Assembly: GCA_937125285.1 (NCBI GenBank)
Contig: CAKZLH010000244.1
Span: 1 to 64,000 of the forward strand
Source of the DNA: an uncultured Balneolaceae bacterium
Lineage (GTDB): Bacteria; Bacteroidota; Rhodothermia; Balneolales; Balneolaceae
DNA length: 64,000 nucleotides
Direction: 5' to 3'
Part shown: positions 1 to 64,000 of the stretch, in pieces
How positions within the stretch are numbered: position 1 is the first letter of the stretch
Layout of the letters: every line of letters starts with the position of its first letter
Position numbers and translations under genes: made by a program
The notes under the pieces: model-generated
What the model was told of the DNA's origin: nothing
What the model saw: the letters and a program-made list of their open reading frames with translations, nothing else
Database searches by the model: none

Positions 1-523
1 TTGATGATGGCATAGCCAACAACCTATAGTTGTGGTAATTATTGGTGGTTATCGCAATGACACCACCAACGGCATCAGCACCAAAGCTTGCGCTAGAAGG
101 ACCTTTTATTACTTCAATCTGATGAATTTGTTCTAAGGGTAAGGATAAGTAGGAATTAAAATGACCGGTTAAAGGGTCATTAATTCTTTGCCCATCAACT
201 AAGACTAATATTTGAGCGAATGTACTTCCTCGTATTCCTATATCGGCCTGTGCGCCAAATCCATTTCTAGTGGTAACATTTACTCCAGCAATATGATGAA
301 GCAGTTCATCTAATGAGGATGCGGTAAAAGTGGCTATGGTTTCTTTCGAAAGTATCTGAATATCTTTGCCTTCGGTAAGTGCTGATGACGCTAATCGACT
401 ACCATAGACCGTAATACTATCCAAATCTCTGCTAATGGTTTCAATAGGGGATATTTGGGCCATCGCATGCTCAATGGAAGAAAAGCACGGAAATAGCAAC
501 AGTCCAAGGATAAAGAGATGCAT
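1..523 (-). CDS. TonB-dependent receptor, N-terminal signal peptide and plug domain (truncated at window start)
   Basis: Manual minus-strand translation: MHLFILGLLLFPCFSSIEHAMAQISPIETISRDLDSITVYGSRLASSALTEGKDIQILSKETI...LDELLHHIAGVNVTTRNGFGAQADIGIRGSTFAQILVLVDGQRINDPLTGHFNSYLSLPLEQIHQIEVIKGPSSASFGADAVGGVIAI; classic plug motifs. Not in the supplied ORF track. Confidence 0.9.
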   Translation of the reverse strand, partial: MHLFILGLLLFPCFSSIEHAMAQISPIETISRDLDSITVYGSRLASSALTEGKDIQILSKETIATFTASSLDELLHHIAGVNVTTRNGFGAQADIGIRGSTFAQILVLVDGQRINDPLTGHFNSYLSLPLEQIHQIEVIKGPSSASFGADAVGGVIAITTNNYHNYRLLAMPSS

Positions 524-554
524 AATACCTCTAAGAGTTATATGGGGCCACATG

Positions 555-2861
555 TTACCAGCCAATGGTACCTTTTTTGTCATCCCCAGCCATCTCACCT
601 CTGTTTCTAGTGGGGTCTTCAGGCATGATAAAACCAGCGGGTGGATTAAAAGCGTCATAGCTCCAGTAGGCTTGAGGATCCTCACTTACAAAATTAATAA
701 AGGTACCCACAATGGGTAGTGCGGTTCGTGCACCTTGACCGATCGAATAGGCTCGGTCGGTTGGGAAACGAATTCTTCGGTCTTCACCACCCACCCAAGA
801 TCCCATGACTAAATGGGGGGTCATAGCTATGAACCAGTTATCGGCAGAATTTTGAGTAGTTCCCGTTTTACCAGCAATATCCTGGCGTACACCATAGACA
901 TTTCGAAGTCGAACCCCGGTGCCATTGTATCCATCCCCACCCCGAATAACGCCTCTCATCATGTCCACCATGATGTAAGCCGTTTCTGGACTTATCACTT
1001 CTTGTTTGTACTCGGGGTGATATTCCACGAGTATGTTTCCTTCTCGATCTTCTATTCGGGTAATGGCAATAGGGTCAATATGAACCCCCGCATTGGCAAA
1101 AGTAGTATAGGCGCTGGTAATCTCAAGCAGAGAAACTTCAGCCGTACCCAAGGCAATGGAAGGATAAGCAGGAGTTTTGCTCATATCGATTCCTAAATTT
1201 GAAGCCATAGCTTTAATCTTTCTAGCAGCGGGGTCCAATTTCCATAATTCATTGGTCCCAGGTTCACCGGCAATTTCGGGCAATAATCGGACGGTGACGT
1301 TGTTTAAACTTCTGGCTAATGCTTCTCTTAGGGTTATATTAATGGGGCCTGTAGCTACGGTCTCGTCTTTAGGGTCCCATACATTTCCGTTGCGATCATA
1401 GTACTTGGTGGGATATTTAGAAAATGTGTGATAGGGTTGGTAACCGTTGTCAATGGCAACCGCGTAAACAAAGGGTTTGAAGGTTGACCCTGCTTGTCTT
1501 CTGGCTTGGTAGACATGATCGAATTGAACATTACCATAGTTTGAACCACCAACCCATGCCATAATGTTGCCATTTGAGGGGTCTATTCCAACAAAACTTG
1601 CTTCTAGCCTTGTTCTCGATTTTAATACCGAGTCCACAAACATGGAATCATTCTTCAAGCTATCGAGCACCACTTTCCGAATATTGGTTTCATAGCGTTG
1701 AAAACCATTTTTGTATTCATCGGTGTCTTCTAAGAAACTATCCAAGAAAGTTGGATACTTCTCCCATAATCGATCCATGTAAAAACGGCTACCTGAACTC
1801 GTCCATTCCGACACAAAAATATTTTGTAAGGAGTCTAACTTAACTTGTACGGCTTTTTCGGCATGAGCTTGTAATCGGGAATCTATGGTAGTATAGATGA
1901 CCAATCCATCGGTATATAAGTCATATCCATTGTCTTCAGCCCAGGATGAAATTTTCTGTCGCACGTATTCCCCGAAATAGCGATTTACTCGACCAGCCTT
2001 AGATGGCGGCTGATAATCCAGCGTAATAGGCTCTGCCATTAAGGTGTTGAGCTGATCTCCAGAAATATATCCCTGTCGATTCATCAAGCGAAGTACAATG
2101 TTTCGACGCTGTTTAGAACGTTCTGGAAATAATCGTGGGTTATAGGCATAGACCGCATTCACAGAACCCACTAGAGTTGCCGCTTCAAGAATGGATAGAT
2201 CTTTTGCCGATTTATTAAAATGTGTTCTTGCCGCCGATTCGATCCCAAAAGCACTATTGGAGTATTCAACCGTGTTTAAATACATCTCAATAATTTCTTT
2301 TTTGGTATAGTTTCTTTCAATCTGAACCGCTGTAATCATTTCTCGAAACTTACGATTCACCGAAAATTTTTGTCCAATTTCTTTGTATAGATTCCTGGCA
2401 AGCTGTTGACTGAGTGTAGAGCCTCCTTCAACCCGACCTCTTAAAATATTAATGGGTATGGCCAGTGTTCGAATCATGTCCATTCCCCAGTGATTGTAAA
2501 AACGATGATCTTCGGTCGAAATCAGAGCATTGATCGCATATTCTGAGATGTCGTTATACCGTATCCACGTTCTGTTTTCCGTGAAATATTTATCCAACAC
2601 AACCCCGTCTCTACTTCGCACTTCACTAGCAATTGCTGTCTCAGGATTTTCAAGTTGTTCGATGGAAGGGAGTCCTTGGAACAAAATGTATCCATAGATC
2701 ACCCCAATACTTAGAAGAGTAAGAACACTGATTGAAACTACCCATAGCGCTTGCCTAAAAGGATTTGACTCGCTTTTTTGGGCACGGCTTTCCGCAATTT
2801 TCTTGCGGTATTCAGGGTCGTTGAAATATCGCTCTTGGTCGATACTATCGGATGGTTTCAT
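555..2861 (-). CDS. mrcA: Penicillin-binding protein 1A (transglycosylase/transpeptidase)
   Basis: EDHRFYNHWGMD, GGSTLSQQLARN, RRQAGSTFKPFVYAVA, GKTGTTQNSADNWFIAMTP motifs. Confidence 0.95.
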   Translation of the reverse strand: MKPSDSIDQERYFNDPEYRKKIAESRAQKSESNPFRQALWVVSISVLTLLSIGVIYGYILFQGLPSIEQLENPETAIASEVRSRDGVVLDKYFTENRTWIRYNDISEYAINALISTEDHRFYNHWGMDMIRTLAIPINILRGRVEGGSTLSQQLARNLYKEIGQKFSVNRKFREMITAVQIERNYTKKEIIEMYLNTVEYSNSAFGIESAARTHFNKSAKDLSILEAATLVGSVNAVYAYNPRLFPERSKQRRNIVLRLMNRQGYISGDQLNTLMAEPITLDYQPPSKAGRVNRYFGEYVRQKISSWAEDNGYDLYTDGLVIYTTIDSRLQAHAEKAVQVKLDSLQNIFVSEWTSSGSRFYMDRLWEKYPTFLDSFLEDTDEYKNGFQRYETNIRKVVLDSLKNDSMFVDSVLKSRTRLEASFVGIDPSNGNIMAWVGGSNYGNVQFDHVYQARRQAGSTFKPFVYAVAIDNGYQPYHTFSKYPTKYYDRNGNVWDPKDETVATGPINITLREALARSLNNVTVRLLPEIAGEPGTNELWKLDPAARKIKAMASNLGIDMSKTPAYPSIALGTAEVSLLEITSAYTTFANAGVHIDPIAITRIEDREGNILVEYHPEYKQEVISPETAYIMVDMMRGVIRGGDGYNGTGVRLRNVYGVRQDIAGKTGTTQNSADNWFIAMTPHLVMGSWVGGEDRRIRFPTDRAYSIGQGARTALPIVGTFINFVSEDPQAYWSYDAFNPPAGFIMPEDPTRNRGEMAGDDKKGTIGW

Positions 2862-3721
2862 ACAGAGTAGCTTTTTGGTGCTGTAGTCATGAATTCATTT
2901 TTATCGGCATTCCATTTCGCGTGGATAAATCTCCCATCAGAATATACTAAAAGCTTCATATTATCGAAAAAAGGCCCCGTATTATAGTACACCCCATGCT
3001 CGGTATGAACTGTGCGAGCTTGATGATCGTGTCCAGCAACCACTATATCTATGTCGGTAGTATGTATAAAGTGAGTGATCTTCGAATCCATTACTTCTAC
3101 GGGTTGATCCGTTTTCTTACGGCTATTGTTAGAAAACCAACGCATGATCTTCCAAGCGGTTACAGGTTTGAAGACGTATTGAAATACACGAACAAACGTT
3201 TTAGACCTTAAAATAGTGTGGAAAACAGGTCTTTCAAGGTTCCGAAGCGTGGTTTTATCTATTTTTGTTCGGGTTGAAGGGAGTCCGTCTCCATGTAGTA
3301 GGGCAATTTTTTTTCCGTCTAATTCGATAATGAATCCTTCCTTGGTGCAGTCACATCCTATCTGATGAAATAGTCCATTGTCCCAATAATCGTGGTTTCC
3401 CAATACATACTTGGTTGGTTTTTCCGAAGCATTACACTCTTCGATAGCCTTGAGGACAGGGATGCCGAATTTTGGAACAACATCCGAGACGTATGCTATG
3501 GAAGACTCAGTGAGCCTAGTCTTAGATTTGGAGTTAAATTCCATCCAATAATCAAAGAGATCTCCAAGTATAAACAAAGAGACGGAATGTCTTTTTGCCC
3601 AGTGGATAAGAGCGATTAATGAGTCTTGGCATTCGTGGGGACTATCCGTTTCACGCCCTAAATGTACATCGGCTAGAAAGATATGAGAGGGTCGTATGGG
3701 GGTGATTGGTTTCGACTCCAA
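2858..3721 (-). CDS. UDP-2,3-diacylglucosamine diphosphatase-like metallophosphoesterase (LpxH family)
   Basis: FLADVHLG, LGDLFDYW, GNHDYW, GHDHQAR metallophosphoesterase motifs. Confidence 0.85.
   Translation of the reverse strand: MESKPITPIRPSHIFLADVHLGRETDSPHECQDSLIALIHWAKRHSVSLFILGDLFDYWMEFNSKSKTRLTESSIAYVSDVVPKFGIPVLKAIEECNASEKPTKYVLGNHDYWDNGLFHQIGCDCTKEGFIIELDGKKIALLHGDGLPSTRTKIDKTTLRNLERPVFHTILRSKTFVRVFQYVFKPVTAWKIMRWFSNNSRKKTDQPVEVMDSKITHFIHTTDIDIVVAGHDHQARTVHTEHGVYYNTGPFFDNMKLLVYSDGRFIHAKWNADKNEFMTTAPKSYSV
3268..3278 (-). repeat. TTCAACCCGAA 11-mer, copy 1 (minus)
   Basis: TTCGGGTTGAA on the + strand. Confidence 0.9.
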
Positions 3722-3724
3722 CTT

Positions 3725-4699
3725 CTATTTTGTTCTGTTCACAATGAAATCTATAAGCTCTATAAGAGAGTTCCGTTGCTCTGATGAACTAAGTGAACGT
3801 ATGTCTTCTTGTGCTTTAGATGCATAAGAATGCATAATTTTTTCAGAATCTTCAATTCCTTTATTATTTCGCACAAATTGAACAATATCTTCAATATCTC
3901 TACTTGTTTTCTTACGTTTTTTCATTAATCGTCTGTAGATGCGAGCGTCAGATTTCGTTGCATTTTGCACAGCTTTTATAAAGGGTAGAGTAATTTTTCG
4001 CTCCTTAATATCATTTCTTTTAGGCTTTCCAATTTCGGATTCACTGTAATCGAGTAGATCGTCTTTAATCTGAAAGGCCATACCAATAGCATGTCCAACA
4101 TCATTCATACGTTTGTGAATCTGTTCATCTGAAGAGGTGGACACGGCTCCGCATTCACAGCAAGTCGCGATAAGACTAGCCGTCTTTTCTTCGATAATTT
4201 GATAGTAGCGGTCTTCGGTCATATTGCCTAAACCAGCAGTTTTGAGCTGCCTTAACTCACCTTCACTCATTTTCTTCACCGCTCGTGACTGTACTTCTAA
4301 TAAAGTATGCTCGTTGTTTTCTAGAGCAATCAAAAGTCCCTTGGATAAAAGGAAGTCGCCTAAAAGGATAGCGGCCTTATTGTTCCAGATCCTGTGTATA
4401 CTCACCATACCTCTTCTGGCATGGGCATTGTCTACCACATCATCATGAAGAAGGGTTGCTGTATGAAGTAATTCTATCATAGTAGCAGCTACCATACTCC
4501 TTTGGTTGATTGGACCAAAAAGTCGTGCACTCAAGAACACCAACAAGGGTCGTATCTCTTTTCCTTTTTGTTTAATCAGGTAATTTGTGAGTAAATCCAA
4601 AAGGGGGACATCGGATGCGATTGTTTTTTTAAAAAAACTCCGAAATTCTTTTAGCTCCTTATCAAGTGGTTCAGTTATATGGGAGAGCTTGGTATTCAA
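3725..4699 (-). CDS. Polyprenyl diphosphate synthase
   Basis: LLHDDVVDNAHARRG (first Asp-rich motif) and FQIKDDLLDY (second Asp-rich motif). Confidence 0.92.
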   Translation of the reverse strand: MNTKLSHITEPLDKELKEFRSFFKKTIASDVPLLDLLTNYLIKQKGKEIRPLLVFLSARLFGPINQRSMVAATMIELLHTATLLHDDVVDNAHARRGMVSIHRIWNNKAAILLGDFLLSKGLLIALENNEHTLLEVQSRAVKKMSEGELRQLKTAGLGNMTEDRYYQIIEEKTASLIATCCECGAVSTSSDEQIHKRMNDVGHAIGMAFQIKDDLLDYSESEIGKPKRNDIKERKITLPFIKAVQNATKSDARIYRRLMKKRKKTSRDIEDIVQFVRNNKGIEDSEKIMHSYASKAQEDIRSLSSSEQRNSLIELIDFIVNRTK

Positions 4700-4863
4700 T
4701 AGGTGGTTTTACTAAAGTTTTAAGTTTAAGATAGATAGCCCAAAAGTGAACATTTTTTTGTAAACTTAGATGCCTCAAAGGTACTGATTATGTCACTAAA
4801 AAATTGAGGTGCTACGATTTTTCACTCAAACCAACTACTCATAAGAAGTAATCCATCAAAATA

Positions 4864-5844
4864 ATGAATTCTGAGATATCATCTATTGCAGTTATGACGA
4901 GTGGGGGGGATTCTCCTGGTATGAATGCTGCCCTACGTGCGGTTGTGCGCTCGGCTAATAAATATGAATTACAAGTCTGGGGTATATACCGAGGATACCA
5001 AGGACTTATTGAAAATAAATTTCTCGAACTGGATTCTGAAAAGGTCTCCAATATAATTCAACGTGGGGGGACTATTTTGAAGTCTGCCCGATCACAAGAT
5101 TTTCGAACCGAAGAAGGCCGCGCTCAAGCCGCCCAAAACCTCAGGGACAAAGGTATTGATGCCTTGGTGGTTATTGGAGGTGATGGTACCTTCACAGGCG
5201 CCAATTTATTGAGCAAAGAACACGGTATTAAAGTAGTTGGAATACCAGCCACCATCGATAACGATATTATTGGTACCGATGAAACCATTGGCTATGATAC
5301 CGCACTCAATACCGCAATTGAGGCGATTGATAAAATACGAGACACCGCTGACGCTCATGAACGTATGTTTTTGGTAGAGGTAATGGGACGTGATGCTGGG
5401 TTTATTGCTTTGGAAACAGGTATTGCAGTGGGCGCTGAATTATCCTTGTTGCCTGAAGAGCTTACTTCAATAAGTGAGATTAAAAGCCAGCTTAAGGATA
5501 TGCTTAAAGAGCAAAAAAGATCTTCTTTGGTTGTTGTTGCAGAAGGTGATGAAACTGGAGGAGCACTCAAATTGGCCGAGAATATCAAGGATGATTTTGC
5601 AAAATATGATCTTCGGGTGTGTATCCTTGGTCACATACAAAGAGGAGGCGCGCCTTCAGCAAGAGATCGGGTGTTGGCTAGTCGACTAGGAGCTTCGGCT
5701 ATAAAAATTCTTATGGAAGGTCATAATGAGGTTATGGTCGGCGTGGTTAATAATGCTCTTAAAATTACTCCACTTCGAGTAGCTGTTTCCAAGAAAAAAG
5801 GCCTAGACTATGGATTGGTCGAATTAGCGCATATTCTGAGGTAA
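4864..5844 (+). CDS. pfkA: ATP-dependent 6-phosphofructokinase
   Basis: MTSGGDSPGMNAALRAVVR, GGDGTFTGA, PATIDNDI, EVMGRDAGFIA, LGHIQRGG. Confidence 0.97.
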   Translation: MNSEISSIAVMTSGGDSPGMNAALRAVVRSANKYELQVWGIYRGYQGLIENKFLELDSEKVSNIIQRGGTILKSARSQDFRTEEGRAQAAQNLRDKGIDALVVIGGDGTFTGANLLSKEHGIKVVGIPATIDNDIIGTDETIGYDTALNTAIEAIDKIRDTADAHERMFLVEVMGRDAGFIALETGIAVGAELSLLPEELTSISEIKSQLKDMLKEQKRSSLVVVAEGDETGGALKLAENIKDDFAKYDLRVCILGHIQRGGAPSARDRVLASRLGASAIKILMEGHNEVMVGVVNNALKITPLRVAVSKKKGLDYGLVELAHILR

Positions 5845-5847
5845 TTC

Positions 5848-7131
5848 ATGATTCAATTAGATATTAGTAAAGCTCGAAAATTTGTATCTGACGATGAATA
5901 CATTCACGCTCGTACATTAGCGCAGTCAGGTCTGGAACAACTAAAAGAAGGTACGGGGCCAGGCTCAGAATGGTTAGGTTGGAGAGAATTATTAGCGGAG
6001 CCTAACGATAAGCTTCTTGCCGAAATACAAGATTTAGCAACAAGCGTACGCTCTAGTGCGGATGTATTTATAGTATGTGGGATTGGGGGCTCGTATTTAG
6101 GAGCCAAAGCCGTTATTGATGCATTAAGGTCTGAGTTTGACCAAAGTGGCCCTGAAATTATTTATGCGGGGCATCACATGGGAGGCGCCTACCTAAATCA
6201 CCTTGTAGGCTACCTCAATGAACCCAAAGCCGACGGTTCAGCCAAAAGTGTTTATTTAAACGTAATATCTAAATCAGGCTCTACACTAGAGACAGCACTT
6301 TCGTTTCGGGTACTCAGGAATTTTATAGAAGAACGATTTGAAGACGCTTCAAATCGAATTATTTGCACGACGAGTGAACAAGGAGGCGTATTAAATGCCG
6401 TCATCGAAAAAGAAGGGTACCGGAAGTTTATTATACCATCGGATGTTGGCGGTAGATTTTCTGTGTTGACACCTGTAGGCTTGCTTCCAATAGCTGTAGC
6501 CGGCATAGATATCGCTGTACTTTTTCAGGGCGCTAAAGAATGTTATGATTCACTTGAGGAGAATTCCGAAGAGATTGTAGAGTATGCAGCACTCAGAAAT
6601 GCACTTCATGCGAAAGGTATTACCATTGATGTCTTTTCTTCATTTGAACCCGAACTGAAATCATTTGGAGGCTGGATACAGCAATTACTTGGCGAGAGCG
6701 AGGGAAAAGACGGAAAAGGTATTTTTCCTACGGTTGCTGCATTTTCAACAGACTTACACAGTTTGGGGCAATTTATTCAAGACGGTAAACGATCGCTTCT
6801 TGAGACTTTTTTGGTGGTAGAAGAAGCAAGCAGTGATTTTGTAGTTCCTTCTGGGGATCATTTTGGTGATGGGTTGGATTATCTTAACGGAGAATCATTT
6901 CATGCCATAAACAATAAAGCTAGACTTGGAACTATTGAAGCGCACTGCGAAGGTCAGGTTCCAATAATTACCGTTCAAATTCCTAGGATGGAAGAGCAGT
7001 GTATTGGAGCTCTAATTTACTTTTACGAGATGTTAACGGGTGTTTTTGTGTATAGTCTAGGAGTGAATCCATTTAATCAGCCAGGGGTTGAAGACTACAA
7101 AAAAGCTATGTATCGTCTATTGGGAAAATAA
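5848..7131 (+). CDS. pgi: Glucose-6-phosphate isomerase
   Basis: CGIGGSYLGAKAVIDAL, ISKSGSTLETALSFR, GGRFSVLTPVGLLPIA; placed after pfkA. Confidence 0.95.
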   Translation: MIQLDISKARKFVSDDEYIHARTLAQSGLEQLKEGTGPGSEWLGWRELLAEPNDKLLAEIQDLATSVRSSADVFIVCGIGGSYLGAKAVIDALRSEFDQSGPEIIYAGHHMGGAYLNHLVGYLNEPKADGSAKSVYLNVISKSGSTLETALSFRVLRNFIEERFEDASNRIICTTSEQGGVLNAVIEKEGYRKFIIPSDVGGRFSVLTPVGLLPIAVAGIDIAVLFQGAKECYDSLEENSEEIVEYAALRNALHAKGITIDVFSSFEPELKSFGGWIQQLLGESEGKDGKGIFPTVAAFSTDLHSLGQFIQDGKRSLLETFLVVEEASSDFVVPSGDHFGDGLDYLNGESFHAINNKARLGTIEAHCEGQVPIITVQIPRMEEQCIGALIYFYEMLTGVFVYSLGVNPFNQPGVEDYKKAMYRLLGK

Positions 7132-7143
7132 AGTACAAGAATC

Positions 7144-7779
7144 GTGTCCGAATCAAAAAAACATCAGTACATAGCAGTAGCGGGAAATATAGGTGCGGGT
7201 AAATCGTCACTGACCGGTTTGCTTGCTCAGCATTTTAACTGGAAACCATTCTACGAATCGGTAGATGATAATCCATATTTAGCCGACTTCTATGAGGACA
7301 TGCTTCGCTGGAGTTTTAATCTCCAGATATATTTTCTGTCCAGTCGTTTTAGGCATCAAAAAGACATGTTGGAGCAACAAGTCAGTTTAATCCAAGACAG
7401 AACCATCTATGAAGACGTGGAGATTTTTGCTAAGAATTTACATCAGATGAGTTTAATGAGTGACCGCGATTTCAGCAACTATGAATCACTCTTCAAAGAG
7501 ATGAGCTATTATTTACGCCCACCAGACCTTTTGATTTATTTACGCGCTCAAGTGCCTACACTTGTGAGGCAAATTCAACAAAGGGGTAGAGACTATGAAA
7601 ATTCAATCCGAATAGATTACCTCGAACGACTGAATAACCTTTATGAGGATTGGATTGATCGTTATCCTCACGAAAAACTCATTATTGATACCGATGATAT
7701 CGATTTTGTGAATGATAAAGAGGATTTAGGGCGCATAATTGAATTAGTAGAACAAAGATTGTACGGTCTTTTTAATTGA
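7144..7779 (+). CDS. Deoxynucleoside kinase family protein
   Basis: GTG start; P-loop AGNIGAGKSS, ESVDDNPYLADFYEDMLRWSFNLQIYFLSSRF, DRTIYED. Confidence 0.9.
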   Translation: MSESKKHQYIAVAGNIGAGKSSLTGLLAQHFNWKPFYESVDDNPYLADFYEDMLRWSFNLQIYFLSSRFRHQKDMLEQQVSLIQDRTIYEDVEIFAKNLHQMSLMSDRDFSNYESLFKEMSYYLRPPDLLIYLRAQVPTLVRQIQQRGRDYENSIRIDYLERLNNLYEDWIDRYPHEKLIIDTDDIDFVNDKEDLGRIIELVEQRLYGLFN

Positions 7780-7825
7780 TTGTACTCAAGTTCTATTATC
7801 CGTATCTTTCAAAGATTGATACGTT

Positions 7826-8332
7826 TTGGCTATGTTGAAGTTAAATATCTTTGAAATACCCGATGGCAAAAGCACTCGAGAGCTTCCAATCCCCAAAGAA
7901 TTTTTGGAAGAAGAGGATGTGGCTGTTATTCAAGGTAACCTTCACTTGATAATTGACCGAAGCCAGCACATGATTCATATCAAGGCGGATGTAATAGCAG
8001 AAGTTGAGTTAATCTGCGATCGATCGATGGACAGCTTTCCATTTGAGATAAATCGACAGGTTGATATCATTTTCAAAGAAGGACTATTAGAGGAGGATGT
8101 AGATTTGAATGCTTCAATTAAGCGTTTAGAAAAGCATCAGCAACTCCTAGATTTGGATCAAGATGTTAGAGATATGATACTTTTATCTTTACCATATAAG
8201 CGTATCCATCCTCGTTTTCTGGATGAAAACGGAAATATTACTGAAGCGTTCGACCAACAATTTGGCTCAACTTCTGACGATGAGGAAGTTGTTGATCCAA
8301 GGTGGAATGCGCTAAAAAAATTAAAAAATTAA
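7826..8332 (+). CDS. YceD/DUF177 family protein
   Basis: Position directly upstream of rpmF and plsX; LICDRSMDSFPFEIN and acidic C-terminus typical of DUF177. Confidence 0.85.
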   Translation: MAMLKLNIFEIPDGKSTRELPIPKEFLEEEDVAVIQGNLHLIIDRSQHMIHIKADVIAEVELICDRSMDSFPFEINRQVDIIFKEGLLEEDVDLNASIKRLEKHQQLLDLDQDVRDMILLSLPYKRIHPRFLDENGNITEAFDQQFGSTSDDEEVVDPRWNALKKLKN

Positions 8333-8350
8333 ATATTAGAACTTACTAGA

Positions 8351-8530
8351 ATGGCACATCCTAAGCGAAAAATCTCCAAGGCTAGACGCGACAAAAGAAG
8401 AGCGCACCATGCTATTTCAGAAACTACATTAGCTAAGTGCTCGAACTGTGGTGCTTTTCATAAATACCATCATGCTTGCCCAGAGTGTGGTTATTATAGA
8501 GGACGACAAGTACTTAGTATAAATAACTAA
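8351..8530 (+). CDS. rpmF: 50S ribosomal protein L32 (59 aa)
   Basis: Manual translation MAHPKRKISKARRDKRRAHHAISETTLAKCSNCGAFHKYHHACPECGYYRGRQVLSINN*; missing from the ORF track because it is short. Confidence 0.97.
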   Translation: MAHPKRKISKARRDKRRAHHAISETTLAKCSNCGAFHKYHHACPECGYYRGRQVLSINN

Positions 8531-8540
8531 ACTTAGTCAG

Positions 8541-9524
8541 ATGATAATAGCTGTAGATGCGGCTGGTGGTGATTTTTATCCTGAGAATCCTGTATTAGGC
8601 TCAAAAATGGCTCTGGATCTACATCCAGAGCTTCATATTTTGCTGGTAGGTCCCAAAGGACTCATCGAGCAGGAACTACAAAAGCACAGTATTAATACCG
8701 AGCGTATTACGGTGATCGATGCTCCTGACATCGTTTCTATGACCGATTCGCCATCTACAGCTTTAAAACAAAAGCCAAACTCTTCCCTTGCGGTTGGACT
8801 TTCACTTCACAAAAGTGGAAAGTGCGATGCCTTTGTAAGTGCGGGTAATACAGGGGCACTTATGGCCGCCTCCATGTTTATTTTAGGGAAATTGGAGGGT
8901 GTTTCTCGCCCTACAGTAGCTACTTATTATCCTTCTTTAAAAGGATTTAGGCTAATCATTGATGCGGGAGCTAATCTGGAAATTAAACCAGAAATGGCTC
9001 GTCAATTCGCAGTAATGGGTCAAATTTATGCTCAAGAAATTATGGGTATAGATTCACCTAAAATTGGCCTCATTAATGTTGGAGAAGAAGAGGGAAAAGG
9101 CACCGACCTGCACAAGGAAATTTATCAGCATCTAAAGTCAGTACCTAATTTTATTGGGAATGTTGAAGGGCGAGACATACTCAAGCCAAAAGCGGATATT
9201 TACATTACCGACGGCTTTGTTGGCAATGTAATACTAAAACTAGGTGAATCTATTCCTGAAATTTTAGGAAGTTTGATTCATCAAACTATGCAAACGAAAC
9301 AGTTATCGCCGGAACAACTACAACTTATTCAGGGCATTTTATCAGAGTCCTTATCTCCATTTGAGTATGAACGAGTAGGTGGTTTACCATTTTTAGGGGT
9401 GAATGGAATTAGTATTGTGGGTCATGGAGGAAGTTCACCTTTAGCCCTAAAAAATATGATTCAAGTTGCCTTAGACTGTATCGAGCATTCCATGAACGAG
9501 AAGATAATTGCTTCATTAAATTAA
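8541..9524 (+). CDS. plsX: Phosphate acyltransferase PlsX
   Basis: AVDAAGGDFYPENPVLG, SAGNTGALMA, DGFVGNVILKLGE. Confidence 0.97.
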   Translation: MIIAVDAAGGDFYPENPVLGSKMALDLHPELHILLVGPKGLIEQELQKHSINTERITVIDAPDIVSMTDSPSTALKQKPNSSLAVGLSLHKSGKCDAFVSAGNTGALMAASMFILGKLEGVSRPTVATYYPSLKGFRLIIDAGANLEIKPEMARQFAVMGQIYAQEIMGIDSPKIGLINVGEEEGKGTDLHKEIYQHLKSVPNFIGNVEGRDILKPKADIYITDGFVGNVILKLGESIPEILGSLIHQTMQTKQLSPEQLQLIQGILSESLSPFEYERVGGLPFLGVNGISIVGHGGSSPLALKNMIQVALDCIEHSMNEKIIASLN

Positions 9525-9535
9525 AGACGGTCAGA

Positions 9536-10528
9536 ATGGAACCAATCAGAGCTACTATAACAGCGGTAGGACATTTTCTTCCAGAGGATAAACTAACCAA
9601 CTTCGACCTTGAAAAAATGGTCGAAACCAATGATGAGTGGATTCGAACTAGAACAGGGATTGAAGAACGAAGAATCTTAAAAGATCCAGAGAAAGCCACT
9701 TCCTATATGGCTGCTGAAGCGGCCAAAGAAGCTTTAGAAGAAGCAGGCGTTCAACCCGAAGAAGTGGATTTAATTATCGTTGCTACCGTAACCCCAGATT
9801 ATATTTTTCCTTCTACTGCTTGCTTGGTACAAGATGCTATTGGTGCTAAAAATGCTTTTGCTTTCGATTTATCAGCGGCTTGCTCGGGTTTTATTTATGC
9901 TTTAACGAATGGTGCTGCCTTTATAGAGAGTGGTCGGTACAAAAAAGTATTGGTCATAGGAGCAGATAAAATGTCTTCAATTATCGACTATACCGATCGA
10001 ACAACCTGTATTATATTTGGAGACGGGGCAGGGGCGGTACTTTTAGAGCCTTCTACGGACGGAACTGGAATCATCGATAGTATTCACTATACAGAGGGTG
10101 ATACCAATTGTCATCTTGTTCAAAAAGGAGGGGGAAGTAGATATCCGGCCTCACATGAAACAGTGGATCAGCACATGCATTTCATCAAACAAGATGGTAA
10201 AGCTGTATTCAAAAAAGCTACAGTTGGCATGGCAGATGTGTCGGCTGAGATAATGGAGAGAAATAATTTAACTCCAGACGATGTTAAATGGTTGGTGCCG
10301 CATCAGGCTAATCTGAGAATTATTGACGCCACAGCTCGTAGAATGGGGCTTGGTACCGAAAAGGTCATGATTAACATCAATAAGTATGGAAATACCACAG
10401 CGGGAACCATTCCTTTGTGCTTATATGATTGGAAAGATCAATTATCTAATGGAGATGGACTTATTCTAACCGCTTTTGGTGGAGGATTTACTTGGGGTGC
10501 TGTTTATCTAACTTGGGGTGGTAAGTAA
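9536..10528 (+). CDS. fabH: Beta-ketoacyl-ACP synthase III
   Basis: TNDEWIRTRTGIEERRI, DLSAACSGFIYAL, VPHQANLRII, GNTTAGTIPL. Confidence 0.97.
   Translation: MEPIRATITAVGHFLPEDKLTNFDLEKMVETNDEWIRTRTGIEERRILKDPEKATSYMAAEAAKEALEEAGVQPEEVDLIIVATVTPDYIFPSTACLVQDAIGAKNAFAFDLSAACSGFIYALTNGAAFIESGRYKKVLVIGADKMSSIIDYTDRTTCIIFGDGAGAVLLEPSTDGTGIIDSIHYTEGDTNCHLVQKGGGSRYPASHETVDQHMHFIKQDGKAVFKKATVGMADVSAEIMERNNLTPDDVKWLVPHQANLRIIDATARRMGLGTEKVMININKYGNTTAGTIPLCLYDWKDQLSNGDGLILTAFGGGFTWGAVYLTWGGK
9750..9760 (+). repeat. TTCAACCCGAA 11-mer, copy 2
   Basis: Exact match inside fabH (Q-P-E frame). Confidence 0.9.
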
Positions 10529-11412
10529 TGAAAGCTTTTGTGTTTCCAGGACAAGGTTCCCAATTCGTAGGTATGGCAAAAGAACATTACGATCAAAATT
10601 CTAATGTCAGAGAACTTTTTGATCAAGCCGATGAAATACTCGGATTTTCTTTGACTAATATCATGTTCGATGGGCCGGAAGATACATTAAAGCAGACTGA
10701 ATACACTCAGGCGGCTATATATCTGCACTCTATTGCTTTGTATATGGATCAAGGGGAAACACCATCTTGTGTAGCGGGTCACTCCCTAGGAGAATTCACG
10801 GCATTAACGGCGGCGGGTGTTTTGAGTTTTGAACAAGGTCTTGAGCTTGTCCGGAAGCGTGGTGTATTGATGCAGTCGGCTGGTGAAAAGATGGATGGTA
10901 CTATGGCTGCAATCATTGGGCTCGACGATGAAAAGGTAGAAGAGCTTTGTCATAATATCTCTACAGGTGAAAACCTTATCGTTGCTGCTGCAAATTTCAA
11001 TTCAACAGGTCAGGTAGTTATATCGGGTAGTACAAAAGGAGTTGAAATGGTGGTAGAATTAGCTAAAAGTGAGGGTGCTCGAATGGCCATGCTTTTACCG
11101 GTCAGCGGAGCTTTTCATTCCGAGCTTATGAAACCGGCATTTGAAGATTTCAAAGAATTTCTTTCAGAAATCCCATTTAATGATGCAAAAGTACCTGTGT
11201 ATTCCAATGTGGACGCCACAGCATCTCAATCGGCTGGTGAGCTAAAAGAAAAAGTATTGCAACAGCTTATCAGTCCTGTTCGATGGACACAGACCATTAT
11301 AAATATGATGGCTGATGGAGTTACTGATTTAGTTGAGATTGGGCCGGGGAAAGTATTACAGGGTCTAGCTAAACGAATTGAACGTTCTTTAAACACTCAA
11401 GGCATACAATAA
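10528..11412 (+). CDS. fabD: Malonyl-CoA:ACP transacylase
   Basis: FVFPGQGSQFVGM, GHSLGEFTAL, PVSGAFHSELM, EIGPGKVLQGL. Confidence 0.97.
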   Translation: MKAFVFPGQGSQFVGMAKEHYDQNSNVRELFDQADEILGFSLTNIMFDGPEDTLKQTEYTQAAIYLHSIALYMDQGETPSCVAGHSLGEFTALTAAGVLSFEQGLELVRKRGVLMQSAGEKMDGTMAAIIGLDDEKVEELCHNISTGENLIVAAANFNSTGQVVISGSTKGVEMVVELAKSEGARMAMLLPVSGAFHSELMKPAFEDFKEFLSEIPFNDAKVPVYSNVDATASQSAGELKEKVLQQLISPVRWTQTIINMMADGVTDLVEIGPGKVLQGLAKRIERSLNTQGIQ

Positions 11413-11416
11413 TATC

Positions 11417-12175
11417 ATGAGTCAATACACATTAGATTTAACCGGAAAAGTAGCCTTAGTCACAGGTGGCAGTAGAGGCATAGGAAAAGCAATTGCATTG
11501 GCGCTCGCTGAAAAAGGAGCAAAAGTAGCATTGACATACTCAAGGTCCGCTGATGCAGCAGAAGAAGTTAAAACCGCCATTGAATCTTTGGGCACACAAG
11601 CTATGATTATTCAAGCGGATGCTGCCAGTTTCGAAGGTGCTAATGAAACTGTTTCAGCAATCATTGCCGAGTGGGGTGGTTTGGATATTCTGGTCAATAA
11701 TGCGGGTATTACTAAGGATGGCTTGATATTACGCATGACAGAAGAACACTGGGATCAGGTCATGGAAACTAATCTTAAAAGTATATTCAATTATTGTAAG
11801 GCGGTTGCTCGACCGATGATGAAAGGCGGGGGTGGATCGGTCATTAATATGGGATCCATTGTTGGAATTACTGGAAATGCCGGTCAAAGTAATTATGCAG
11901 CTTCAAAAGCAGGACTCATAGGATTTACTAAATCATACGCTAAAGAACTTGCCTCTCGAAATGTAAGAGCCAATGTTATTGCACCGGGGTATATATTAAC
12001 CGATATGACAGATGCACTGGATGAAAAAGTACTGGAAGGAATTACCAATGCAACTCCATTAGGTCGCGCTGGTAATGTGGAAGAAGTTGCTGCTGCATGC
12101 GTATTTCTAGCATCGGATTTAAGCAGCTATATCACCGGTGAAGTTATCCGGGTTGATGGGGGCATGGCTATTTAA
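11417..12175 (+). CDS. fabG: 3-oxoacyl-ACP reductase
   Basis: VTGGSRGIGKAIA, NNAGIT, YAASKAG, VDGGMAI. Confidence 0.97.
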   Translation: MSQYTLDLTGKVALVTGGSRGIGKAIALALAEKGAKVALTYSRSADAAEEVKTAIESLGTQAMIIQADAASFEGANETVSAIIAEWGGLDILVNNAGITKDGLILRMTEEHWDQVMETNLKSIFNYCKAVARPMMKGGGGSVINMGSIVGITGNAGQSNYAASKAGLIGFTKSYAKELASRNVRANVIAPGYILTDMTDALDEKVLEGITNATPLGRAGNVEEVAAACVFLASDLSSYITGEVIRVDGGMAI

Positions 12176-12259
12176 TCCTACGCTCTATTTATGAGCAAGA
12201 TATTATTAAGTTTCTTAAATTATTACATTACTAACTACCATTAAACTATAGGACGTATT

Positions 12260-12499
12260 ATGTCACAAGATGTAGAATCAAAAGTAAAAGAAATCATCAT
12301 CGATAAATTAGGTGTAGATGAATCAGAAGTTGTAGCTGAAGCAAACTTCACCAATGACTTAGGTGCTGATTCACTTGACACTGTAGAATTAATCATGGAA
12401 TTCGAAAAAGATTTCGATCTAAGCATTCCTGACGAAGATGCAGAAGGTATTGCTACTGTAGGCGATGCTGTGAAATACATCCAAGGAAAACTCGCTTAA
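12260..12499 (+). CDS. acpP: Acyl carrier protein
   Basis: [16 protein letters not shown] phosphopantetheine site. Confidence 0.98.
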
Positions 12500-12514
12500 T
12501 TTATATAGCACTTC

Positions 12515-13762
12515 ATGAGTTCACGACGAGTAGTAATTACAGGTATAGGCGCTCTAACCCCCGTTGGTAAGAGCGCTCCTGAATTCTGGAATGGCTTATT
12601 ATCTGGCACTAGCGGTGCAAGACCTATCGATATGTTCGATACAACTGGTTTTGCTTCTACTTTTGCTGCATTAATTGATGATTACGATTCCTCCCATTAT
12701 TTCGATAAAAAAGAGGCAAGGCGGTTGGACCTAGTTGCTCAATATGCCTTAGTAGCATCAGAAGAAGCTATACTTGATTCAAAATTAAACCTCGATGAAA
12801 TTGATAAAGATCGAGTAGGTGTTCATGTTGGAACCGGAATTGGTGGTATGAAAACCTTCTATGATCAGTCAATATCATATAGTGAACGTGGACCTAGAGG
12901 GGTATCACCCTTCTTCATTCCCATGCTTATTCCGGATATAGTTTCCGGGCAAATATCCATTAAATATGGATTTAGAGGCCCTAATTTTTGTGCAGTAAGT
13001 GCCTGTGCAACGGGTTCTCATAATATTGGTATCGCCTATGATATGATTCGATATGGTCAATCTGATTATGCAATCACAGGTGGTACGGAAGCTCCAGTAA
13101 CTCAGATTGGAATTTCTGGATTCAATGCCATGAAGGCCATGAGTACTCGAAATGATGATCCTGAAGCGGCTTCTAGGCCTTTTGATATCGATAGAGATGG
13201 ATTTGTTCTAGGTGAAGGTGCTGGAATCATGGTTTTGGAATCATTAGATTCGGCTCTTGAGCGTGGAGCACGAATCTATGGAGAAGTAGTCGGATATGGT
13301 TATTCCGCCGATGCTTATCATATTACTGCTCCAGACCCTGAAGGAAATGGTGTTATTTTAGCTATGAAAAATGCACTCAAATCAGCAAATATTTCACCAG
13401 AAGACGTAGATCATATCAATATGCACGGAACTTCAACTCCATTGGGCGATATTGCAGAGACCAATTCGATCAAGAAAGTTTTTGGTGACCATTCGTATAA
13501 AATAAATTTAAATTCGACTAAATCTATGACAGGTCATACTCTAGGTGCCGCGGGCGCAATAGAGTCGTTGGCGTCTGTGCTAGCTTTATATCACGGTATT
13601 GTACCACCTACTATTAATTTAGAGAATCAAGATCCACAATGTGATCTTAATTACACTCCAGTCGATCCTGTTGCACGGGAACTCACCTACGCTCTGAATA
13701 ATGCGTTTGGCTTTGGTGGTCATAACTCCACCTTAGTATTTAAGCGTTTTGGAGATGCATAA
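12515..13762 (+). CDS. fabF: Beta-ketoacyl-ACP synthase II
   Basis: RRVVITGIGALTPVG, VSACATGSHNIG, MHGTSTPLGD, TKSMTGHTLGAAG. Confidence 0.97.
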   Translation: MSSRRVVITGIGALTPVGKSAPEFWNGLLSGTSGARPIDMFDTTGFASTFAALIDDYDSSHYFDKKEARRLDLVAQYALVASEEAILDSKLNLDEIDKDRVGVHVGTGIGGMKTFYDQSISYSERGPRGVSPFFIPMLIPDIVSGQISIKYGFRGPNFCAVSACATGSHNIGIAYDMIRYGQSDYAITGGTEAPVTQIGISGFNAMKAMSTRNDDPEAASRPFDIDRDGFVLGEGAGIMVLESLDSALERGARIYGEVVGYGYSADAYHITAPDPEGNGVILAMKNALKSANISPEDVDHINMHGTSTPLGDIAETNSIKKVFGDHSYKINLNSTKSMTGHTLGAAGAIESLASVLALYHGIVPPTINLENQDPQCDLNYTPVDPVARELTYALNNAFGFGGHNSTLVFKRFGDA

Positions 13763-14530
13763 ATGTTTGGTTGGATTAGATCCCGTTTTATAAAAACGGG
13801 GTCCACTGTAACTCATTCAAATACCTCTGAAAATCTCGCTACCCAAGAACGATTTTTAAAATTGGAAGGTATTCTAGGCTTCAAACCCTCCAATTTGGCT
13901 TTATATGAAAAAGCCCTTAGACATCGTTCAACCACCAGTTTGGAACAATATGAGAGTTACGATTCCTACGAACGTTTAGAGTTTTTAGGTGATGCCGTTC
14001 TTGACTTAATCAGTGCCGAATTACTTTTTGAAAAGTACCCTGAGGAAGACGAAGGTTTTTTAACAAAAAATCGTGCCAAAATGGTTAGAGGTGAAACCCT
14101 ATCCAATCTTTCTAAAGATTTAGGAATTGAAGCACTATTAGAGTTTAGTGATACCAAAGGTGGAGTTACTCGATCAAAAGGCATACTAGCAGATATATTT
14201 GAGTCATTAGTAGCCGCTATTTATATCACAGAGGGATATGCAGTTACATACGATTTTGTAAAGGAAGTGTATAACAAACATCTAAACTTCGACGAACTCG
14301 CAAAAATCAATGATAACTTCAAGAGTACACTATTAGAGTTTGCCCAAGCAAATAAAATGGATCTCCCAGAATATAAGGTAGTAGGAGAAAAAGGCCCGGG
14401 GCATAATCGTACCTTTGATGTTGAGGTGATGTTAGGATCTAAGGTTTTAGGTATAGGAACTGGAAAGAGTAAGAAGAAAGCAGAACAAGCGGCAGCAAGA
14501 AATGCACTTGAATCGTTAGATGTAGCTTAA
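13763..14530 (+). CDS. rnc: Ribonuclease III
   Basis: YERLEFLGDAVLDLISAE, DIFESLVAAIY, C-terminal dsRBD (KKKAEQAAARNALESL). Confidence 0.97.
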   Translation: MFGWIRSRFIKTGSTVTHSNTSENLATQERFLKLEGILGFKPSNLALYEKALRHRSTTSLEQYESYDSYERLEFLGDAVLDLISAELLFEKYPEEDEGFLTKNRAKMVRGETLSNLSKDLGIEALLEFSDTKGGVTRSKGILADIFESLVAAIYITEGYAVTYDFVKEVYNKHLNFDELAKINDNFKSTLLEFAQANKMDLPEYKVVGEKGPGHNRTFDVEVMLGSKVLGIGTGKSKKKAEQAAARNALESLDVA

Positions 14531-14614
14531 ACATTTCGTTAAATTCCTTACATTCTTACCGTCTATGTGTTACAGCTGCATAGACTACTTTATATTATTC
14601 CGTAGGGATGCCCC

Positions 14615-15997
14615 ATGTTTGTTCAACTCTTAAAACCAGAATTCGATGAGCTTATCCAAAAAAAAGATTGGATAACTCTAAAAGAAGTTCTGTCGGATGT
14701 ACCCCCGGCAGATATTGCTGAGTTATTGGTTGAACTTGAAGGAGATGTTGCAGTAGTCGTATTCCGTTTACTGAAAAAGCCTATTGCAGCAGATGTATTT
14801 GCTGAATTACCTTCAAATAAGGGTGTTACACTTCTAGAGTTGTTTACAAAACAACAGCTTTCAGATGTGATGAGTAATTTAGAGCCCGATGAGCAAGTAG
14901 CATTGATGGAGGAATTACCGGGAGATCTTACGCAACGGGTCATGAATTCAATGAAGCCATCGGATCAGCTACAGGTGAAGAAATTATTAGGCTACCCTGA
15001 GGATTCTGTCGGTCGATTAATGACTCCACGCTATGTGAGAGTTAAATCAGATTGGTCGGTAAAGCGAAGTATGGCACATATTAGAAAGTATGCTGCTATG
15101 GCCGAGACTTTGAATGTTATTTATGTGGTAGATGACCGTGAAAAACTCATCGATGATCTGAGAATCACCGAGCTCATTGTGGCTGAAGATGATGAAACTA
15201 TTTCAGCTCTAATGGATGAGAATTTTAGTGCATTAAGTGTGCTTGATGATCAGGAAGAAGCCGTTAAGATGTTGGCAAAGTATGATAGGGTAGCATTACC
15301 TGTAGTAGATACGGATGGTGTACTTGTGGGCATTGTGACCGTAGATGATGTGATTGATGTAGCGGAAGAAGAAACCACAGAGGATATGCAGAAAATGGCC
15401 GCTATGGACGCATTGGATGATTATTATTCTCAAACACCCATTCTTCAAATGGTTAAAAAACGTTTGGGTTGGTTGGTTGTTCTATTTGTAGGACAAATTT
15501 TAACCGCATTAACAATGGGACAATACGAAGAATTATTGTCCAAGATTGTGTTTCTATCATTTTTTGTCCCGTTAATCATTTCTAGTGGAGGGAACTCAGG
15601 CGCTCAAGCAGCAACTCTGGTAATCCGAGCACTAGCTACAGATGATATTGATGCCGATGACTGGAAAAAAGTATTTTTCCGTGAACTCACATCGGGTTTG
15701 GTTTTGGGAATTCTCATTGGATTACTAGGATTTATAACCCTTTTAGTGTGGGACTTTACTGCCTCAGGATATATTGATCAACAGTCGATTCTAACGGCTT
15801 TGGTCATTGGTTTGAGTCTGCTGTCCATTGTACTGTTTGGTAACTTTATTGGTGCCATGTTACCTTTTATATTATCAAAACTAGGGCTAGACCCAGCGGT
15901 TTCATCCGCTCCATTTGTAGCCACAGTGGTCGATGTAAGTGGCATTATTATCTATTTTTCGATAGCTATCTTATTTTTACGGGAAATAATACTATAG
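14615..15997 (+). CDS. mgtE: Magnesium transporter MgtE
   Basis: N-terminal MgtE domain, CBS domains (VDDVIDVAEEE), TM region SSGGNSGAQAATLVIRALATDDI. Confidence 0.95.
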   Translation: MFVQLLKPEFDELIQKKDWITLKEVLSDVPPADIAELLVELEGDVAVVVFRLLKKPIAADVFAELPSNKGVTLLELFTKQQLSDVMSNLEPDEQVALMEELPGDLTQRVMNSMKPSDQLQVKKLLGYPEDSVGRLMTPRYVRVKSDWSVKRSMAHIRKYAAMAETLNVIYVVDDREKLIDDLRITELIVAEDDETISALMDENFSALSVLDDQEEAVKMLAKYDRVALPVVDTDGVLVGIVTVDDVIDVAEEETTEDMQKMAAMDALDDYYSQTPILQMVKKRLGWLVVLFVGQILTALTMGQYEELLSKIVFLSFFVPLIISSGGNSGAQAATLVIRALATDDIDADDWKKVFFRELTSGLVLGILIGLLGFITLLVWDFTASGYIDQQSILTALVIGLSLLSIVLFGNFIGAMLPFILSKLGLDPAVSSAPFVATVVDVSGIIIYFSIAILFLREIIL

Positions 15998-16081
15998 TGA
16001 GAACTAACAACTTTCCCATATTAAACTATTTCAATCATCTACTCATAACGTATAACAATAAAAAATAGACAATCTAGTATT

Positions 16082-16909
16082 ATGCAGGTTTACCATGATT
16101 TAGTAAAACGAGTACTCGAAAATGGCGTACGTAAAGAAAACAGAACAGGAACGGATACCATTTCTAATTTTGCCGAATTTTATAAGGTAGATCTATCAGA
16201 AGGTTTTCCATTATTAACTACCAAAAAAGTTTTTTTCAAATCGGTCATTCTTGAACTTTTGTGGTATCTACGGGGTGAAGATCATATTCGTTGGTTGAGA
16301 GATGATAACAACGTCCATATTTGGGATGCTTGGGCCGATGAAGATGGGCATGTAGGCCCGATTTATCCCGTTCTTTGGAGAAGGTTCCCTTACCTTCAAC
16401 AGCACCAGAATGAAGATGGCACTACCGAGTGGAGGAGGGAAGAGTTTGATCAAGTGAAGAATGCCATTCATATGCTTAAAACAAATCCAAATTCGAGACG
16501 AATCGTTGTGAGTACGTGGCATCCTGGTTTGTTACCTCAGATGGCTTTACCGCCATGTCACATCATGTATATTTTTAATGTATCAAATGGAAAGCTCAAT
16601 TGTCATCTCACGCAACGTTCTGGGGATATAGCTCTTGGAATACCTTTTAACTTGGCTTGTTATTCTGCCTTGACCATGGCTATTGCTCAGGAAGTAGGCT
16701 TAGAACCTGGAACCTTTGCTCATACCATAGTAGACGCGCATATCTACGTCAATCACATCGACGGATTGAAGGAACAGCTTACTCGTACCCCAAGAGCCTT
16801 GCCACAATTAAAGATTGCAAATAAATCTATTGACGATCTTGAATTCGGTGATTTCGAGCTCATTGGTTACGATCCTGATCCACTTATTCGTTTTGAAGTA
16901 GCCGTATAA
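16082..16909 (+). CDS. thyA: Thymidylate synthase
   Basis: NRTGTDTIS, LPPCHIMYIFNVSNGKLNCHLTQRSGDIALGIPFNLACYS. Confidence 0.98.
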   Translation: MQVYHDLVKRVLENGVRKENRTGTDTISNFAEFYKVDLSEGFPLLTTKKVFFKSVILELLWYLRGEDHIRWLRDDNNVHIWDAWADEDGHVGPIYPVLWRRFPYLQQHQNEDGTTEWRREEFDQVKNAIHMLKTNPNSRRIVVSTWHPGLLPQMALPPCHIMYIFNVSNGKLNCHLTQRSGDIALGIPFNLACYSALTMAIAQEVGLEPGTFAHTIVDAHIYVNHIDGLKEQLTRTPRALPQLKIANKSIDDLEFGDFELIGYDPDPLIRFEVAV

Positions 16910-16919
16910 TCGATAAACT

Positions 16920-17408
16920 ATGATCAAGATTATAATTATTGCAGCCCATGATCCTAATTTGGTTATAGGAAACGAGGGGAAATTACCCTGGCATTATTCT
17001 GAAGATCTTAAGCGTTTTAAGTCTATAACCACGGGGCATCCCATTGTGATGGGTAGAGGGGTGTTTGAAGAGTTAGGAGAAAAGCCGCTCCCTAATCGTC
17101 AGAATATTGTTCTAAGCACTACAAGGAATTATGATAATGTAGCTTGTTATACTTCAATGGAGCAAGCTTTAGAGGCCATTGAACGAGAGGGATCCTCGGT
17201 TGTTTACATTTTAGGTGGAGGCGTCGTATATGAACAAATCCTACATAAAGCTGATGAGTTAATCATTACTCTCATTCATAAGGAATTTAAAGGGGATACT
17301 TTTTTTCCAGAATATCGTGATCAAATTGGTATCCGATGGGAAGAAACAGAACGAACTGATTACGACCATCTTAGCTTCATAAACTATAAGAGAATAGAAA
17401 CCAATTAG
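16920..17408 (+). CDS. folA: Dihydrofolate reductase
   Basis: IIAAHDPNLVIGNEGKLPWHYSEDLKRFK, PIVMGRGVFEE; follows thyA. Confidence 0.96.
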   Translation: MIKIIIIAAHDPNLVIGNEGKLPWHYSEDLKRFKSITTGHPIVMGRGVFEELGEKPLPNRQNIVLSTTRNYDNVACYTSMEQALEAIEREGSSVVYILGGGVVYEQILHKADELIITLIHKEFKGDTFFPEYRDQIGIRWEETERTDYDHLSFINYKRIETN

Positions 17409-17451
17409 GTTTCAACTTGACCTAAAAAAAGGCCTTAAAAAGGATATCGGC

Positions 17452-18690
17452 TTATTTTGGATGCACAATGAAATACTTTTCAACGGATTCAGTGAGCGCA
17501 ATAATGCTCTTCGTATCAGATGCTTTTGAGAATTCTACGGCTACATCGTTTTCTAGTATCCAAATACCATCACTTTTGTATTTGTAAGCTTCCGTCGTAC
17601 TTTTTTCTATACTGAAGTAGTAATCAATAGATGAATCTTCTATGGCTAAGCCCTGTTCATTCAAGCTGTTTATGGATGATATTTTAAGTGCTTCAACCTG
17701 TTTTTTTGTTGGTTTTTTTTCGAAAAAAGTGGTTCGAAATAGGGACCTATTCAAAAACCGGGTGCATAAATCTGCTAAAATAGGGTCAGATGAAAACTGC
17801 CAAGCCTTAATGCTTTGATATACATCATAATCATCTAGTTGAGCATAGGCGTCTATTACTTTTTTGGAGATGGTTTTTTCTGCAGACGGTTGTTCGCGCA
17901 AAAAATATTCGAGTTGTAAGCTACCTTTGGGAATCTCAGTATTAGTAAGCATCAAATCTGAGACTCTTCTAAATATAGACCGTATTAATGCATCAGCACC
18001 TAATACCGTTTTGTGCAAGTACACTTGCATGTACATCAATCTTCTGGAAATGATATAATTCTCAATAGCATAGATACCTTTCTTTTCGATGACAATGGTA
18101 CCCTTGTGTACTCTCATGGTTTTAAGTATACGCTGTATTCCTACAGAACCTTCGGAAACACCTGTGAAGAAACTATCCCGTTTTAAATAGTCTAATCGGT
18201 CCAAGTCTAATTGAGAGGAAACCAATTGATGTAAGAATTTTTTAGGGTGTTTGTCTGTGAATATTTCAATGGCTGTGTCTAGTGCCCCATTAAATTGCTT
18301 GTTCAATTCATGCATGATAGCCAAACTCATCATTTCATGATTGAAATCTTGTAGTAGTGAGTGTTCAAGTGTATGTGAAAGTGGACCATGACCCACATCA
18401 TGTAGTAATAGAGCTATAAGAGTGCCTTCAAATTCGGAATTACTGATGGTGGTATCTTTTTCACGAAGATTTTTAAGTACGCGTTGCCCCAATTCAAGTG
18501 CCCCGAGTGCATGAGAAAAACGAGAGTGTTCGGCCGCTGGGAAAACTAAGTAACCCAAACCTAGTTGTCTAATTCTGCGAAGTCTCTGAACATAGGGGTG
18601 ATCGATAAGTTGAAGGATAATACCTTTTGGCACAGAAATGAATCCGTGGACTGGGTCATTAAATATTTTATATCGGGTACTTTTATCCAT
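17452..18690 (-). CDS. HD-domain phosphohydrolase (dNTPase-like)
   Basis: DPVHGFISVP, RLRRIRQLG, HSRFSHALG, LLHDVGHGPLSHTLE. Confidence 0.9.
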   Translation of the reverse strand: MDKSTRYKIFNDPVHGFISVPKGIILQLIDHPYVQRLRRIRQLGLGYLVFPAAEHSRFSHALGALELGQRVLKNLREKDTTISNSEFEGTLIALLLHDVGHGPLSHTLEHSLLQDFNHEMMSLAIMHELNKQFNGALDTAIEIFTDKHPKKFLHQLVSSQLDLDRLDYLKRDSFFTGVSEGSVGIQRILKTMRVHKGTIVIEKKGIYAIENYIISRRLMYMQVYLHKTVLGADALIRSIFRRVSDLMLTNTEIPKGSLQLEYFLREQPSAEKTISKKVIDAYAQLDDYDVYQSIKAWQFSSDPILADLCTRFLNRSLFRTTFFEKKPTKKQVEALKISSINSLNEQGLAIEDSSIDYYFSIEKSTTEAYKYKSDGIWILENDVAVEFSKASDTKSIIALTESVEKYFIVHPK

Positions 18691-18702
18691 TCTCTAGCTT
18701 TG

Positions 18703-19143
18703 TTAATGATCTAAAGATAACAAAAAAGTCTCCAACCCTTTTACCTCTGGCAGAGGGGTAGGACGTTGAGTTTGGAGATCAAACCACACTCCTGTTGTTT
18801 CTGCAATGGCATGTAACTTATGAGTACTCTTGGAGTATATCCCTTGTAGAGCGGATATACGGACTCGTTCAACCCGAATAATCCCACTTCCGATGAGAAG
18901 TACCTCGGGGTATGTGATAGGAGCGATATAGTCTATTTTTGCTTGCCGTAATACAAAGCTTTTACCCTCTGAAATGTCGTTCATCCATTCGGGAATCTGC
19001 TGCACAAAATTCAGTCGAGCTTCTTCAAAATAACTGTTAAAAACAGCATTATTCACATGATTTAGAGCGTCTAAATCGTTGAAGCGAACAGGTAGTTCAA
19101 TCCAGTGCTTGAACGCATCATGGTTATAAACTTTGGGTATCAT
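18703..19143 (-). CDS. Acyl-CoA thioesterase (4HBT-type hotdog fold)
   Basis: VRFNDLDALNHVNNAVFNSYFEEAR motif. Confidence 0.88.
   Translation of the reverse strand: MIPKVYNHDAFKHWIELPVRFNDLDALNHVNNAVFNSYFEEARLNFVQQIPEWMNDISEGKSFVLRQAKIDYIAPITYPEVLLIGSGIIRVERVRISALQGIYSKSTHKLHAIAETTGVWFDLQTQRPTPLPEVKGLETFLLSLDH
18868..18878 (+). repeat. TTCAACCCGAA 11-mer, copy 3
   Basis: Exact match antisense to the thioesterase gene (R-V-E on the coding strand). Confidence 0.9.
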
Positions 19144-19221
19144 AGGATTGAGTTAATTATCTGTTCATCGAAGAAGGTGAATTCCGTATATTAAGGCAAA
19201 GTTAACGTAATTTTAACATAA

Positions 19222-20298
19222 ATGATGAATCCTTCTGAATTACAGTTTCTAGAACGCTTACTTACAACTCCAAGTCCAACCGGCTATGAATCAGAAGGGG
19301 TGAAAGTTTGGAAACAATACACCGAGCAATTTTCTGATGAGATCATTACCGATGCCTACGGGTCATGCGCTGCTCGTTTACAAGTAGCAGAAGAGCATAG
19401 CACGGTGCTCATAGAAGCTCATTGCGATGAAATTGGCATGGTGGTTCAGCACATAAGTGAACAGGGTTTTGTGTACGTTAATAAGTTAGGAGGCAGTGAT
19501 TCTACCATTGCCAGGGCAAAAAAAGTCATCATACATAACAGAAATGGACAGGTTTCAGGCGTTACGGGCAATACCGCCATTCACCTTCAGACCAATAAAA
19601 ACGGAGGTGGTAAAGAGCCATCTTGGAAAGATATCTATGTAGATATTGGTGTGAGCAGTAAAGAGGAGGCATTAGAGCTCGTTCAAATCGGAGACCCAAT
19701 TACCTACGAAGCTAGTTTTGAGTTTTTGAACGATGATATTATTACGGCTCGAGCTTTAGATAATCGAATTGGTGGGTTCATTATTGCTGAAGTACTACGC
19801 AAATTATCTCTTGAGCGAGATCGGCTAGCCGTTAATGTGATAGCCGTTAATTCTGTTCAGGAAGAGGTGGGTGGTTTTGGCGCACGTATGATGACCTATC
19901 GATTAGATCCAGATATTGCACTTGTTACGGATGTTACTCATGCCACCGACACTCCTGGGATAGATCAAAAAGAACACGGTACCGTTAAACTAGCAGCTGG
20001 ACCTAGTATTCAACATGGTGGAGCCAATCATCCCAGTCTTGTTCGTTATTTAGAAGATGTGGCAAAATCTAAAGAGATCCACATTCAGCATGAAGCCACT
20101 AGTGTGCGAACAGGAACGGACACAGATAGTATTTTTTATCAAAAGACCGGAGTTCCTTCGGCCTTGATTTCACTTCCTTTACGATATATGCATTCTCCGG
20201 TTGAAATCTGTTCACTCCAAGATGTTCATGCTCTTATAGACCTTATGTATGAAGCGGTAATGGGTTTTACTAAAGATCAAACATTCACCGTGCATTAG
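19222..20298 (+). CDS. M42 family metallopeptidase/aminopeptidase
   Basis: PSPTGYE, EAHCDEIGMVV, ALDNRIGGF, VQEEVGGFGA, RYMHSPVE. Confidence 0.92.
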   Translation: MMNPSELQFLERLLTTPSPTGYESEGVKVWKQYTEQFSDEIITDAYGSCAARLQVAEEHSTVLIEAHCDEIGMVVQHISEQGFVYVNKLGGSDSTIARAKKVIIHNRNGQVSGVTGNTAIHLQTNKNGGGKEPSWKDIYVDIGVSSKEEALELVQIGDPITYEASFEFLNDDIITARALDNRIGGFIIAEVLRKLSLERDRLAVNVIAVNSVQEEVGGFGARMMTYRLDPDIALVTDVTHATDTPGIDQKEHGTVKLAAGPSIQHGGANHPSLVRYLEDVAKSKEIHIQHEATSVRTGTDTDSIFYQKTGVPSALISLPLRYMHSPVEICSLQDVHALIDLMYEAVMGFTKDQTFTVH

Positions 20299-20300
20299 CG

Positions 20301-21263
20301 CTATGCCCGGGTAATAGCCTTTTCAATACGATTGACTAGGGCATCCTTCATGGGATGTTGGTATTCTGAACTTCTAATATCCTCTATGTAGATGGTTTTT
20401 AAATTATTATGATCTGCTCTTCTGAAGCAATCATATAAATTCTTTGCAAATGCCAACCAATCTCCTTGCCAATCTAACTGTTCAAAATAAGTGAGTGTCT
20501 CGGTAGTGGTGATATTTTTTGAAAAGTTTTTCAGAGAAATCAGCATACATGCATCCTTTTCAATCATTGAAGGATTTTCTGGCATCCATTCTACTCGTGC
20601 ATTGGGCGCATAATGACGATATTTTTGGCCGGGACTACGAGGAGCAGCTTGGGCAGGTTCAACCCGGGTGGAAAGGGGGGCAATAGCACATAAGTCCTCT
20701 GCGGTTATCGCACCTGGTCGATGAATTATGAGTTCATTATTCAATATTTCAACAACTGTAGACTCAAGACCGTAATCACATGACCCGCCGTCTAAAATGG
20801 CAATTTCAGAACCAAAATCCTCGTAAACATGATTGGGTTTTGTTGCACTTGGAGTTCCGGAAATATTAGCACTTGGAGCTACTAGAGGTCCAGTATTTCT
20901 AATTAACTCTAAGGTCAAGGGATGATTGGGCATTCGAAGGGCAACCGTTGGTAAACCTGCCGTAACTATCGATAAGACCTTTGAATTGGCAGGGAAAAGA
21001 ATGGTTAAGGGCCCTGGCCAAAATCGATTCATGAGTTCTTTATGGAGTGGACTTAGCTCTTCTATGAATTCATCTAATTGATCTTTATGGGCGATATGAA
21101 TAATTAATGGGTTATCGGAGGGTCGATTTTTTAAGCTATAGACTCTATTAATGGCAACTGGATTCCATGCATGAGCGGCTAAACCGTAAACGGTTTCAGT
21201 AGGAATCGCAACAACTTCTCCGTTTTTAATTCTTTTAATATAGGGTTCTAGTTGGCTACTCAT
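20301..21263 (-). CDS. L-threonylcarbamoyladenylate synthase (Sua5/TsaC type with C-terminal Sua5 domain)
   Basis: IPTETVYGLAAHA, KNRPSDNPLIIHI, PSANISGTPSAT, SPGQKYRHYAP. Confidence 0.93.
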   Translation of the reverse strand: MSSQLEPYIKRIKNGEVVAIPTETVYGLAAHAWNPVAINRVYSLKNRPSDNPLIIHIAHKDQLDEFIEELSPLHKELMNRFWPGPLTILFPANSKVLSIVTAGLPTVALRMPNHPLTLELIRNTGPLVAPSANISGTPSATKPNHVYEDFGSEIAILDGGSCDYGLESTVVEILNNELIIHRPGAITAEDLCAIAPLSTRVEPAQAAPRSPGQKYRHYAPNARVEWMPENPSMIEKDACMLISLKNFSKNITTTETLTYFEQLDWQGDWLAFAKNLYDCFRRADHNNLKTIYIEDIRSSEYQHPMKDALVNRIEKAITRA

Positions 21264-21286
21264 GACTTGTAAAGGATAAAAACCGG

Positions 21287-24200
21287 TTAGTTTTGTGATT
21301 CATAGATGCGTTTGAGTAACTGGATGGCGTTGGTAATATCTGTTATTTCTTCAAATAAAAAACGGATGGCATCTTCTTTTTGAATCAGTCGGAATCGATC
21401 GTTAGCTACTTCTTTGATCTGTGAAAGCTGCTGTGTAAAGTGAGCTTGTTCATAATAAAAAGAGCCTAATTCAGACTTAGTTTTTGGGCACATACACCAC
21501 ATTTTACCTACACGAAGTGTAATCTTCACAAAATATAATTGCGAAGCATACCATTGTAATTCTCTGGTTTGATACAACCTTACCGCTTCTTCGGGTAAAG
21601 GCCCAAACCGGTCTTTAACTTCATCTTTCCAATCTGTAAGCTGCTCGGGTTTAGTAGCGTTCGCGAGTTTCCGATACAGATTTAACCGCTCTACATTGTC
21701 CATTACATAATGATGAGGTAGAAGGGCTGACTCATCCATTTCTATGGTGGTTTCTGGTGTTTTAGGCTTCGATTTTTCTGTATCAAAAAGATGATTGAAT
21801 TCGGTTTCTTTTAATTCTTGAACCGTTTCATCTAAAATTTTTGTGTAGAGCTCAAAGCCTATGTCATTAATAAAACCACTTTGTTCACCACCTAAGATGT
21901 CGCCTGCTCCTCTAATATCTAAATCCCGCATGGCAATATTAAAACCGGACCCCAGTTCAGAAAATTCTTCAAGTGCAATGAGTCTTTTTCTGGCTTCAGG
22001 AGTTAATAGCTCAATAGGTTTAGTAACTAGATAACAAAAAGCTTTACGATTCGATCGCCCAACCCGACCCCTTAATTGATGAAGCTCCGCCAACCCAAAG
22101 TTTTCGGCATGATTGATGAGTATGGTATTAGCATTACTTATATCTATTCCATTTTCTACGATATTGGTTGACACCAATACATCGAAGCGATGATCATAAA
22201 AATCCCTAATAATCTTTTCTAACTCGGAGGCCTTCATCTGTCCATGCGCATGTCGAACTCTTATCTCGGGTACTAAGCTCCGAATCATATGAGCCATTTC
22301 ATCAATATTTTTGACCCGATTGTGAATGAAGAATACCTGACCTCCCCGCGAGATTTCTTGTATAATAGCATCTTTAATTAGGCCCTCATCAAAAGAGTGA
22401 ATCTCAGTTTCTACGGGTTGTCGGTTAGGGGGTGGGGTAGAAATGATACTTAGGTCTCTAGCTCCCATTAATGAGAACTGAAGGGTACGAGGAATAGGGG
22501 TTGCGGTTAGTGTTAAGACATCTACAGTAGCTTTTAGAGCTTTTAGTTTTTCTTTAGCTGCAACACCAAAACGTTGTTCTTCATCGATAACAATTAACCC
22601 TAGATCTTTAAAAGCCAAATCTTTCGACAAAATACGATGCGTACCAATGAGAATGTCAATATCACCTTTTTCGGCTCCTTCTATGATTGTTTTCTGTTCT
22701 TTGGCACTTTTAAAACGAGACAAGGCTTCAATCTTTACCGGAAAGTCTTTCATTCTCCGTTCAAAAGTCTTGAAATGTTGATCTGCTAATAGAGTAGTGG
22801 GTACTAAAACGGCAACCTGTTTATGATCCATAACCGCTTTGAAAGCCGCACGTATGGCCACTTCTGTTTTCCCAAAACCTACGTCCCCACAAACCAGTCG
22901 GTCCATGGGTTGTTCGCTCATCATATCGGTTTTAACGAGCCTAATGGCTTGGTCTTGATCTACGGTTTCTTCGAATTCGAATCGCGCTTCCATTTCCACT
23001 TGCCAAGGAGTGTCATCAGAATAAGCAAAGGCCTTTTGCATTTTGCGTTTTGCGTAGAGATCAATTAAATCACGCGCAATATCTTTTACTTTAGCTCGTG
23101 TTTGAGCTTTCTTTTTGGCCCATTCACCAGATCCAAGCTTGGTTATCCTTGGTGCAGTCCCCTCTTTAGCAGAATATTTCTGTAACTTGTGAAGGCTACT
23201 TAAATTTACATAGAGAGTAGAGTTTTCCTGATATTCTAGAACAACAACTTCCTGTAAAACTCCTTTTACTTCAATTTTTTTAAACCCAGCAAATTTACCG
23301 ATGCCGTAATCTACGTGAACTACATAATCACCTAGATTTAAATCGTGTATTTCTTTGAATGATATTCCCCCGCTGAAGCGTCGCTTTTTTACTTTAGGGC
23401 GATGATATCGGTTAAATATTTGATGATCGGTGTATACGGCTATGCGAGCATCTTCTAGTATAAAGCCCCTGTGTATGGATTGGGAAAGTAATGCATATTG
23501 GAAGGTGGAAGTAACAGGATCGAGTAATTCCTCAAATCGCTCCACTTGACCTTGATTATCGCAACAGATAGTGAGTTCAATCTTTCGTTCACTTAGCGAT
23601 GTAATATCCTCTTTTAATCGCTGTATAATGCCATTGAAATCGGGTTGGGCCTGTGCATTAAAATCCAAGACTTTAACTTCGGATAGAGGCTCACTAAAGC
23701 CAGCATAACTAATGGAAAGGGCCTTCGATTGTAGTTCTTCCATTAGATTATTACCGCTGTAAAAAAGTTCATGAGGTGATAGGTCATGATCTTTCGGGTT
23801 GAATCGCTCTTCAGCTTCTTTAAATTTCTTTTGGAGTCGTGATCGGATTAAGGTCTCATCCTTCAATAGAAAGTGATAGTGCCCCTGTAAGTAGCTAATA
23901 AAGCTCTGATATTCACGATTGGGATTATGACTGATATCCGGAACAATGTTAATTTTGTCTAAGAAGGCAATACTCCGCTGTGAATCAGCGTCAAATTCTC
24001 GAATGCTTTCAATTTCATCACCAAAGAATTCTAATCGGATTGGGTATTCTCCAGCATAGGGAAAGATATCAACAATACCACCTCTAATGGCCATTTCACC
24101 TGGTTCATCTACAAATCGGACTCTTCTATAGCCATGATCAACCAAATGAGTTTCTACGTCTTGAAAGTCATATTCTTTGTTTTTTTCTAATAATAATTGA

Positions 24201-24646
24201 CCTGCTTGGAAGGACTCAGGATGTTGTATCTGATCAAAAAGTGAATCAGCAGAACAGAGTATAATAGATAATTCTTTATCCAGGACTTGCTGTAAAAGTT
24301 CTGTTCGCTGAATCAGAACAGAAGAATCACTAATGATATCTTTATCATAGGGCCTTCGATTAAAGGCAGGAAAACTTTTGAATGATGTTATACCACACTC
24401 ACTTAAATCACTGGCTATGAATTGAAGTTCTTCTTCGGTTTCACAAACTACGACCAAAGAATGTTTAGCATTGTGTAAGGCAATGAGGTAGGAAAGTAGA
24501 GAACCCGTAATTCTTTTTAGATGAAGCTGTAAGGGTGAATCGATGGTGGTATTCGATTCAGTATTTCTTAATTCCGAATGGAATGCTTTGACGGTAGATA
24601 CATTTCCAATTTTTTTTAATAACTCTGCCACTTGATGATAAGGCAT
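21287..24646 (-). CDS. mfd: Transcription-repair coupling factor
   Basis: UvrB-like N-terminus, RNAP-interacting region (LGDYVVHVDYGIGKFAGF), helicase motifs GDVGFGKTEVAIRAAF, DEEQRFGV, TATPIPRTL, QLRGRVGR. Confidence 0.97.
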   Translation of the reverse strand: MPYHQVAELLKKIGNVSTVKAFHSELRNTESNTTIDSPLQLHLKRITGSLLSYLIALHNAKHSLVVVCETEEELQFIASDLSECGITSFKSFPAFNRRPYDKDIISDSSVLIQRTELLQQVLDKELSIILCSADSLFDQIQHPESFQAGQLLLEKNKEYDFQDVETHLVDHGYRRVRFVDEPGEMAIRGGIVDIFPYAGEYPIRLEFFGDEIESIREFDADSQRSIAFLDKINIVPDISHNPNREYQSFISYLQGHYHFLLKDETLIRSRLQKKFKEAEERFNPKDHDLSPHELFYSGNNLMEELQSKALSISYAGFSEPLSEVKVLDFNAQAQPDFNGIIQRLKEDITSLSERKIELTICCDNQGQVERFEELLDPVTSTFQYALLSQSIHRGFILEDARIAVYTDHQIFNRYHRPKVKKRRFSGGISFKEIHDLNLGDYVVHVDYGIGKFAGFKKIEVKGVLQEVVVLEYQENSTLYVNLSSLHKLQKYSAKEGTAPRITKLGSGEWAKKKAQTRAKVKDIARDLIDLYAKRKMQKAFAYSDDTPWQVEMEARFEFEETVDQDQAIRLVKTDMMSEQPMDRLVCGDVGFGKTEVAIRAAFKAVMDHKQVAVLVPTTLLADQHFKTFERRMKDFPVKIEALSRFKSAKEQKTIIEGAEKGDIDILIGTHRILSKDLAFKDLGLIVIDEEQRFGVAAKEKLKALKATVDVLTLTATPIPRTLQFSLMGARDLSIISTPPPNRQPVETEIHSFDEGLIKDAIIQEISRGGQVFFIHNRVKNIDEMAHMIRSLVPEIRVRHAHGQMKASELEKIIRDFYDHRFDVLVSTNIVENGIDISNANTILINHAENFGLAELHQLRGRVGRSNRKAFCYLVTKPIELLTPEARKRLIALEEFSELGSGFNIAMRDLDIRGAGDILGGEQSGFINDIGFELYTKILDETVQELKETEFNHLFDTEKSKPKTPETTIEMDESALLPHHYVMDNVERLNLYRKLANATKPEQLTDWKDEVKDRFGPLPEEAVRLYQTRELQWYASQLYFVKITLRVGKMWCMCPKTKSELGSFYYEQAHFTQQLSQIKEVANDRFRLIQKEDAIRFLFEEITDITNAIQLLKRIYESQN
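23793..23803 (-). repeat. TTCAACCCGAA 11-mer, copy 4 (minus)
   Basis: TTCGGGTTGAA on + strand, inside mfd (F-N-P-K frame). Confidence 0.9.
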
Positions 24647-25647
24647 TAGGAAATCTCTATGATGGTTTTTAATAGCATATGTTTAAATGCATAATAGAGA
24701 CTTAGAAAGAGTAGACTAAATCCAAGATACATAGGGTATAAGTCGGTGTAATCAGTGTAGATGATTTCTTCTACTTTTGTTCGTTCTAATTCATCAATTT
24801 CCGCATAAATACTCACTAATTCCTGTGTATCCGTAGCTCTGTAATATTTACCCCCCGTTAATTGGGCAACTTTTTTAAGCATATCTTCATCAATATCGAC
24901 TTGAATATTTCGATACCGTCTACCGAAAATTGGATCATCTACAGGATAGGGAGCGGTTCCTCGAGTACCCGCTCCAATGGTGTATATCTTAATGTCATAG
25001 GCTAGAGCTAAATCAGCTGCGGTCACAGGATCTATTTCACCAGCGTTGTTTTGCCCATCCGTGAGCAGTATGATGACTTTACTTTTTGCCTCACTGTCTT
25101 TTAGCCTATTTACAGAGGTTGCAATACCCATTCCAATAGCGGTTCCATCTTGAATAACCCCCATTTCAACCTCTTCAATAAGTTCCTTGAGTAAGCGATA
25201 ATCTAGCGTAGGGGGGCAAACAGTAAAACTTTGCATAGCAAATGAAACCAATCCAATTCGATCCGAAAGTCTTTGATCAATAAAATCTTTCGCCACCATG
25301 CGGGCCGCTTCAAACCTATTAGGCTTTAAATCCTCAGCTTTCATAGATGATGAAATATCCAGTGCCATTACAATATCGATTCCTTCTGCATTTCGCTCGA
25401 CCGTAGTGAGTTGTTCTTGAGGTCGGGCCAAAGCTAGAATCAGAAAACTAAGGCCTAGTAAAAAAAAGAGTTGCTCTGCCCAGTGTAGGTGCTGTTTATA
25501 ATTGCCCGGTAATTGTTCAAAATCCTCTGTATCTGAATAGAGTAGGGCAGGTTTTTTATTTTTGAAGTGGATGTAAAGATATCGTGCAATAATTAAGGGT
25601 AAAGTAGCAAAGGCCCAAAACCATTCGGGATTAGCGAATTCAATCAT
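24646..25647 (-). CDS. VWA-domain membrane protein (BatA-like)
   Basis: MIDAS motif DISSSMKAEDLKPNR; terminal TM helices; adjacent BatD-like gene. Confidence 0.88.
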   Translation of the reverse strand: MIEFANPEWFWAFATLPLIIARYLYIHFKNKKPALLYSDTEDFEQLPGNYKQHLHWAEQLFFLLGLSFLILALARPQEQLTTVERNAEGIDIVMALDISSSMKAEDLKPNRFEAARMVAKDFIDQRLSDRIGLVSFAMQSFTVCPPTLDYRLLKELIEEVEMGVIQDGTAIGMGIATSVNRLKDSEAKSKVIILLTDGQNNAGEIDPVTAADLALAYDIKIYTIGAGTRGTAPYPVDDPIFGRRYRNIQVDIDEDMLKKVAQLTGGKYYRATDTQELVSIYAEIDELERTKVEEIIYTDYTDLYPMYLGFSLLFLSLYYAFKHMLLKTIIEIS

Positions 25648-26693
25648 GATCTTGACTCCTGATGTAACCCATGGCTATGAAGAAAATCATCTTCATGAGA
25701 CTGCAATCTACGAGCATGCTTACCTTCGGCTTCATGATAAAAAGAATAAGCGTTATCTAGCATATTCAAAAGATTTTCAATGGGAGGTATGTACTTAGCA
25801 AATTTGACTCTATCGGCTTCCCTTAAAATTATTTGAACTAATTCTACAAGAGCTAATGGCTCACCTATACGTTGTAAATAATCCAATAGTTCCCTTGATG
25901 TAGACTCTAAGGCTGGAAAAGGATATAAATCCTCATAATAGGCGCGAATAGCATCACTAATAGCGCTAACATATTGCTTAATACCCTCCTTGCTTGTGGG
26001 CTTATCTTGATTCTTGATAGATTCGAGTTCCGAAAGTAGCTGATTAAGAGGGGAATGATAAGTGGGTATGACAACCGGAATTTGTTCGATTGCATCTTCG
26101 GTGTTTCGATTTTTGTAGTATCGGTAGCCTACTAAGAGAGCTAATAGAATGAGCCCAATAATAACATATATCCATGGATTGCTAAACTCATAAATATTCT
26201 TAAGTGGTTTAAATGAAGCCGAGTCAGTAGCGGCATCATAGCTATCTAAAACAGAGGAGAAAGTAAGACTAATTGGAGGTGCAACAAGTGCAATAGTATC
26301 GTTTGGTTGCAGGTATAGAACCGTTAAATCGTCAAGTTCAACATCTTGATTACCAAAGTATTGCAAAGTATATATGACGCTATCTTTAGATGCGCTAGAA
26401 CCAGAAGTTGTACTTAATAGGTGAAGAGTGTTAGGAAAGGCAGAAGAGTCGGGGAATACAAGTTGCACCTCTTCGTATTTGGTAGCTACTAAGGTTAGTT
26501 CAAAGGGTACTCCTACAGAAATTTGATTCGTAGAACCATAACTGCTAACCAAATGGTTACTTTGCTGTTCATTTTGATTACCTAAATAGTAGACATAGTC
26601 TGCTGCTTTTATTGGTTGAACCATATAAAGAAGTAAACAAATTATAAAAGCAAAAAAACGGTATCTTAGTCGCTTAATTCTCATTAAAACCAT
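25644..26693 (-). CDS. Exported single-TM protein, BatD-like
   Basis: Signal peptide, extracellular beta-rich region, single TM (IYVIIGLILLALLVGYRYY), 4 bp overlap with the BatA-like VWA gene. Confidence 0.6.
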   Translation of the reverse strand: MVLMRIKRLRYRFFAFIICLLLYMVQPIKAADYVYYLGNQNEQQSNHLVSSYGSTNQISVGVPFELTLVATKYEEVQLVFPDSSAFPNTLHLLSTTSGSSASKDSVIYTLQYFGNQDVELDDLTVLYLQPNDTIALVAPPISLTFSSVLDSYDAATDSASFKPLKNIYEFSNPWIYVIIGLILLALLVGYRYYKNRNTEDAIEQIPVVIPTYHSPLNQLLSELESIKNQDKPTSKEGIKQYVSAISDAIRAYYEDLYPFPALESTSRELLDYLQRIGEPLALVELVQIILREADRVKFAKYIPPIENLLNMLDNAYSFYHEAEGKHARRLQSHEDDFLHSHGLHQESRS

Positions 26694-26774
26694 TAATTTT
26701 TAGCACTTCAAAATAAGAACATTGCTGAAAAATAATGGAATATTTTGTATCAACTTTAGGTTTCAGTAGTTTAG

Positions 26775-28121
26775 TTGAGAATTCAGTTTTACCCTAACCA
26801 TTTGCAAAAGAATCATAAAATAAAGCTAAAGTCTTTTTGCTTTAGATGCGTGTATTTAGCCGCTTTATTGGCAAGTTTAACGTTTTCTTGCTTCCAACAA
26901 GATCCTATTCTTCAGAAGCCTCTCACTATTGCAACGGAAATAGCAGAGCAGTACCCTCTAGATGCCTTCGGATACCCCACAAGTGTTGGTCACATCAAAA
27001 GGGATGTAATTCAACCAAATGAAAGTTTATATGCTTTATTAGAGGAGATGGGTATGCCTAGAGATTCTATTTATCAGGTTTCTAGAATGTTAAATAGAAA
27101 CTTTGGTTTTAGATTCGTTAAAGAAAATCAGGTGTTTTTCCGTTACGAAAAAAAAACGCCTTCATTGGGTAAGAAATACGCTCCAATTCTAATATTGATG
27201 GAATCAAATGTTCGGTACCTGAAAATTGATTGGCAAAACAATCTATTGGTTGAAGCCTCTTCTAAACCCATTGAAATACGATTACGACAAGTTGAGGGCA
27301 TTATATCATCATCCCTCTACGAGTCCTTAATTAGTCAAGGCCATTCAACAGGAGTAGGTATTGAGTTAAGTGAATTATTTGCATGGCAAATAGATTTTTT
27401 CACCCTTTATAAGGGTGATCGATATCGAGCTATATATGAGGAATTTATCTCCGATGGTGAAGTCGTAGGTGTAGGACGTGTGATTGCCGCTGAATTTATC
27501 CATCAAAATAGACGGTTTGAAGCCTATTATTATTCCGATGAGCAACAACAAGGATACTATGATGCGGATGGGAATGGTATTCAAAAAGCACTTTTGAAAG
27601 CCCCCTTTACTTACAATCAGCGTATTAGTTCTAGTTTTAATTACAACAGATTTCATCCAGTGCTAAAACAGCGGGTGCCACACACTGGTACCGATTATGC
27701 TGCTCCACTAGGTACACCTGTTATTGCTGTTGGTGATGGAGTGGTTACCGAATCTCGCTATCGTGGTGTCAACGGAAATATTGTACAGATTCAGCATAAC
27801 GGTATGTATCGAACGGCTTATTTACACTTAAATGGTTTTGGGCCAGGTATTAGGAAAGGGGTAGAGGTAAAACAAGGGCAAGTTATCGGATATGTGGGAA
27901 GAACAGGGAGAGTTACTGGCGTTCATTTGCATTATACTCTCTACAAAAACAATGTACCCGTGAATTCTGTTCAAATTGATTTGCCATCGCAAGAATCCAT
28001 TAAAGATAGTTCTAGAGATAGCTTTGCACTAGAAGTTCAAAAATTGAGTTACTTATTGAGTCAGGGTGGAATAGTTATGGCGATTAATAACGATTTAAAC
28101 GCCGGCGGAAAAAGCTCATAA
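26775..28121 (+). CDS. M23 family metallopeptidase (MepM/NlpD-like)
   Basis: HTGTDYAAPLGTPVIAVGDGVV, GNIVQIQHNGMYRTAYLHLNGF, GVHLHYTLY. Confidence 0.93.
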   Translation: MRIQFYPNHLQKNHKIKLKSFCFRCVYLAALLASLTFSCFQQDPILQKPLTIATEIAEQYPLDAFGYPTSVGHIKRDVIQPNESLYALLEEMGMPRDSIYQVSRMLNRNFGFRFVKENQVFFRYEKKTPSLGKKYAPILILMESNVRYLKIDWQNNLLVEASSKPIEIRLRQVEGIISSSLYESLISQGHSTGVGIELSELFAWQIDFFTLYKGDRYRAIYEEFISDGEVVGVGRVIAAEFIHQNRRFEAYYYSDEQQQGYYDADGNGIQKALLKAPFTYNQRISSSFNYNRFHPVLKQRVPHTGTDYAAPLGTPVIAVGDGVVTESRYRGVNGNIVQIQHNGMYRTAYLHLNGFGPGIRKGVEVKQGQVIGYVGRTGRVTGVHLHYTLYKNNVPVNSVQIDLPSQESIKDSSRDSFALEVQKLSYLLSQGGIVMAINNDLNAGGKSS

Positions 28122-28959
28122 GCGGCTGTACATAGGATTCATTCGTATTTACTACAATGCTATCCATTTGCAGCTTAATCATTTGCTTATCAAAAGCTTC
28201 ATAGCGTTCTTTACGCCTTAATTTTATGGCGGATCGGACCGTTTTACTTGATGTATCAACGAGCACGTGCTGTCCCTTTTCTGCATCATATAACGGTAAA
28301 AGTCCTAGGTTTGGAAGTTCTTCTTCAAAAGGATGCCTCACATGTAGATTTACGAGGTCATGCTTTTGGTTGGTAATCTTTAAGGCTGTTTCATAGGATT
28401 GATCTTGAAAATCAGAAGCTAAAACTACAATCGATCTTCTATTGAGCAATCGGTTCACATAGTTAAGAGCGTTACTTAGATCGGTACCCTTTCCTTTGGG
28501 CTGAGTAGTATAAAGCTCTCGGATAATGCGGAGTACATGCTTTTTTCCCTTTTTTGGGGGCACTACTTTTTCAATGTCATCACTGAAGAGTATTAAGCCT
28601 ACTTTATCTCCATTCTGAATAGCGCTAAAAGCAAGAACCGCACAAATTTCAATGGCTAATTCAGATTTTGAGTATTGCAGGGTGCCTAATTTCCCACTAT
28701 TGGAAATATCTACACAAAGCATAAGAGTTTGCTCACGCTCTTCTTCAAATATTTTGATGAAGGGTTCACCTGTTCGTGCCGTTACATTCCAATCAATTTG
28801 CCGTATATCGTCCCCATAGGAGTAAGATCTTACTTCCGAAAAAGCCATACCACGGCCTTTAAATGCCGACTGATATTCTCCACCAAATAGATTGTTTACC
28901 AATCCTTTGGTTTGAATCTCGAGTTTGCGAATCTTTTTTAAAACTTCTTTTGAAATCAT
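28084..28959 (-). CDS. DUF58 domain-containing protein
   Basis: GRGMAFSEVRSYSYGDDIRQIDWNVTARTGEPFIKIFEEEREQTLMLCVDIS. Confidence 0.92.
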   Translation of the reverse strand: MISKEVLKKIRKLEIQTKGLVNNLFGGEYQSAFKGRGMAFSEVRSYSYGDDIRQIDWNVTARTGEPFIKIFEEEREQTLMLCVDISNSGKLGTLQYSKSELAIEICAVLAFSAIQNGDKVGLILFSDDIEKVVPPKKGKKHVLRIIRELYTTQPKGKGTDLSNALNYVNRLLNRRSIVVLASDFQDQSYETALKITNQKHDLVNLHVRHPFEEELPNLGLLPLYDAEKGQHVLVDTSSKTVRSAIKLRRKERYEAFDKQMIKLQMDSIVVNTNESYVQPLMSFFRRRLNRY

Positions 28960-29039
28960 AGGAATAACCGTTATCCAATGGTAGAAATTATTATGTTTAG
29001 ATGCATTGAAAAATCACCTGTTACGTATTTTATCCACAC

Positions 29040-29768
29040 ATGAGTCTGGAATATTCTAGGGCAATTATTTTACGGTGTATAGATTATCAAGAGTCTAGTA
29101 AGATTATAACCGTACTCACGCGAGAGCAGGGGAAATTCGCGCTAATGGCGCGTGGGGCTAAAAAACACAAAAGCCCATTTGCTGCGGTATTAGAACCTGG
29201 CAATCTATTAGATATTGGTTATGTATATAAAAGCAGTCGTAACGTTCAAGATTTGCGCTCTGTCGATACGGTACATTTGGTGGATACATTACGAACTCGA
29301 ATTGATGCATGGTATTTACTGTTTGAAATTTTAGATCGTGTGAATCTCTTAATCCATGAACACGAGAACAATGAATGGATATTTCAACTACTGGAACAAT
29401 TTCTACCATGGTTTACAAAACAGCAAAAAACTTATTACAATGTCTTACCGTACCTACTCATTCGGTTCACTCAGTCTACAGGTATCGATTTACAAGAGGA
29501 ATTATCGGAAGAAACTACTCGTTCATTCTTACATATTCCAACTGGCACGCTAACCGACCATGAGTTAGACGGTGGGAGATTTGAGTTTAATCAAGTTCAA
29601 ACAGAGTTTGTTAGGTCGGTTTTACACGGTTCCTCAAAGAAATATTTGGATCAACCATTAAGTAAATCGGAATACATTGAACTGGTACAACATTTAGACT
29701 CCTATTTTCATTATCATATTGAGGGTTATCATCCACAGAAGTCTCAAACTTTCTTTGAATTGATTTAA
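29040..29768 (+). CDS. recO: DNA repair protein RecO
   Basis: RAIILRCIDYQESSKIITVLTREQGKFALMARGAKKHKSP N-terminal OB fold. Confidence 0.9.
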   Translation: MSLEYSRAIILRCIDYQESSKIITVLTREQGKFALMARGAKKHKSPFAAVLEPGNLLDIGYVYKSSRNVQDLRSVDTVHLVDTLRTRIDAWYLLFEILDRVNLLIHEHENNEWIFQLLEQFLPWFTKQQKTYYNVLPYLLIRFTQSTGIDLQEELSEETTRSFLHIPTGTLTDHELDGGRFEFNQVQTEFVRSVLHGSSKKYLDQPLSKSEYIELVQHLDSYFHYHIEGYHPQKSQTFFELI

Positions 29769-29778
29769 GAATTATTAC

Positions 29779-31329
29779 ATGTCTACCAATCGTTATCTAA
29801 CATATGTACTGTTGTTGCTAATTGGATTAACCATAGGATTTTTATGGGATGGTTATATGGATAGAAACCAACTCAATACCAATGATTCTCTCAAGTTTAC
29901 AACCATCAGTAAAAGTGACAGCAGCTTTATAGACGAATCCGTCTTATTGGAACTAGGTGAACGGTTTTTATTCCGGAAAGTAGCCGACGAAATAACACCT
30001 TCAGTAGTGTATATAGAAACTTTGGTACCTGTAGAATTGCCCCAGGACGGGAATCATGATTTTTCTGATGAATTTTGGAATCGATTTTTACCAAGAAGTG
30101 CTAGAAGTGTCGGCTCAGGTGTAATTATTAGCTCAGACGGGTACATCTTAACCAATCATCATGTGATTGAAGGGGCACAGTCCGATGGCATAGAAGTTGT
30201 TTTAAATGATAAAAGAGCTTACGCCGCTCAGATTATTGGCTCGGATCCAAGTACAGACTTGGCGGTAATTAAAATCGATGCTGTGAATTTACCCTCTGCC
30301 ATCATTGGTAATTCTGATTTGGTCCAAGTAGGAGAGTGGGTGATGGCTGTGGGTAATCCGTTCCGCTTGAGAGCTACGGTAACAGCAGGTATAATTAGTG
30401 CTTTGGGACGTGATGTCCAAATCATAGATGATCGCATGAGAATCGAGAGTTTTATTCAAACCGATGCCGCAATAAATAAAGGTAACAGTGGAGGAGCACT
30501 GGTGAACACAAGTGGCCAACTCATTGGTATTAATACAGCAATAGCTTCACAGAGTGGTAGCTATCAAGGATATGGTTTTGCTGTACCTAGCAATTTAGCC
30601 ACCAAAGTAGCTTCTGATATCATCACATACGGTAAGGTGCGAAGACCTTTGTTGGGGGTTCAAATACAATCGGTAGATTACAATAGGGCCGTGACATTGG
30701 GATTGCCTGAAGTGGTGGGTGTTGAAATTATTGCCTTAAATCCTGGAGGTGCGGCACAACTTGCGGGTATTATGAAAGGGGATGTGGTCCTCAGTGTAGA
30801 TGACTTTCCGGTAAATGCATCTAATGCTCTACAGGAGCGTATTGCGTTAAAATCACCAGGAAGTGAAACAAAATTGCACATTTGGAGAAATAACGAAGTT
30901 ATTACTATTAGGGTTGAATTAGATGAACTATCCCTTGTTGCACAAGTCAATGATGAGATAGATGCTTTAGATCAGTTTTTGGGTAATGAAACGGATGAAC
31001 CCAATTTGACCGAAAACCCAAGAGATGATGGTACTGGGCAGGTATGGTTGAATACCCCATTTGGCTTTGAAATTAACGGCCTTTCTACTCCAGAAGATCC
31101 CTCAATGTACGACTGGTATGTCGCAGGTATACAACAAGACTCCGAAGCTTACAAAAGGGGATTAAGAAATGGTGATCAATTGTTACGCATCGATCGCCAA
31201 CGTATACTAACGCCAATGGACTTGCAGCGATACTTGCAAAACTCTCTCAAAAACTCATATTCCGTATTATTGGAATGCATAACGGAAGATAATGAGAAAA
31301 AATTTAGCTACTTCTCTTTTAATAAATAA
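29779..31329 (+). CDS. HtrA/DegP-like trypsin protease with PDZ domains
   Basis: GSGVIISSDGYILTNHHVIEGA, DPSTDLAVIKI, NKGNSGGALVNTSGQLIGINTAI. Confidence 0.94.
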   Translation: MSTNRYLTYVLLLLIGLTIGFLWDGYMDRNQLNTNDSLKFTTISKSDSSFIDESVLLELGERFLFRKVADEITPSVVYIETLVPVELPQDGNHDFSDEFWNRFLPRSARSVGSGVIISSDGYILTNHHVIEGAQSDGIEVVLNDKRAYAAQIIGSDPSTDLAVIKIDAVNLPSAIIGNSDLVQVGEWVMAVGNPFRLRATVTAGIISALGRDVQIIDDRMRIESFIQTDAAINKGNSGGALVNTSGQLIGINTAIASQSGSYQGYGFAVPSNLATKVASDIITYGKVRRPLLGVQIQSVDYNRAVTLGLPEVVGVEIIALNPGGAAQLAGIMKGDVVLSVDDFPVNASNALQERIALKSPGSETKLHIWRNNEVITIRVELDELSLVAQVNDEIDALDQFLGNETDEPNLTENPRDDGTGQVWLNTPFGFEINGLSTPEDPSMYDWYVAGIQQDSEAYKRGLRNGDQLLRIDRQRILTPMDLQRYLQNSLKNSYSVLLECITEDNEKKFSYFSFNK

Positions 31330-31333
31330 GAAC

Positions 31334-31852
31334 ATGAACTATTTAAAATCTATCATTGGACTCTTGTTGCTAAGTGTACTGATGTTGTTTTGTGCACCGT
31401 CCAATGAATTAACCAGCGATAATAATCAGAGTCCATTCATACCTAATTGGTATAGCGCAGATGGGTACGCAAGTGACTCAACAACCGTTTCTTATTTTTA
31501 TGTTTCGCAGTCAGTAGATTCTTTGTCATCCATTGAAATGGCAAAAAAAGTAGCAGAAGTTGAGTTGATAAATAATATAGACGATCGGGTAGAGGCCTAT
31601 AGAAGATTGCAAAATGAGTCCGAATTATGGCAAAGTACCGATAGTATTCGGCAGCTTAGAATGGCGATAATTCAGCTCTTAGGTCGTTCTGAAATGGTTC
31701 ATTCAGTCACTCAAAAAGAAGGGCGATACTATAAAAATTATATACAGATATCCATATCGAAGAATTCCATCATGAGCCAATTACTCGACTCAACAACGCT
31801 TGATTCTAAGATAGCTGCCGATGTCATGAGTGAACTATTAGATACTTTGTAG
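31334..31852 (+). CDS. Putative lipoprotein of unknown function
   Basis: Start re-assigned from 31292 to MNYLKSIIGLLLLSVLMLFC|APSNE (signal peptide with lipobox-like Cys), avoiding overlap with the HtrA gene. Confidence 0.65.
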   Translation: MNYLKSIIGLLLLSVLMLFCAPSNELTSDNNQSPFIPNWYSADGYASDSTTVSYFYVSQSVDSLSSIEMAKKVAEVELINNIDDRVEAYRRLQNESELWQSTDSIRQLRMAIIQLLGRSEMVHSVTQKEGRYYKNYIQISISKNSIMSQLLDSTTLDSKIAADVMSELLDTL

Positions 31853-31928
31853 TTTTTACAATTTTAAACGAATCAGCAGTGATTTTACTCGTTACTTCAA
31901 AAATTAACTTAACCTTTACATGTGTACT

Positions 31929-33299
31929 ATGAACATTAGAAATATTGTAGCAGGCTTGGCTATTTTGGTCTTGGTTACTTTTTCTGAAAAAGCAACAGGT
32001 CAGGATGCCCCCGCTCATGCCATAACCAATGTAACTATCCATTTGGCAAGTGGAGAAACTTTAAGTAATTCCGATATCGTATGGAGAGATGGTATTATTG
32101 TAGATATCGGAAGCGATTTAGATATACCTTTTGATGTATATACCATCGATGGTGGAGACTCTCTCCACGTATTCCCCGGATTGATAGACGGACTAGCTAC
32201 CTGGGGAAGTCCTGAGCAGCCACGGAATCTACCTACCTTAGAAGATCCAGGTAATCCACCTTATGACCGAGCGGGAGTTCAACCCGAAAGAAAACCTGTT
32301 CATTATTTAAACGAGGATAAGTCGATATCGGCAGCAATGAAAGCGGGTTTTACCCTTGTAGCTCTTGGTTTAGATGGGCAAATGCTACCTGGTCAAGTTC
32401 AGCCATTTAATTTGTCTTCTGAGCAACTTACCGAATCTCACTTATTTTCTACCAGCATTGGACTACAGGGTAGTTTTGATACGGCTCCCGGTGGATGGGG
32501 TAGTGGAGCTTATCCATCTACACAAATGGGGGTAATGGCTTATTTTCGACAATTAATGTACGATGCTGCTGCCCTACAAGAGCATATGAATTATTTTGAG
32601 AAGCATCCTGATATGCCTCAACCTGAACATAGTGAAGTTTTAGAAGCACTATTCCCACTGATTAATGCCGAAATGCCACTGATTTTTGAAGTTGATTCAA
32701 AAGAAGAAATCGAACGTTTATTTCGATTACAGGATGAATTTGGCTTTGATGTCATCTTAGTTGGTGCTAGAAACGCTGCTCCTTTAGCCGCCGATCTTAA
32801 GAATCGCAATATATCGGTGATTGCTAACTTAGATGTGAATGATAAACCAAAGTGGATGACTGATGCGGAGAAAGAATCCAAAGACAGCGAAAATGATAAG
32901 GATGGTGAAGATAAGTCTGAAGAAAGTGATGAGCTAAGCGAGGAAGAAATCACCTTTAGGGCTAAACAAGAAGCTGCGTGGAATAGTGAAATTCAAAATA
33001 TCCGATCATTAATTGATAGTGGAGTTTCTGTTGGTTTTAGTTCGGCAGGTTTGTCCGTTAAAGACCTTCAGTCCAAAATTACACTCTTAGTGGATGAAGG
33101 TGTTTTAACCACAACGGAATTATTAAAAATGATGACACATACCAATGCCGATATTTTAGGATTGAGCAATAGAGTAGGTGATCTAAAAGTTGGGATGGGT
33201 GCTCATCTTATTTTGACTACTGGTCCACTTTTTGAGAAAGGAACTAAAATTCACACTCATGTTAGTCAGGGTGTAATCAATGACTTTATGGAGAATTAA
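31929..33299 (+). CDS. Secreted amidohydrolase-fold protein lacking the HxH metal motif
   Basis: Signal peptide; PGLIDGLATWG where a canonical family member has PGxIDxHxH; C-terminal NADILGLSNRVGDLKVGMGAHLI typical of the family. Confidence 0.75.
   Translation: MNIRNIVAGLAILVLVTFSEKATGQDAPAHAITNVTIHLASGETLSNSDIVWRDGIIVDIGSDLDIPFDVYTIDGGDSLHVFPGLIDGLATWGSPEQPRNLPTLEDPGNPPYDRAGVQPERKPVHYLNEDKSISAAMKAGFTLVALGLDGQMLPGQVQPFNLSSEQLTESHLFSTSIGLQGSFDTAPGGWGSGAYPSTQMGVMAYFRQLMYDAAALQEHMNYFEKHPDMPQPEHSEVLEALFPLINAEMPLIFEVDSKEEIERLFRLQDEFGFDVILVGARNAAPLAADLKNRNISVIANLDVNDKPKWMTDAEKESKDSENDKDGEDKSEESDELSEEEITFRAKQEAAWNSEIQNIRSLIDSGVSVGFSSAGLSVKDLQSKITLLVDEGVLTTTELLKMMTHTNADILGLSNRVGDLKVGMGAHLILTTGPLFEKGTKIHTHVSQGVINDFMEN
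32278..32288 (+). repeat. TTCAACCCGAA 11-mer, copy 5
   Basis: Exact match inside amidohydrolase gene 1 (Q-P-E frame). Confidence 0.9.
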
Positions 33300-33301
33300 T
33301 T

Positions 33302-34684
33302 ATGAAAAAAATACTACACATATTTATTGTATTTGGAGTCTTTTCCCTTTCGGCATCTGCTCAGGATAAAGGTTCTGTGTTTATAGAAAATGCCACATTA
33401 GTAACCGTTACAGATGATATCATCGAGAATGGAGATATACTCATCACCAATGGTGTTATCACGCAGATAGGCACGGATTTATCAGCACCAGCTGGTGTAA
33501 CCGTGATTGATGGTACTGGCAAATTTGTAATGCCAGGAATTATTGATGCCCATTCGCACTTAAATACCGTAAGTACCAATGAAGCCAGAAATCCTGTTAC
33601 TGCAGAAGTAACAATGGAAGAGTCCATTGATCCTAACGAAGTGTCTATTTATCGTGCACTTGCTGGGGGTGTAACTTCTATCCATCTAATGCATGGTTCT
33701 GCGAATGTTATTGGAGGACAGGGTGAAACCCTTAAACTTCGCTATGGAACCACCCAAGATGGTATGCGATTTGATGGGGCGAAGAGAACCATTAAATTTG
33801 CTCTAGGTGAAAACCCAACCCGTGTTCACGGTCAAGGGAATGGTATTCTCCCAAGAACACGAATGGGAGTTGAGCAAATTATCAGAAGTCACTTTGATGA
33901 AGCCTTAGATTATCGAGTGAAACGAGAAGCTTATCTCTCAGCAAAACAAAAGTATGAGAGTGATAGAAGAGGCCGAACAGCTCCACCTGTACCAGTGGCA
34001 AAAAATCTTCGTTATGATGTATTAAATGATATAATTGATGGAGAAATTCTTGTTCATTGTCACTCGTATAGAGCCGATGAAATACTCATGCTCATGAGAG
34101 TTTTTAATGACTACGGAATTAAGAATTATACCTTTCAGCATGCAAATGAAGCCTTCAAAGTAGCTCCTGAGATTGCAAAAAATGGAGCTTATACCTCTGT
34201 GTTTGCCGATTGGTGGGCCTATAAATTTGAAGTTTATTATTCAACTGCATTTAATGCTACCATTTTGAATGAAAATGGAGTCACCAACAGTATTAACAGT
34301 GATAGTAATGAGTTGATTCGTCATTTGAATCATGAAGCAGCGAAAACAGTCCGATATGGTCAAACCTCCGAAGCAGATGCTTTAAAAATGATTACTATCA
34401 ACCCTGCTATGCAATTAGGAATTGCTGATAAAGTTGGAAGTTTGGAAGTAGGTAAACAAGGTGATATTGCCATCTGGAGTGGTCATCCATTAAGTATCTA
34501 CAGTAAAGTAGAGCAAACTTATATTGATGGGACTAAATATTTTGACTTGGCTAATGATCCCGTAGATATGCGAATCGACATTAGCAGTGATGATAACTAT
34601 GAGGAGTCATTCACCACAGGCTTTATCAAGGGTAGAGAAGCTGATGCTTGTATGAGTGATGTGTTTCAATTAATTCAAGAATAA
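33302..34684 (+). CDS. Secreted amidohydrolase (imidazolonepropionase-like)
   Basis: MPGIIDAHSHLNT, ILVHCHSYRADE, FQHANEA, NPAMQLGIADKVGSLEVGKQGDIAIW. Confidence 0.9.
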   Translation: MKKILHIFIVFGVFSLSASAQDKGSVFIENATLVTVTDDIIENGDILITNGVITQIGTDLSAPAGVTVIDGTGKFVMPGIIDAHSHLNTVSTNEARNPVTAEVTMEESIDPNEVSIYRALAGGVTSIHLMHGSANVIGGQGETLKLRYGTTQDGMRFDGAKRTIKFALGENPTRVHGQGNGILPRTRMGVEQIIRSHFDEALDYRVKREAYLSAKQKYESDRRGRTAPPVPVAKNLRYDVLNDIIDGEILVHCHSYRADEILMLMRVFNDYGIKNYTFQHANEAFKVAPEIAKNGAYTSVFADWWAYKFEVYYSTAFNATILNENGVTNSINSDSNELIRHLNHEAAKTVRYGQTSEADALKMITINPAMQLGIADKVGSLEVGKQGDIAIWSGHPLSIYSKVEQTYIDGTKYFDLANDPVDMRIDISSDDNYEESFTTGFIKGREADACMSDVFQLIQE

Positions 34685-34702
34685 TACGAGGAGACTAATA
34701 AA

Positions 34703-36022
34703 ATGAAATCGATTAAATTTACGGCACTCTTAGGTTTCCTATTACTGTTCTCTGGAGCATTGGAAGCACAAATAACAGATAAACCCGAGTATGGGAAAAT
34801 AGCCATTATAGGTGCTACGGTTCATACCGTTAGTAATGGTAGTATCGAGCAGGGTATAGTTACCATACATAATGGTAATATTGAGTATGTGGGTACCGAT
34901 CGCTCCAAAGTCGGTAGTGATTATAAGATAATTGAAGCTACTGGAAAACATGTCTATCCAGGTTTTATGGATAGTGGAACCTCACTAGGTCTTGTGGAAA
35001 TTAACGCGGTACCCGTTACCGTGGATAACCGCGAGGTTGGGAATATTAATCCAAACATGCTAGCCTTTACTGCTTGGAACCCTCATAGTGCAGCTATACC
35101 AGTTACTCGTGTAAGCGGGGTCACTCATGTCCTTACAGCTCCTCAGGGAGGCTTGGTCTCTGGACAAGCCGCTATTATGGATTTGTGGGGATACTCACCT
35201 GATTCTATGGCGGTAGATGCCACTGCGGGTATGGTACTTAACTGGCCTAGCGTACGGAGTGGTGGTTGGAATAGACGAACACCTGAGCAAATGGAAAAAC
35301 AATACAAAGAAACCATTGGTGCATTGAATAAACTATTGGATAATGCACGTTTTTATGATCAAATGATGTCTGAATTTGAATCCAACCCTAATGGAAAAGT
35401 TAAGCCAGAAAAGAATCAACATCTTGAAGCTATGCGAGAAATGGTGAATGGTCAAACACCGATTATTATCTCGGTATCAAGTGAAAAAGATATTCTAAAT
35501 GCTATTGAGTGGTCAAAACACGAGGATCATTCAGATTTGAATATAGTTTTTGCGGGTGTTGAAGAAGGTTGGAGAGTAGCAGAAGAAATTGCTGAAGCGG
35601 GTATCCCATGTTTAGTTTCTACCCTCTACACACCTACTAGAGCCTATGATCATGTACATAGACCGTATGAAAATCCAGGCGCTTTAATGAAAGCGGGTGT
35701 AAAAGTAGCTATTATGACTGGTGAAGTAGAAAATGTTAGAAATCTACCCTTTAATGCCGGATACGCTGCTGCATATGGTATGGGTACAGAAGAGGCTGTT
35801 AAAGCTGTTACCATTAATCCAGCACAAATTTTTGGGGTTGATCATCTGTTGGGTAGTTTAGAAGCAGGCAAACAAGCGAACCTTTTCATTAGTACAGGTG
35901 ATCCATTTGAACCACTAAGTCAAATAGAGCAAGTGTTTATAGCTGGTTTTCAAATACCAATGGATAGCCGACATACACAGCTATTTGAAGAATTCTTAGA
36001 TCGAGATGCGACTCAAAACTAG
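34703..36022 (+). CDS. Secreted amidohydrolase-fold protein lacking the HxH metal motif
   Basis: Signal peptide; YPGFMDSGTSLGL in place of PGxIDxHxH; C-terminal INPAQIFGVDHLLGSLEAGKQANLFI. Confidence 0.78.
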   Translation: MKSIKFTALLGFLLLFSGALEAQITDKPEYGKIAIIGATVHTVSNGSIEQGIVTIHNGNIEYVGTDRSKVGSDYKIIEATGKHVYPGFMDSGTSLGLVEINAVPVTVDNREVGNINPNMLAFTAWNPHSAAIPVTRVSGVTHVLTAPQGGLVSGQAAIMDLWGYSPDSMAVDATAGMVLNWPSVRSGGWNRRTPEQMEKQYKETIGALNKLLDNARFYDQMMSEFESNPNGKVKPEKNQHLEAMREMVNGQTPIIISVSSEKDILNAIEWSKHEDHSDLNIVFAGVEEGWRVAEEIAEAGIPCLVSTLYTPTRAYDHVHRPYENPGALMKAGVKVAIMTGEVENVRNLPFNAGYAAAYGMGTEEAVKAVTINPAQIFGVDHLLGSLEAGKQANLFISTGDPFEPLSQIEQVFIAGFQIPMDSRHTQLFEEFLDRDATQN

Positions 36023-36050
36023 TCGTTAATCATAGAATTATACCTGTAAA

Positions 36051-36081
36051 AGAACCACTTCCAAAGTGGTTCTTTTTTTTT
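36051..36081 (+). terminator. Rho-independent terminator after the amidohydrolase cluster
   Basis: Perfect 10-bp stem AGAACCACTT-cca-AAGTGGTTCT followed by a T run. Confidence 0.9.
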
Positions 36082-36156
36082 GTATTAATAAAGGTACAAT
36101 TTGATTAGCTTTGAGTACTATTCATCTGTATAAACAAAAAAGGCCTACTCTACAGA

Positions 36157-37956
36157 TTGGCTTATCAAGTGCAACATTTATCTATAAATAAATATCTCAA
36201 ACCCTACACCTTGACGGTGACATTGGGTGCTTTATTTTTAACTGCTGCAAATTTTTTTCTAGTCTGGATCCCTGTACTAATTCGTCAAACTATGGATAAA
36301 GTACAGGAATTAAGCGACACACAAACTCAAAGTTTAAGCTTTGTAGATACCTTATTCAATTCGGCTCAGGGATCAATCTTAGCATTTAATGCTTTGTATC
36401 TCATAGCGGCTGTTAGTGGGTATGGTTTTTTTCTATTTTTGACCAGGCAGACCCTCATCGTTGCTTCAAGAAAAGTCGAATTTGATCTTCGTAATGATGT
36501 TTTAGATGCTCTCTTTCATCTCCCTGCCCGTTTTTATACCCGTTTTACGGAAGGTGAAGTCTATGTTCGAGCTACCGAAGATATTGCTAAGGTAAGAGAA
36601 TACTTCGGACCAGTCATTATGTATAGTATAAACACTATAACTAGAGCTGGCTTTGTGATATCCATGATGTTTATTGTGAATAGAGAGTTGATGGTTTGGG
36701 CATTATTGCCATTACCTCTTTTATCCATTTTTGCCTATTGGATTACAGGATATATCCACAAGCATTCTATTATAATACAAGAACAATATTCACGTTTAGC
36801 GGATCAAGCCAAAGAAACATTTTCAAGTATTCGTTTGGTTAAGGCGTATAATAAAGGAGAAGAGGAACAACTTAAATTCGATGCACTCAACCAAGAGTAC
36901 AAAGAAAAGAAATTACGGTTAGATTTAATTGAATCTCTTTTTCATCCTGGACTTAACTTTTTGATTGGTATCTCATTGATAATTGTTATTTGGAAAGGTG
37001 GCCTAATGGTTATGGCTGGAGAACTGACCATTGGCAACATTGCTGAATTTCTAATTTATGTGGCTTATTTGATTTGGCCTGTAGCTGCCTTGGGGTACAC
37101 TACCAATCGATTTCAGAAATCAATGGCTTCATGGCACCGAATTAAAGAATTATTTATTGAGTTTCATTCAAAAGAACATGTTGAATCGAGAGAATTACCT
37201 ATTACTAATGGTGAATTACGCCTCGAGAATATTAGCTTTAGCTATCCTGATTCCGACATACCTATCATTAAAAACGTTAGTATGCATTTCCCTGCGGGAA
37301 AAAAAGTGGCCATAGTTGGACGTACAGGATCGGGTAAGAGCACACTTATGCAGTTGATTCCAAGGCTTTTTGAACCTGATGAAGGCGCTATATATCTCGA
37401 TAATGAGCCTATTAGAGATTACTCCATTGCATCCTTGAGAAAACATTTAGGTGTTGTACCACAAGATCATTTTTTGTTTTCCGAAACCATACAAGAAAAT
37501 ATAGCCTTTGGAAAGAAAGGTGCTACAGAGGAGGATGTTTATGAAGCAGCACGGCAGGCAGAAGTCTTAGATAACATTTTGGATTTTGATAAAAAATTTC
37601 AGACTATACTCGGAGAAAAAGGAATCACGTTATCGGGTGGCCAAAAGCAACGAACGGCTATTGCGAGAGCCCTTATTAAAAAGCCAAAAATATTAATATT
37701 AGATGACGCGCTAAGTGCGGTCGATACCAAAACTGAAGACGCTATTCTCAAGTCACTAAATAGCACGGGTGTAGAAACCACTGTAATCATGATTAGTCAC
37801 CGAATTTCAACCATCAAGGATGCCGATTACATTTATTATTTAGAAGATGGTACCGTGAAAGAGTCAGGTACTCATGATGAACTTATTACATTAAAAGGAA
37901 GTTATAAATCAATGTATGACAAACAACTCATAGAACAAGAATTACAAACTATATAA
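36157..37956 (+). CDS. ABC exporter half-transporter (TMD-NBD), subunit 1
   Basis: TTG start; VGRTGSGKSTLMQL, TLSGGQKQRTAIARAL, KILILDDALSAVD. Confidence 0.93.
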   Translation: MAYQVQHLSINKYLKPYTLTVTLGALFLTAANFFLVWIPVLIRQTMDKVQELSDTQTQSLSFVDTLFNSAQGSILAFNALYLIAAVSGYGFFLFLTRQTLIVASRKVEFDLRNDVLDALFHLPARFYTRFTEGEVYVRATEDIAKVREYFGPVIMYSINTITRAGFVISMMFIVNRELMVWALLPLPLLSIFAYWITGYIHKHSIIIQEQYSRLADQAKETFSSIRLVKAYNKGEEEQLKFDALNQEYKEKKLRLDLIESLFHPGLNFLIGISLIIVIWKGGLMVMAGELTIGNIAEFLIYVAYLIWPVAALGYTTNRFQKSMASWHRIKELFIEFHSKEHVESRELPITNGELRLENISFSYPDSDIPIIKNVSMHFPAGKKVAIVGRTGSGKSTLMQLIPRLFEPDEGAIYLDNEPIRDYSIASLRKHLGVVPQDHFLFSETIQENIAFGKKGATEEDVYEAARQAEVLDNILDFDKKFQTILGEKGITLSGGQKQRTAIARALIKKPKILILDDALSAVDTKTEDAILKSLNSTGVETTVIMISHRISTIKDADYIYYLEDGTVKESGTHDELITLKGSYKSMYDKQLIEQELQTI

Positions 37957-38027
37957 TACCAATAACAAATATTCATTAGGTGAGATTGTTGAATGCAACC
38001 ACCCATGGATAAGGGAGAAATAAAAAA

Positions 38028-39365
38028 ATGATCGTAGTACCATTAGGCATAGCCTCAGCCACCCCAACCGCCATTCGTCATTTACCGTCAGTTGCTCTTT
38101 GGAGAGAAGGCAGTGTGTTTTTATTTGACTGTGGTGAGAATGCGCAGATGTGCATGTTACAAGCCGGACTCAAAAGATCCAAAATTGACAGTATCTTTAT
38201 CACACATTTCGATGTTGATCACTATTCAGGTCTTATGGGCTTGATTTCTACGCTACAACTTCAAAGAAGAGATAAAACTCTTAATCTTGTAGGACCCAAA
38301 GGAATCAAAGAATTTGTTGAGTGGAATTTATCCTTCTCTGGTGTTGAGATAAGTTTTGATATCAATTATGTAGAAGTTGAAGAGGAAGCCTCAGAAGCAA
38401 AAGTATTAGAGACAGAAGACTACTATGTAGAAGCACGACCGCTTAAGCATAAAAAGTTTTGCTTAGGATATAGGTTTCAAGAAAAAGACAAACCTGGAAA
38501 AGTGGATGCTGAAAAAGCTGCACAATTTGGAATTACTGAAGACGAACAGTTTAAACTGTTAAAATCAGGCCAAAACATAACCTTAGAAGATGGTACGGTA
38601 GTAGAATCGTATGAAATCGTGGGCCACCCAAGACCAGGCGATAGCTTTGCTTATGTGACCGATACTGAATATTGTCCAAATGCCGTAAAGCTGGCCATGA
38701 ACACCAATATTCTTTATCACGAAGCAACCTTTAGTAATCAACTTGCCGATAAGGCCAAAGAAACCGGGCATTCTACAGCTGCTGATGCTGCTCGAGTCGC
38801 TACTGAAGCGCAAACTAAATTGCTCGTCATTGGCCATTTTTCAGCGAGATATACCAATCTTCATGTATTACTCAAGGAAGCTAGGGATGCATTTTACCCC
38901 ACTTGGTTGGCTCAGGAGTTGCGTCCTATTTTTACAGATCCTATTCATGAGCGGGGAATATTATCGCCCAAAGTGGATCTTATCGATTTAACCAAGAAAA
39001 AACCCAACTCAAGACAGGGTTATTCCAAAGGACCTCGCTCAGGTGGACGACCTGGAGGTAGACCTTCTGGAAATAAAAATTTCCGACCTAGAAAAGGCAG
39101 AGATGGTGCTCCATCTGGTGGTAATCGTGGAAATTATCATTCGGGCGGTTATCAACAGCGCAATGACCGTTACCGTCAAGATGGTGGATATCGTGGTTCA
39201 TCGCAAAACAGCGGTTATCGAGGTTCATCTCAAGAAAGAGGGTACAGAGGCTCTTCACAGGGAGGTAGAGACTACTCTAACTCGGATCGGAATAACCGAT
39301 ATGAGGATAAACCCAATAAGTCAATCACTCCACGAACAGGTTACGACGATTTTGATCGTTTCTAG
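38028..39365 (+). CDS. Ribonuclease Z-like metallo-beta-lactamase protein with RG-rich repetitive C-terminal tail
   Basis: FDCGENAQMCMLQAGLKRSKIDSIFITHFDVDHYSGLMGLISTLQLQ, LYHEATF, GHFSARY; tail RSGGRPGGRPSGN...GYRGSSQ repeats. Confidence 0.85.
   Translation: MIVVPLGIASATPTAIRHLPSVALWREGSVFLFDCGENAQMCMLQAGLKRSKIDSIFITHFDVDHYSGLMGLISTLQLQRRDKTLNLVGPKGIKEFVEWNLSFSGVEISFDINYVEVEEEASEAKVLETEDYYVEARPLKHKKFCLGYRFQEKDKPGKVDAEKAAQFGITEDEQFKLLKSGQNITLEDGTVVESYEIVGHPRPGDSFAYVTDTEYCPNAVKLAMNTNILYHEATFSNQLADKAKETGHSTAADAARVATEAQTKLLVIGHFSARYTNLHVLLKEARDAFYPTWLAQELRPIFTDPIHERGILSPKVDLIDLTKKKPNSRQGYSKGPRSGGRPGGRPSGNKNFRPRKGRDGAPSGGNRGNYHSGGYQQRNDRYRQDGGYRGSSQNSGYRGSSQERGYRGSSQGGRDYSNSDRNNRYEDKPNKSITPRTGYDDFDRF
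39186..39266 (+). repeat. Three tandem 27-nt coding repeats (GYRGSSQxx)
   Basis: 39186-39212, 39213-39239 and 39240-39266 encode GYRGSSQNS, GYRGSSQER, GYRGSSQGG. Confidence 0.9.
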
Positions 39366-39390
39366 AGCTTAGAGGGTTCAATAAAACAGA

Positions 39391-41166
39391 ATGAGTTCAA
39401 AAACAAAAAGTAAAGCTGCTGATAAGACTCTTATTAAGCGGCTTTATTTTTATATTCATCCTTATATCAATCATATCCTGTTGGCCATCGTACTATCGCT
39501 AGTGGTGGCTTATTTAGGTACAGTTCGCCCTAAATTAACTCAGATAGCTGTTGATGACCATATTGCTATAGGTGATTTTGAAGGTTTATGGAGCATCATA
39601 ATCCTTCTAGTATTGGCATTGGTTGGTGAGTTTATACTTCTCATGGTGAACACCTACTTAACTAGATGGTTTGGTCAAAATGCCCTGTACTCCTTAAGAA
39701 GTGCCGTATTTAGTAAAATTCGAAATTTGCACGTCCAATATTTCGATAGAAGTCCTATAGGTAGACTCATAACTCGAACCACTTCTGATGTAGAAGCATT
39801 GAGTGAGTTATTATCCGATGGCGTAGTTGCCATTATTGGAGACATGTTTAGAATCATCTTTATTCTTTATTTCATGTTTGCCATGAACTGGGAGCTTAGC
39901 TTAGTTACGATCGCGATTTTACCAGTCTTATTCTATGCCACATTCTGGTTCAAAAAAAGAGTACGGGTTAGTTTTTTAAAAGTAAGAGACCAAATAGCGC
40001 ACTTGAATTCTTTTGTACAAGAGCATATTAACGGGATGAAAATTGTTCAGATGTTTAACCGGGAAGATTATGAGCATGATAAATTCCGTGAAATAAATAA
40101 AGGTCATAAAGAGGCTCACATCGAGACCATTTACTACTTCAGTATTTTTTGGCCACTGGTTGAAGTGTTCGCTTCCTTCGCAATGGCGTTAATTGTTTGG
40201 TATGGTGGAGGTAGAGCCCTGATGGGAGGGGTTAGTTTTGGTGTACTTTTAGCCTTTATTCAATATGCGAGACAATTTTTTCAACCCATAAGAGGATTAT
40301 CGGAAAAGTTTAACACCTTACAATCTGCTTTGGCTTCATCAGAGCGCATATTTGAAGTTTTAGATACCGAACATCAAATTTCAGAATCCACCAACTCGGT
40401 CACCTTAAAAAACCCCAAAGGTAAAATAGAATTCAAAGATGTTTGGTTTCGTTATAACAAAGAAGGGGCTTGGATTCTAAAAGGGGTTAGTTTTGTGGTG
40501 GAACCTGGGCAACATTTTGCAATAGTTGGGGCTACGGGGGCCGGTAAAACAACCATTATCAACATTCTGTTACGCTTTTATGAAATAGAAAAAGGTGAGA
40601 TCTATATCGATGGTATTGAATTTCGAGAATTGTCGTTAGAAGACCTACGATCACTATTTGGGTTGGTGCTACAAGATCACTCTTTGTTTACAGGTAGTGT
40701 AATGGATAATATAACCCTTGGGAATCCTGAAATTACTCGTAAAAAAGTAATAGAAGCTTCACGTAATGTAGAAGCAAGTCGATTTATAGAAAAACTACCC
40801 AATTCCTATGACTATGTGCTAAAAAAGCAGGGTTCTTCCTTGTCTTTAGGGCAGAAACAACTCATTTGTTTTGTGCGAGCATTGGTTTATAATCCAATGG
40901 TCATGATACTTGATGAAGCTACTTCTAGTGTCGATTCTGAAACAGAATCACTTGTGAACACTGCCAGCAAGCGGGTGATGAAAGGACGTACAACCATAGC
41001 AATTGCGCATCGTTTAGCCACTATTCAAGACGCCGACATCATACTTGTGATGCATAAAGGGGAAATACGCGAACAAGGTTCTCATTCCAATTTGATTGCG
41101 AACAAAGATGGACTATATCGAAAATTATACGAATTACAGTATAAGGACCAGAAATTAAGCGCCTAA
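39391..41166 (+). CDS. ABC exporter half-transporter (TMD-NBD), subunit 2
   Basis: VGATGAGKTTIINILL, SLSLGQKQLICFVRAL, VMILDEATSSVD. Confidence 0.93.
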   Translation: MSSKTKSKAADKTLIKRLYFYIHPYINHILLAIVLSLVVAYLGTVRPKLTQIAVDDHIAIGDFEGLWSIIILLVLALVGEFILLMVNTYLTRWFGQNALYSLRSAVFSKIRNLHVQYFDRSPIGRLITRTTSDVEALSELLSDGVVAIIGDMFRIIFILYFMFAMNWELSLVTIAILPVLFYATFWFKKRVRVSFLKVRDQIAHLNSFVQEHINGMKIVQMFNREDYEHDKFREINKGHKEAHIETIYYFSIFWPLVEVFASFAMALIVWYGGGRALMGGVSFGVLLAFIQYARQFFQPIRGLSEKFNTLQSALASSERIFEVLDTEHQISESTNSVTLKNPKGKIEFKDVWFRYNKEGAWILKGVSFVVEPGQHFAIVGATGAGKTTIINILLRFYEIEKGEIYIDGIEFRELSLEDLRSLFGLVLQDHSLFTGSVMDNITLGNPEITRKKVIEASRNVEASRFIEKLPNSYDYVLKKQGSSLSLGQKQLICFVRALVYNPMVMILDEATSSVDSETESLVNTASKRVMKGRTTIAIAHRLATIQDADIILVMHKGEIREQGSHSNLIANKDGLYRKLYELQYKDQKLSA

Positions 41167-41822
41167 GACAATTTCTTAAGATGTAGTTTATAATAACGGA
41201 ATAAGCCACCATATCCATTATGTATGCTTAGATCTTTTATCTCAAAATAAGGCGAAACAATCTCTTTGATGGTATCATAGAAATAAACCCCATGTAGGCC
41301 CATCCATTTTCGTACAAAGGAGAATCTACTATCATAGAAATCCAAAAGATGAAGCTGTCCATCTTTATTCAAACAATGGTGAATCTGATTAATTAATTCT
41401 ATTGGTTTTGAATTCATACTAATAGCATAGGAGCAGATGATATGATCCTGAGGTAAAAGCTGAGTTTGCTTAGTCTCTTCTGAAAAAAAATATTTCAAGA
41501 GGTACGTATTTGTGAGCAAACGAAGTGATTTCTTAGCTTTTTTTAGCATGTGATTGGAAGTGTCGATACCCGTAAAGGTAATCTCGGGAAATTGGGTTGC
41601 TAGTGGCTTTAAATAGAATCCAGTTCCACAGCCAATCTCCGCAACGGTTAAATTATCCTTTTTTTTACGATGTTCAGATAGTTGGTCGATTATTTCATCT
41701 TTGAAAGAATTTCTACCCAATAAAATAGCCCATCGAGTAGTATCATAAATACCAGCATTCCATCGATAATAATTTTCAATGTGTTTTTTGTCTTCTTCAA
41801 TCATTGGGGATGGTCGATGCAT
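41163..41822 (-). CDS. SAM-dependent methyltransferase, BtaB-like
   Basis: Rossmann motif VAEIGCGTGFYLKPLA; located next to a BtaA-like gene on the same strand. Confidence 0.7.
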   Translation of the reverse strand: MHRPSPMIEEDKKHIENYYRWNAGIYDTTRWAILLGRNSFKDEIIDQLSEHRKKKDNLTVAEIGCGTGFYLKPLATQFPEITFTGIDTSNHMLKKAKKSLRLLTNTYLLKYFFSEETKQTQLLPQDHIICSYAISMNSKPIELINQIHHCLNKDGQLHLLDFYDSRFSFVRKWMGLHGVYFYDTIKEIVSPYFEIKDLSIHNGYGGLFRYYKLHLKKLS

Positions 41823-41835
41823 TACTCATCTAATA

Positions 41836-42933
41836 TCATTGCTTAGTATGTAAGACATAGGTTGAAGTGTAGGTTGCCACACGATCTTTTGTAAGATCAG
41901 CTAGCGGATAGCGGCGTATGTCAAATTTACCCTGATCAATAAGTGAAATCCATGGGATTTCGGGATGAATAGTCCGGAACAAAATTGTTTTTATGCTCTC
42001 CGATCTATTTAACCAATCCCAAGTTTGTTGTAACCGATTATCATCAATTCCCTTATACCAGTCTTGATGGTCCAATAGATTAATGTGGGTGTATTGCTCA
42101 TTACTTCTTCCCGACTCAAGCATCGAATGATGTGAAATACTAAGTCGATTAATACGCTCTTTAATGGTGTTGAATCCGTCTTCACTTAAATGCCAGGGAA
42201 TATAAGGAGCTTGGTACTTTCCATATAAATAAAGATTCCAAAATGGGTTGGTTTCGAAGTCACTTATCACAAAAATATGATGAAATACATTTCGGAGGAG
42301 TTTAATTAAGGTTGTTTTTCTTTGCTGTTGGCTAGCGGGTATTCCTCCGAGGTATTGTAGCCAAGGATGTAACCATAATTTAAATACCCAATGCCTAGAT
42401 AGTTGCTTCCAAAAGTCTGTAAATAATGCTTCTTTAATTGCAACATTATCTTCTTCGATAAGAGCAAAAATTTGGGTATCTAATTTACTTATTTGTATGC
42501 TTTTAAGAATGATACGAGACAAATAACCACTGCTACCATATCGATAGAAGCCAGGTCCATCCATACTAAAAAAATGCTCATTTTTTTTCCAATACGCATA
42601 ACTACTATAACTTAAATAGGGTTTTAAATGGTCGATGTATTGAAGTGTTTTGGCTGAACGTCCTTCTCCAAATAATTCCCACCATACCTGATAGTCCATA
42701 TGCTTAAGAAGCATTTGTTTTAATTCAACTAATGCAATTTGTGCAGGATTAATATCAACGCCATGAATAAAGGATACATCTGTAGATAAATAGTTAAGAA
42801 GATGATCTCCAGCACTAGCGATGGTGAGTAGTCGTGAATTTGAATCCATACGTAAAAGCTTAATATCTAAATCGTAATCTTCCCAACTTATATTATAGAT
42901 AAGCTTCTGATGTAATAATTTCGGTAAACTCAT
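41836..42933 (-). CDS. DUF3419/BtaA-like 3-amino-3-carboxypropyl transferase
   Basis: LIYNISWEDYDLDIKLLRMDSNSRLLTIASAGDHLLNYLSTDVSFIHGVDINPAQIALVELKQMLL. Start re-assigned to MSLPKLLHQ; the ORF track start at 43062 would overlap the divergent gene. Confidence 0.82.
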   Translation of the reverse strand: MSLPKLLHQKLIYNISWEDYDLDIKLLRMDSNSRLLTIASAGDHLLNYLSTDVSFIHGVDINPAQIALVELKQMLLKHMDYQVWWELFGEGRSAKTLQYIDHLKPYLSYSSYAYWKKNEHFFSMDGPGFYRYGSSGYLSRIILKSIQISKLDTQIFALIEEDNVAIKEALFTDFWKQLSRHWVFKLWLHPWLQYLGGIPASQQQRKTTLIKLLRNVFHHIFVISDFETNPFWNLYLYGKYQAPYIPWHLSEDGFNTIKERINRLSISHHSMLESGRSNEQYTHINLLDHQDWYKGIDDNRLQQTWDWLNRSESIKTILFRTIHPEIPWISLIDQGKFDIRRYPLADLTKDRVATYTSTYVLHTKQ

Positions 42934-43034
42934 AGAATAATCTAATTCTTCTGTTCTCACCTGTTCTAAATGGCATTCATTCTCAGTATCGATTTTTGTA
43001 CCTTTGGAACAGTAATCATGATAACTGGCACAAA

Positions 43035-43286
43035 ATGAATACAAATTCACAAACAACTTCAACCCGAATAAAACATTTCGTCAAAAGACTTTTAGACATT
43101 GGGAAAAAATCTCCTCAAGAACGCTCAAAGGAATGGGCTTGGATTAAGCATGAGTATAAGAAAGAATATCGGCAGGTGAGGAGGAAAGTTCGGATTGAAC
43201 CAGAGAAATATCTAATTATTGCTGCAGGTCTAGGGTTGCTTCTAGGAGCTTCTCTAGGGAAACGGAATAAAGCTTCAAAAGAATAA
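43035..43286 (+). CDS. Small single-TM protein, YqjD/YtxH-like
   Basis: Charged N-terminal region and C-terminal TM with Gly motif (LIIAAGLGLLLGASLGKRNK); start re-assigned to 43035. Confidence 0.55.
   Translation: MNTNSQTTSTRIKHFVKRLLDIGKKSPQERSKEWAWIKHEYKKEYRQVRRKVRIEPEKYLIIAAGLGLLLGASLGKRNKASKE
43058..43068 (+). repeat. TTCAACCCGAA 11-mer, copy 6
   Basis: Exact match in the first codons of the small membrane protein (S-T-R frame). Confidence 0.9.
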
Positions 43287-43305
43287 AACGAAACGCTATC
43301 AAAAT

Positions 43306-44416
43306 ATGGCTGTGCAATTAGACAAACTTCAAGAAGACTTCGAGCGCTTAGATGCCCTCAGGAGGTATCTTTGACTATGACAAACGTAAAGTCAGAATTA
43401 TAGAGCTTACCGAACATACCCAAGATCCAAGTTTTTGGAATGATCAATCTCAGGCACAGAAAGTGATGAAAGATCTGGGGGTACAAAAATCACTGGTTGA
43501 AAGCTGGGACGGGCTCAATGAGTTGCGGGAGAGCATACAAGTCTATCTTGAGTTTATAGAAATGGGTGAGGATGTTCATGAGGAATTGAATGTCGAGCAT
43601 GCCAAATTTCTTAAAGCATTAGAAGACTTAGAGCTAAAAAATATGCTCAAAGAAGAGGATGATCAAAGAGATGCAGTGGTACAGTTCAGTCCAGGAGCAG
43701 GGGGTACGGAAAGTCAAGATTGGGCTCAAATGCTATATCGTATGTATACAAGATGGGCCGATCAGAATGATTTTAAAGTATCGGTTATAGACTATCAAGA
43801 TGGTGATGTTGCTGGTTTGAAGAGCGCAACCATTGAGGTCCAAGGTGTAAATGCCTATGGCTTTTTAAAAGCTGAGAGCGGTGTTCATCGATTGGTACGC
43901 GTGTCTCCATTTGATAGCAATGCGCGAAGACATACCTCATTTTGTTCAGTTTTTGTGTCTCCATTAGTAGACGATACCATAGAACTCGATATTAATGAGA
44001 AAGATATAGAACTCCAGAGATTTCATTCTAGTGGAGCGGGAGGGCAAAATGTGAACAAGGTGGAAACAGGCGTGCGTTTAATTTGGACGGGCACACTGTC
44101 CGATGGCCGCTCAGAAAAAGTAGTTGCCGAATGTCAACAAGAACGGTCACAATTACAGAATCGAGAGAAGGCCATGATTCTGTTAAAATCCAGAATTTAT
44201 GAATTAGAAAAAGAAATTCGAGAAGCTGAAAAGGCGCGTCTTGAAGGCTCTAAAAGTAAAAATGAATGGGGATCTCAAATCAGAAGTTATGTGTTCGATG
44301 ATCAAAGGGTGAAGGATCATAGAACCCAGCATGAAACTTCCAATGTGGCCGCTGTTATGGATGGGGATGTTAACGACTTCATAAAAGCCTTTCTTTTAAT
44401 GCAAGCTCATGCTTAG
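43306..44416 (+). CDS. prfB: Peptide chain release factor 2, expressed via programmed +1 frameshift
   Basis: ORF1 MAVQLDKLQEDFERLDALRRYL ends at in-frame TGA (43372-43374) in AGG AGG TAT CTT TGA C; the +1 frame continues DYDKRKVRI... with HSSGAGGQNVNKVETGVR. Confidence 0.96.
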
Positions 44417-45977
44417 TTATGATTTTTTAGTAGTAGGTTCCGGATTAGCCGGGCTATCTTTTGCTCTTAAGGCTGCGGAGAGAGCCAAAGTTGCGATTGT
44501 AACCAAAGATAAAATCCAGGAAACAAACACCTGGTATGCCCAAGGAGGAATTGCGGGGGTAATGAACTTAGATGTTGATTCCTTTGATAAGCATATTGAG
44601 GATACTTTGGTGGCAGGTGCAGGATTATGCAATCGTGAAGCCGTTTCTAATATGATTTATCAGGCTCCTAGATTAATACAAGAGCTTATGAATTATGGGG
44701 TGGGATTCACCACCAAAGATGGGCACTTGGATTTAGGTAAAGAGGGAGGACATTCCGAACATCGAATTGTACATGCGGCTGATGCCACAGGGCGTGAAGT
44801 AGAAAATGTTTTAGCCACCAAAGTAAAATCACACCCTAATATAGATGTGTACGAATATCACTTTGCCATGGAGCTTATTACCGAACATCATTTAGGTAAG
44901 AAAGTAAAGTATTTGCCTAAAATTCATTGTTTTGGTGCTTATGTATTAGATATTGAGCATTCCAAGGTTATTACCTTTTCCGCTAAAAAAACCATACTTG
45001 CCACGGGTGGAGTAGGTGAGGTGTATGCACACACCACCAACCCTAATATTGCCACAGGGGATGGAATTGCAATGGCGTATCGTGCCAAAGCCAAGATAGA
45101 TCATATGGAGTTTGTACAATTTCATCCTACAACCTTATCGGTTCCTGAGGCAGATTCGTTTTTAATTACGGAAGCCATGAGAGGTTTTGGGGCTATACTC
45201 AGAAACAAAGATGGTGAGGCCTTTATGAAGTCCTATGATTCTCGCGGTGAATTGGCACCTCGTGATATAGTAGCCCGTGCCATTGATGATCAGTTAAAGA
45301 AGAGGGGTGATAAAACGGTTTTTCTAGATGCGACACATCTAGATGAGCAGTCGCTACGAAATCATTTTCCAAACATTGCTCAAGAATGTAGTAAGTATGG
45401 AATAGACATAGCAAAGGATTGGATACCTGTCGTTCCAGCCGCTCATTATCTTTGTGGAGGTGTAGTGGTAGATGAGCATGGACGCAGTTCAATTGAACAT
45501 TTATATGCTATAGGTGAGACGGCTTGTACAGGAGTTCATGGGGCTAATCGATTAGCCTCTAACAGTTTGCTTGAAGCACTGCATTATGCCGATAAAGCCT
45601 CGAATCATGCACTGGATACCGTTCATTTAGCTTCTAATCAGAATAATTTACCCGATTGGGACGAATCAGGTACTTTCAACCCGAATGAATGGGTATTGAT
45701 ATCACATAATAGGGAAGAGTTGAAGCAATTGATGTGGGATTACGTTGGAATTGTCCGTAGTGATCTTCGCCTTCAAAGAGCCCTTAGGCGTCAGAGTCTA
45801 CTTTATGAGGAGGTAGAAGATTATTATAATCGTACTCGAGTTTCTCCAAAGTTATTAGAATTAAGGAATCTCATTAGCATAGCTTATCTAATTATTCAAT
45901 CGGCCATGGCTAGAAAAGAAAGTTGTGGATTGCATTATAATCTAGATTATGAAGTCCATGGCAGAACCATTTCTTAG
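44409..45977 (+). CDS. nadB: L-aspartate oxidase
   Basis: VVGSGLAGLSFAL, TWYAQGGIAGV, EGGHSEHRIVHAADATG, HGANRLASNSLLEAL. Confidence 0.95.
   Translation: MLSYDFLVVGSGLAGLSFALKAAERAKVAIVTKDKIQETNTWYAQGGIAGVMNLDVDSFDKHIEDTLVAGAGLCNREAVSNMIYQAPRLIQELMNYGVGFTTKDGHLDLGKEGGHSEHRIVHAADATGREVENVLATKVKSHPNIDVYEYHFAMELITEHHLGKKVKYLPKIHCFGAYVLDIEHSKVITFSAKKTILATGGVGEVYAHTTNPNIATGDGIAMAYRAKAKIDHMEFVQFHPTTLSVPEADSFLITEAMRGFGAILRNKDGEAFMKSYDSRGELAPRDIVARAIDDQLKKRGDKTVFLDATHLDEQSLRNHFPNIAQECSKYGIDIAKDWIPVVPAAHYLCGGVVVDEHGRSSIEHLYAIGETACTGVHGANRLASNSLLEALHYADKASNHALDTVHLASNQNNLPDWDESGTFNPNEWVLISHNREELKQLMWDYVGIVRSDLRLQRALRRQSLLYEEVEDYYNRTRVSPKLLELRNLISIAYLIIQSAMARKESCGLHYNLDYEVHGRTIS
45675..45685 (+). repeat. 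TTCAACCCGAA 11-mer, copy 7
   Basis: Exact match inside nadB (F-N-P-N frame). Confidence 0.9.
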
Positions 45978-45980
45978 GAT

Positions 45981-46625
45981 ATGAAACGAAACGAAGATAT
46001 TTGTAGACTAGGTATTACAGGTGGTATTGGCTCAGGTAAAACGAGTGTTTCAAGGATTCTAGAGCGTTTAGGAATGACGGTTTTCAATTTAGATGAAGTG
46101 GCCAAAACCATCATGAGATCGGATGTTCAGGTGAAGTTTGAAATTATTCAATCATTTGGTGAGCAATCCTACCATAAGGGTCTACCCAATACCGAGTATT
46201 TGGCTAAGATGGCTTTTAAGGAAGGTAGAGTAGAGCAATTGAATCACATTGTTCATCCACGAGTGTATGAAAAAATTGCCGATGAAGAAGCTACCTTAGT
46301 CTCAAAAGGTATTCATATTGTGGCTATTGAAAGTGCTCTGATGTTAAAAAATGGTCGTCCGAACCATTTTTCAGTAATCGCACTAATAGAAGCCAAAAAA
46401 CATATTCGAAAAGAACGAATAAAAGCCAGAAACAATATGCCTGATTCTGATCTTGAAGCGAGATTTAATGTGCAGGAGACTTTCTTTAACAAAGACTTTT
46501 TAGTTCCTCAACGAGATGTGATACTTACCAACGATACCACGTTAAAAGAACTTGAAACGAAGGTGGAAGGCTTGGTAAAACACGTTAAAAACGTATGCGA
46601 TAGCCTTCCTCGATCCCTTGGTTAA
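45981..46625 (+). CDS. coaE: Dephospho-CoA kinase
   Basis: LGITGGIGSGKTSVSRIL, FNLDEVAKTIM, HPRVYEKI. Confidence 0.93.
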   Translation: MKRNEDICRLGITGGIGSGKTSVSRILERLGMTVFNLDEVAKTIMRSDVQVKFEIIQSFGEQSYHKGLPNTEYLAKMAFKEGRVEQLNHIVHPRVYEKIADEEATLVSKGIHIVAIESALMLKNGRPNHFSVIALIEAKKHIRKERIKARNNMPDSDLEARFNVQETFFNKDFLVPQRDVILTNDTTLKELETKVEGLVKHVKNVCDSLPRSLG

Positions 46626-47082
46626 TGGCATAGCCTCCATTGGTTTCAACTACGTAGAGTGCTGGAGCGCCAGAGGGTAAGCCTTTTTCCGAAAAGGGGG
46701 TTGTGGAGTGATAAATACTCACAATGACACTGTCCGAATTAACGTACATAATATCTAAAGGCAGAGGCGTATTCGCCATCCAAAAACTCAAGGGTTGTTC
46801 TTCTTCAAAAATGAATAGCATTCCATGATTTTCAGGTAGTTGGCGAACATCCATGAGTCCCTGGGAGCGTTCCGGTATATCGTCTGAAATCTGAACTTCT
46901 ACTTCAGAAATATACGCTCCTTCTGGGCTTAAAAATTGAACGGATATCTCTGGAATAACCGTGCGTCCATTATATCCACTGTATTCTTTTTCAGGTGTTC
47001 CACCACAAGCTAATCCAAGAACTACCAGCAGTAATAGAAAAGGATAGGGTAACAATCTATTTAATTTCAAATGTTGCATCAT
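46585..47082 (-). CDS. DUF192 family lipoprotein
   Basis: Signal with lipobox-like LGLAC; RSQGLMDVRQLPENHGMLFIFEEEQPLSFWMANTPLPLDIMYV. Confidence 0.9.
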   Translation of the reverse strand: MMQHLKLNRLLPYPFLLLLVVLGLACGGTPEKEYSGYNGRTVIPEISVQFLSPEGAYISEVEVQISDDIPERSQGLMDVRQLPENHGMLFIFEEEQPLSFWMANTPLPLDIMYVNSDSVIVSIYHSTTPFSEKGLPSGAPALYVVETNGGYAINQGIEEGYRIRF

Positions 47083-49864
47083 GATGAGAACGCCCTTTGT
47101 TTATGGTTAAAGTATAGGTCCCTTTTTGAAGGTATTCCTGAGTCTGCTCGTTAAAAATATTCCAATTAAAGGTGTTGAATCCTTCCTTAACTTGTAATTC
47201 CGTTGAATAAATACGCTCATCATCAAGCGTAACCTCAATCTGTACGGTAACTATTTCTAAACGAGTTCCATCTTTTGGCTTTACATAGAAAGAAGCTTCA
47301 AAATCTGGTTCAAATGCCTCTCGGTATGCTACAGATTGTGAACCCCAGCGTCCAGAGTATCTGAGGTCATCGATTGAAAATATGGTGATATCCTCGTTCA
47401 TTCGGTCATGTAATTCATGAAAAAGCGTAATGTCACTTACATAAATACTGCGTCCGTGTGTTGCCGTAACTAATTCTAAGTCGCGAGGATGAACAATCAT
47501 ATCATATGAGGCTACATTCGGTATCTGAGTTATAAGATGCCAATCCTTTCCGTCATTCAAACTCACGTAACTTCCATGATCTAAACCAGCATACAATATA
47601 TCTGGATTAACAGGATCTTGTACAATCACATTTACTACATCTTCAGGTAGATTTCCAGTGACAGACGTCCAACTCGCTCCATAATCTGTAGTCTTGTAAA
47701 TATAACTCACAAATTCATCGAAGCGATAACCGTTCATAGATACGTAGGCGGTAGCCAAATCATGGTTAGAAGCATGAACTTCAGAAACCCATCGATAATT
47801 GGGTAAATCAGATGAGACATCGGTCCATGTGGTTCCCCCATCTTTGGTAAGTTGAACTTTTCCATCATCAGTTCCAATCCAAAGTACTTGGAAAGAGAGA
47901 GGGGATTCGGCTATGCTTGTGATGGTAGAGAAGGGTACATCTCCATTAGGAAGATTATGCGTTAAATCCGGACTAATTGCTGTCCAGTTTTTTCCTTCAT
48001 CAAAAGACCGATTTAATCGCTGAGATCCAAAATATACGATTTCAGGATTGTGAACGCTTAATTCGACAGGGGTATTCCAATTATAACGATAGCGATCTTC
48101 TCCAATATTATGTCTAGGGGTGATACGATACGAGCTGCCATCCGATAAATTTCTTCTCATGTAGTTACCGTATTGAAATCCCACATACACGATATCACTG
48201 TTTTCAGGGTGAGGATTCACATGCATTCCATCACCTCCAAATAAACGTGTCCAAGGCCGTTCTCTATTGGGTGTAGAACGGGAGGAACCTCTCCAGGTAC
48301 CGTTATCTTGTAGTCCTCCGTAGATATTATAAGGACTATCCATATCCACATTTACCGTATAAAATTGTCCTACGGGTGCTACATTGTGATGGATAAAGTT
48401 CAGCCCGCCGTCTTTACTTTCGTAGAGCCCTCCATCATTACCTAGTAGTAGATGCTGACCATCTTTTGGATTGATCCATAAAGCTTGATGATCGACGTGA
48501 ATCCCTTGATTTTCTGCTATAGGAGTCCAGTTTAAACCTGCATCGGTTGATTTAAGAATAGGTACACCCATGATATATAAGGTATTGGCATCGGAAGGGT
48601 CCACTCGTATTTCGCCGAAGTAATATCCGTAAGTGAAATACACATTATCTAATGCGATCTCATGTGTTTTTTCCCAGCTAATTCCGTTGTCATCTGATTT
48701 GTAGACTTCAGCCCCAATTATTTCCGTATCAAATAATTCAGCATTCGCGTCTCCTAAATAATTTGCAATGTCCACTGGCTCGTATTCACCTTTTTCAATC
48801 GATTCTTTTACCGCCTCTGCCGTGTACTTACTATCAAATCCATTGCTTCGTAAGAACCGATTTAAGTCATTGTCATTTAACTCAATTAATGCTTTGGTAC
48901 TCATCGTTCGAAAGGAATCAGCCGTTAATCCATTAGCTTCATTCGTTGCTGATTCTACTTTTCTAACATCTTGATTGTCGATTAATGCATAAAGTCTGTC
49001 TGGATTATCTTGACTTATGGTAAGTCCTATTCGTCCAAGAGTAGCCCCGCTTGGCAAGCCATTGCTTGAAGCCTCCCAAGTCGTACCACCATCTTTTGAT
49101 ACATAGATTCCTGATCCTTCTCCCGATTCAACAAAATTCCAAGCTTCTCTGGAGCGCTCCCAGGCAGCTGCCCACAAATAGTCCGAATCATTTGGCTTCA
49201 TAATTAAATCGATGATTCCTGTATTATCATTAATGTACAGTGTTTTAGCCCAGGTCTTACCACCATCGGTAGTTTTATATACCCCACGCTCTTCATTTTT
49301 GGAGTATAGTGCTCCCATACTCGCTACCCACACGATGTCTGGATTTTCAGGATGAATAAGTATGCGGCCAATATGTTGGCTATTTCGTAGTCCCATGTAT
49401 TGCCAAGTGTTGCCAGCATCTTCGGATTTATACACTCCTGTACCAGCATAGGTACTTCGGCTAGAATTATTCTCTCCCGTCCCCACCCATAGTATGTTGG
49501 GATTAGAAGGGGCTATGGCAATATCGCCTATACCTAAGGCTCCGCCCTGATTATCAAAAATGGGGCTCATAGTTGCGCCTCCATTCGTGGTTTTAAACAC
49601 ACCAGCCGAACCAAAACCTACATAGTAAATGCGTGCTGTATCGGGATGAACCGCTATATCTGATACTCTACCACTCATGGTAACGGGACCTACATTGCGT
49701 ACAGGGTATCCATGTAATGGACTCAGTTCTCTATGCTGGTTTCTGTTTTCGATACTCTTTTCAAGTTCTTGAACCGTGGTAGCTTTTGGTTTTTGTAGCT
49801 GTGCTTGAACTAGATCTGTAATTAAAAAGGAAAGTAACGCTGATAATAAAATGGATAAACGCAT
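47057..49864 (-). CDS. Secreted sortilin/VPS10-like BNR-repeat beta-propeller protein
   Basis: Signal peptide; repeated Asp-box motifs (TTNGGATM, SEDAGNTW, TTDGGKTW, SKDGGTTW, STDAGLNW, TKDGGTTW). Confidence 0.9.
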   Translation of the reverse strand: MRLSILLSALLSFLITDLVQAQLQKPKATTVQELEKSIENRNQHRELSPLHGYPVRNVGPVTMSGRVSDIAVHPDTARIYYVGFGSAGVFKTTNGGATMSPIFDNQGGALGIGDIAIAPSNPNILWVGTGENNSSRSTYAGTGVYKSEDAGNTWQYMGLRNSQHIGRILIHPENPDIVWVASMGALYSKNEERGVYKTTDGGKTWAKTLYINDNTGIIDLIMKPNDSDYLWAAAWERSREAWNFVESGEGSGIYVSKDGGTTWEASSNGLPSGATLGRIGLTISQDNPDRLYALIDNQDVRKVESATNEANGLTADSFRTMSTKALIELNDNDLNRFLRSNGFDSKYTAEAVKESIEKGEYEPVDIANYLGDANAELFDTEIIGAEVYKSDDNGISWEKTHEIALDNVYFTYGYYFGEIRVDPSDANTLYIMGVPILKSTDAGLNWTPIAENQGIHVDHQALWINPKDGQHLLLGNDGGLYESKDGGLNFIHHNVAPVGQFYTVNVDMDSPYNIYGGLQDNGTWRGSSRSTPNRERPWTRLFGGDGMHVNPHPENSDIVYVGFQYGNYMRRNLSDGSSYRITPRHNIGEDRYRYNWNTPVELSVHNPEIVYFGSQRLNRSFDEGKNWTAISPDLTHNLPNGDVPFSTITSIAESPLSFQVLWIGTDDGKVQLTKDGGTTWTDVSSDLPNYRWVSEVHASNHDLATAYVSMNGYRFDEFVSYIYKTTDYGASWTSVTGNLPEDVVNVIVQDPVNPDILYAGLDHGSYVSLNDGKDWHLITQIPNVASYDMIVHPRDLELVTATHGRSIYVSDITLFHELHDRMNEDITIFSIDDLRYSGRWGSQSVAYREAFEPDFEASFYVKPKDGTRLEIVTVQIEVTLDDERIYSTELQVKEGFNTFNWNIFNEQTQEYLQKGTYTLTINKGRSHHDATFEIK

Positions 49865-49890
49865 AATCGGTAAGTTTAAGAGAATGTATT

Positions 49891-49901
49891 TTCGGGTTGA
49901 A
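49891..49901 (-). repeat. TTCAACCCGAA 11-mer, copy 8 (minus, intergenic)
   Basis: TTCGGGTTGAA on + strand in the divergent intergenic region between the BNR gene and rimP. Confidence 0.9.
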
Positions 49902-50046
49902 AAGAGGCTTTAAAGACCAAAATAACGACCAATGTAGCTAAAGGATATAACCTTCCCAAAAGACAAGCAATACTAAAGTTTATGTTCATAGGCTATTCCA
50001 TTAGTTTTATTGAATATTATAGCATTATAGCATATATTGTTGGTCT

Positions 50047-50077
50047 AGTGGGCGCCGCAGGGTTCCCGCTTTTTTTT
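50047..50077 (+). terminator. Intrinsic-terminator-like hairpin in the rimP leader
   Basis: AGTGGG-cgccgcagggtt-CCCGCT (6 pairs including one G-U) followed by an 8-T run, 33 nt before the rimP ATG. Confidence 0.65.
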
Positions 50078-50109
50078 ATTTATTAACCTTAGTTTTCATC
50101 ATCATCTAC

Positions 50110-50565
50110 ATGCAAACAATCACAGAAAAAATATCTGAATTAGCCCAAGAGTGTGCTCTTTCACATGAGGTATTTGTGGTAGATGTTGAACTAAAAGCAA
50201 CGCAACCCAAAGAGCTTTGGGTATTCCTCGATAAAGAACATGAAGATGTTTCCATAGACGTATGTTCTAAAATTAGTCGGGAATTGGGATTTCTTCTGGA
50301 TGCCCATGAGGTTGATTTAGGAACTTTTAGGTTAAACGTATCCTCTCCAGGTCTCAGTCGACCATTAAGTGATCTACGTCAGTTTCCAAAAAATATTGGA
50401 AGAACCTGTAGAATAAGATACCGAGTGAATCCAGAGTTGGTTCAAAAAGACACCGGAAAGATAGAAGGCGTAAATGAAGATAAGATTCTTCTAAATGTAG
50501 AAGGGGAGCTTATAACCATCGCTTTTGATCAAATTCTAGAAGCTAAAATTATCCCCACCATTTAA
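50110..50565 (+). CDS. rimP: Ribosome maturation factor RimP
   Basis: CSKISRELGFLLDAHEVDLGTFRLNVSSPGLSRPL; precedes nusA. Confidence 0.95.
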   Translation: MQTITEKISELAQECALSHEVFVVDVELKATQPKELWVFLDKEHEDVSIDVCSKISRELGFLLDAHEVDLGTFRLNVSSPGLSRPLSDLRQFPKNIGRTCRIRYRVNPELVQKDTGKIEGVNEDKILLNVEGELITIAFDQILEAKIIPTI

Positions 50566-50582
50566 ACTTTAATTTCACCTAG

Positions 50583-51833
50583 ATGCAGAACGACTTTTCA
50601 AAACAGATTATATCCTCTTTTGCTGAAATAGCTAAAGAGAAAGGTATAGATAGAGATCTTCTATTGACGATATTGGAAGATGTATTCCGGACCATGATTC
50701 GCAAAAAATATGAGACGGATGATGCTTTTTCTGTAATTTTGAATGCAGATAGAGGTGAGATTCAAATATTACATGTGCAAGAGGTTGTGCCAGCGGAAGA
50801 ATTAGCGGATCCTGTAGGAGAAATTAGTTTAGAGGATGCCAAAAAGATTGATCCTGATATTGAGCTATATGATGAATTAGCACAAGAGGTTAATATCTTC
50901 GATTTTGGTAGAAGAGCGGTTAACATGGCTAGACAGCAACTAGCTCAACGAATTAGAGAAATCGAAAAGGATAACATCTATGAAGACTATACCGATCGAG
51001 TGGGTGAAATTATCTTAGGTGATGTGTATCAAGTTCGACACAACAAAGATATTCTCGTAAATCACAATGGTATTGAACTTTTATTGCCTCGAAATGAGCA
51101 AATTTATAAAGATCGATACCGAAAAGGGGATACCATACGAGCGGTTGTTACGGGTGTTCACATGAAAAATGGAAACCCTACAGTGATCATATCTCGTACC
51201 TCGGAACTTTTTCTAGAGCGCTTATTTGAAAATGAAATTCCAGAAGTATTTGATGGTATTATTGATCTAGTAAAAGTGGCAAGAGCACCAGGTGATCGCT
51301 CAAAAGTAGCCGTTTTATCTCATGACGAGCGTATTGATCCCGTGGGAGCTTGTGTGGGTATGAAAGGTATTCGAATCCATGCCATTGTTCGGGAATTGCA
51401 AAATGAAAATATCGACGTCATCAATTACACCAAGGATAAGGTTGAGTTCATAAAAAGAGCGCTTCAACCCGCTGAGGTAATGAAGGTTGAGCTGGATGAA
51501 AACGGTGAGAAAGCCAGTGTATTGGTACCAGCCGATCAAGTCTCTAAAGCTATTGGGAAAGGTGGAGTGAATATACGTCTAGCATCCAAATTAGCTGAGT
51601 GTGAAATTGATGTGTATCGAGAAGTTGAAGAAGAAGATGATATTGATTTAGCAGAATTTAGTGAGGACTTCGGAGCAGAAACGATAGAGTTGCTATTCTC
51701 TATTGGGTGTGATACCGCACGCGCAGTATTAGAGCTCAATGCCGAAGAAATAGTTAGTAGAACCAACGAAGCTATAGACGAAGCAACTGCTCGAAAAATC
51801 ATTGAAGTAATTGCCTATGAATTCGAGGATTAA
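50583..51833 (+). CDS. nusA: Transcription termination/antitermination factor NusA
   Basis: S1 and KH domains: RAPGDRSKVAVLSHDERIDPVGACVGMKGIRIHAIVRELQNENIDVI. Confidence 0.96.
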   Translation: MQNDFSKQIISSFAEIAKEKGIDRDLLLTILEDVFRTMIRKKYETDDAFSVILNADRGEIQILHVQEVVPAEELADPVGEISLEDAKKIDPDIELYDELAQEVNIFDFGRRAVNMARQQLAQRIREIEKDNIYEDYTDRVGEIILGDVYQVRHNKDILVNHNGIELLLPRNEQIYKDRYRKGDTIRAVVTGVHMKNGNPTVIISRTSELFLERLFENEIPEVFDGIIDLVKVARAPGDRSKVAVLSHDERIDPVGACVGMKGIRIHAIVRELQNENIDVINYTKDKVEFIKRALQPAEVMKVELDENGEKASVLVPADQVSKAIGKGGVNIRLASKLAECEIDVYREVEEEDDIDLAEFSEDFGAETIELLFSIGCDTARAVLELNAEEIVSRTNEAIDEATARKIIEVIAYEFED

Positions 51834-51888
51834 CATTGTACAATCCACGAATAAAATGGTAGTTTAGACCTATACAAAACTAGTTTAC

Positions 51889-54717
51889 ATGCCCATTAAC
51901 AGACCAAAACCTTTATTCAAAGTTGCATCAGAATTCAACGTGTCCACTCAATCTATTGTGGACAGTTTGGAGGATAATGGACTTTCAGCATCGAATCGCC
52001 CCAACTTTAAAGTGACCCCCGAGATGTATGAGGTATTGGAGAAGATTTATGGGGAAGATAAAGCTAAGAGTGAGGACCATGAAAAGGCCAAAGAAGCCTA
52101 TGAGTCCAGAAGATCTCAAATGATGAATCAGCGTAACGAGAGTGTTACCCTTGATCATTTATTGGAGCCCTTAGACGAAGAGCAGAGTGCTAATAAGAAA
52201 ACGGGTGAAAAAGCTCAAGTTACTTCATTGGAAGATGAGTTATTAGGTGGATTAGAGCCTATTGATCAACAAAATGTACCTACAGATGAAGCAACTACTG
52301 ATGATAGTACCAGAGATGATGACTTAAAGGACGTTTCAAGCCAATCTACTACACATGAAAATGAGGCGGTAATTGCCGAATCGAAAGAAGTAGATGCCGA
52401 AGAAGAGGTTGCAGATAAAACAGATGAAAAGACTGCTGAAAATAAAGTTGTTGAAGCACCATCTAAGGAAGTAACCACAGCAGAAAAGCAGATTCCTGTA
52501 GCGGATGAAACCACTGAATCTGAATCAGACTCTGAAGAGACAGATGCAACAGTTGAAGATGAAGACGAAGAGGATATTATTCGCGGTCGTGCAGGTAAAT
52601 TAAAGGGTACAAAAGTTTTAGGAAAAGCCGCATTCACCTCTGAAATAAGTTCTGACAGTAAACCTAGAAAAAAGAGAAAGAGAAAAAAAGATCGACCGGC
52701 TACTTCTACTAATCCGGCCATAGATAACGAACAATCGAATATTTCTTCAGCTAAGAACAAGAAGAAAGTTAGCAAGAAAAAGGTATCTAAAACCGAGGTT
52801 GATGAAATCGATGTTGATCGCATGATGAAAGAAACCCTCAAAAAAATTCAGGGAGGGTCTACTGTAGGAAGTAAACGTGGCAAGAGAAGAAGACAGCGTA
52901 AAGAAGAAAGAGAAGAGGAGTTATTACTTCAGCAGGAACAAGACGAGTTAGAGAGTGGAGTAATCGAGGTAACAGAGTTTATCACGGCAAATGATTTGGC
53001 AGAAGAGTTAGGGGTGAGTGTAACCGACATTATTTCGGCCTGTATGAGTATAGGACTCATGATTACCATCAATCAGCGATTGGATGCTGGTACCATTGAA
53101 TTAGTTTCTGAAGAATTTGGCAAAGAGGTTAAATTCGTAGATGCTGAGGAATTGGAAGAGGAATTTGAAGAAGAGGAAGATGACGAAGCTGATTTAAAGA
53201 ATCGTGCACCCATTATCACAGTCATGGGGCATGTTGATCACGGTAAAACATCACTCTTAGATTATATTCGTGAAGCTCGTGTGGCTGAAGGTGAAGCTGG
53301 TGGGATTACTCAGCACGTAGGTGCTTATGAGGTAACTCACAACGACAAGAAAATCACCTTTTTGGATACACCTGGTCACGAGGCTTTTACAGCTATGCGT
53401 TCTCGTGGTGCTCAGGCTACGGATATAGTTATTTTGGTGGTTGCTGCGGATGATTCGGTAATGCCCCAGACCATAGAGGCCATCAATCACGCCAAAGCTG
53501 CGGGTGTACCTATGGTTGTAGCTATTAACAAAATGGATAAACCAGGTGCCACACCGGATAAGATAAAACAACAGCTATCCGACCACTCGGTTATTGTAGA
53601 GGATTGGGGTGGTTCTACTCAGTTTGCATTGGTTTCTGCGAAAACAGGTATGGGAATTGAGGATTTGCTTGAAAAAGTTCTCATTGAAGCTGAACTCTTA
53701 GAGTTAAAAGCGAATCCTGATCGTAGAGCAGAAGGGGTTGTTTTAGAATCTCGATTAGACAAAGGAAAAGGTATAGTAGCCAATATTTTAGTTCAGAACG
53801 GTACTCTAAATGTGGGAGATCCTTTTGTTGCAGGGCCATGTTTTGGGCGAGTTCGAGCGATGGAAAACGATTTAGGTATTCGGATTAAAGAAGCAGGGCC
53901 AGCCACACCTGTACAGCTTACAGGATTCGATGAAATGCCTCAGGCGGGGGATAAAATTCGAGTAGCTGTTGACGAAAAAACCGCGAAAGAAATAGCCAAT
54001 CAACGACAGCAAATTAGAAGAGAACAGGCCCTTCGTAAAACCAAGCATATGACGCTGGATGATCTTTCTAGAAGAATGGCATTGGGTGAAGTATCTGAGC
54101 TTAACATCATCATTAAAGCGGATGTGGATGGATCGATTGAGGCGTTATCTGGCTCTCTGCAAAAATTAGGCACCGATGAAGTATCCGTGAGCATCATTCA
54201 CACCGGTGCGGGTGCTATCTCTGAATCAGACGTGCTCTTAGCTTCTGCTTCGGATGCTATTATTATTGGTTTCCAAGTCCGACCTACTGCTCAAGCTAGA
54301 AAGTTAGCAGAGAATGAAGAGATTGATATACGACTATTTAGTGTAATTTATGACGCTGTGGACGAGGTTAGAGATGCACTAGAAGGCTTATTGTCGCCTG
54401 AAATTAAAGAACAAATCATGGGATCTGTGGAGGTTCGTGAAATCTTTAAAGTTTCTAAAGTAGGTACCATCGCTGGTTGTTATGTAACCGATGGTAAAAT
54501 AGATCGAAACAACCCACTTCGTATCATCAGGGATGGAGTCGTAATATATGACGGTGAAATTGATGCCTTAAAACGATTCAAGGATGATGTAAAAGAAGTG
54601 AGTTCGGGTTATGAATGTGGAATTAGTATTCGTAACTATAATGATCTTAAAGTTGGAGACTCTTTTGAAAGCTATCGTTTGACCGAGGAAAAACGAACTC
54701 TAGACGAAAGTAAGTAG
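51889..54717 (+). CDS. infB: Translation initiation factor IF-2
   Basis: [45 protein letters not shown]. Confidence 0.98.
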
Positions 54718-54718
54718 T

Positions 54719-55066
54719 ATGAGTATTCGTTTAAAACGATTAAATGAACTCATAAAGAGAGATTTGGGAGAAATCATCCAAAGAGACTTTCAACCCGAAG
54801 GAACTTTCGTAACCATTACTAAGGTACAGCTTACGCCAGATTTGTCTATAGCAAAAGTATATTTGAGTGTATTTTCCCCTAAAAGAGATCCTCAGAATGT
54901 CTATGCTTATATCGATGATCAACAAAAATCGATAAAAAAAGAATTGGCAGGTCGAATTCGAAATCAGCTACGAAAAATCCCTGAATTGCATTTCTATGAG
55001 GACGATACAAGTGAGTACGTTGATTCTATAGAACGCCTTTTCAAAAAGGTGAATAACCAATCATAA
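54719..55066 (+). CDS. rbfA: Ribosome-binding factor A
   Basis: RLNELIKRDLGEIIQRDF, VTITKVQLTPDLSIAKVYLSVF. Confidence 0.94.
   Translation: MSIRLKRLNELIKRDLGEIIQRDFQPEGTFVTITKVQLTPDLSIAKVYLSVFSPKRDPQNVYAYIDDQQKSIKKELAGRIRNQLRKIPELHFYEDDTSEYVDSIERLFKKVNNQS
54789..54799 (+). repeat. TTCAACCCGAA 11-mer, copy 9
   Basis: Exact match inside rbfA (Q-P-E frame). Confidence 0.9.
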
Positions 55067-55084
55067 GTCATTGAATATCAGACT

Positions 55085-55816
55085 ATGAACTGGACTGACT
55101 ACCCAGTATTTACTGCAGAGAATTTTTTGAATGAATTTCATTTAGAAGAACCTCAAGCCGGAATACTTTTGGTACATAAACCGCTCGAATGGACCAGCTT
55201 TGATGTGGTCAAATTTACTCGTTTTAGGATTAAGCGAAAGAAGGTGGGTCATGCGGGAACATTAGATCCGATGGCAGAGGGCTTGTTAGTTCTTTGTTTT
55301 GGTAAAGCAACGAAGACTATTGATCAAATACAATCTCAGACTAAGGAATATATTGCGCGTATCCAATTTGGGAGTAGTACCCTTAGTTATGATGCTGAGA
55401 CAGAAGTCGATGAAGAAGCCTCATTTGAGCATTTAGATCTGTCATCCATTTCAACATGTTTAAAAGAACAATTTCAAGGAGACATTCTGCAAGTCCCGCC
55501 CATGTACTCTGCTTTAAAGCGAGATGGTAAGAAGCTATATGAGTTAGCAAGAAAAGGAAAAAAAATTGAACTTGAAGCGCGTCAAATCACCATATATTCG
55601 ACAAATATTCTATCGTTTGGTGAGGGAATTTTGGAGTTAAAGGTTCGCTGTTCAAAAGGTACCTACATTCGAAGTTTGGCTCATGATTTAGGGGAAGCTT
55701 TAGGATCAAAAGCCCATTTATCGGGTTTGACAAGAACAAAAATAGGTGAATTTTCAACCGATGAAGCTATTTCATTAGATGTTATTAAGGATTTAAATCT
55801 GTCCGGAAATGACTAA
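55085..55816 (+). CDS. truB: tRNA pseudouridine(55) synthase
   Basis: KPLEWTSFDVV, KVGHAGTLDPMAEGLLVLCFGKATK, VPPMYSALKRDGKKLYELAR. Confidence 0.96.
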   Translation: MNWTDYPVFTAENFLNEFHLEEPQAGILLVHKPLEWTSFDVVKFTRFRIKRKKVGHAGTLDPMAEGLLVLCFGKATKTIDQIQSQTKEYIARIQFGSSTLSYDAETEVDEEASFEHLDLSSISTCLKEQFQGDILQVPPMYSALKRDGKKLYELARKGKKIELEARQITIYSTNILSFGEGILELKVRCSKGTYIRSLAHDLGEALGSKAHLSGLTRTKIGEFSTDEAISLDVIKDLNLSGND

Positions 55817-56750
55817 AATTACCACCATTGAGGATATAGAATGGGATGTGAAGTCTGTGGTAACTGTGGGTACTTTTGACGGTATTCACAAAGGCCATCA
55901 AGCACTTATGCATCGACTGGTGCAAACAGCAAAGAGGGAACATGCTAGAAGTGTGGTTGTGAGTTTTGATCCTCATCCAAGAAGTATTATTCATGCAGGT
56001 GCCGATGGTATTCGCCTATTAACCACACTTAATGAGCGAAAATCCGTTCTAAGCCAATTAGGCGTTGATCTACTGTGTGTGATACCATTTACCCGTGATT
56101 TCTCGCTACAAAGTGCAGAAGAATTTGTGGTAAACTCACTTGTTAAAACCATTGGATTGTCGCACTTCGTTATTGGCTATGATCATCATTTTGGTAAAAA
56201 TAGAGATGGGAACGCCATTTTACTTCAGCAAATAGGAAAAGAACATGGTTTTGATGTAGAAATTGTAAGTAAAAAAGAGATGGGAGACACAACCATCAGT
56301 AGCACAACTATAAGAAATGCATTAGAACATAAGGGAGACGTAGTTTTCGCTGCTCAATTATTGGGTAGAAGTTATTCATTTGAAGGAATTGTAATCCATG
56401 GAGATGAACGAGGTCGAACGATAGGCTTTCCTACTGCGAATATCCGACCTGATCACTCAGATAAACTTATACCTAAAGAGGGGATTTACGCGGTAAGGGT
56501 GTATGTTATGGGCGATTCCTATCAAGGTATGATGAACATTGGGCATCGACCAACCTTTGATGGGAAGCAGCAGAGTATAGAGGTTAACATATTTGATTTC
56601 GAAAAGAGTATCTATGGGCAAAATTTAAGAATAGAGCCTATTCAGCGAATTCGGGATGAAAAAAAATTTACAAACATCGATGCCTTGAAATCACAATTAA
56701 ATCAAGATCGAGAAGAGTGTCTGCTTATCTTGGAGAGAGCTAGTATCTAG
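55809..56750 (+). CDS. ribF: Bifunctional riboflavin kinase/FAD synthetase
   Basis: VTVGTFDGIHKGHQALM, FDPHPRSI, GDERGRTIGFPTANI, GMMNIGHRPTFDG. Confidence 0.96.
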   Translation: MTKITTIEDIEWDVKSVVTVGTFDGIHKGHQALMHRLVQTAKREHARSVVVSFDPHPRSIIHAGADGIRLLTTLNERKSVLSQLGVDLLCVIPFTRDFSLQSAEEFVVNSLVKTIGLSHFVIGYDHHFGKNRDGNAILLQQIGKEHGFDVEIVSKKEMGDTTISSTTIRNALEHKGDVVFAAQLLGRSYSFEGIVIHGDERGRTIGFPTANIRPDHSDKLIPKEGIYAVRVYVMGDSYQGMMNIGHRPTFDGKQQSIEVNIFDFEKSIYGQNLRIEPIQRIRDEKKFTNIDALKSQLNQDREECLLILERASI

Positions 56751-56840
56751 GCAGATAATTCGATACATGTGAATATTGTTCTATTATATAAAAAAGCGTA
56801 TATTTTGAGACTAATATAGAATTGATAACATTCCAATTAC

Positions 56841-57110
56841 ATGAGCATAACCGCAGAAGAAAAAAAAGACATTTTTACCAATTTTGGTGGCGACAGTGCG
56901 AACACTGGTTCGACTGAAGGTCAAATAGCCTTATTTACTCACCGAATTAATCACCTTACCGAACACCTTAAAACCAATAAGAAAGACCACTCATCTCGTA
57001 GAGGTCTTCTAAAGTTAGTAGGTAAAAGACGTCGTTTACTTAATTATCTTATGAAAAACGATATCGAAAAATACAGAGAGCTCATCAAAGAACTCGGTAT
57101 TCGTAAATAA
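56841..57110 (+). CDS. rpsO: 30S ribosomal protein S15
   Basis: [49 protein letters not shown]. Confidence 0.98.
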
Positions 57111-57113
57111 ATT

Positions 57114-57140
57114 AAAAAGGCTCCAAACGGAGCTTTTTTT
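57114..57140 (+). terminator. Rho-independent terminator after rpsO
   Basis: aaaaaGGCTCC-aaac-GGAGCTttttt. Confidence 0.85.
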
Positions 57141-57202
57141 ATAATTTTTCTCTTGTAGTAAAACAGGTTTACTATGAGATAAAGCAACACTAAAAAACAA
57201 TA

Positions 57203-59311
57203 ATGAAAGAAGATTTTAGAAGTATTGAATTTGCACCCGGTAAAACACTATCTGTTGAGACTGGGAGAATAGCCAAACAAGCCGATGGATCGGTTGTAGT
57301 TCGCATGGGAGACACCATGGTATTATGTACGGCTGTAAGTGCTAAAGAACCTAAACCAGGTCAAGATTTTTTCCCATTAACGGTAGACCATAAAGAAAGT
57401 TTCTCAGCAGCTGGACGTTTCCCAGGAGGATTCATGAAGCGTGAAGGACGTTCAAATGAGAAAGAAATATTATCAAGTCGATTAATTGATCGTGTATTAC
57501 GCCCCTTATTCCCTAAAGGATATTATAATGATACTCAAATCATAAGCTCGGTTATTTCATCTGACGACGAAAATGATGGGGACGTCCTAGGAGCAATTGG
57601 TGCTAGCTTAGCATTACACCTATCAGATATTCCATTTGATGGACCTATGGGTGAAGTTCGAGTAGGTAGAGTGGATGGCGAATTCATCATCAATCCAACG
57701 GTTACTGAGCTTCAATCATCGGATATCGATATGGTTGTAGGGGGTACTCGTGACTCCGTGCTCATGATCGAGGGTGAGATGGATGAAATTTCAGAAGAGG
57801 AAATGCTCGCAGCCATTAAAGCAGCTCATGCAGCTATAGTAACGCTATGTGATTTCCAGGATGAATTACGTAAGGAACTCGGTAAGGATAAACGTGAATT
57901 TACTCCTGTTGAAGCTAATTCAGAAGTTCTTTCTCATGTAAAAGAACTGGCTGAAGCAGCTATGATCGAAGTAATTGGTACGGGTCTTGGTAAAGAAGAG
58001 TACAATGCAAAAATCAAAGAAATTAAAGAATCAGCGATTGCTGCTTTAGAAGAGCAAGAAAAAGATGACGATTATATTTCTGAGGCTAAGAAAATACTCG
58101 GTCAAATCGAAAAAGATCAGCTAAGATCTATGATTCTTACCAAAAAGCGTCGAATTGATGGGCGTAGTCCTGATGATATACGAGACATTTGGACGCAAGT
58201 AGGGTATATCCCTAGAACGCATGGTTCATCAATATTTACTCGAGGCGAAACTCAAGCCTTAGTATCGGTAACTCTTGGTACCAAACGAGACGAACAGTCC
58301 GTTGATACTTTATTCAGCCAAGAAGGTAAAAAATTCATGTTACACTACAACTTCCCTCCATATTCTGTTGGTGAAGCAGGTTTCATGAGAGGTCCTGGTA
58401 GACGCGAAATTGGTCACGGCCATCTTGCCGAGCGTGCTCTCAAGATGATGATGCCAAGTTTTGATGAATTTGGATATGTAGTTCGTGTTATTTCGGATAT
58501 CACAGAATCTAATGGTTCATCATCCATGGCATCTGTTTGTGGTGGTTCTATGGCACTAATGGATGCTGGTGTACCATTGAAGAAACCAGTTGCAGGTATT
58601 GCTATGGGTATGATAGTAGGAGAAGAGAATACGGTTGTACTGTCCGACATTCGTGGTGAAGAAGACTTCATGGGCGATATGGATTTCAAGACCGCTGGTT
58701 CTTCAGAAGGTATTACTGCTTGTCAGATGGACATGAAAGTACAAGGTATTAGTTTTGAGATTATTGAATCGGCACTCGAACAAGCTCGTGTTGGTCGTTT
58801 ACATATTTTAGAACGTATGGCTGAGAGTATTTCAACTCCAAGAGCAGAATTATCTAAGTATGCTCCTCAATTCCTAAAAATGGAAATTGATGGAAGTGAT
58901 ATTGGAGCCGTCATTGGACCAGGTGGTAAAGTGATTCAAACCCTTCAAAAAGAAACGGGTACTGAAATAATCATCGAAGAGAATGACAAAGGAAAAGGTG
59001 TAATTACCATTTCTGCCAACGATTTAGCTAAGGCTGAAGAGGCTAAAAAGCGTATTAAGATGATTGTTGGGCATCTCGAAGAAGGTGCTACTTATAAAGG
59101 TATAGTAAAGTCTATCAAAGATTTTGGAGCCTTTGTAGAAGTTGCTCCAGGTAAAGATGGCTTACTTCATATTTCCGAAATCGATCACAAGAGAGTAGAA
59201 AAAGTAACCGACTATCTTGCTCTAGGTGACGAAATTGAAGTAGTTCTTCTAAAAGTAGAACATGGCGGAAAACTACGTTTATCACGTAAAGCACTTCTTC
59301 CAAAAGAGTAA
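57203..59311 (+). CDS. pnp: Polyribonucleotide nucleotidyltransferase
   Basis: Two RNase PH domains, KH (IGAVIGPGGKVIQTLQKETG) and S1 (GIVKSIKDFGAFVEVAPGKDGLLHISEI). Confidence 0.98.
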   Translation: MKEDFRSIEFAPGKTLSVETGRIAKQADGSVVVRMGDTMVLCTAVSAKEPKPGQDFFPLTVDHKESFSAAGRFPGGFMKREGRSNEKEILSSRLIDRVLRPLFPKGYYNDTQIISSVISSDDENDGDVLGAIGASLALHLSDIPFDGPMGEVRVGRVDGEFIINPTVTELQSSDIDMVVGGTRDSVLMIEGEMDEISEEEMLAAIKAAHAAIVTLCDFQDELRKELGKDKREFTPVEANSEVLSHVKELAEAAMIEVIGTGLGKEEYNAKIKEIKESAIAALEEQEKDDDYISEAKKILGQIEKDQLRSMILTKKRRIDGRSPDDIRDIWTQVGYIPRTHGSSIFTRGETQALVSVTLGTKRDEQSVDTLFSQEGKKFMLHYNFPPYSVGEAGFMRGPGRREIGHGHLAERALKMMMPSFDEFGYVVRVISDITESNGSSSMASVCGGSMALMDAGVPLKKPVAGIAMGMIVGEENTVVLSDIRGEEDFMGDMDFKTAGSSEGITACQMDMKVQGISFEIIESALEQARVGRLHILERMAESISTPRAELSKYAPQFLKMEIDGSDIGAVIGPGGKVIQTLQKETGTEIIIEENDKGKGVITISANDLAKAEEAKKRIKMIVGHLEEGATYKGIVKSIKDFGAFVEVAPGKDGLLHISEIDHKRVEKVTDYLALGDEIEVVLLKVEHGGKLRLSRKALLPKE

Positions 59312-59332
59312 TCTACCATATATTATCGGATT

Positions 59333-59364
59333 AAAGGCCTTCCCAGAGTGAAGGCCTTTTTTTT
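59333..59364 (+). terminator. Rho-independent terminator after pnp
   Basis: Perfect stem AAAGGCCTTC-ccagagt-GAAGGCCTTT plus a T run. Confidence 0.9.
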
Positions 59365-59443
59365 GGCTATAGTAAAATAATTTCAGACCATTACCGTATC
59401 TTTATTAGCTAAAACATTCTTCGTTTCAAGGATATACTAAACT

Positions 59444-60676
59444 ATGGATGCAGTCATAAATAAAACAAAACTCAATAGTGGATTAACCATCGTAAGTGAA
59501 CACATTCCTAGTGTTAAGAGTATTTCTATTGGTATATGGGTAAAATCCGGAGCAAGACATGAAAGTGAAGAACAAGCCGGTGTAACGCATTTCTTGGAGC
59601 ATATGCTTTTCAAAGGAACCAAAAAGCGTTCTGCGTACCAGATTGCTCAATCAATGGAGTCGGTTGGTGGCTACCTAAACGCATTTACCTCTACAGAATA
59701 TACCTGCTACTATGCACGCTGTTTGGACACTGAATTAGAAAGAGCACTCGATGTACTTTCCGATATGGTGATGAACCCAACCTTTCCTACAGATGAAATT
59801 GAAAAGGAAAAAAAGGTGGTTGTAGAAGAAATGAAAATGTACCGAGATTCACCGGATGATTATTTGTTTGAAGAGTTTACTAGTCACTTATTTCAGAATC
59901 ATCCGCTTGGAAGACCCATTTTAGGTTATGAAGAGACAGTAAATGCATTCACTGATGCGCATCTGTTTGACTATATGCGCCAGCGTTATGCTCCTGAAAA
60001 TCTGATCATCGCAGTCGCAGGAAACGTGGATCATGAAGAAGTGACTCAGTTTTGTGAAAAATTATTCATGAATCACGATAGATCACTGCACACTCAAAAT
60101 TTACCTAATCTTCCAACATTAGATACGAACCCATTACACCTATCTAAAAGTATTGAACAAACCCATTATATACTCGGTAGAAGAGGGTTACACTTTGATG
60201 ATGAACAAAAGTATGTAATGCTATTGGTGAATACTCTATTAGGCGGTGGAATGAGTTCTCGACTGCATCAAAATATCAGAGAAAAGTATGGCTACTGCTA
60301 TTCCATTCAAACATTTAATCAGAGCTTTACCGAGACAGGTATCTGGGGGGTATACGTAGGAACCGATAAAGAATACGTGAAACATGTGCATGAATTAGTA
60401 GTGGAACAATTACAAGATTTAGCACTAAAGACGGTCAATAACACGGAATTAGAGGAAGCTAAAGCACAGCTTAAAGGTAAAATGCTTTTGAGCCAGGAGA
60501 ATACATCTAACCGCATGATGCGATTAGCAAAAAGTGAAATTTATTACCAAAGACATATCGATTTGGATGAATTGGTGAATCACATCGATCAGGTTACTGC
60601 GGAGGATATTCTTGATTTTTCAGCTGATTTCATGAATCAATCGCATTACGTAGAGGCTACATTAACACCAAAGTAG
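59444..60676 (+). CDS. M16 family zinc metallopeptidase
   Basis: GVTHFLEHMLFKGT (HxxEH), YYARCLDTELERALDVLSDM, LGGGMSSRLHQNIREKYGYCYSI. Confidence 0.94.
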   Translation: MDAVINKTKLNSGLTIVSEHIPSVKSISIGIWVKSGARHESEEQAGVTHFLEHMLFKGTKKRSAYQIAQSMESVGGYLNAFTSTEYTCYYARCLDTELERALDVLSDMVMNPTFPTDEIEKEKKVVVEEMKMYRDSPDDYLFEEFTSHLFQNHPLGRPILGYEETVNAFTDAHLFDYMRQRYAPENLIIAVAGNVDHEEVTQFCEKLFMNHDRSLHTQNLPNLPTLDTNPLHLSKSIEQTHYILGRRGLHFDDEQKYVMLLVNTLLGGGMSSRLHQNIREKYGYCYSIQTFNQSFTETGIWGVYVGTDKEYVKHVHELVVEQLQDLALKTVNNTELEEAKAQLKGKMLLSQENTSNRMMRLAKSEIYYQRHIDLDELVNHIDQVTAEDILDFSADFMNQSHYVEATLTPK

Positions 60677-60699
60677 AACGAAAGTATAGATACACACTT

Positions 60700-62205
60700 A
60701 TGAAAAAAGAAATTACCTACATAAAAGATTTACAAGAGCACATAAATAAAACTGTACAACTATCAGGTTGGGTGTACAACATGCGTAGTAGTGGAAGTTT
60801 GGTCTTTATTGAGTGTAGAGATGGTTCTGGAATTTGCCAATGTATCTTAAACAAAGAAGAGCTCTCGGATAACGAATGGACCATTGCATCAGGCTTAAAA
60901 CAAGAGAGTGCAATACAAATTTCTGGACGAGTAGTTGCCGACGAGAGAAGTTTAGGTGGTGTTGAACTTCAAGTTACTGGAATTTCATTAATTCAACAGG
61001 TAGAAGATTATCCCATCACCCCCAAGGAGCATGGGGTCGAATTTTTAATGAATCATCGTCATCTATGGCTTAGAAGTCAACGACAATGGGCCGCTATGCG
61101 CGTTAGAAATGGAATCATCTTTGCTATACATACTTTTTTTCAAGGCAGGGGATTCATTCAAACCGATACCCCCATATTTACACCCAATGCTGCTGAAGGA
61201 AGTACGACATTATTTGAAACCGATTTTTTCGATCAAAAAGCTTACTTGGCTCAAACCGGTCAATTGTATGGTGAAGCACTTGCCATGGCGCATGGATTGA
61301 TTTATACCTTTGGACCTACGTTTAGAGCTGAGAAGTCAAAAACACGTAGGCATCTATCCGAATTTTGGATGATTGAGCCAGAGATGGCATTTTATGATTT
61401 AGAAATGAATATGGATCTGGCCGAGGATATGTTGCGCTTTATTGTGAAAACGATATTGGGTAATTATGCCTCAGAATTACACATTCTAGAAAGGGACACG
61501 ACCAGTTTAGAAAAATTAGTTGATAAAGCTTTTGTTCGTATTACGTACGATCGAGCCGTTGAGATTCTAAGAAGTGAAGATACCGCCTCACTGTTAGACC
61601 AAATGTTAGAAGATCGAAAAACCGAAAAAGACACGATTTTACAAGAGCAAAAAGAACTCCAAAAAGAACATGGAAGCGCCAAAAAATGGAGGAAAAAGCA
61701 GATAGAGAAGCGTATTTCTGATATTAATTCTCGAGTCGATCAAATTGACGAAGACATGCGTAATCTTCCTAAATGGAAATCTTCGGCACAGAATTTTGAG
61801 TGGGGACAAGACTTTGGCGGAAGTGATGAAACGGTATTAACCATGCAATATGATGTGCCTGTGATGGTTACTCACTGGCCCGCTGAAATAAAAGCTTTTT
61901 ATATGAAGCGTGACGAAAGTAATACCTATGCTCTTGGTGTCGATGTCTTGGCTCCAGAGGGCTACGGTGAAATAGTAGGTGGTAGTCAACGGGAAGATGA
62001 CTTAGATTTGCTGCTCGAGAGAATAGAAGAAGAAGGTTTGGATCAATCCGTATTTGAATGGTATCTAGATCTAAGAAGATTTGGATCCGTTCCTCATGCT
62101 GGTTTTGGTTTGGGTCTTGAACGAACCGTTGCCTGGATATGTGGCCTAAACCATGTTCGTGAAACCATACCCTTTCCTCGTATGATGGGTAGAATTACCC
62201 CTTAA
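60700..62205 (+). CDS. asnS: Asparaginyl-tRNA synthetase
   Basis: QLSGWVYNMRSSGSLVFIECRDG, TFGPTFRAEKSKTRRHLSEFWMIEPEMAF, GFGLGLERTVAWICGLNHVRETIPFPR. Confidence 0.95.
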   Translation: MKKEITYIKDLQEHINKTVQLSGWVYNMRSSGSLVFIECRDGSGICQCILNKEELSDNEWTIASGLKQESAIQISGRVVADERSLGGVELQVTGISLIQQVEDYPITPKEHGVEFLMNHRHLWLRSQRQWAAMRVRNGIIFAIHTFFQGRGFIQTDTPIFTPNAAEGSTTLFETDFFDQKAYLAQTGQLYGEALAMAHGLIYTFGPTFRAEKSKTRRHLSEFWMIEPEMAFYDLEMNMDLAEDMLRFIVKTILGNYASELHILERDTTSLEKLVDKAFVRITYDRAVEILRSEDTASLLDQMLEDRKTEKDTILQEQKELQKEHGSAKKWRKKQIEKRISDINSRVDQIDEDMRNLPKWKSSAQNFEWGQDFGGSDETVLTMQYDVPVMVTHWPAEIKAFYMKRDESNTYALGVDVLAPEGYGEIVGGSQREDDLDLLLERIEEEGLDQSVFEWYLDLRRFGSVPHAGFGLGLERTVAWICGLNHVRETIPFPRMMGRITP

Positions 62206-62213
62206 TTAGGTTT

Positions 62214-63281
62214 ATGGCTGGCAAAACGTCATCATTAGATTTGTTTCGATTAGCGGTCGCAGAAATAAAAAATGCGCAGTTATCTCCTGTTTATGTGTTA
62301 TCAGGAGGGGAAGAATTTTTTGTTGATCGTTTTCTAAAAGCTGTACAAGAAATTATCCCAGCACATGAACGTGACTTCAATAGTGATTATTTATATGGTA
62401 ATGAATCTAATTTAGATACGGTTTTACAACTGGTTAAAAGTTTTCCGATGATGGCGGAAAAGCGTTTAGTGATTGTGAAGAATGCGGATTCTTTACTAAA
62501 AAAGGGTGGTGCATCTACTCAAGAAGTCTTTCAACAATATCTATCTCATCCCAATCCTCAGAGCATTTTGGTTCTTCATCTAGAATCAAAAATTCCTAAA
62601 AATACAAAGCTAGGTAAATCACTAAGCCAAAAACATATTCGTTCTTTGGAGTTCGAACCTCTCGCCGATTATCAATTAGCTAATTGGGTTATGGGGTGGG
62701 CCAAACAAGAGTACCAACTTCAACTCAGTGAGCAGCTAGCCCAACTTATTGCCCAATTGGTGGGTAATGATCTTAAATTATTAGCCACTGAAATTGAAAA
62801 AATTGGCACATACACCTCTAAACTACAAGGTGAAGTTACCTTAGAGCAGGTGAAAGATGTGATCGGTAATTATAGAGGTTTTGATGTATTTGAGCTAAAA
62901 GAAGCCATTAATAAAAAACAATTAGATCAAGCGTTTTACATAGCCCAACGTATTCTACAACAAAGTAAGTCTGATACCGGTGAGATCATTCGAATCATCT
63001 CTTTTCTATACTCTGATTTCAGCAAATTATGGCAGATTATACGGCTTCAACAGTCCAATAAAACAGAGCAGAATATAAAGCAGCAACTTCATATCGGAAG
63101 TCCCTATTACTTCAAGCGTTTAGTGCAAGATGCTAGGCGATATACTATAGAGGATTTAGAGGCTATTTTCAATGCGTTATTGGATGCAGACCGAGCCGTG
63201 AAGGGATTTTCTACTATGGATGTTAGCGGTATTTTGATGCTACTTGTTAAAAGATTGGTGCATCCTAATGAGTATGCCTAG
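62214..63281 (+). CDS. holA: DNA polymerase III subunit delta
   Basis: VYVLSGGEEFFVDRFLKAV, LVKSFPMMAEKRLVIVKNAD, LLATEIEKIGTYT. Confidence 0.9.
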   Translation: MAGKTSSLDLFRLAVAEIKNAQLSPVYVLSGGEEFFVDRFLKAVQEIIPAHERDFNSDYLYGNESNLDTVLQLVKSFPMMAEKRLVIVKNADSLLKKGGASTQEVFQQYLSHPNPQSILVLHLESKIPKNTKLGKSLSQKHIRSLEFEPLADYQLANWVMGWAKQEYQLQLSEQLAQLIAQLVGNDLKLLATEIEKIGTYTSKLQGEVTLEQVKDVIGNYRGFDVFELKEAINKKQLDQAFYIAQRILQQSKSDTGEIIRIISFLYSDFSKLWQIIRLQQSNKTEQNIKQQLHIGSPYYFKRLVQDARRYTIEDLEAIFNALLDADRAVKGFSTMDVSGILMLLVKRLVHPNEYA

Positions 63282-64000
63282 TAGGATAACAGCTGCTTCA
63301 TACGATTTTCAAGCTTTGAATGAGCTAAATACCCTTGTTCTAGCTGTTTGTTGAAGGGTATAGGGGTATTTAGTGAGGATACTCTAATAATTGGCGCATC
63401 TAGGTAATTGAATCCGTGTTCACTAATGTAAGCTGCAATTTCACTCATAGGCCCCATAGTTTCTGAGGCTTCTTGAAGTAATAGTACACGATGTGTTTTT
63501 TTAACCGAAGCCAATACGGTATCCCAGTCGATTGGTGACAAACAACGTAAATCGATAACTTCGATATTGACACCCTCGGCTAACATGTGATGGGATAATT
63601 CCTTTGCCCAATGAACCCCCAGTCCATAGGTGATTATTGAGGCATCCTGACCTTCAATGACACAACGTGCTTTGGAAAAATCTACCCGTTCAGCTTCTGA
63701 AGGAACCATTTCCTTTACGCTTCGATAGATTTTTTTGTGCTCAAAAAATAATACAGGATTTGGCTCAAATAAAGCACTGTAAAGCATGTCTTGAGCGTCT
63801 TTCACCGAGGATGGAACCAAAATTTTTAATCCGGCGTGAGGCATGAACCAGCCTTCAGGTGATTGTGAGTGAAAGGGACCAGCACCCACACCGGCACCAT
63901 AGGGTAATCGTATAGTTAATGGAATAGGAGGAGACCACCGATAGTGTGATTTCGCAATATTTTGAATGATTTGATTCATTCCACAACTCACAAAATCGGC
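63278..64000 (-). CDS. 2-oxo acid dehydrogenase E1 component, beta subunit (truncated at window end)
   Basis: ADFVSCGMNQIIQNIAKSHYRWSPPIPLTIRLPYGAGVGAGPFHSQSPEGWF, VIDLRCLSPIDWDTVLASVKKTHRVLLLQEA; reading frame continues past base 64000. Confidence 0.9.
   Translation of the reverse strand, partial: ADFVSCGMNQIIQNIAKSHYRWSPPIPLTIRLPYGAGVGAGPFHSQSPEGWFMPHAGLKILVPSSVKDAQDMLYSALFEPNPVLFFEHKKIYRSVKEMVPSEAERVDFSKARCVIEGQDASIITYGLGVHWAKELSHHMLAEGVNIEVIDLRCLSPIDWDTVLASVKKTHRVLLLQEASETMGPMSEIAAYISEHGFNYLDAPIIRVSSLNTPIPFNKQLEQGYLAHSKLENRMKQLLSY

Follow-up and report, generated by a model that had tools for sequence, protein, structure and literature searches.

Collapsin response mediator proteins, which are related to dihydropyrimidinase, have an amidohydrolase fold and are generally regarded as lacking its metal site. 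An inactive amidohydrolase-fold protein can also be an essential part of an enzyme: in Pseudomonas aeruginosa aspartate transcarbamoylase, a pseudo-dihydroorotase of this kind is needed for both assembly and activity (PMC7053772). In the trypanosomatid prozymes of AdoMet decarboxylase (PMC5201418) and deoxyhypusine synthase (PMC3663545), a dead paralogue activates its sister by forming a hetero-oligomer with it. Catalytic residues have been relocated in some pseudoenzymes, as reviewed (PMC10211241). The metallo bile-salt hydrolases reported in 2026 are PF07969 YtcJ-like enzymes, and a search by terms in that report returned no inactive subunits (PMC13081902).

Here we analysed a stretch of 64,000 nucleotides from an uncultured Balneolaceae bacterium, the whole of which we call the window, and found three consecutive plus-strand genes for secreted amidohydrolase-fold proteins, P1, P2 and P3. 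We propose, with a probability of about 0.68, that they encode one obligate hetero-oligomeric periplasmic amidohydrolase, in which P2 would be catalytic and P1 and P3 non-catalytic subunits. P1, a predicted pseudoenzyme, spans 31920..33299 (459 aa, or 456 aa from the ATG at 31929); P2, an amidohydrolase for which a full binuclear site is predicted, spans 33302..34684 (460 aa); and P3, again a predicted pseudoenzyme, spans 34703..36022 (439 aa). Gaps of only 2 nt (P1–P2) and 18 nt (P2–P3) separate the genes, and each protein has a Sec-type N-terminal signal peptide that, by inspection, ends near a conserved Gln. The intact frames, signal peptides and close spacing described in the earlier note are thus present for all three. 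Downstream, 3′ of P3, an intrinsic-terminator-like hairpin at 36050..36081 on the plus strand (a perfect 11-bp stem, AAGAACCACTT/AAGTGGTTCTT, followed by a run of T) is, as read from the sequence, the close of the operon.

The metagenome-assembled genome (MAG) carrying the trio is fragmented (399 contigs, 87% complete), and its nearest relatives, judged by the trio genes, are Balneola and Balneolaceae MAGs. No flanking genes were found to be broadly conserved around the trio outside the Balneola group, and the HtrA-type protease, lipoprotein-like and ABC genes that flank it are conserved essentially in that group only. Thus, the trio itself is the unit, and we rejected a reading of its function from the gene neighbourhood.

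The amidohydrolase-superfamily fold, a TIM barrel flanked by a beta-sandwich, is indicated by Pfam for all three proteins, each of which matches Amidohydro_1 above cut-off, and by structural models for P3 and for a natural P1–P2 fusion. The closest solved structure for each protein is that of Thermotoga maritima TM0814 (PDB 3ooq), with E-values of 1.7e-61 for P2, 1e-33 for P3 and 6e-8 for P1. An AlphaFold2 model of P3 from 69 aligned sequences (pLDDT 89.9, pTM 0.87) predicts a full amidohydrolase fold, and its best solved match in a Foldseek search is again 3ooq (TM 0.84, normalised by target). The fusion, a protein of 986 aa with the window's domain order (L032), was modelled with an alignment of 42 fusions (pLDDT 87.4, pTM 0.83), and also matches 3ooq best (TM 0.89, normalised by target). 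Between its two barrels lies a beta-rich segment of ~100 residues (about 448–545), which is missing from the window's shorter P1. Because the pTM of 0.83 spans both barrels and this segment, and superposition of one half only should, we infer, give ~0.5, the model implies that the barrels have a defined mutual placement, predicted with confidence.

None of P1, P2 and P3 reaches a curated family cut-off. Against the Xaa-Pro dipeptidase model NF051886 (cut-off 500 bits) P2 scores 59, P3 43.6 and P1 23.2, and against the imidazolonepropionase model TIGR01224 (cut-off 298 bits) P2 scores 53.3 and P3 42.3; the proteins scored are members of neither family. With scores this far under both cut-offs, an assignment of function from family models was rejected.

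All six ligands of the binuclear site are present in P2 (H84, H86, K165, H254, H280 and D334), and TM0814 likewise has HHKHHD. The HxH ligands of beta1 are encoded by codons D82-A-H84-S-H86 (33545..33559, plus strand), and the P2 motifs read PGIIDAHSHL, VHCHSYRAD and FQHANEA. P1 has PGLIDGLATWG and LIFEVDSKEEIERL, and P3 has PGFMDSGTSLG, IIISVSSEKDILNA and LGSLEAGKQANLFI. All motifs that the earlier note quoted were found in the sequences, and its claim that both the HxH and a further metal-ligand His are replaced in P1 and P3 agrees with profile–profile and joint alignments, which put GLATWG (P1) and SGTSLG (P3) opposite the P2 HxH of beta1, and FEVDSKE and SVSSEKD of P1 and P3 opposite its beta5 His. 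The loss is wider than first noted, as beta4 has also lost its Lys, beta6 its His and beta8 its Asp in the window's P1 and P3, each of which retains 0/6 ligands. P2 therefore carries the ligand set of a catalytic amidohydrolase (HxH, Lys, His, His, Asp), and P1 and P3 do not.

This division extends to 253 homologous domains from Bacteroidota (85 of P2, 86 of P1 and 82 of P3). Every P2 domain has 6/6 ligands (85/85), and P1 (n = 86) and P3 (n = 82) domains have 0–2, never with both His of the HxH together. The beta6 His and the beta4 Lys were found in 0/168 P1 and P3 domains, the position of the Lys in these proteins being uncertain as it falls in a poorly aligned stretch. A ligand set that is complete in 85 of 85 P2 domains, and an HxH that is never intact in 86 P1 or 82 P3 domains, show that the loss is not due to chance.

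We found no replacement site. Among the 86 P1 domains no His or Cys column is conserved at 40% or above, and among the 82 P3 domains no conserved His or Cys column occurs at a barrel ligand position; the best-conserved P3 His columns (H41, H83 and H424, window numbering), which alone reach that level, lie away from these positions. A complete alternative metal site in structural models of P1 and P3 had been named beforehand as refuting the pseudoenzyme reading, and on this search of conserved His and Cys columns such a site is unlikely in both. P3 does conserve polar residues off the ligand positions (E99, D108, E111, R136, R346 and N347), and so retains an acidic loop after beta1 (E99, D108, E111) together with R136. 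Gly and Ala make up most of the conserved columns of P1, among which polar residues are scarce, a pattern that appears more scaffold-like than binding-site-like.

Phylogenetic analysis shows that the pseudoenzymes are old. P1, P2 and P3 are each set apart from all other sequences by a branch with SH-aLRT support of 100, and each is still one clade without the ligand columns. P1 and P3 group together, apart from the other chains (SH-aLRT 97), and P2 shares one side of a branch with TM0814 (SH-aLRT 94), which puts it in a TM0814-like clade. With ligand columns removed and a mixture model, the split of P1 and P3 from the rest is supported at 100/98 and the grouping of P2 with TM0814 at 96/92. Because the trees hold with and without ligand columns, we conclude that the sampled families split only after the metal sites had been lost.

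Pairwise dN/dS, taken only from comparisons with unsaturated dS, is 0.08–0.20 for P1, 0.03–0.11 for P3 and 0.03–0.09 for P2. Values of 0.03–0.20 indicate that P1 and P3 are under purifying selection, and support the retention of both as functional pseudoenzymes. P1 evolves faster than P2, which would also fit a looser role for P1. Recent or degenerate duplication as the origin of P1 and P3 was rejected on the basis of both the tree and dN/dS. Like prozymes, P1 and P3 are dead paralogues that are co-inherited with a sister predicted to be active and kept by selection.

Co-occurrence was assessed in 148 Bacteroidota genomes of the GTDB set, with loci also fetched from near relatives. Profile scores were bimodal for both P3 (≥283 versus ≤198 bits) and P2 (≥356 versus ≤236 bits), and placed P3 in 85/148 genomes, P2 in 84/148 and both in 84 (Fisher p = 1.4e-41, uncorrected for phylogeny). 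The one genome with P3 only by profile (G122) has, on reading of its locus (L078), a P1–P2 fusion beside P3. No P2 locus examined was without P1, which is joined to P2 in a single protein of ~1000 aa at 48 loci and lies directly upstream at the rest. Cultured carriers of the trio include Fodinibius sediminis DSM 21194 (locus L015). Thus, co-conservation of the trio, the absence of which had been named beforehand as refuting, is borne out by 84 of the 85 genomes that hold either P2 or P3, and extends to P1–P2 in the remaining one. In at least seven families (f13, f14, f17, f18, f21, f22 and f32) some genomes have both P2 and P3 and others have neither, from which we conclude that the two were jointly gained or lost several times.

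The position of P3 is more variable than that of P1. In ten genomes (families f23, f24 and f28) P3 lies away from P1–P2, yet both are present; in nearly all other families it follows P1–P2 in a cluster. No fusion of P3 to P1 or P2 was seen among the loci examined. At three loci with an unlinked P3, a Peptidase_S9 gene overlaps its end.

The existence of natural P1–P2 fusions makes a P1:P2 association very likely, and P3 is placed in the same complex because it is co-inherited with P1–P2. Under the proposed mechanism, in which the existence of the complex in this organism, the catalytic activity of P2, the roles of the subunits and the type of substrate are all inferred, P2 would be the only catalytic chain, a binuclear enzyme of the carboxylated-lysine type similar to TM0814. 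P1 and P3 are ancient paralogues in which the predicted fold persists but the metal site is gone; P1 would act as a constitutive 1:1 partner of P2, often as part of one polypeptide with it, and P3 would assemble with P2 as an additional subunit. Both may shape or stabilise the P2 active site or control entry to it, and the acidic loop and R136 of P3 may form the lining or the gate of an active site next to it. The substrate of P2 is perhaps peptide-like or another amide; a peptide is weakly hinted at by the superfamily branch, which includes prolidases and arginine carboxypeptidases, and by the Peptidase_S9 gene that overlaps unlinked P3.

Four other explanations were considered. It is possible, although we consider it unlikely, that P1 is an obligate subunit of P2 and P3 stands outside the complex, acting in that pathway by itself or together with a different hydrolase. 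The absence of P3 from all P1–P2 fusions, its unlinked position in ten sampled genomes and its overlap with Peptidase_S9 in three such loci would all fit this arrangement, but P3 never occurs without P2 in our sample, even where unlinked, and the order P1–P2 then P3 is kept in nearly all other families. A looser association still, in which P1 and P3 work separately in the periplasm as binding or moonlighting proteins, their dead barrels taking up a ligand such as substrate or product within the P2 pathway with no complex, seems improbable. The conserved polar residues of P3 would suit ligand binding, whereas P1 is covalently joined to P2 in 48 loci, and the Gly- and Ala-dominated conservation of P1 points to a scaffold more than to a binding site.

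That P1 and P3 are themselves active in the same barrel by other chemistry, either metal-free or with an alternative metal, we judge very improbable. Migration of catalytic residues has precedent among pseudoenzymes (PMC10211241) and the conserved acidic loop of P3 could be read in this way; however, P1 lacks any His or Cys column at 40%, the best P3 His columns are off the barrel ligand positions, and the closest solved homologue remains 3ooq, an ordinary amidohydrolase. The idea that P1 and P3 are functionless, decaying duplicates of P2 retained by chance in one lineage is barely credible, and is already contradicted. The missing metal sites and the divergence of P1 are what decay would produce, but the ligand loss is older than the divergence of the sampled families, and intact frames, dN/dS of 0.03–0.20 and near-perfect co-inheritance all oppose it.

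Many of the same genomes carry a second, two-gene set, in which an active chain (HHKHHD) adjoins a dead chain (HVATGG or similar). The active chain occurs in 38/148 genomes and the dead chain in 37/148, with the two together in all 37; the one active-only genome is fragmented and its active gene partial. This set is distributed differently from the trio, and its dead chain may share its ligand loss with P1 and P3, the support on this point being 95 in one tree and 85/63 in the tree made without ligand columns. We tentatively suggest, as an idea that falls somewhat short of even odds, that the trio is a phylum-wide obligate three-chain enzyme in which two different dead paralogues complete or gate the active site of the one active chain, and that it belongs to a broader tendency among Bacteroidota, dating from ancient duplications, for active and dead amidohydrolases to occur as partners.

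Family models call all these proteins ‘amidohydrolase’. It is thus probable that, in many Bacteroidota genomes, annotation as an enzyme is wrong for two of the three chains and for the N-terminal half of the ~1000-aa fusions. If the proposed complex is real, P2 expressed alone may be inactive or unstable, and such failure may be the reason that no function has been assigned to this branch. We found no description in the open-access literature searched of TM0814, of a dead/active/dead trio, of the two-gene pair or of paired dead amidohydrolases in Bacteroidota. A very old bacterial pseudoenzyme set with a natural fused form is also well suited to studies of how a dead paralogue turns into an essential subunit.

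Comparison with known systems shows where the trio differs. TM0814, the top match among solved structures for P1, P2 and P3 alike, shares its clade (support 94) and HHKHHD ligands with P2 and is known here as a single active-type chain; P1 and P3, unlike TM0814, are without a metal site. The Xaa-Pro dipeptidases of NF051886 and the related carboxypeptidases and prolidases (3mtw, 3feq/3n2c) represent the broad superfamily branch of P2, which is under the family cut-off. Collapsin response mediator proteins are animal neuronal proteins and, unlike P1 and P3, are not known to share an operon with an active sister. The P. aeruginosa complex contains a dead amidohydrolase chain as a subunit, as proposed for P1 and P3, but its active partner is an unrelated transcarbamoylase, whereas the trio is secreted and would combine two different dead chains with an active paralogue of the same fold. 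Trypanosomatid prozymes follow a similar scheme of dead paralogue and active sister, but are eukaryotic, belong to unrelated enzymes and involve one dead paralogue each; the trio, in contrast, is bacterial, has a metal-dependent hydrolase fold and two dead paralogues, and is spread phylum-wide.

Ahead of the trio, the window carries an HtrA-like trypsin/PDZ protease gene and a lipoprotein-like gene (29779-31852) that overlap by 38 nt, and their conservation with the trio is essentially confined to the Balneola group; no known Pfam family was found for the lipoprotein-like gene. P1, the first of the two chains lacking the metal site, has in the same group a low-complexity insertion (KESKDSENDKDGEDKSEESDELSEEE; window 32870-32950) that is variable and very acidic and sits ahead of the last barrel strands.

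In natural fusions of P1 with P2, the predicted active chain, an all-beta segment of ~100 residues separates the two parts (residues about 448-545 of the L032 protein, 6831-9788, minus strand). The segment has no match in Pfam. Longer P1 proteins (~560-600 aa) probably carry the same segment at their C-terminus, and the P1 of the window is without it. In one genome (G014) the complete trio occurs twice; the two sets belong to different sub-lineages, the L025 set being close to the type of the window and the L026 set having the long P1.

At three loci where P3, the other chain lacking the metal site, is unlinked from P1-P2, its end shares 4 nt with a Peptidase_S9 gene (L047, 7144-8037; L053, 7178-8080; L055, 7449-8351), whose product is a prolyl oligopeptidase-like protein of ~300 aa.

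Besides the trio, we observed a two-gene amidohydrolase set, encoded by adjacent ORFs at each of five loci (L105, L106, L107, L108 and L109). Its active chain has HHKHHD at the six ligand positions and its dead chain HVATGG-type residues. Among the 148 Bacteroidota genomes sampled, one shows the set as a partial active gene only, and both chains co-occur in 37.
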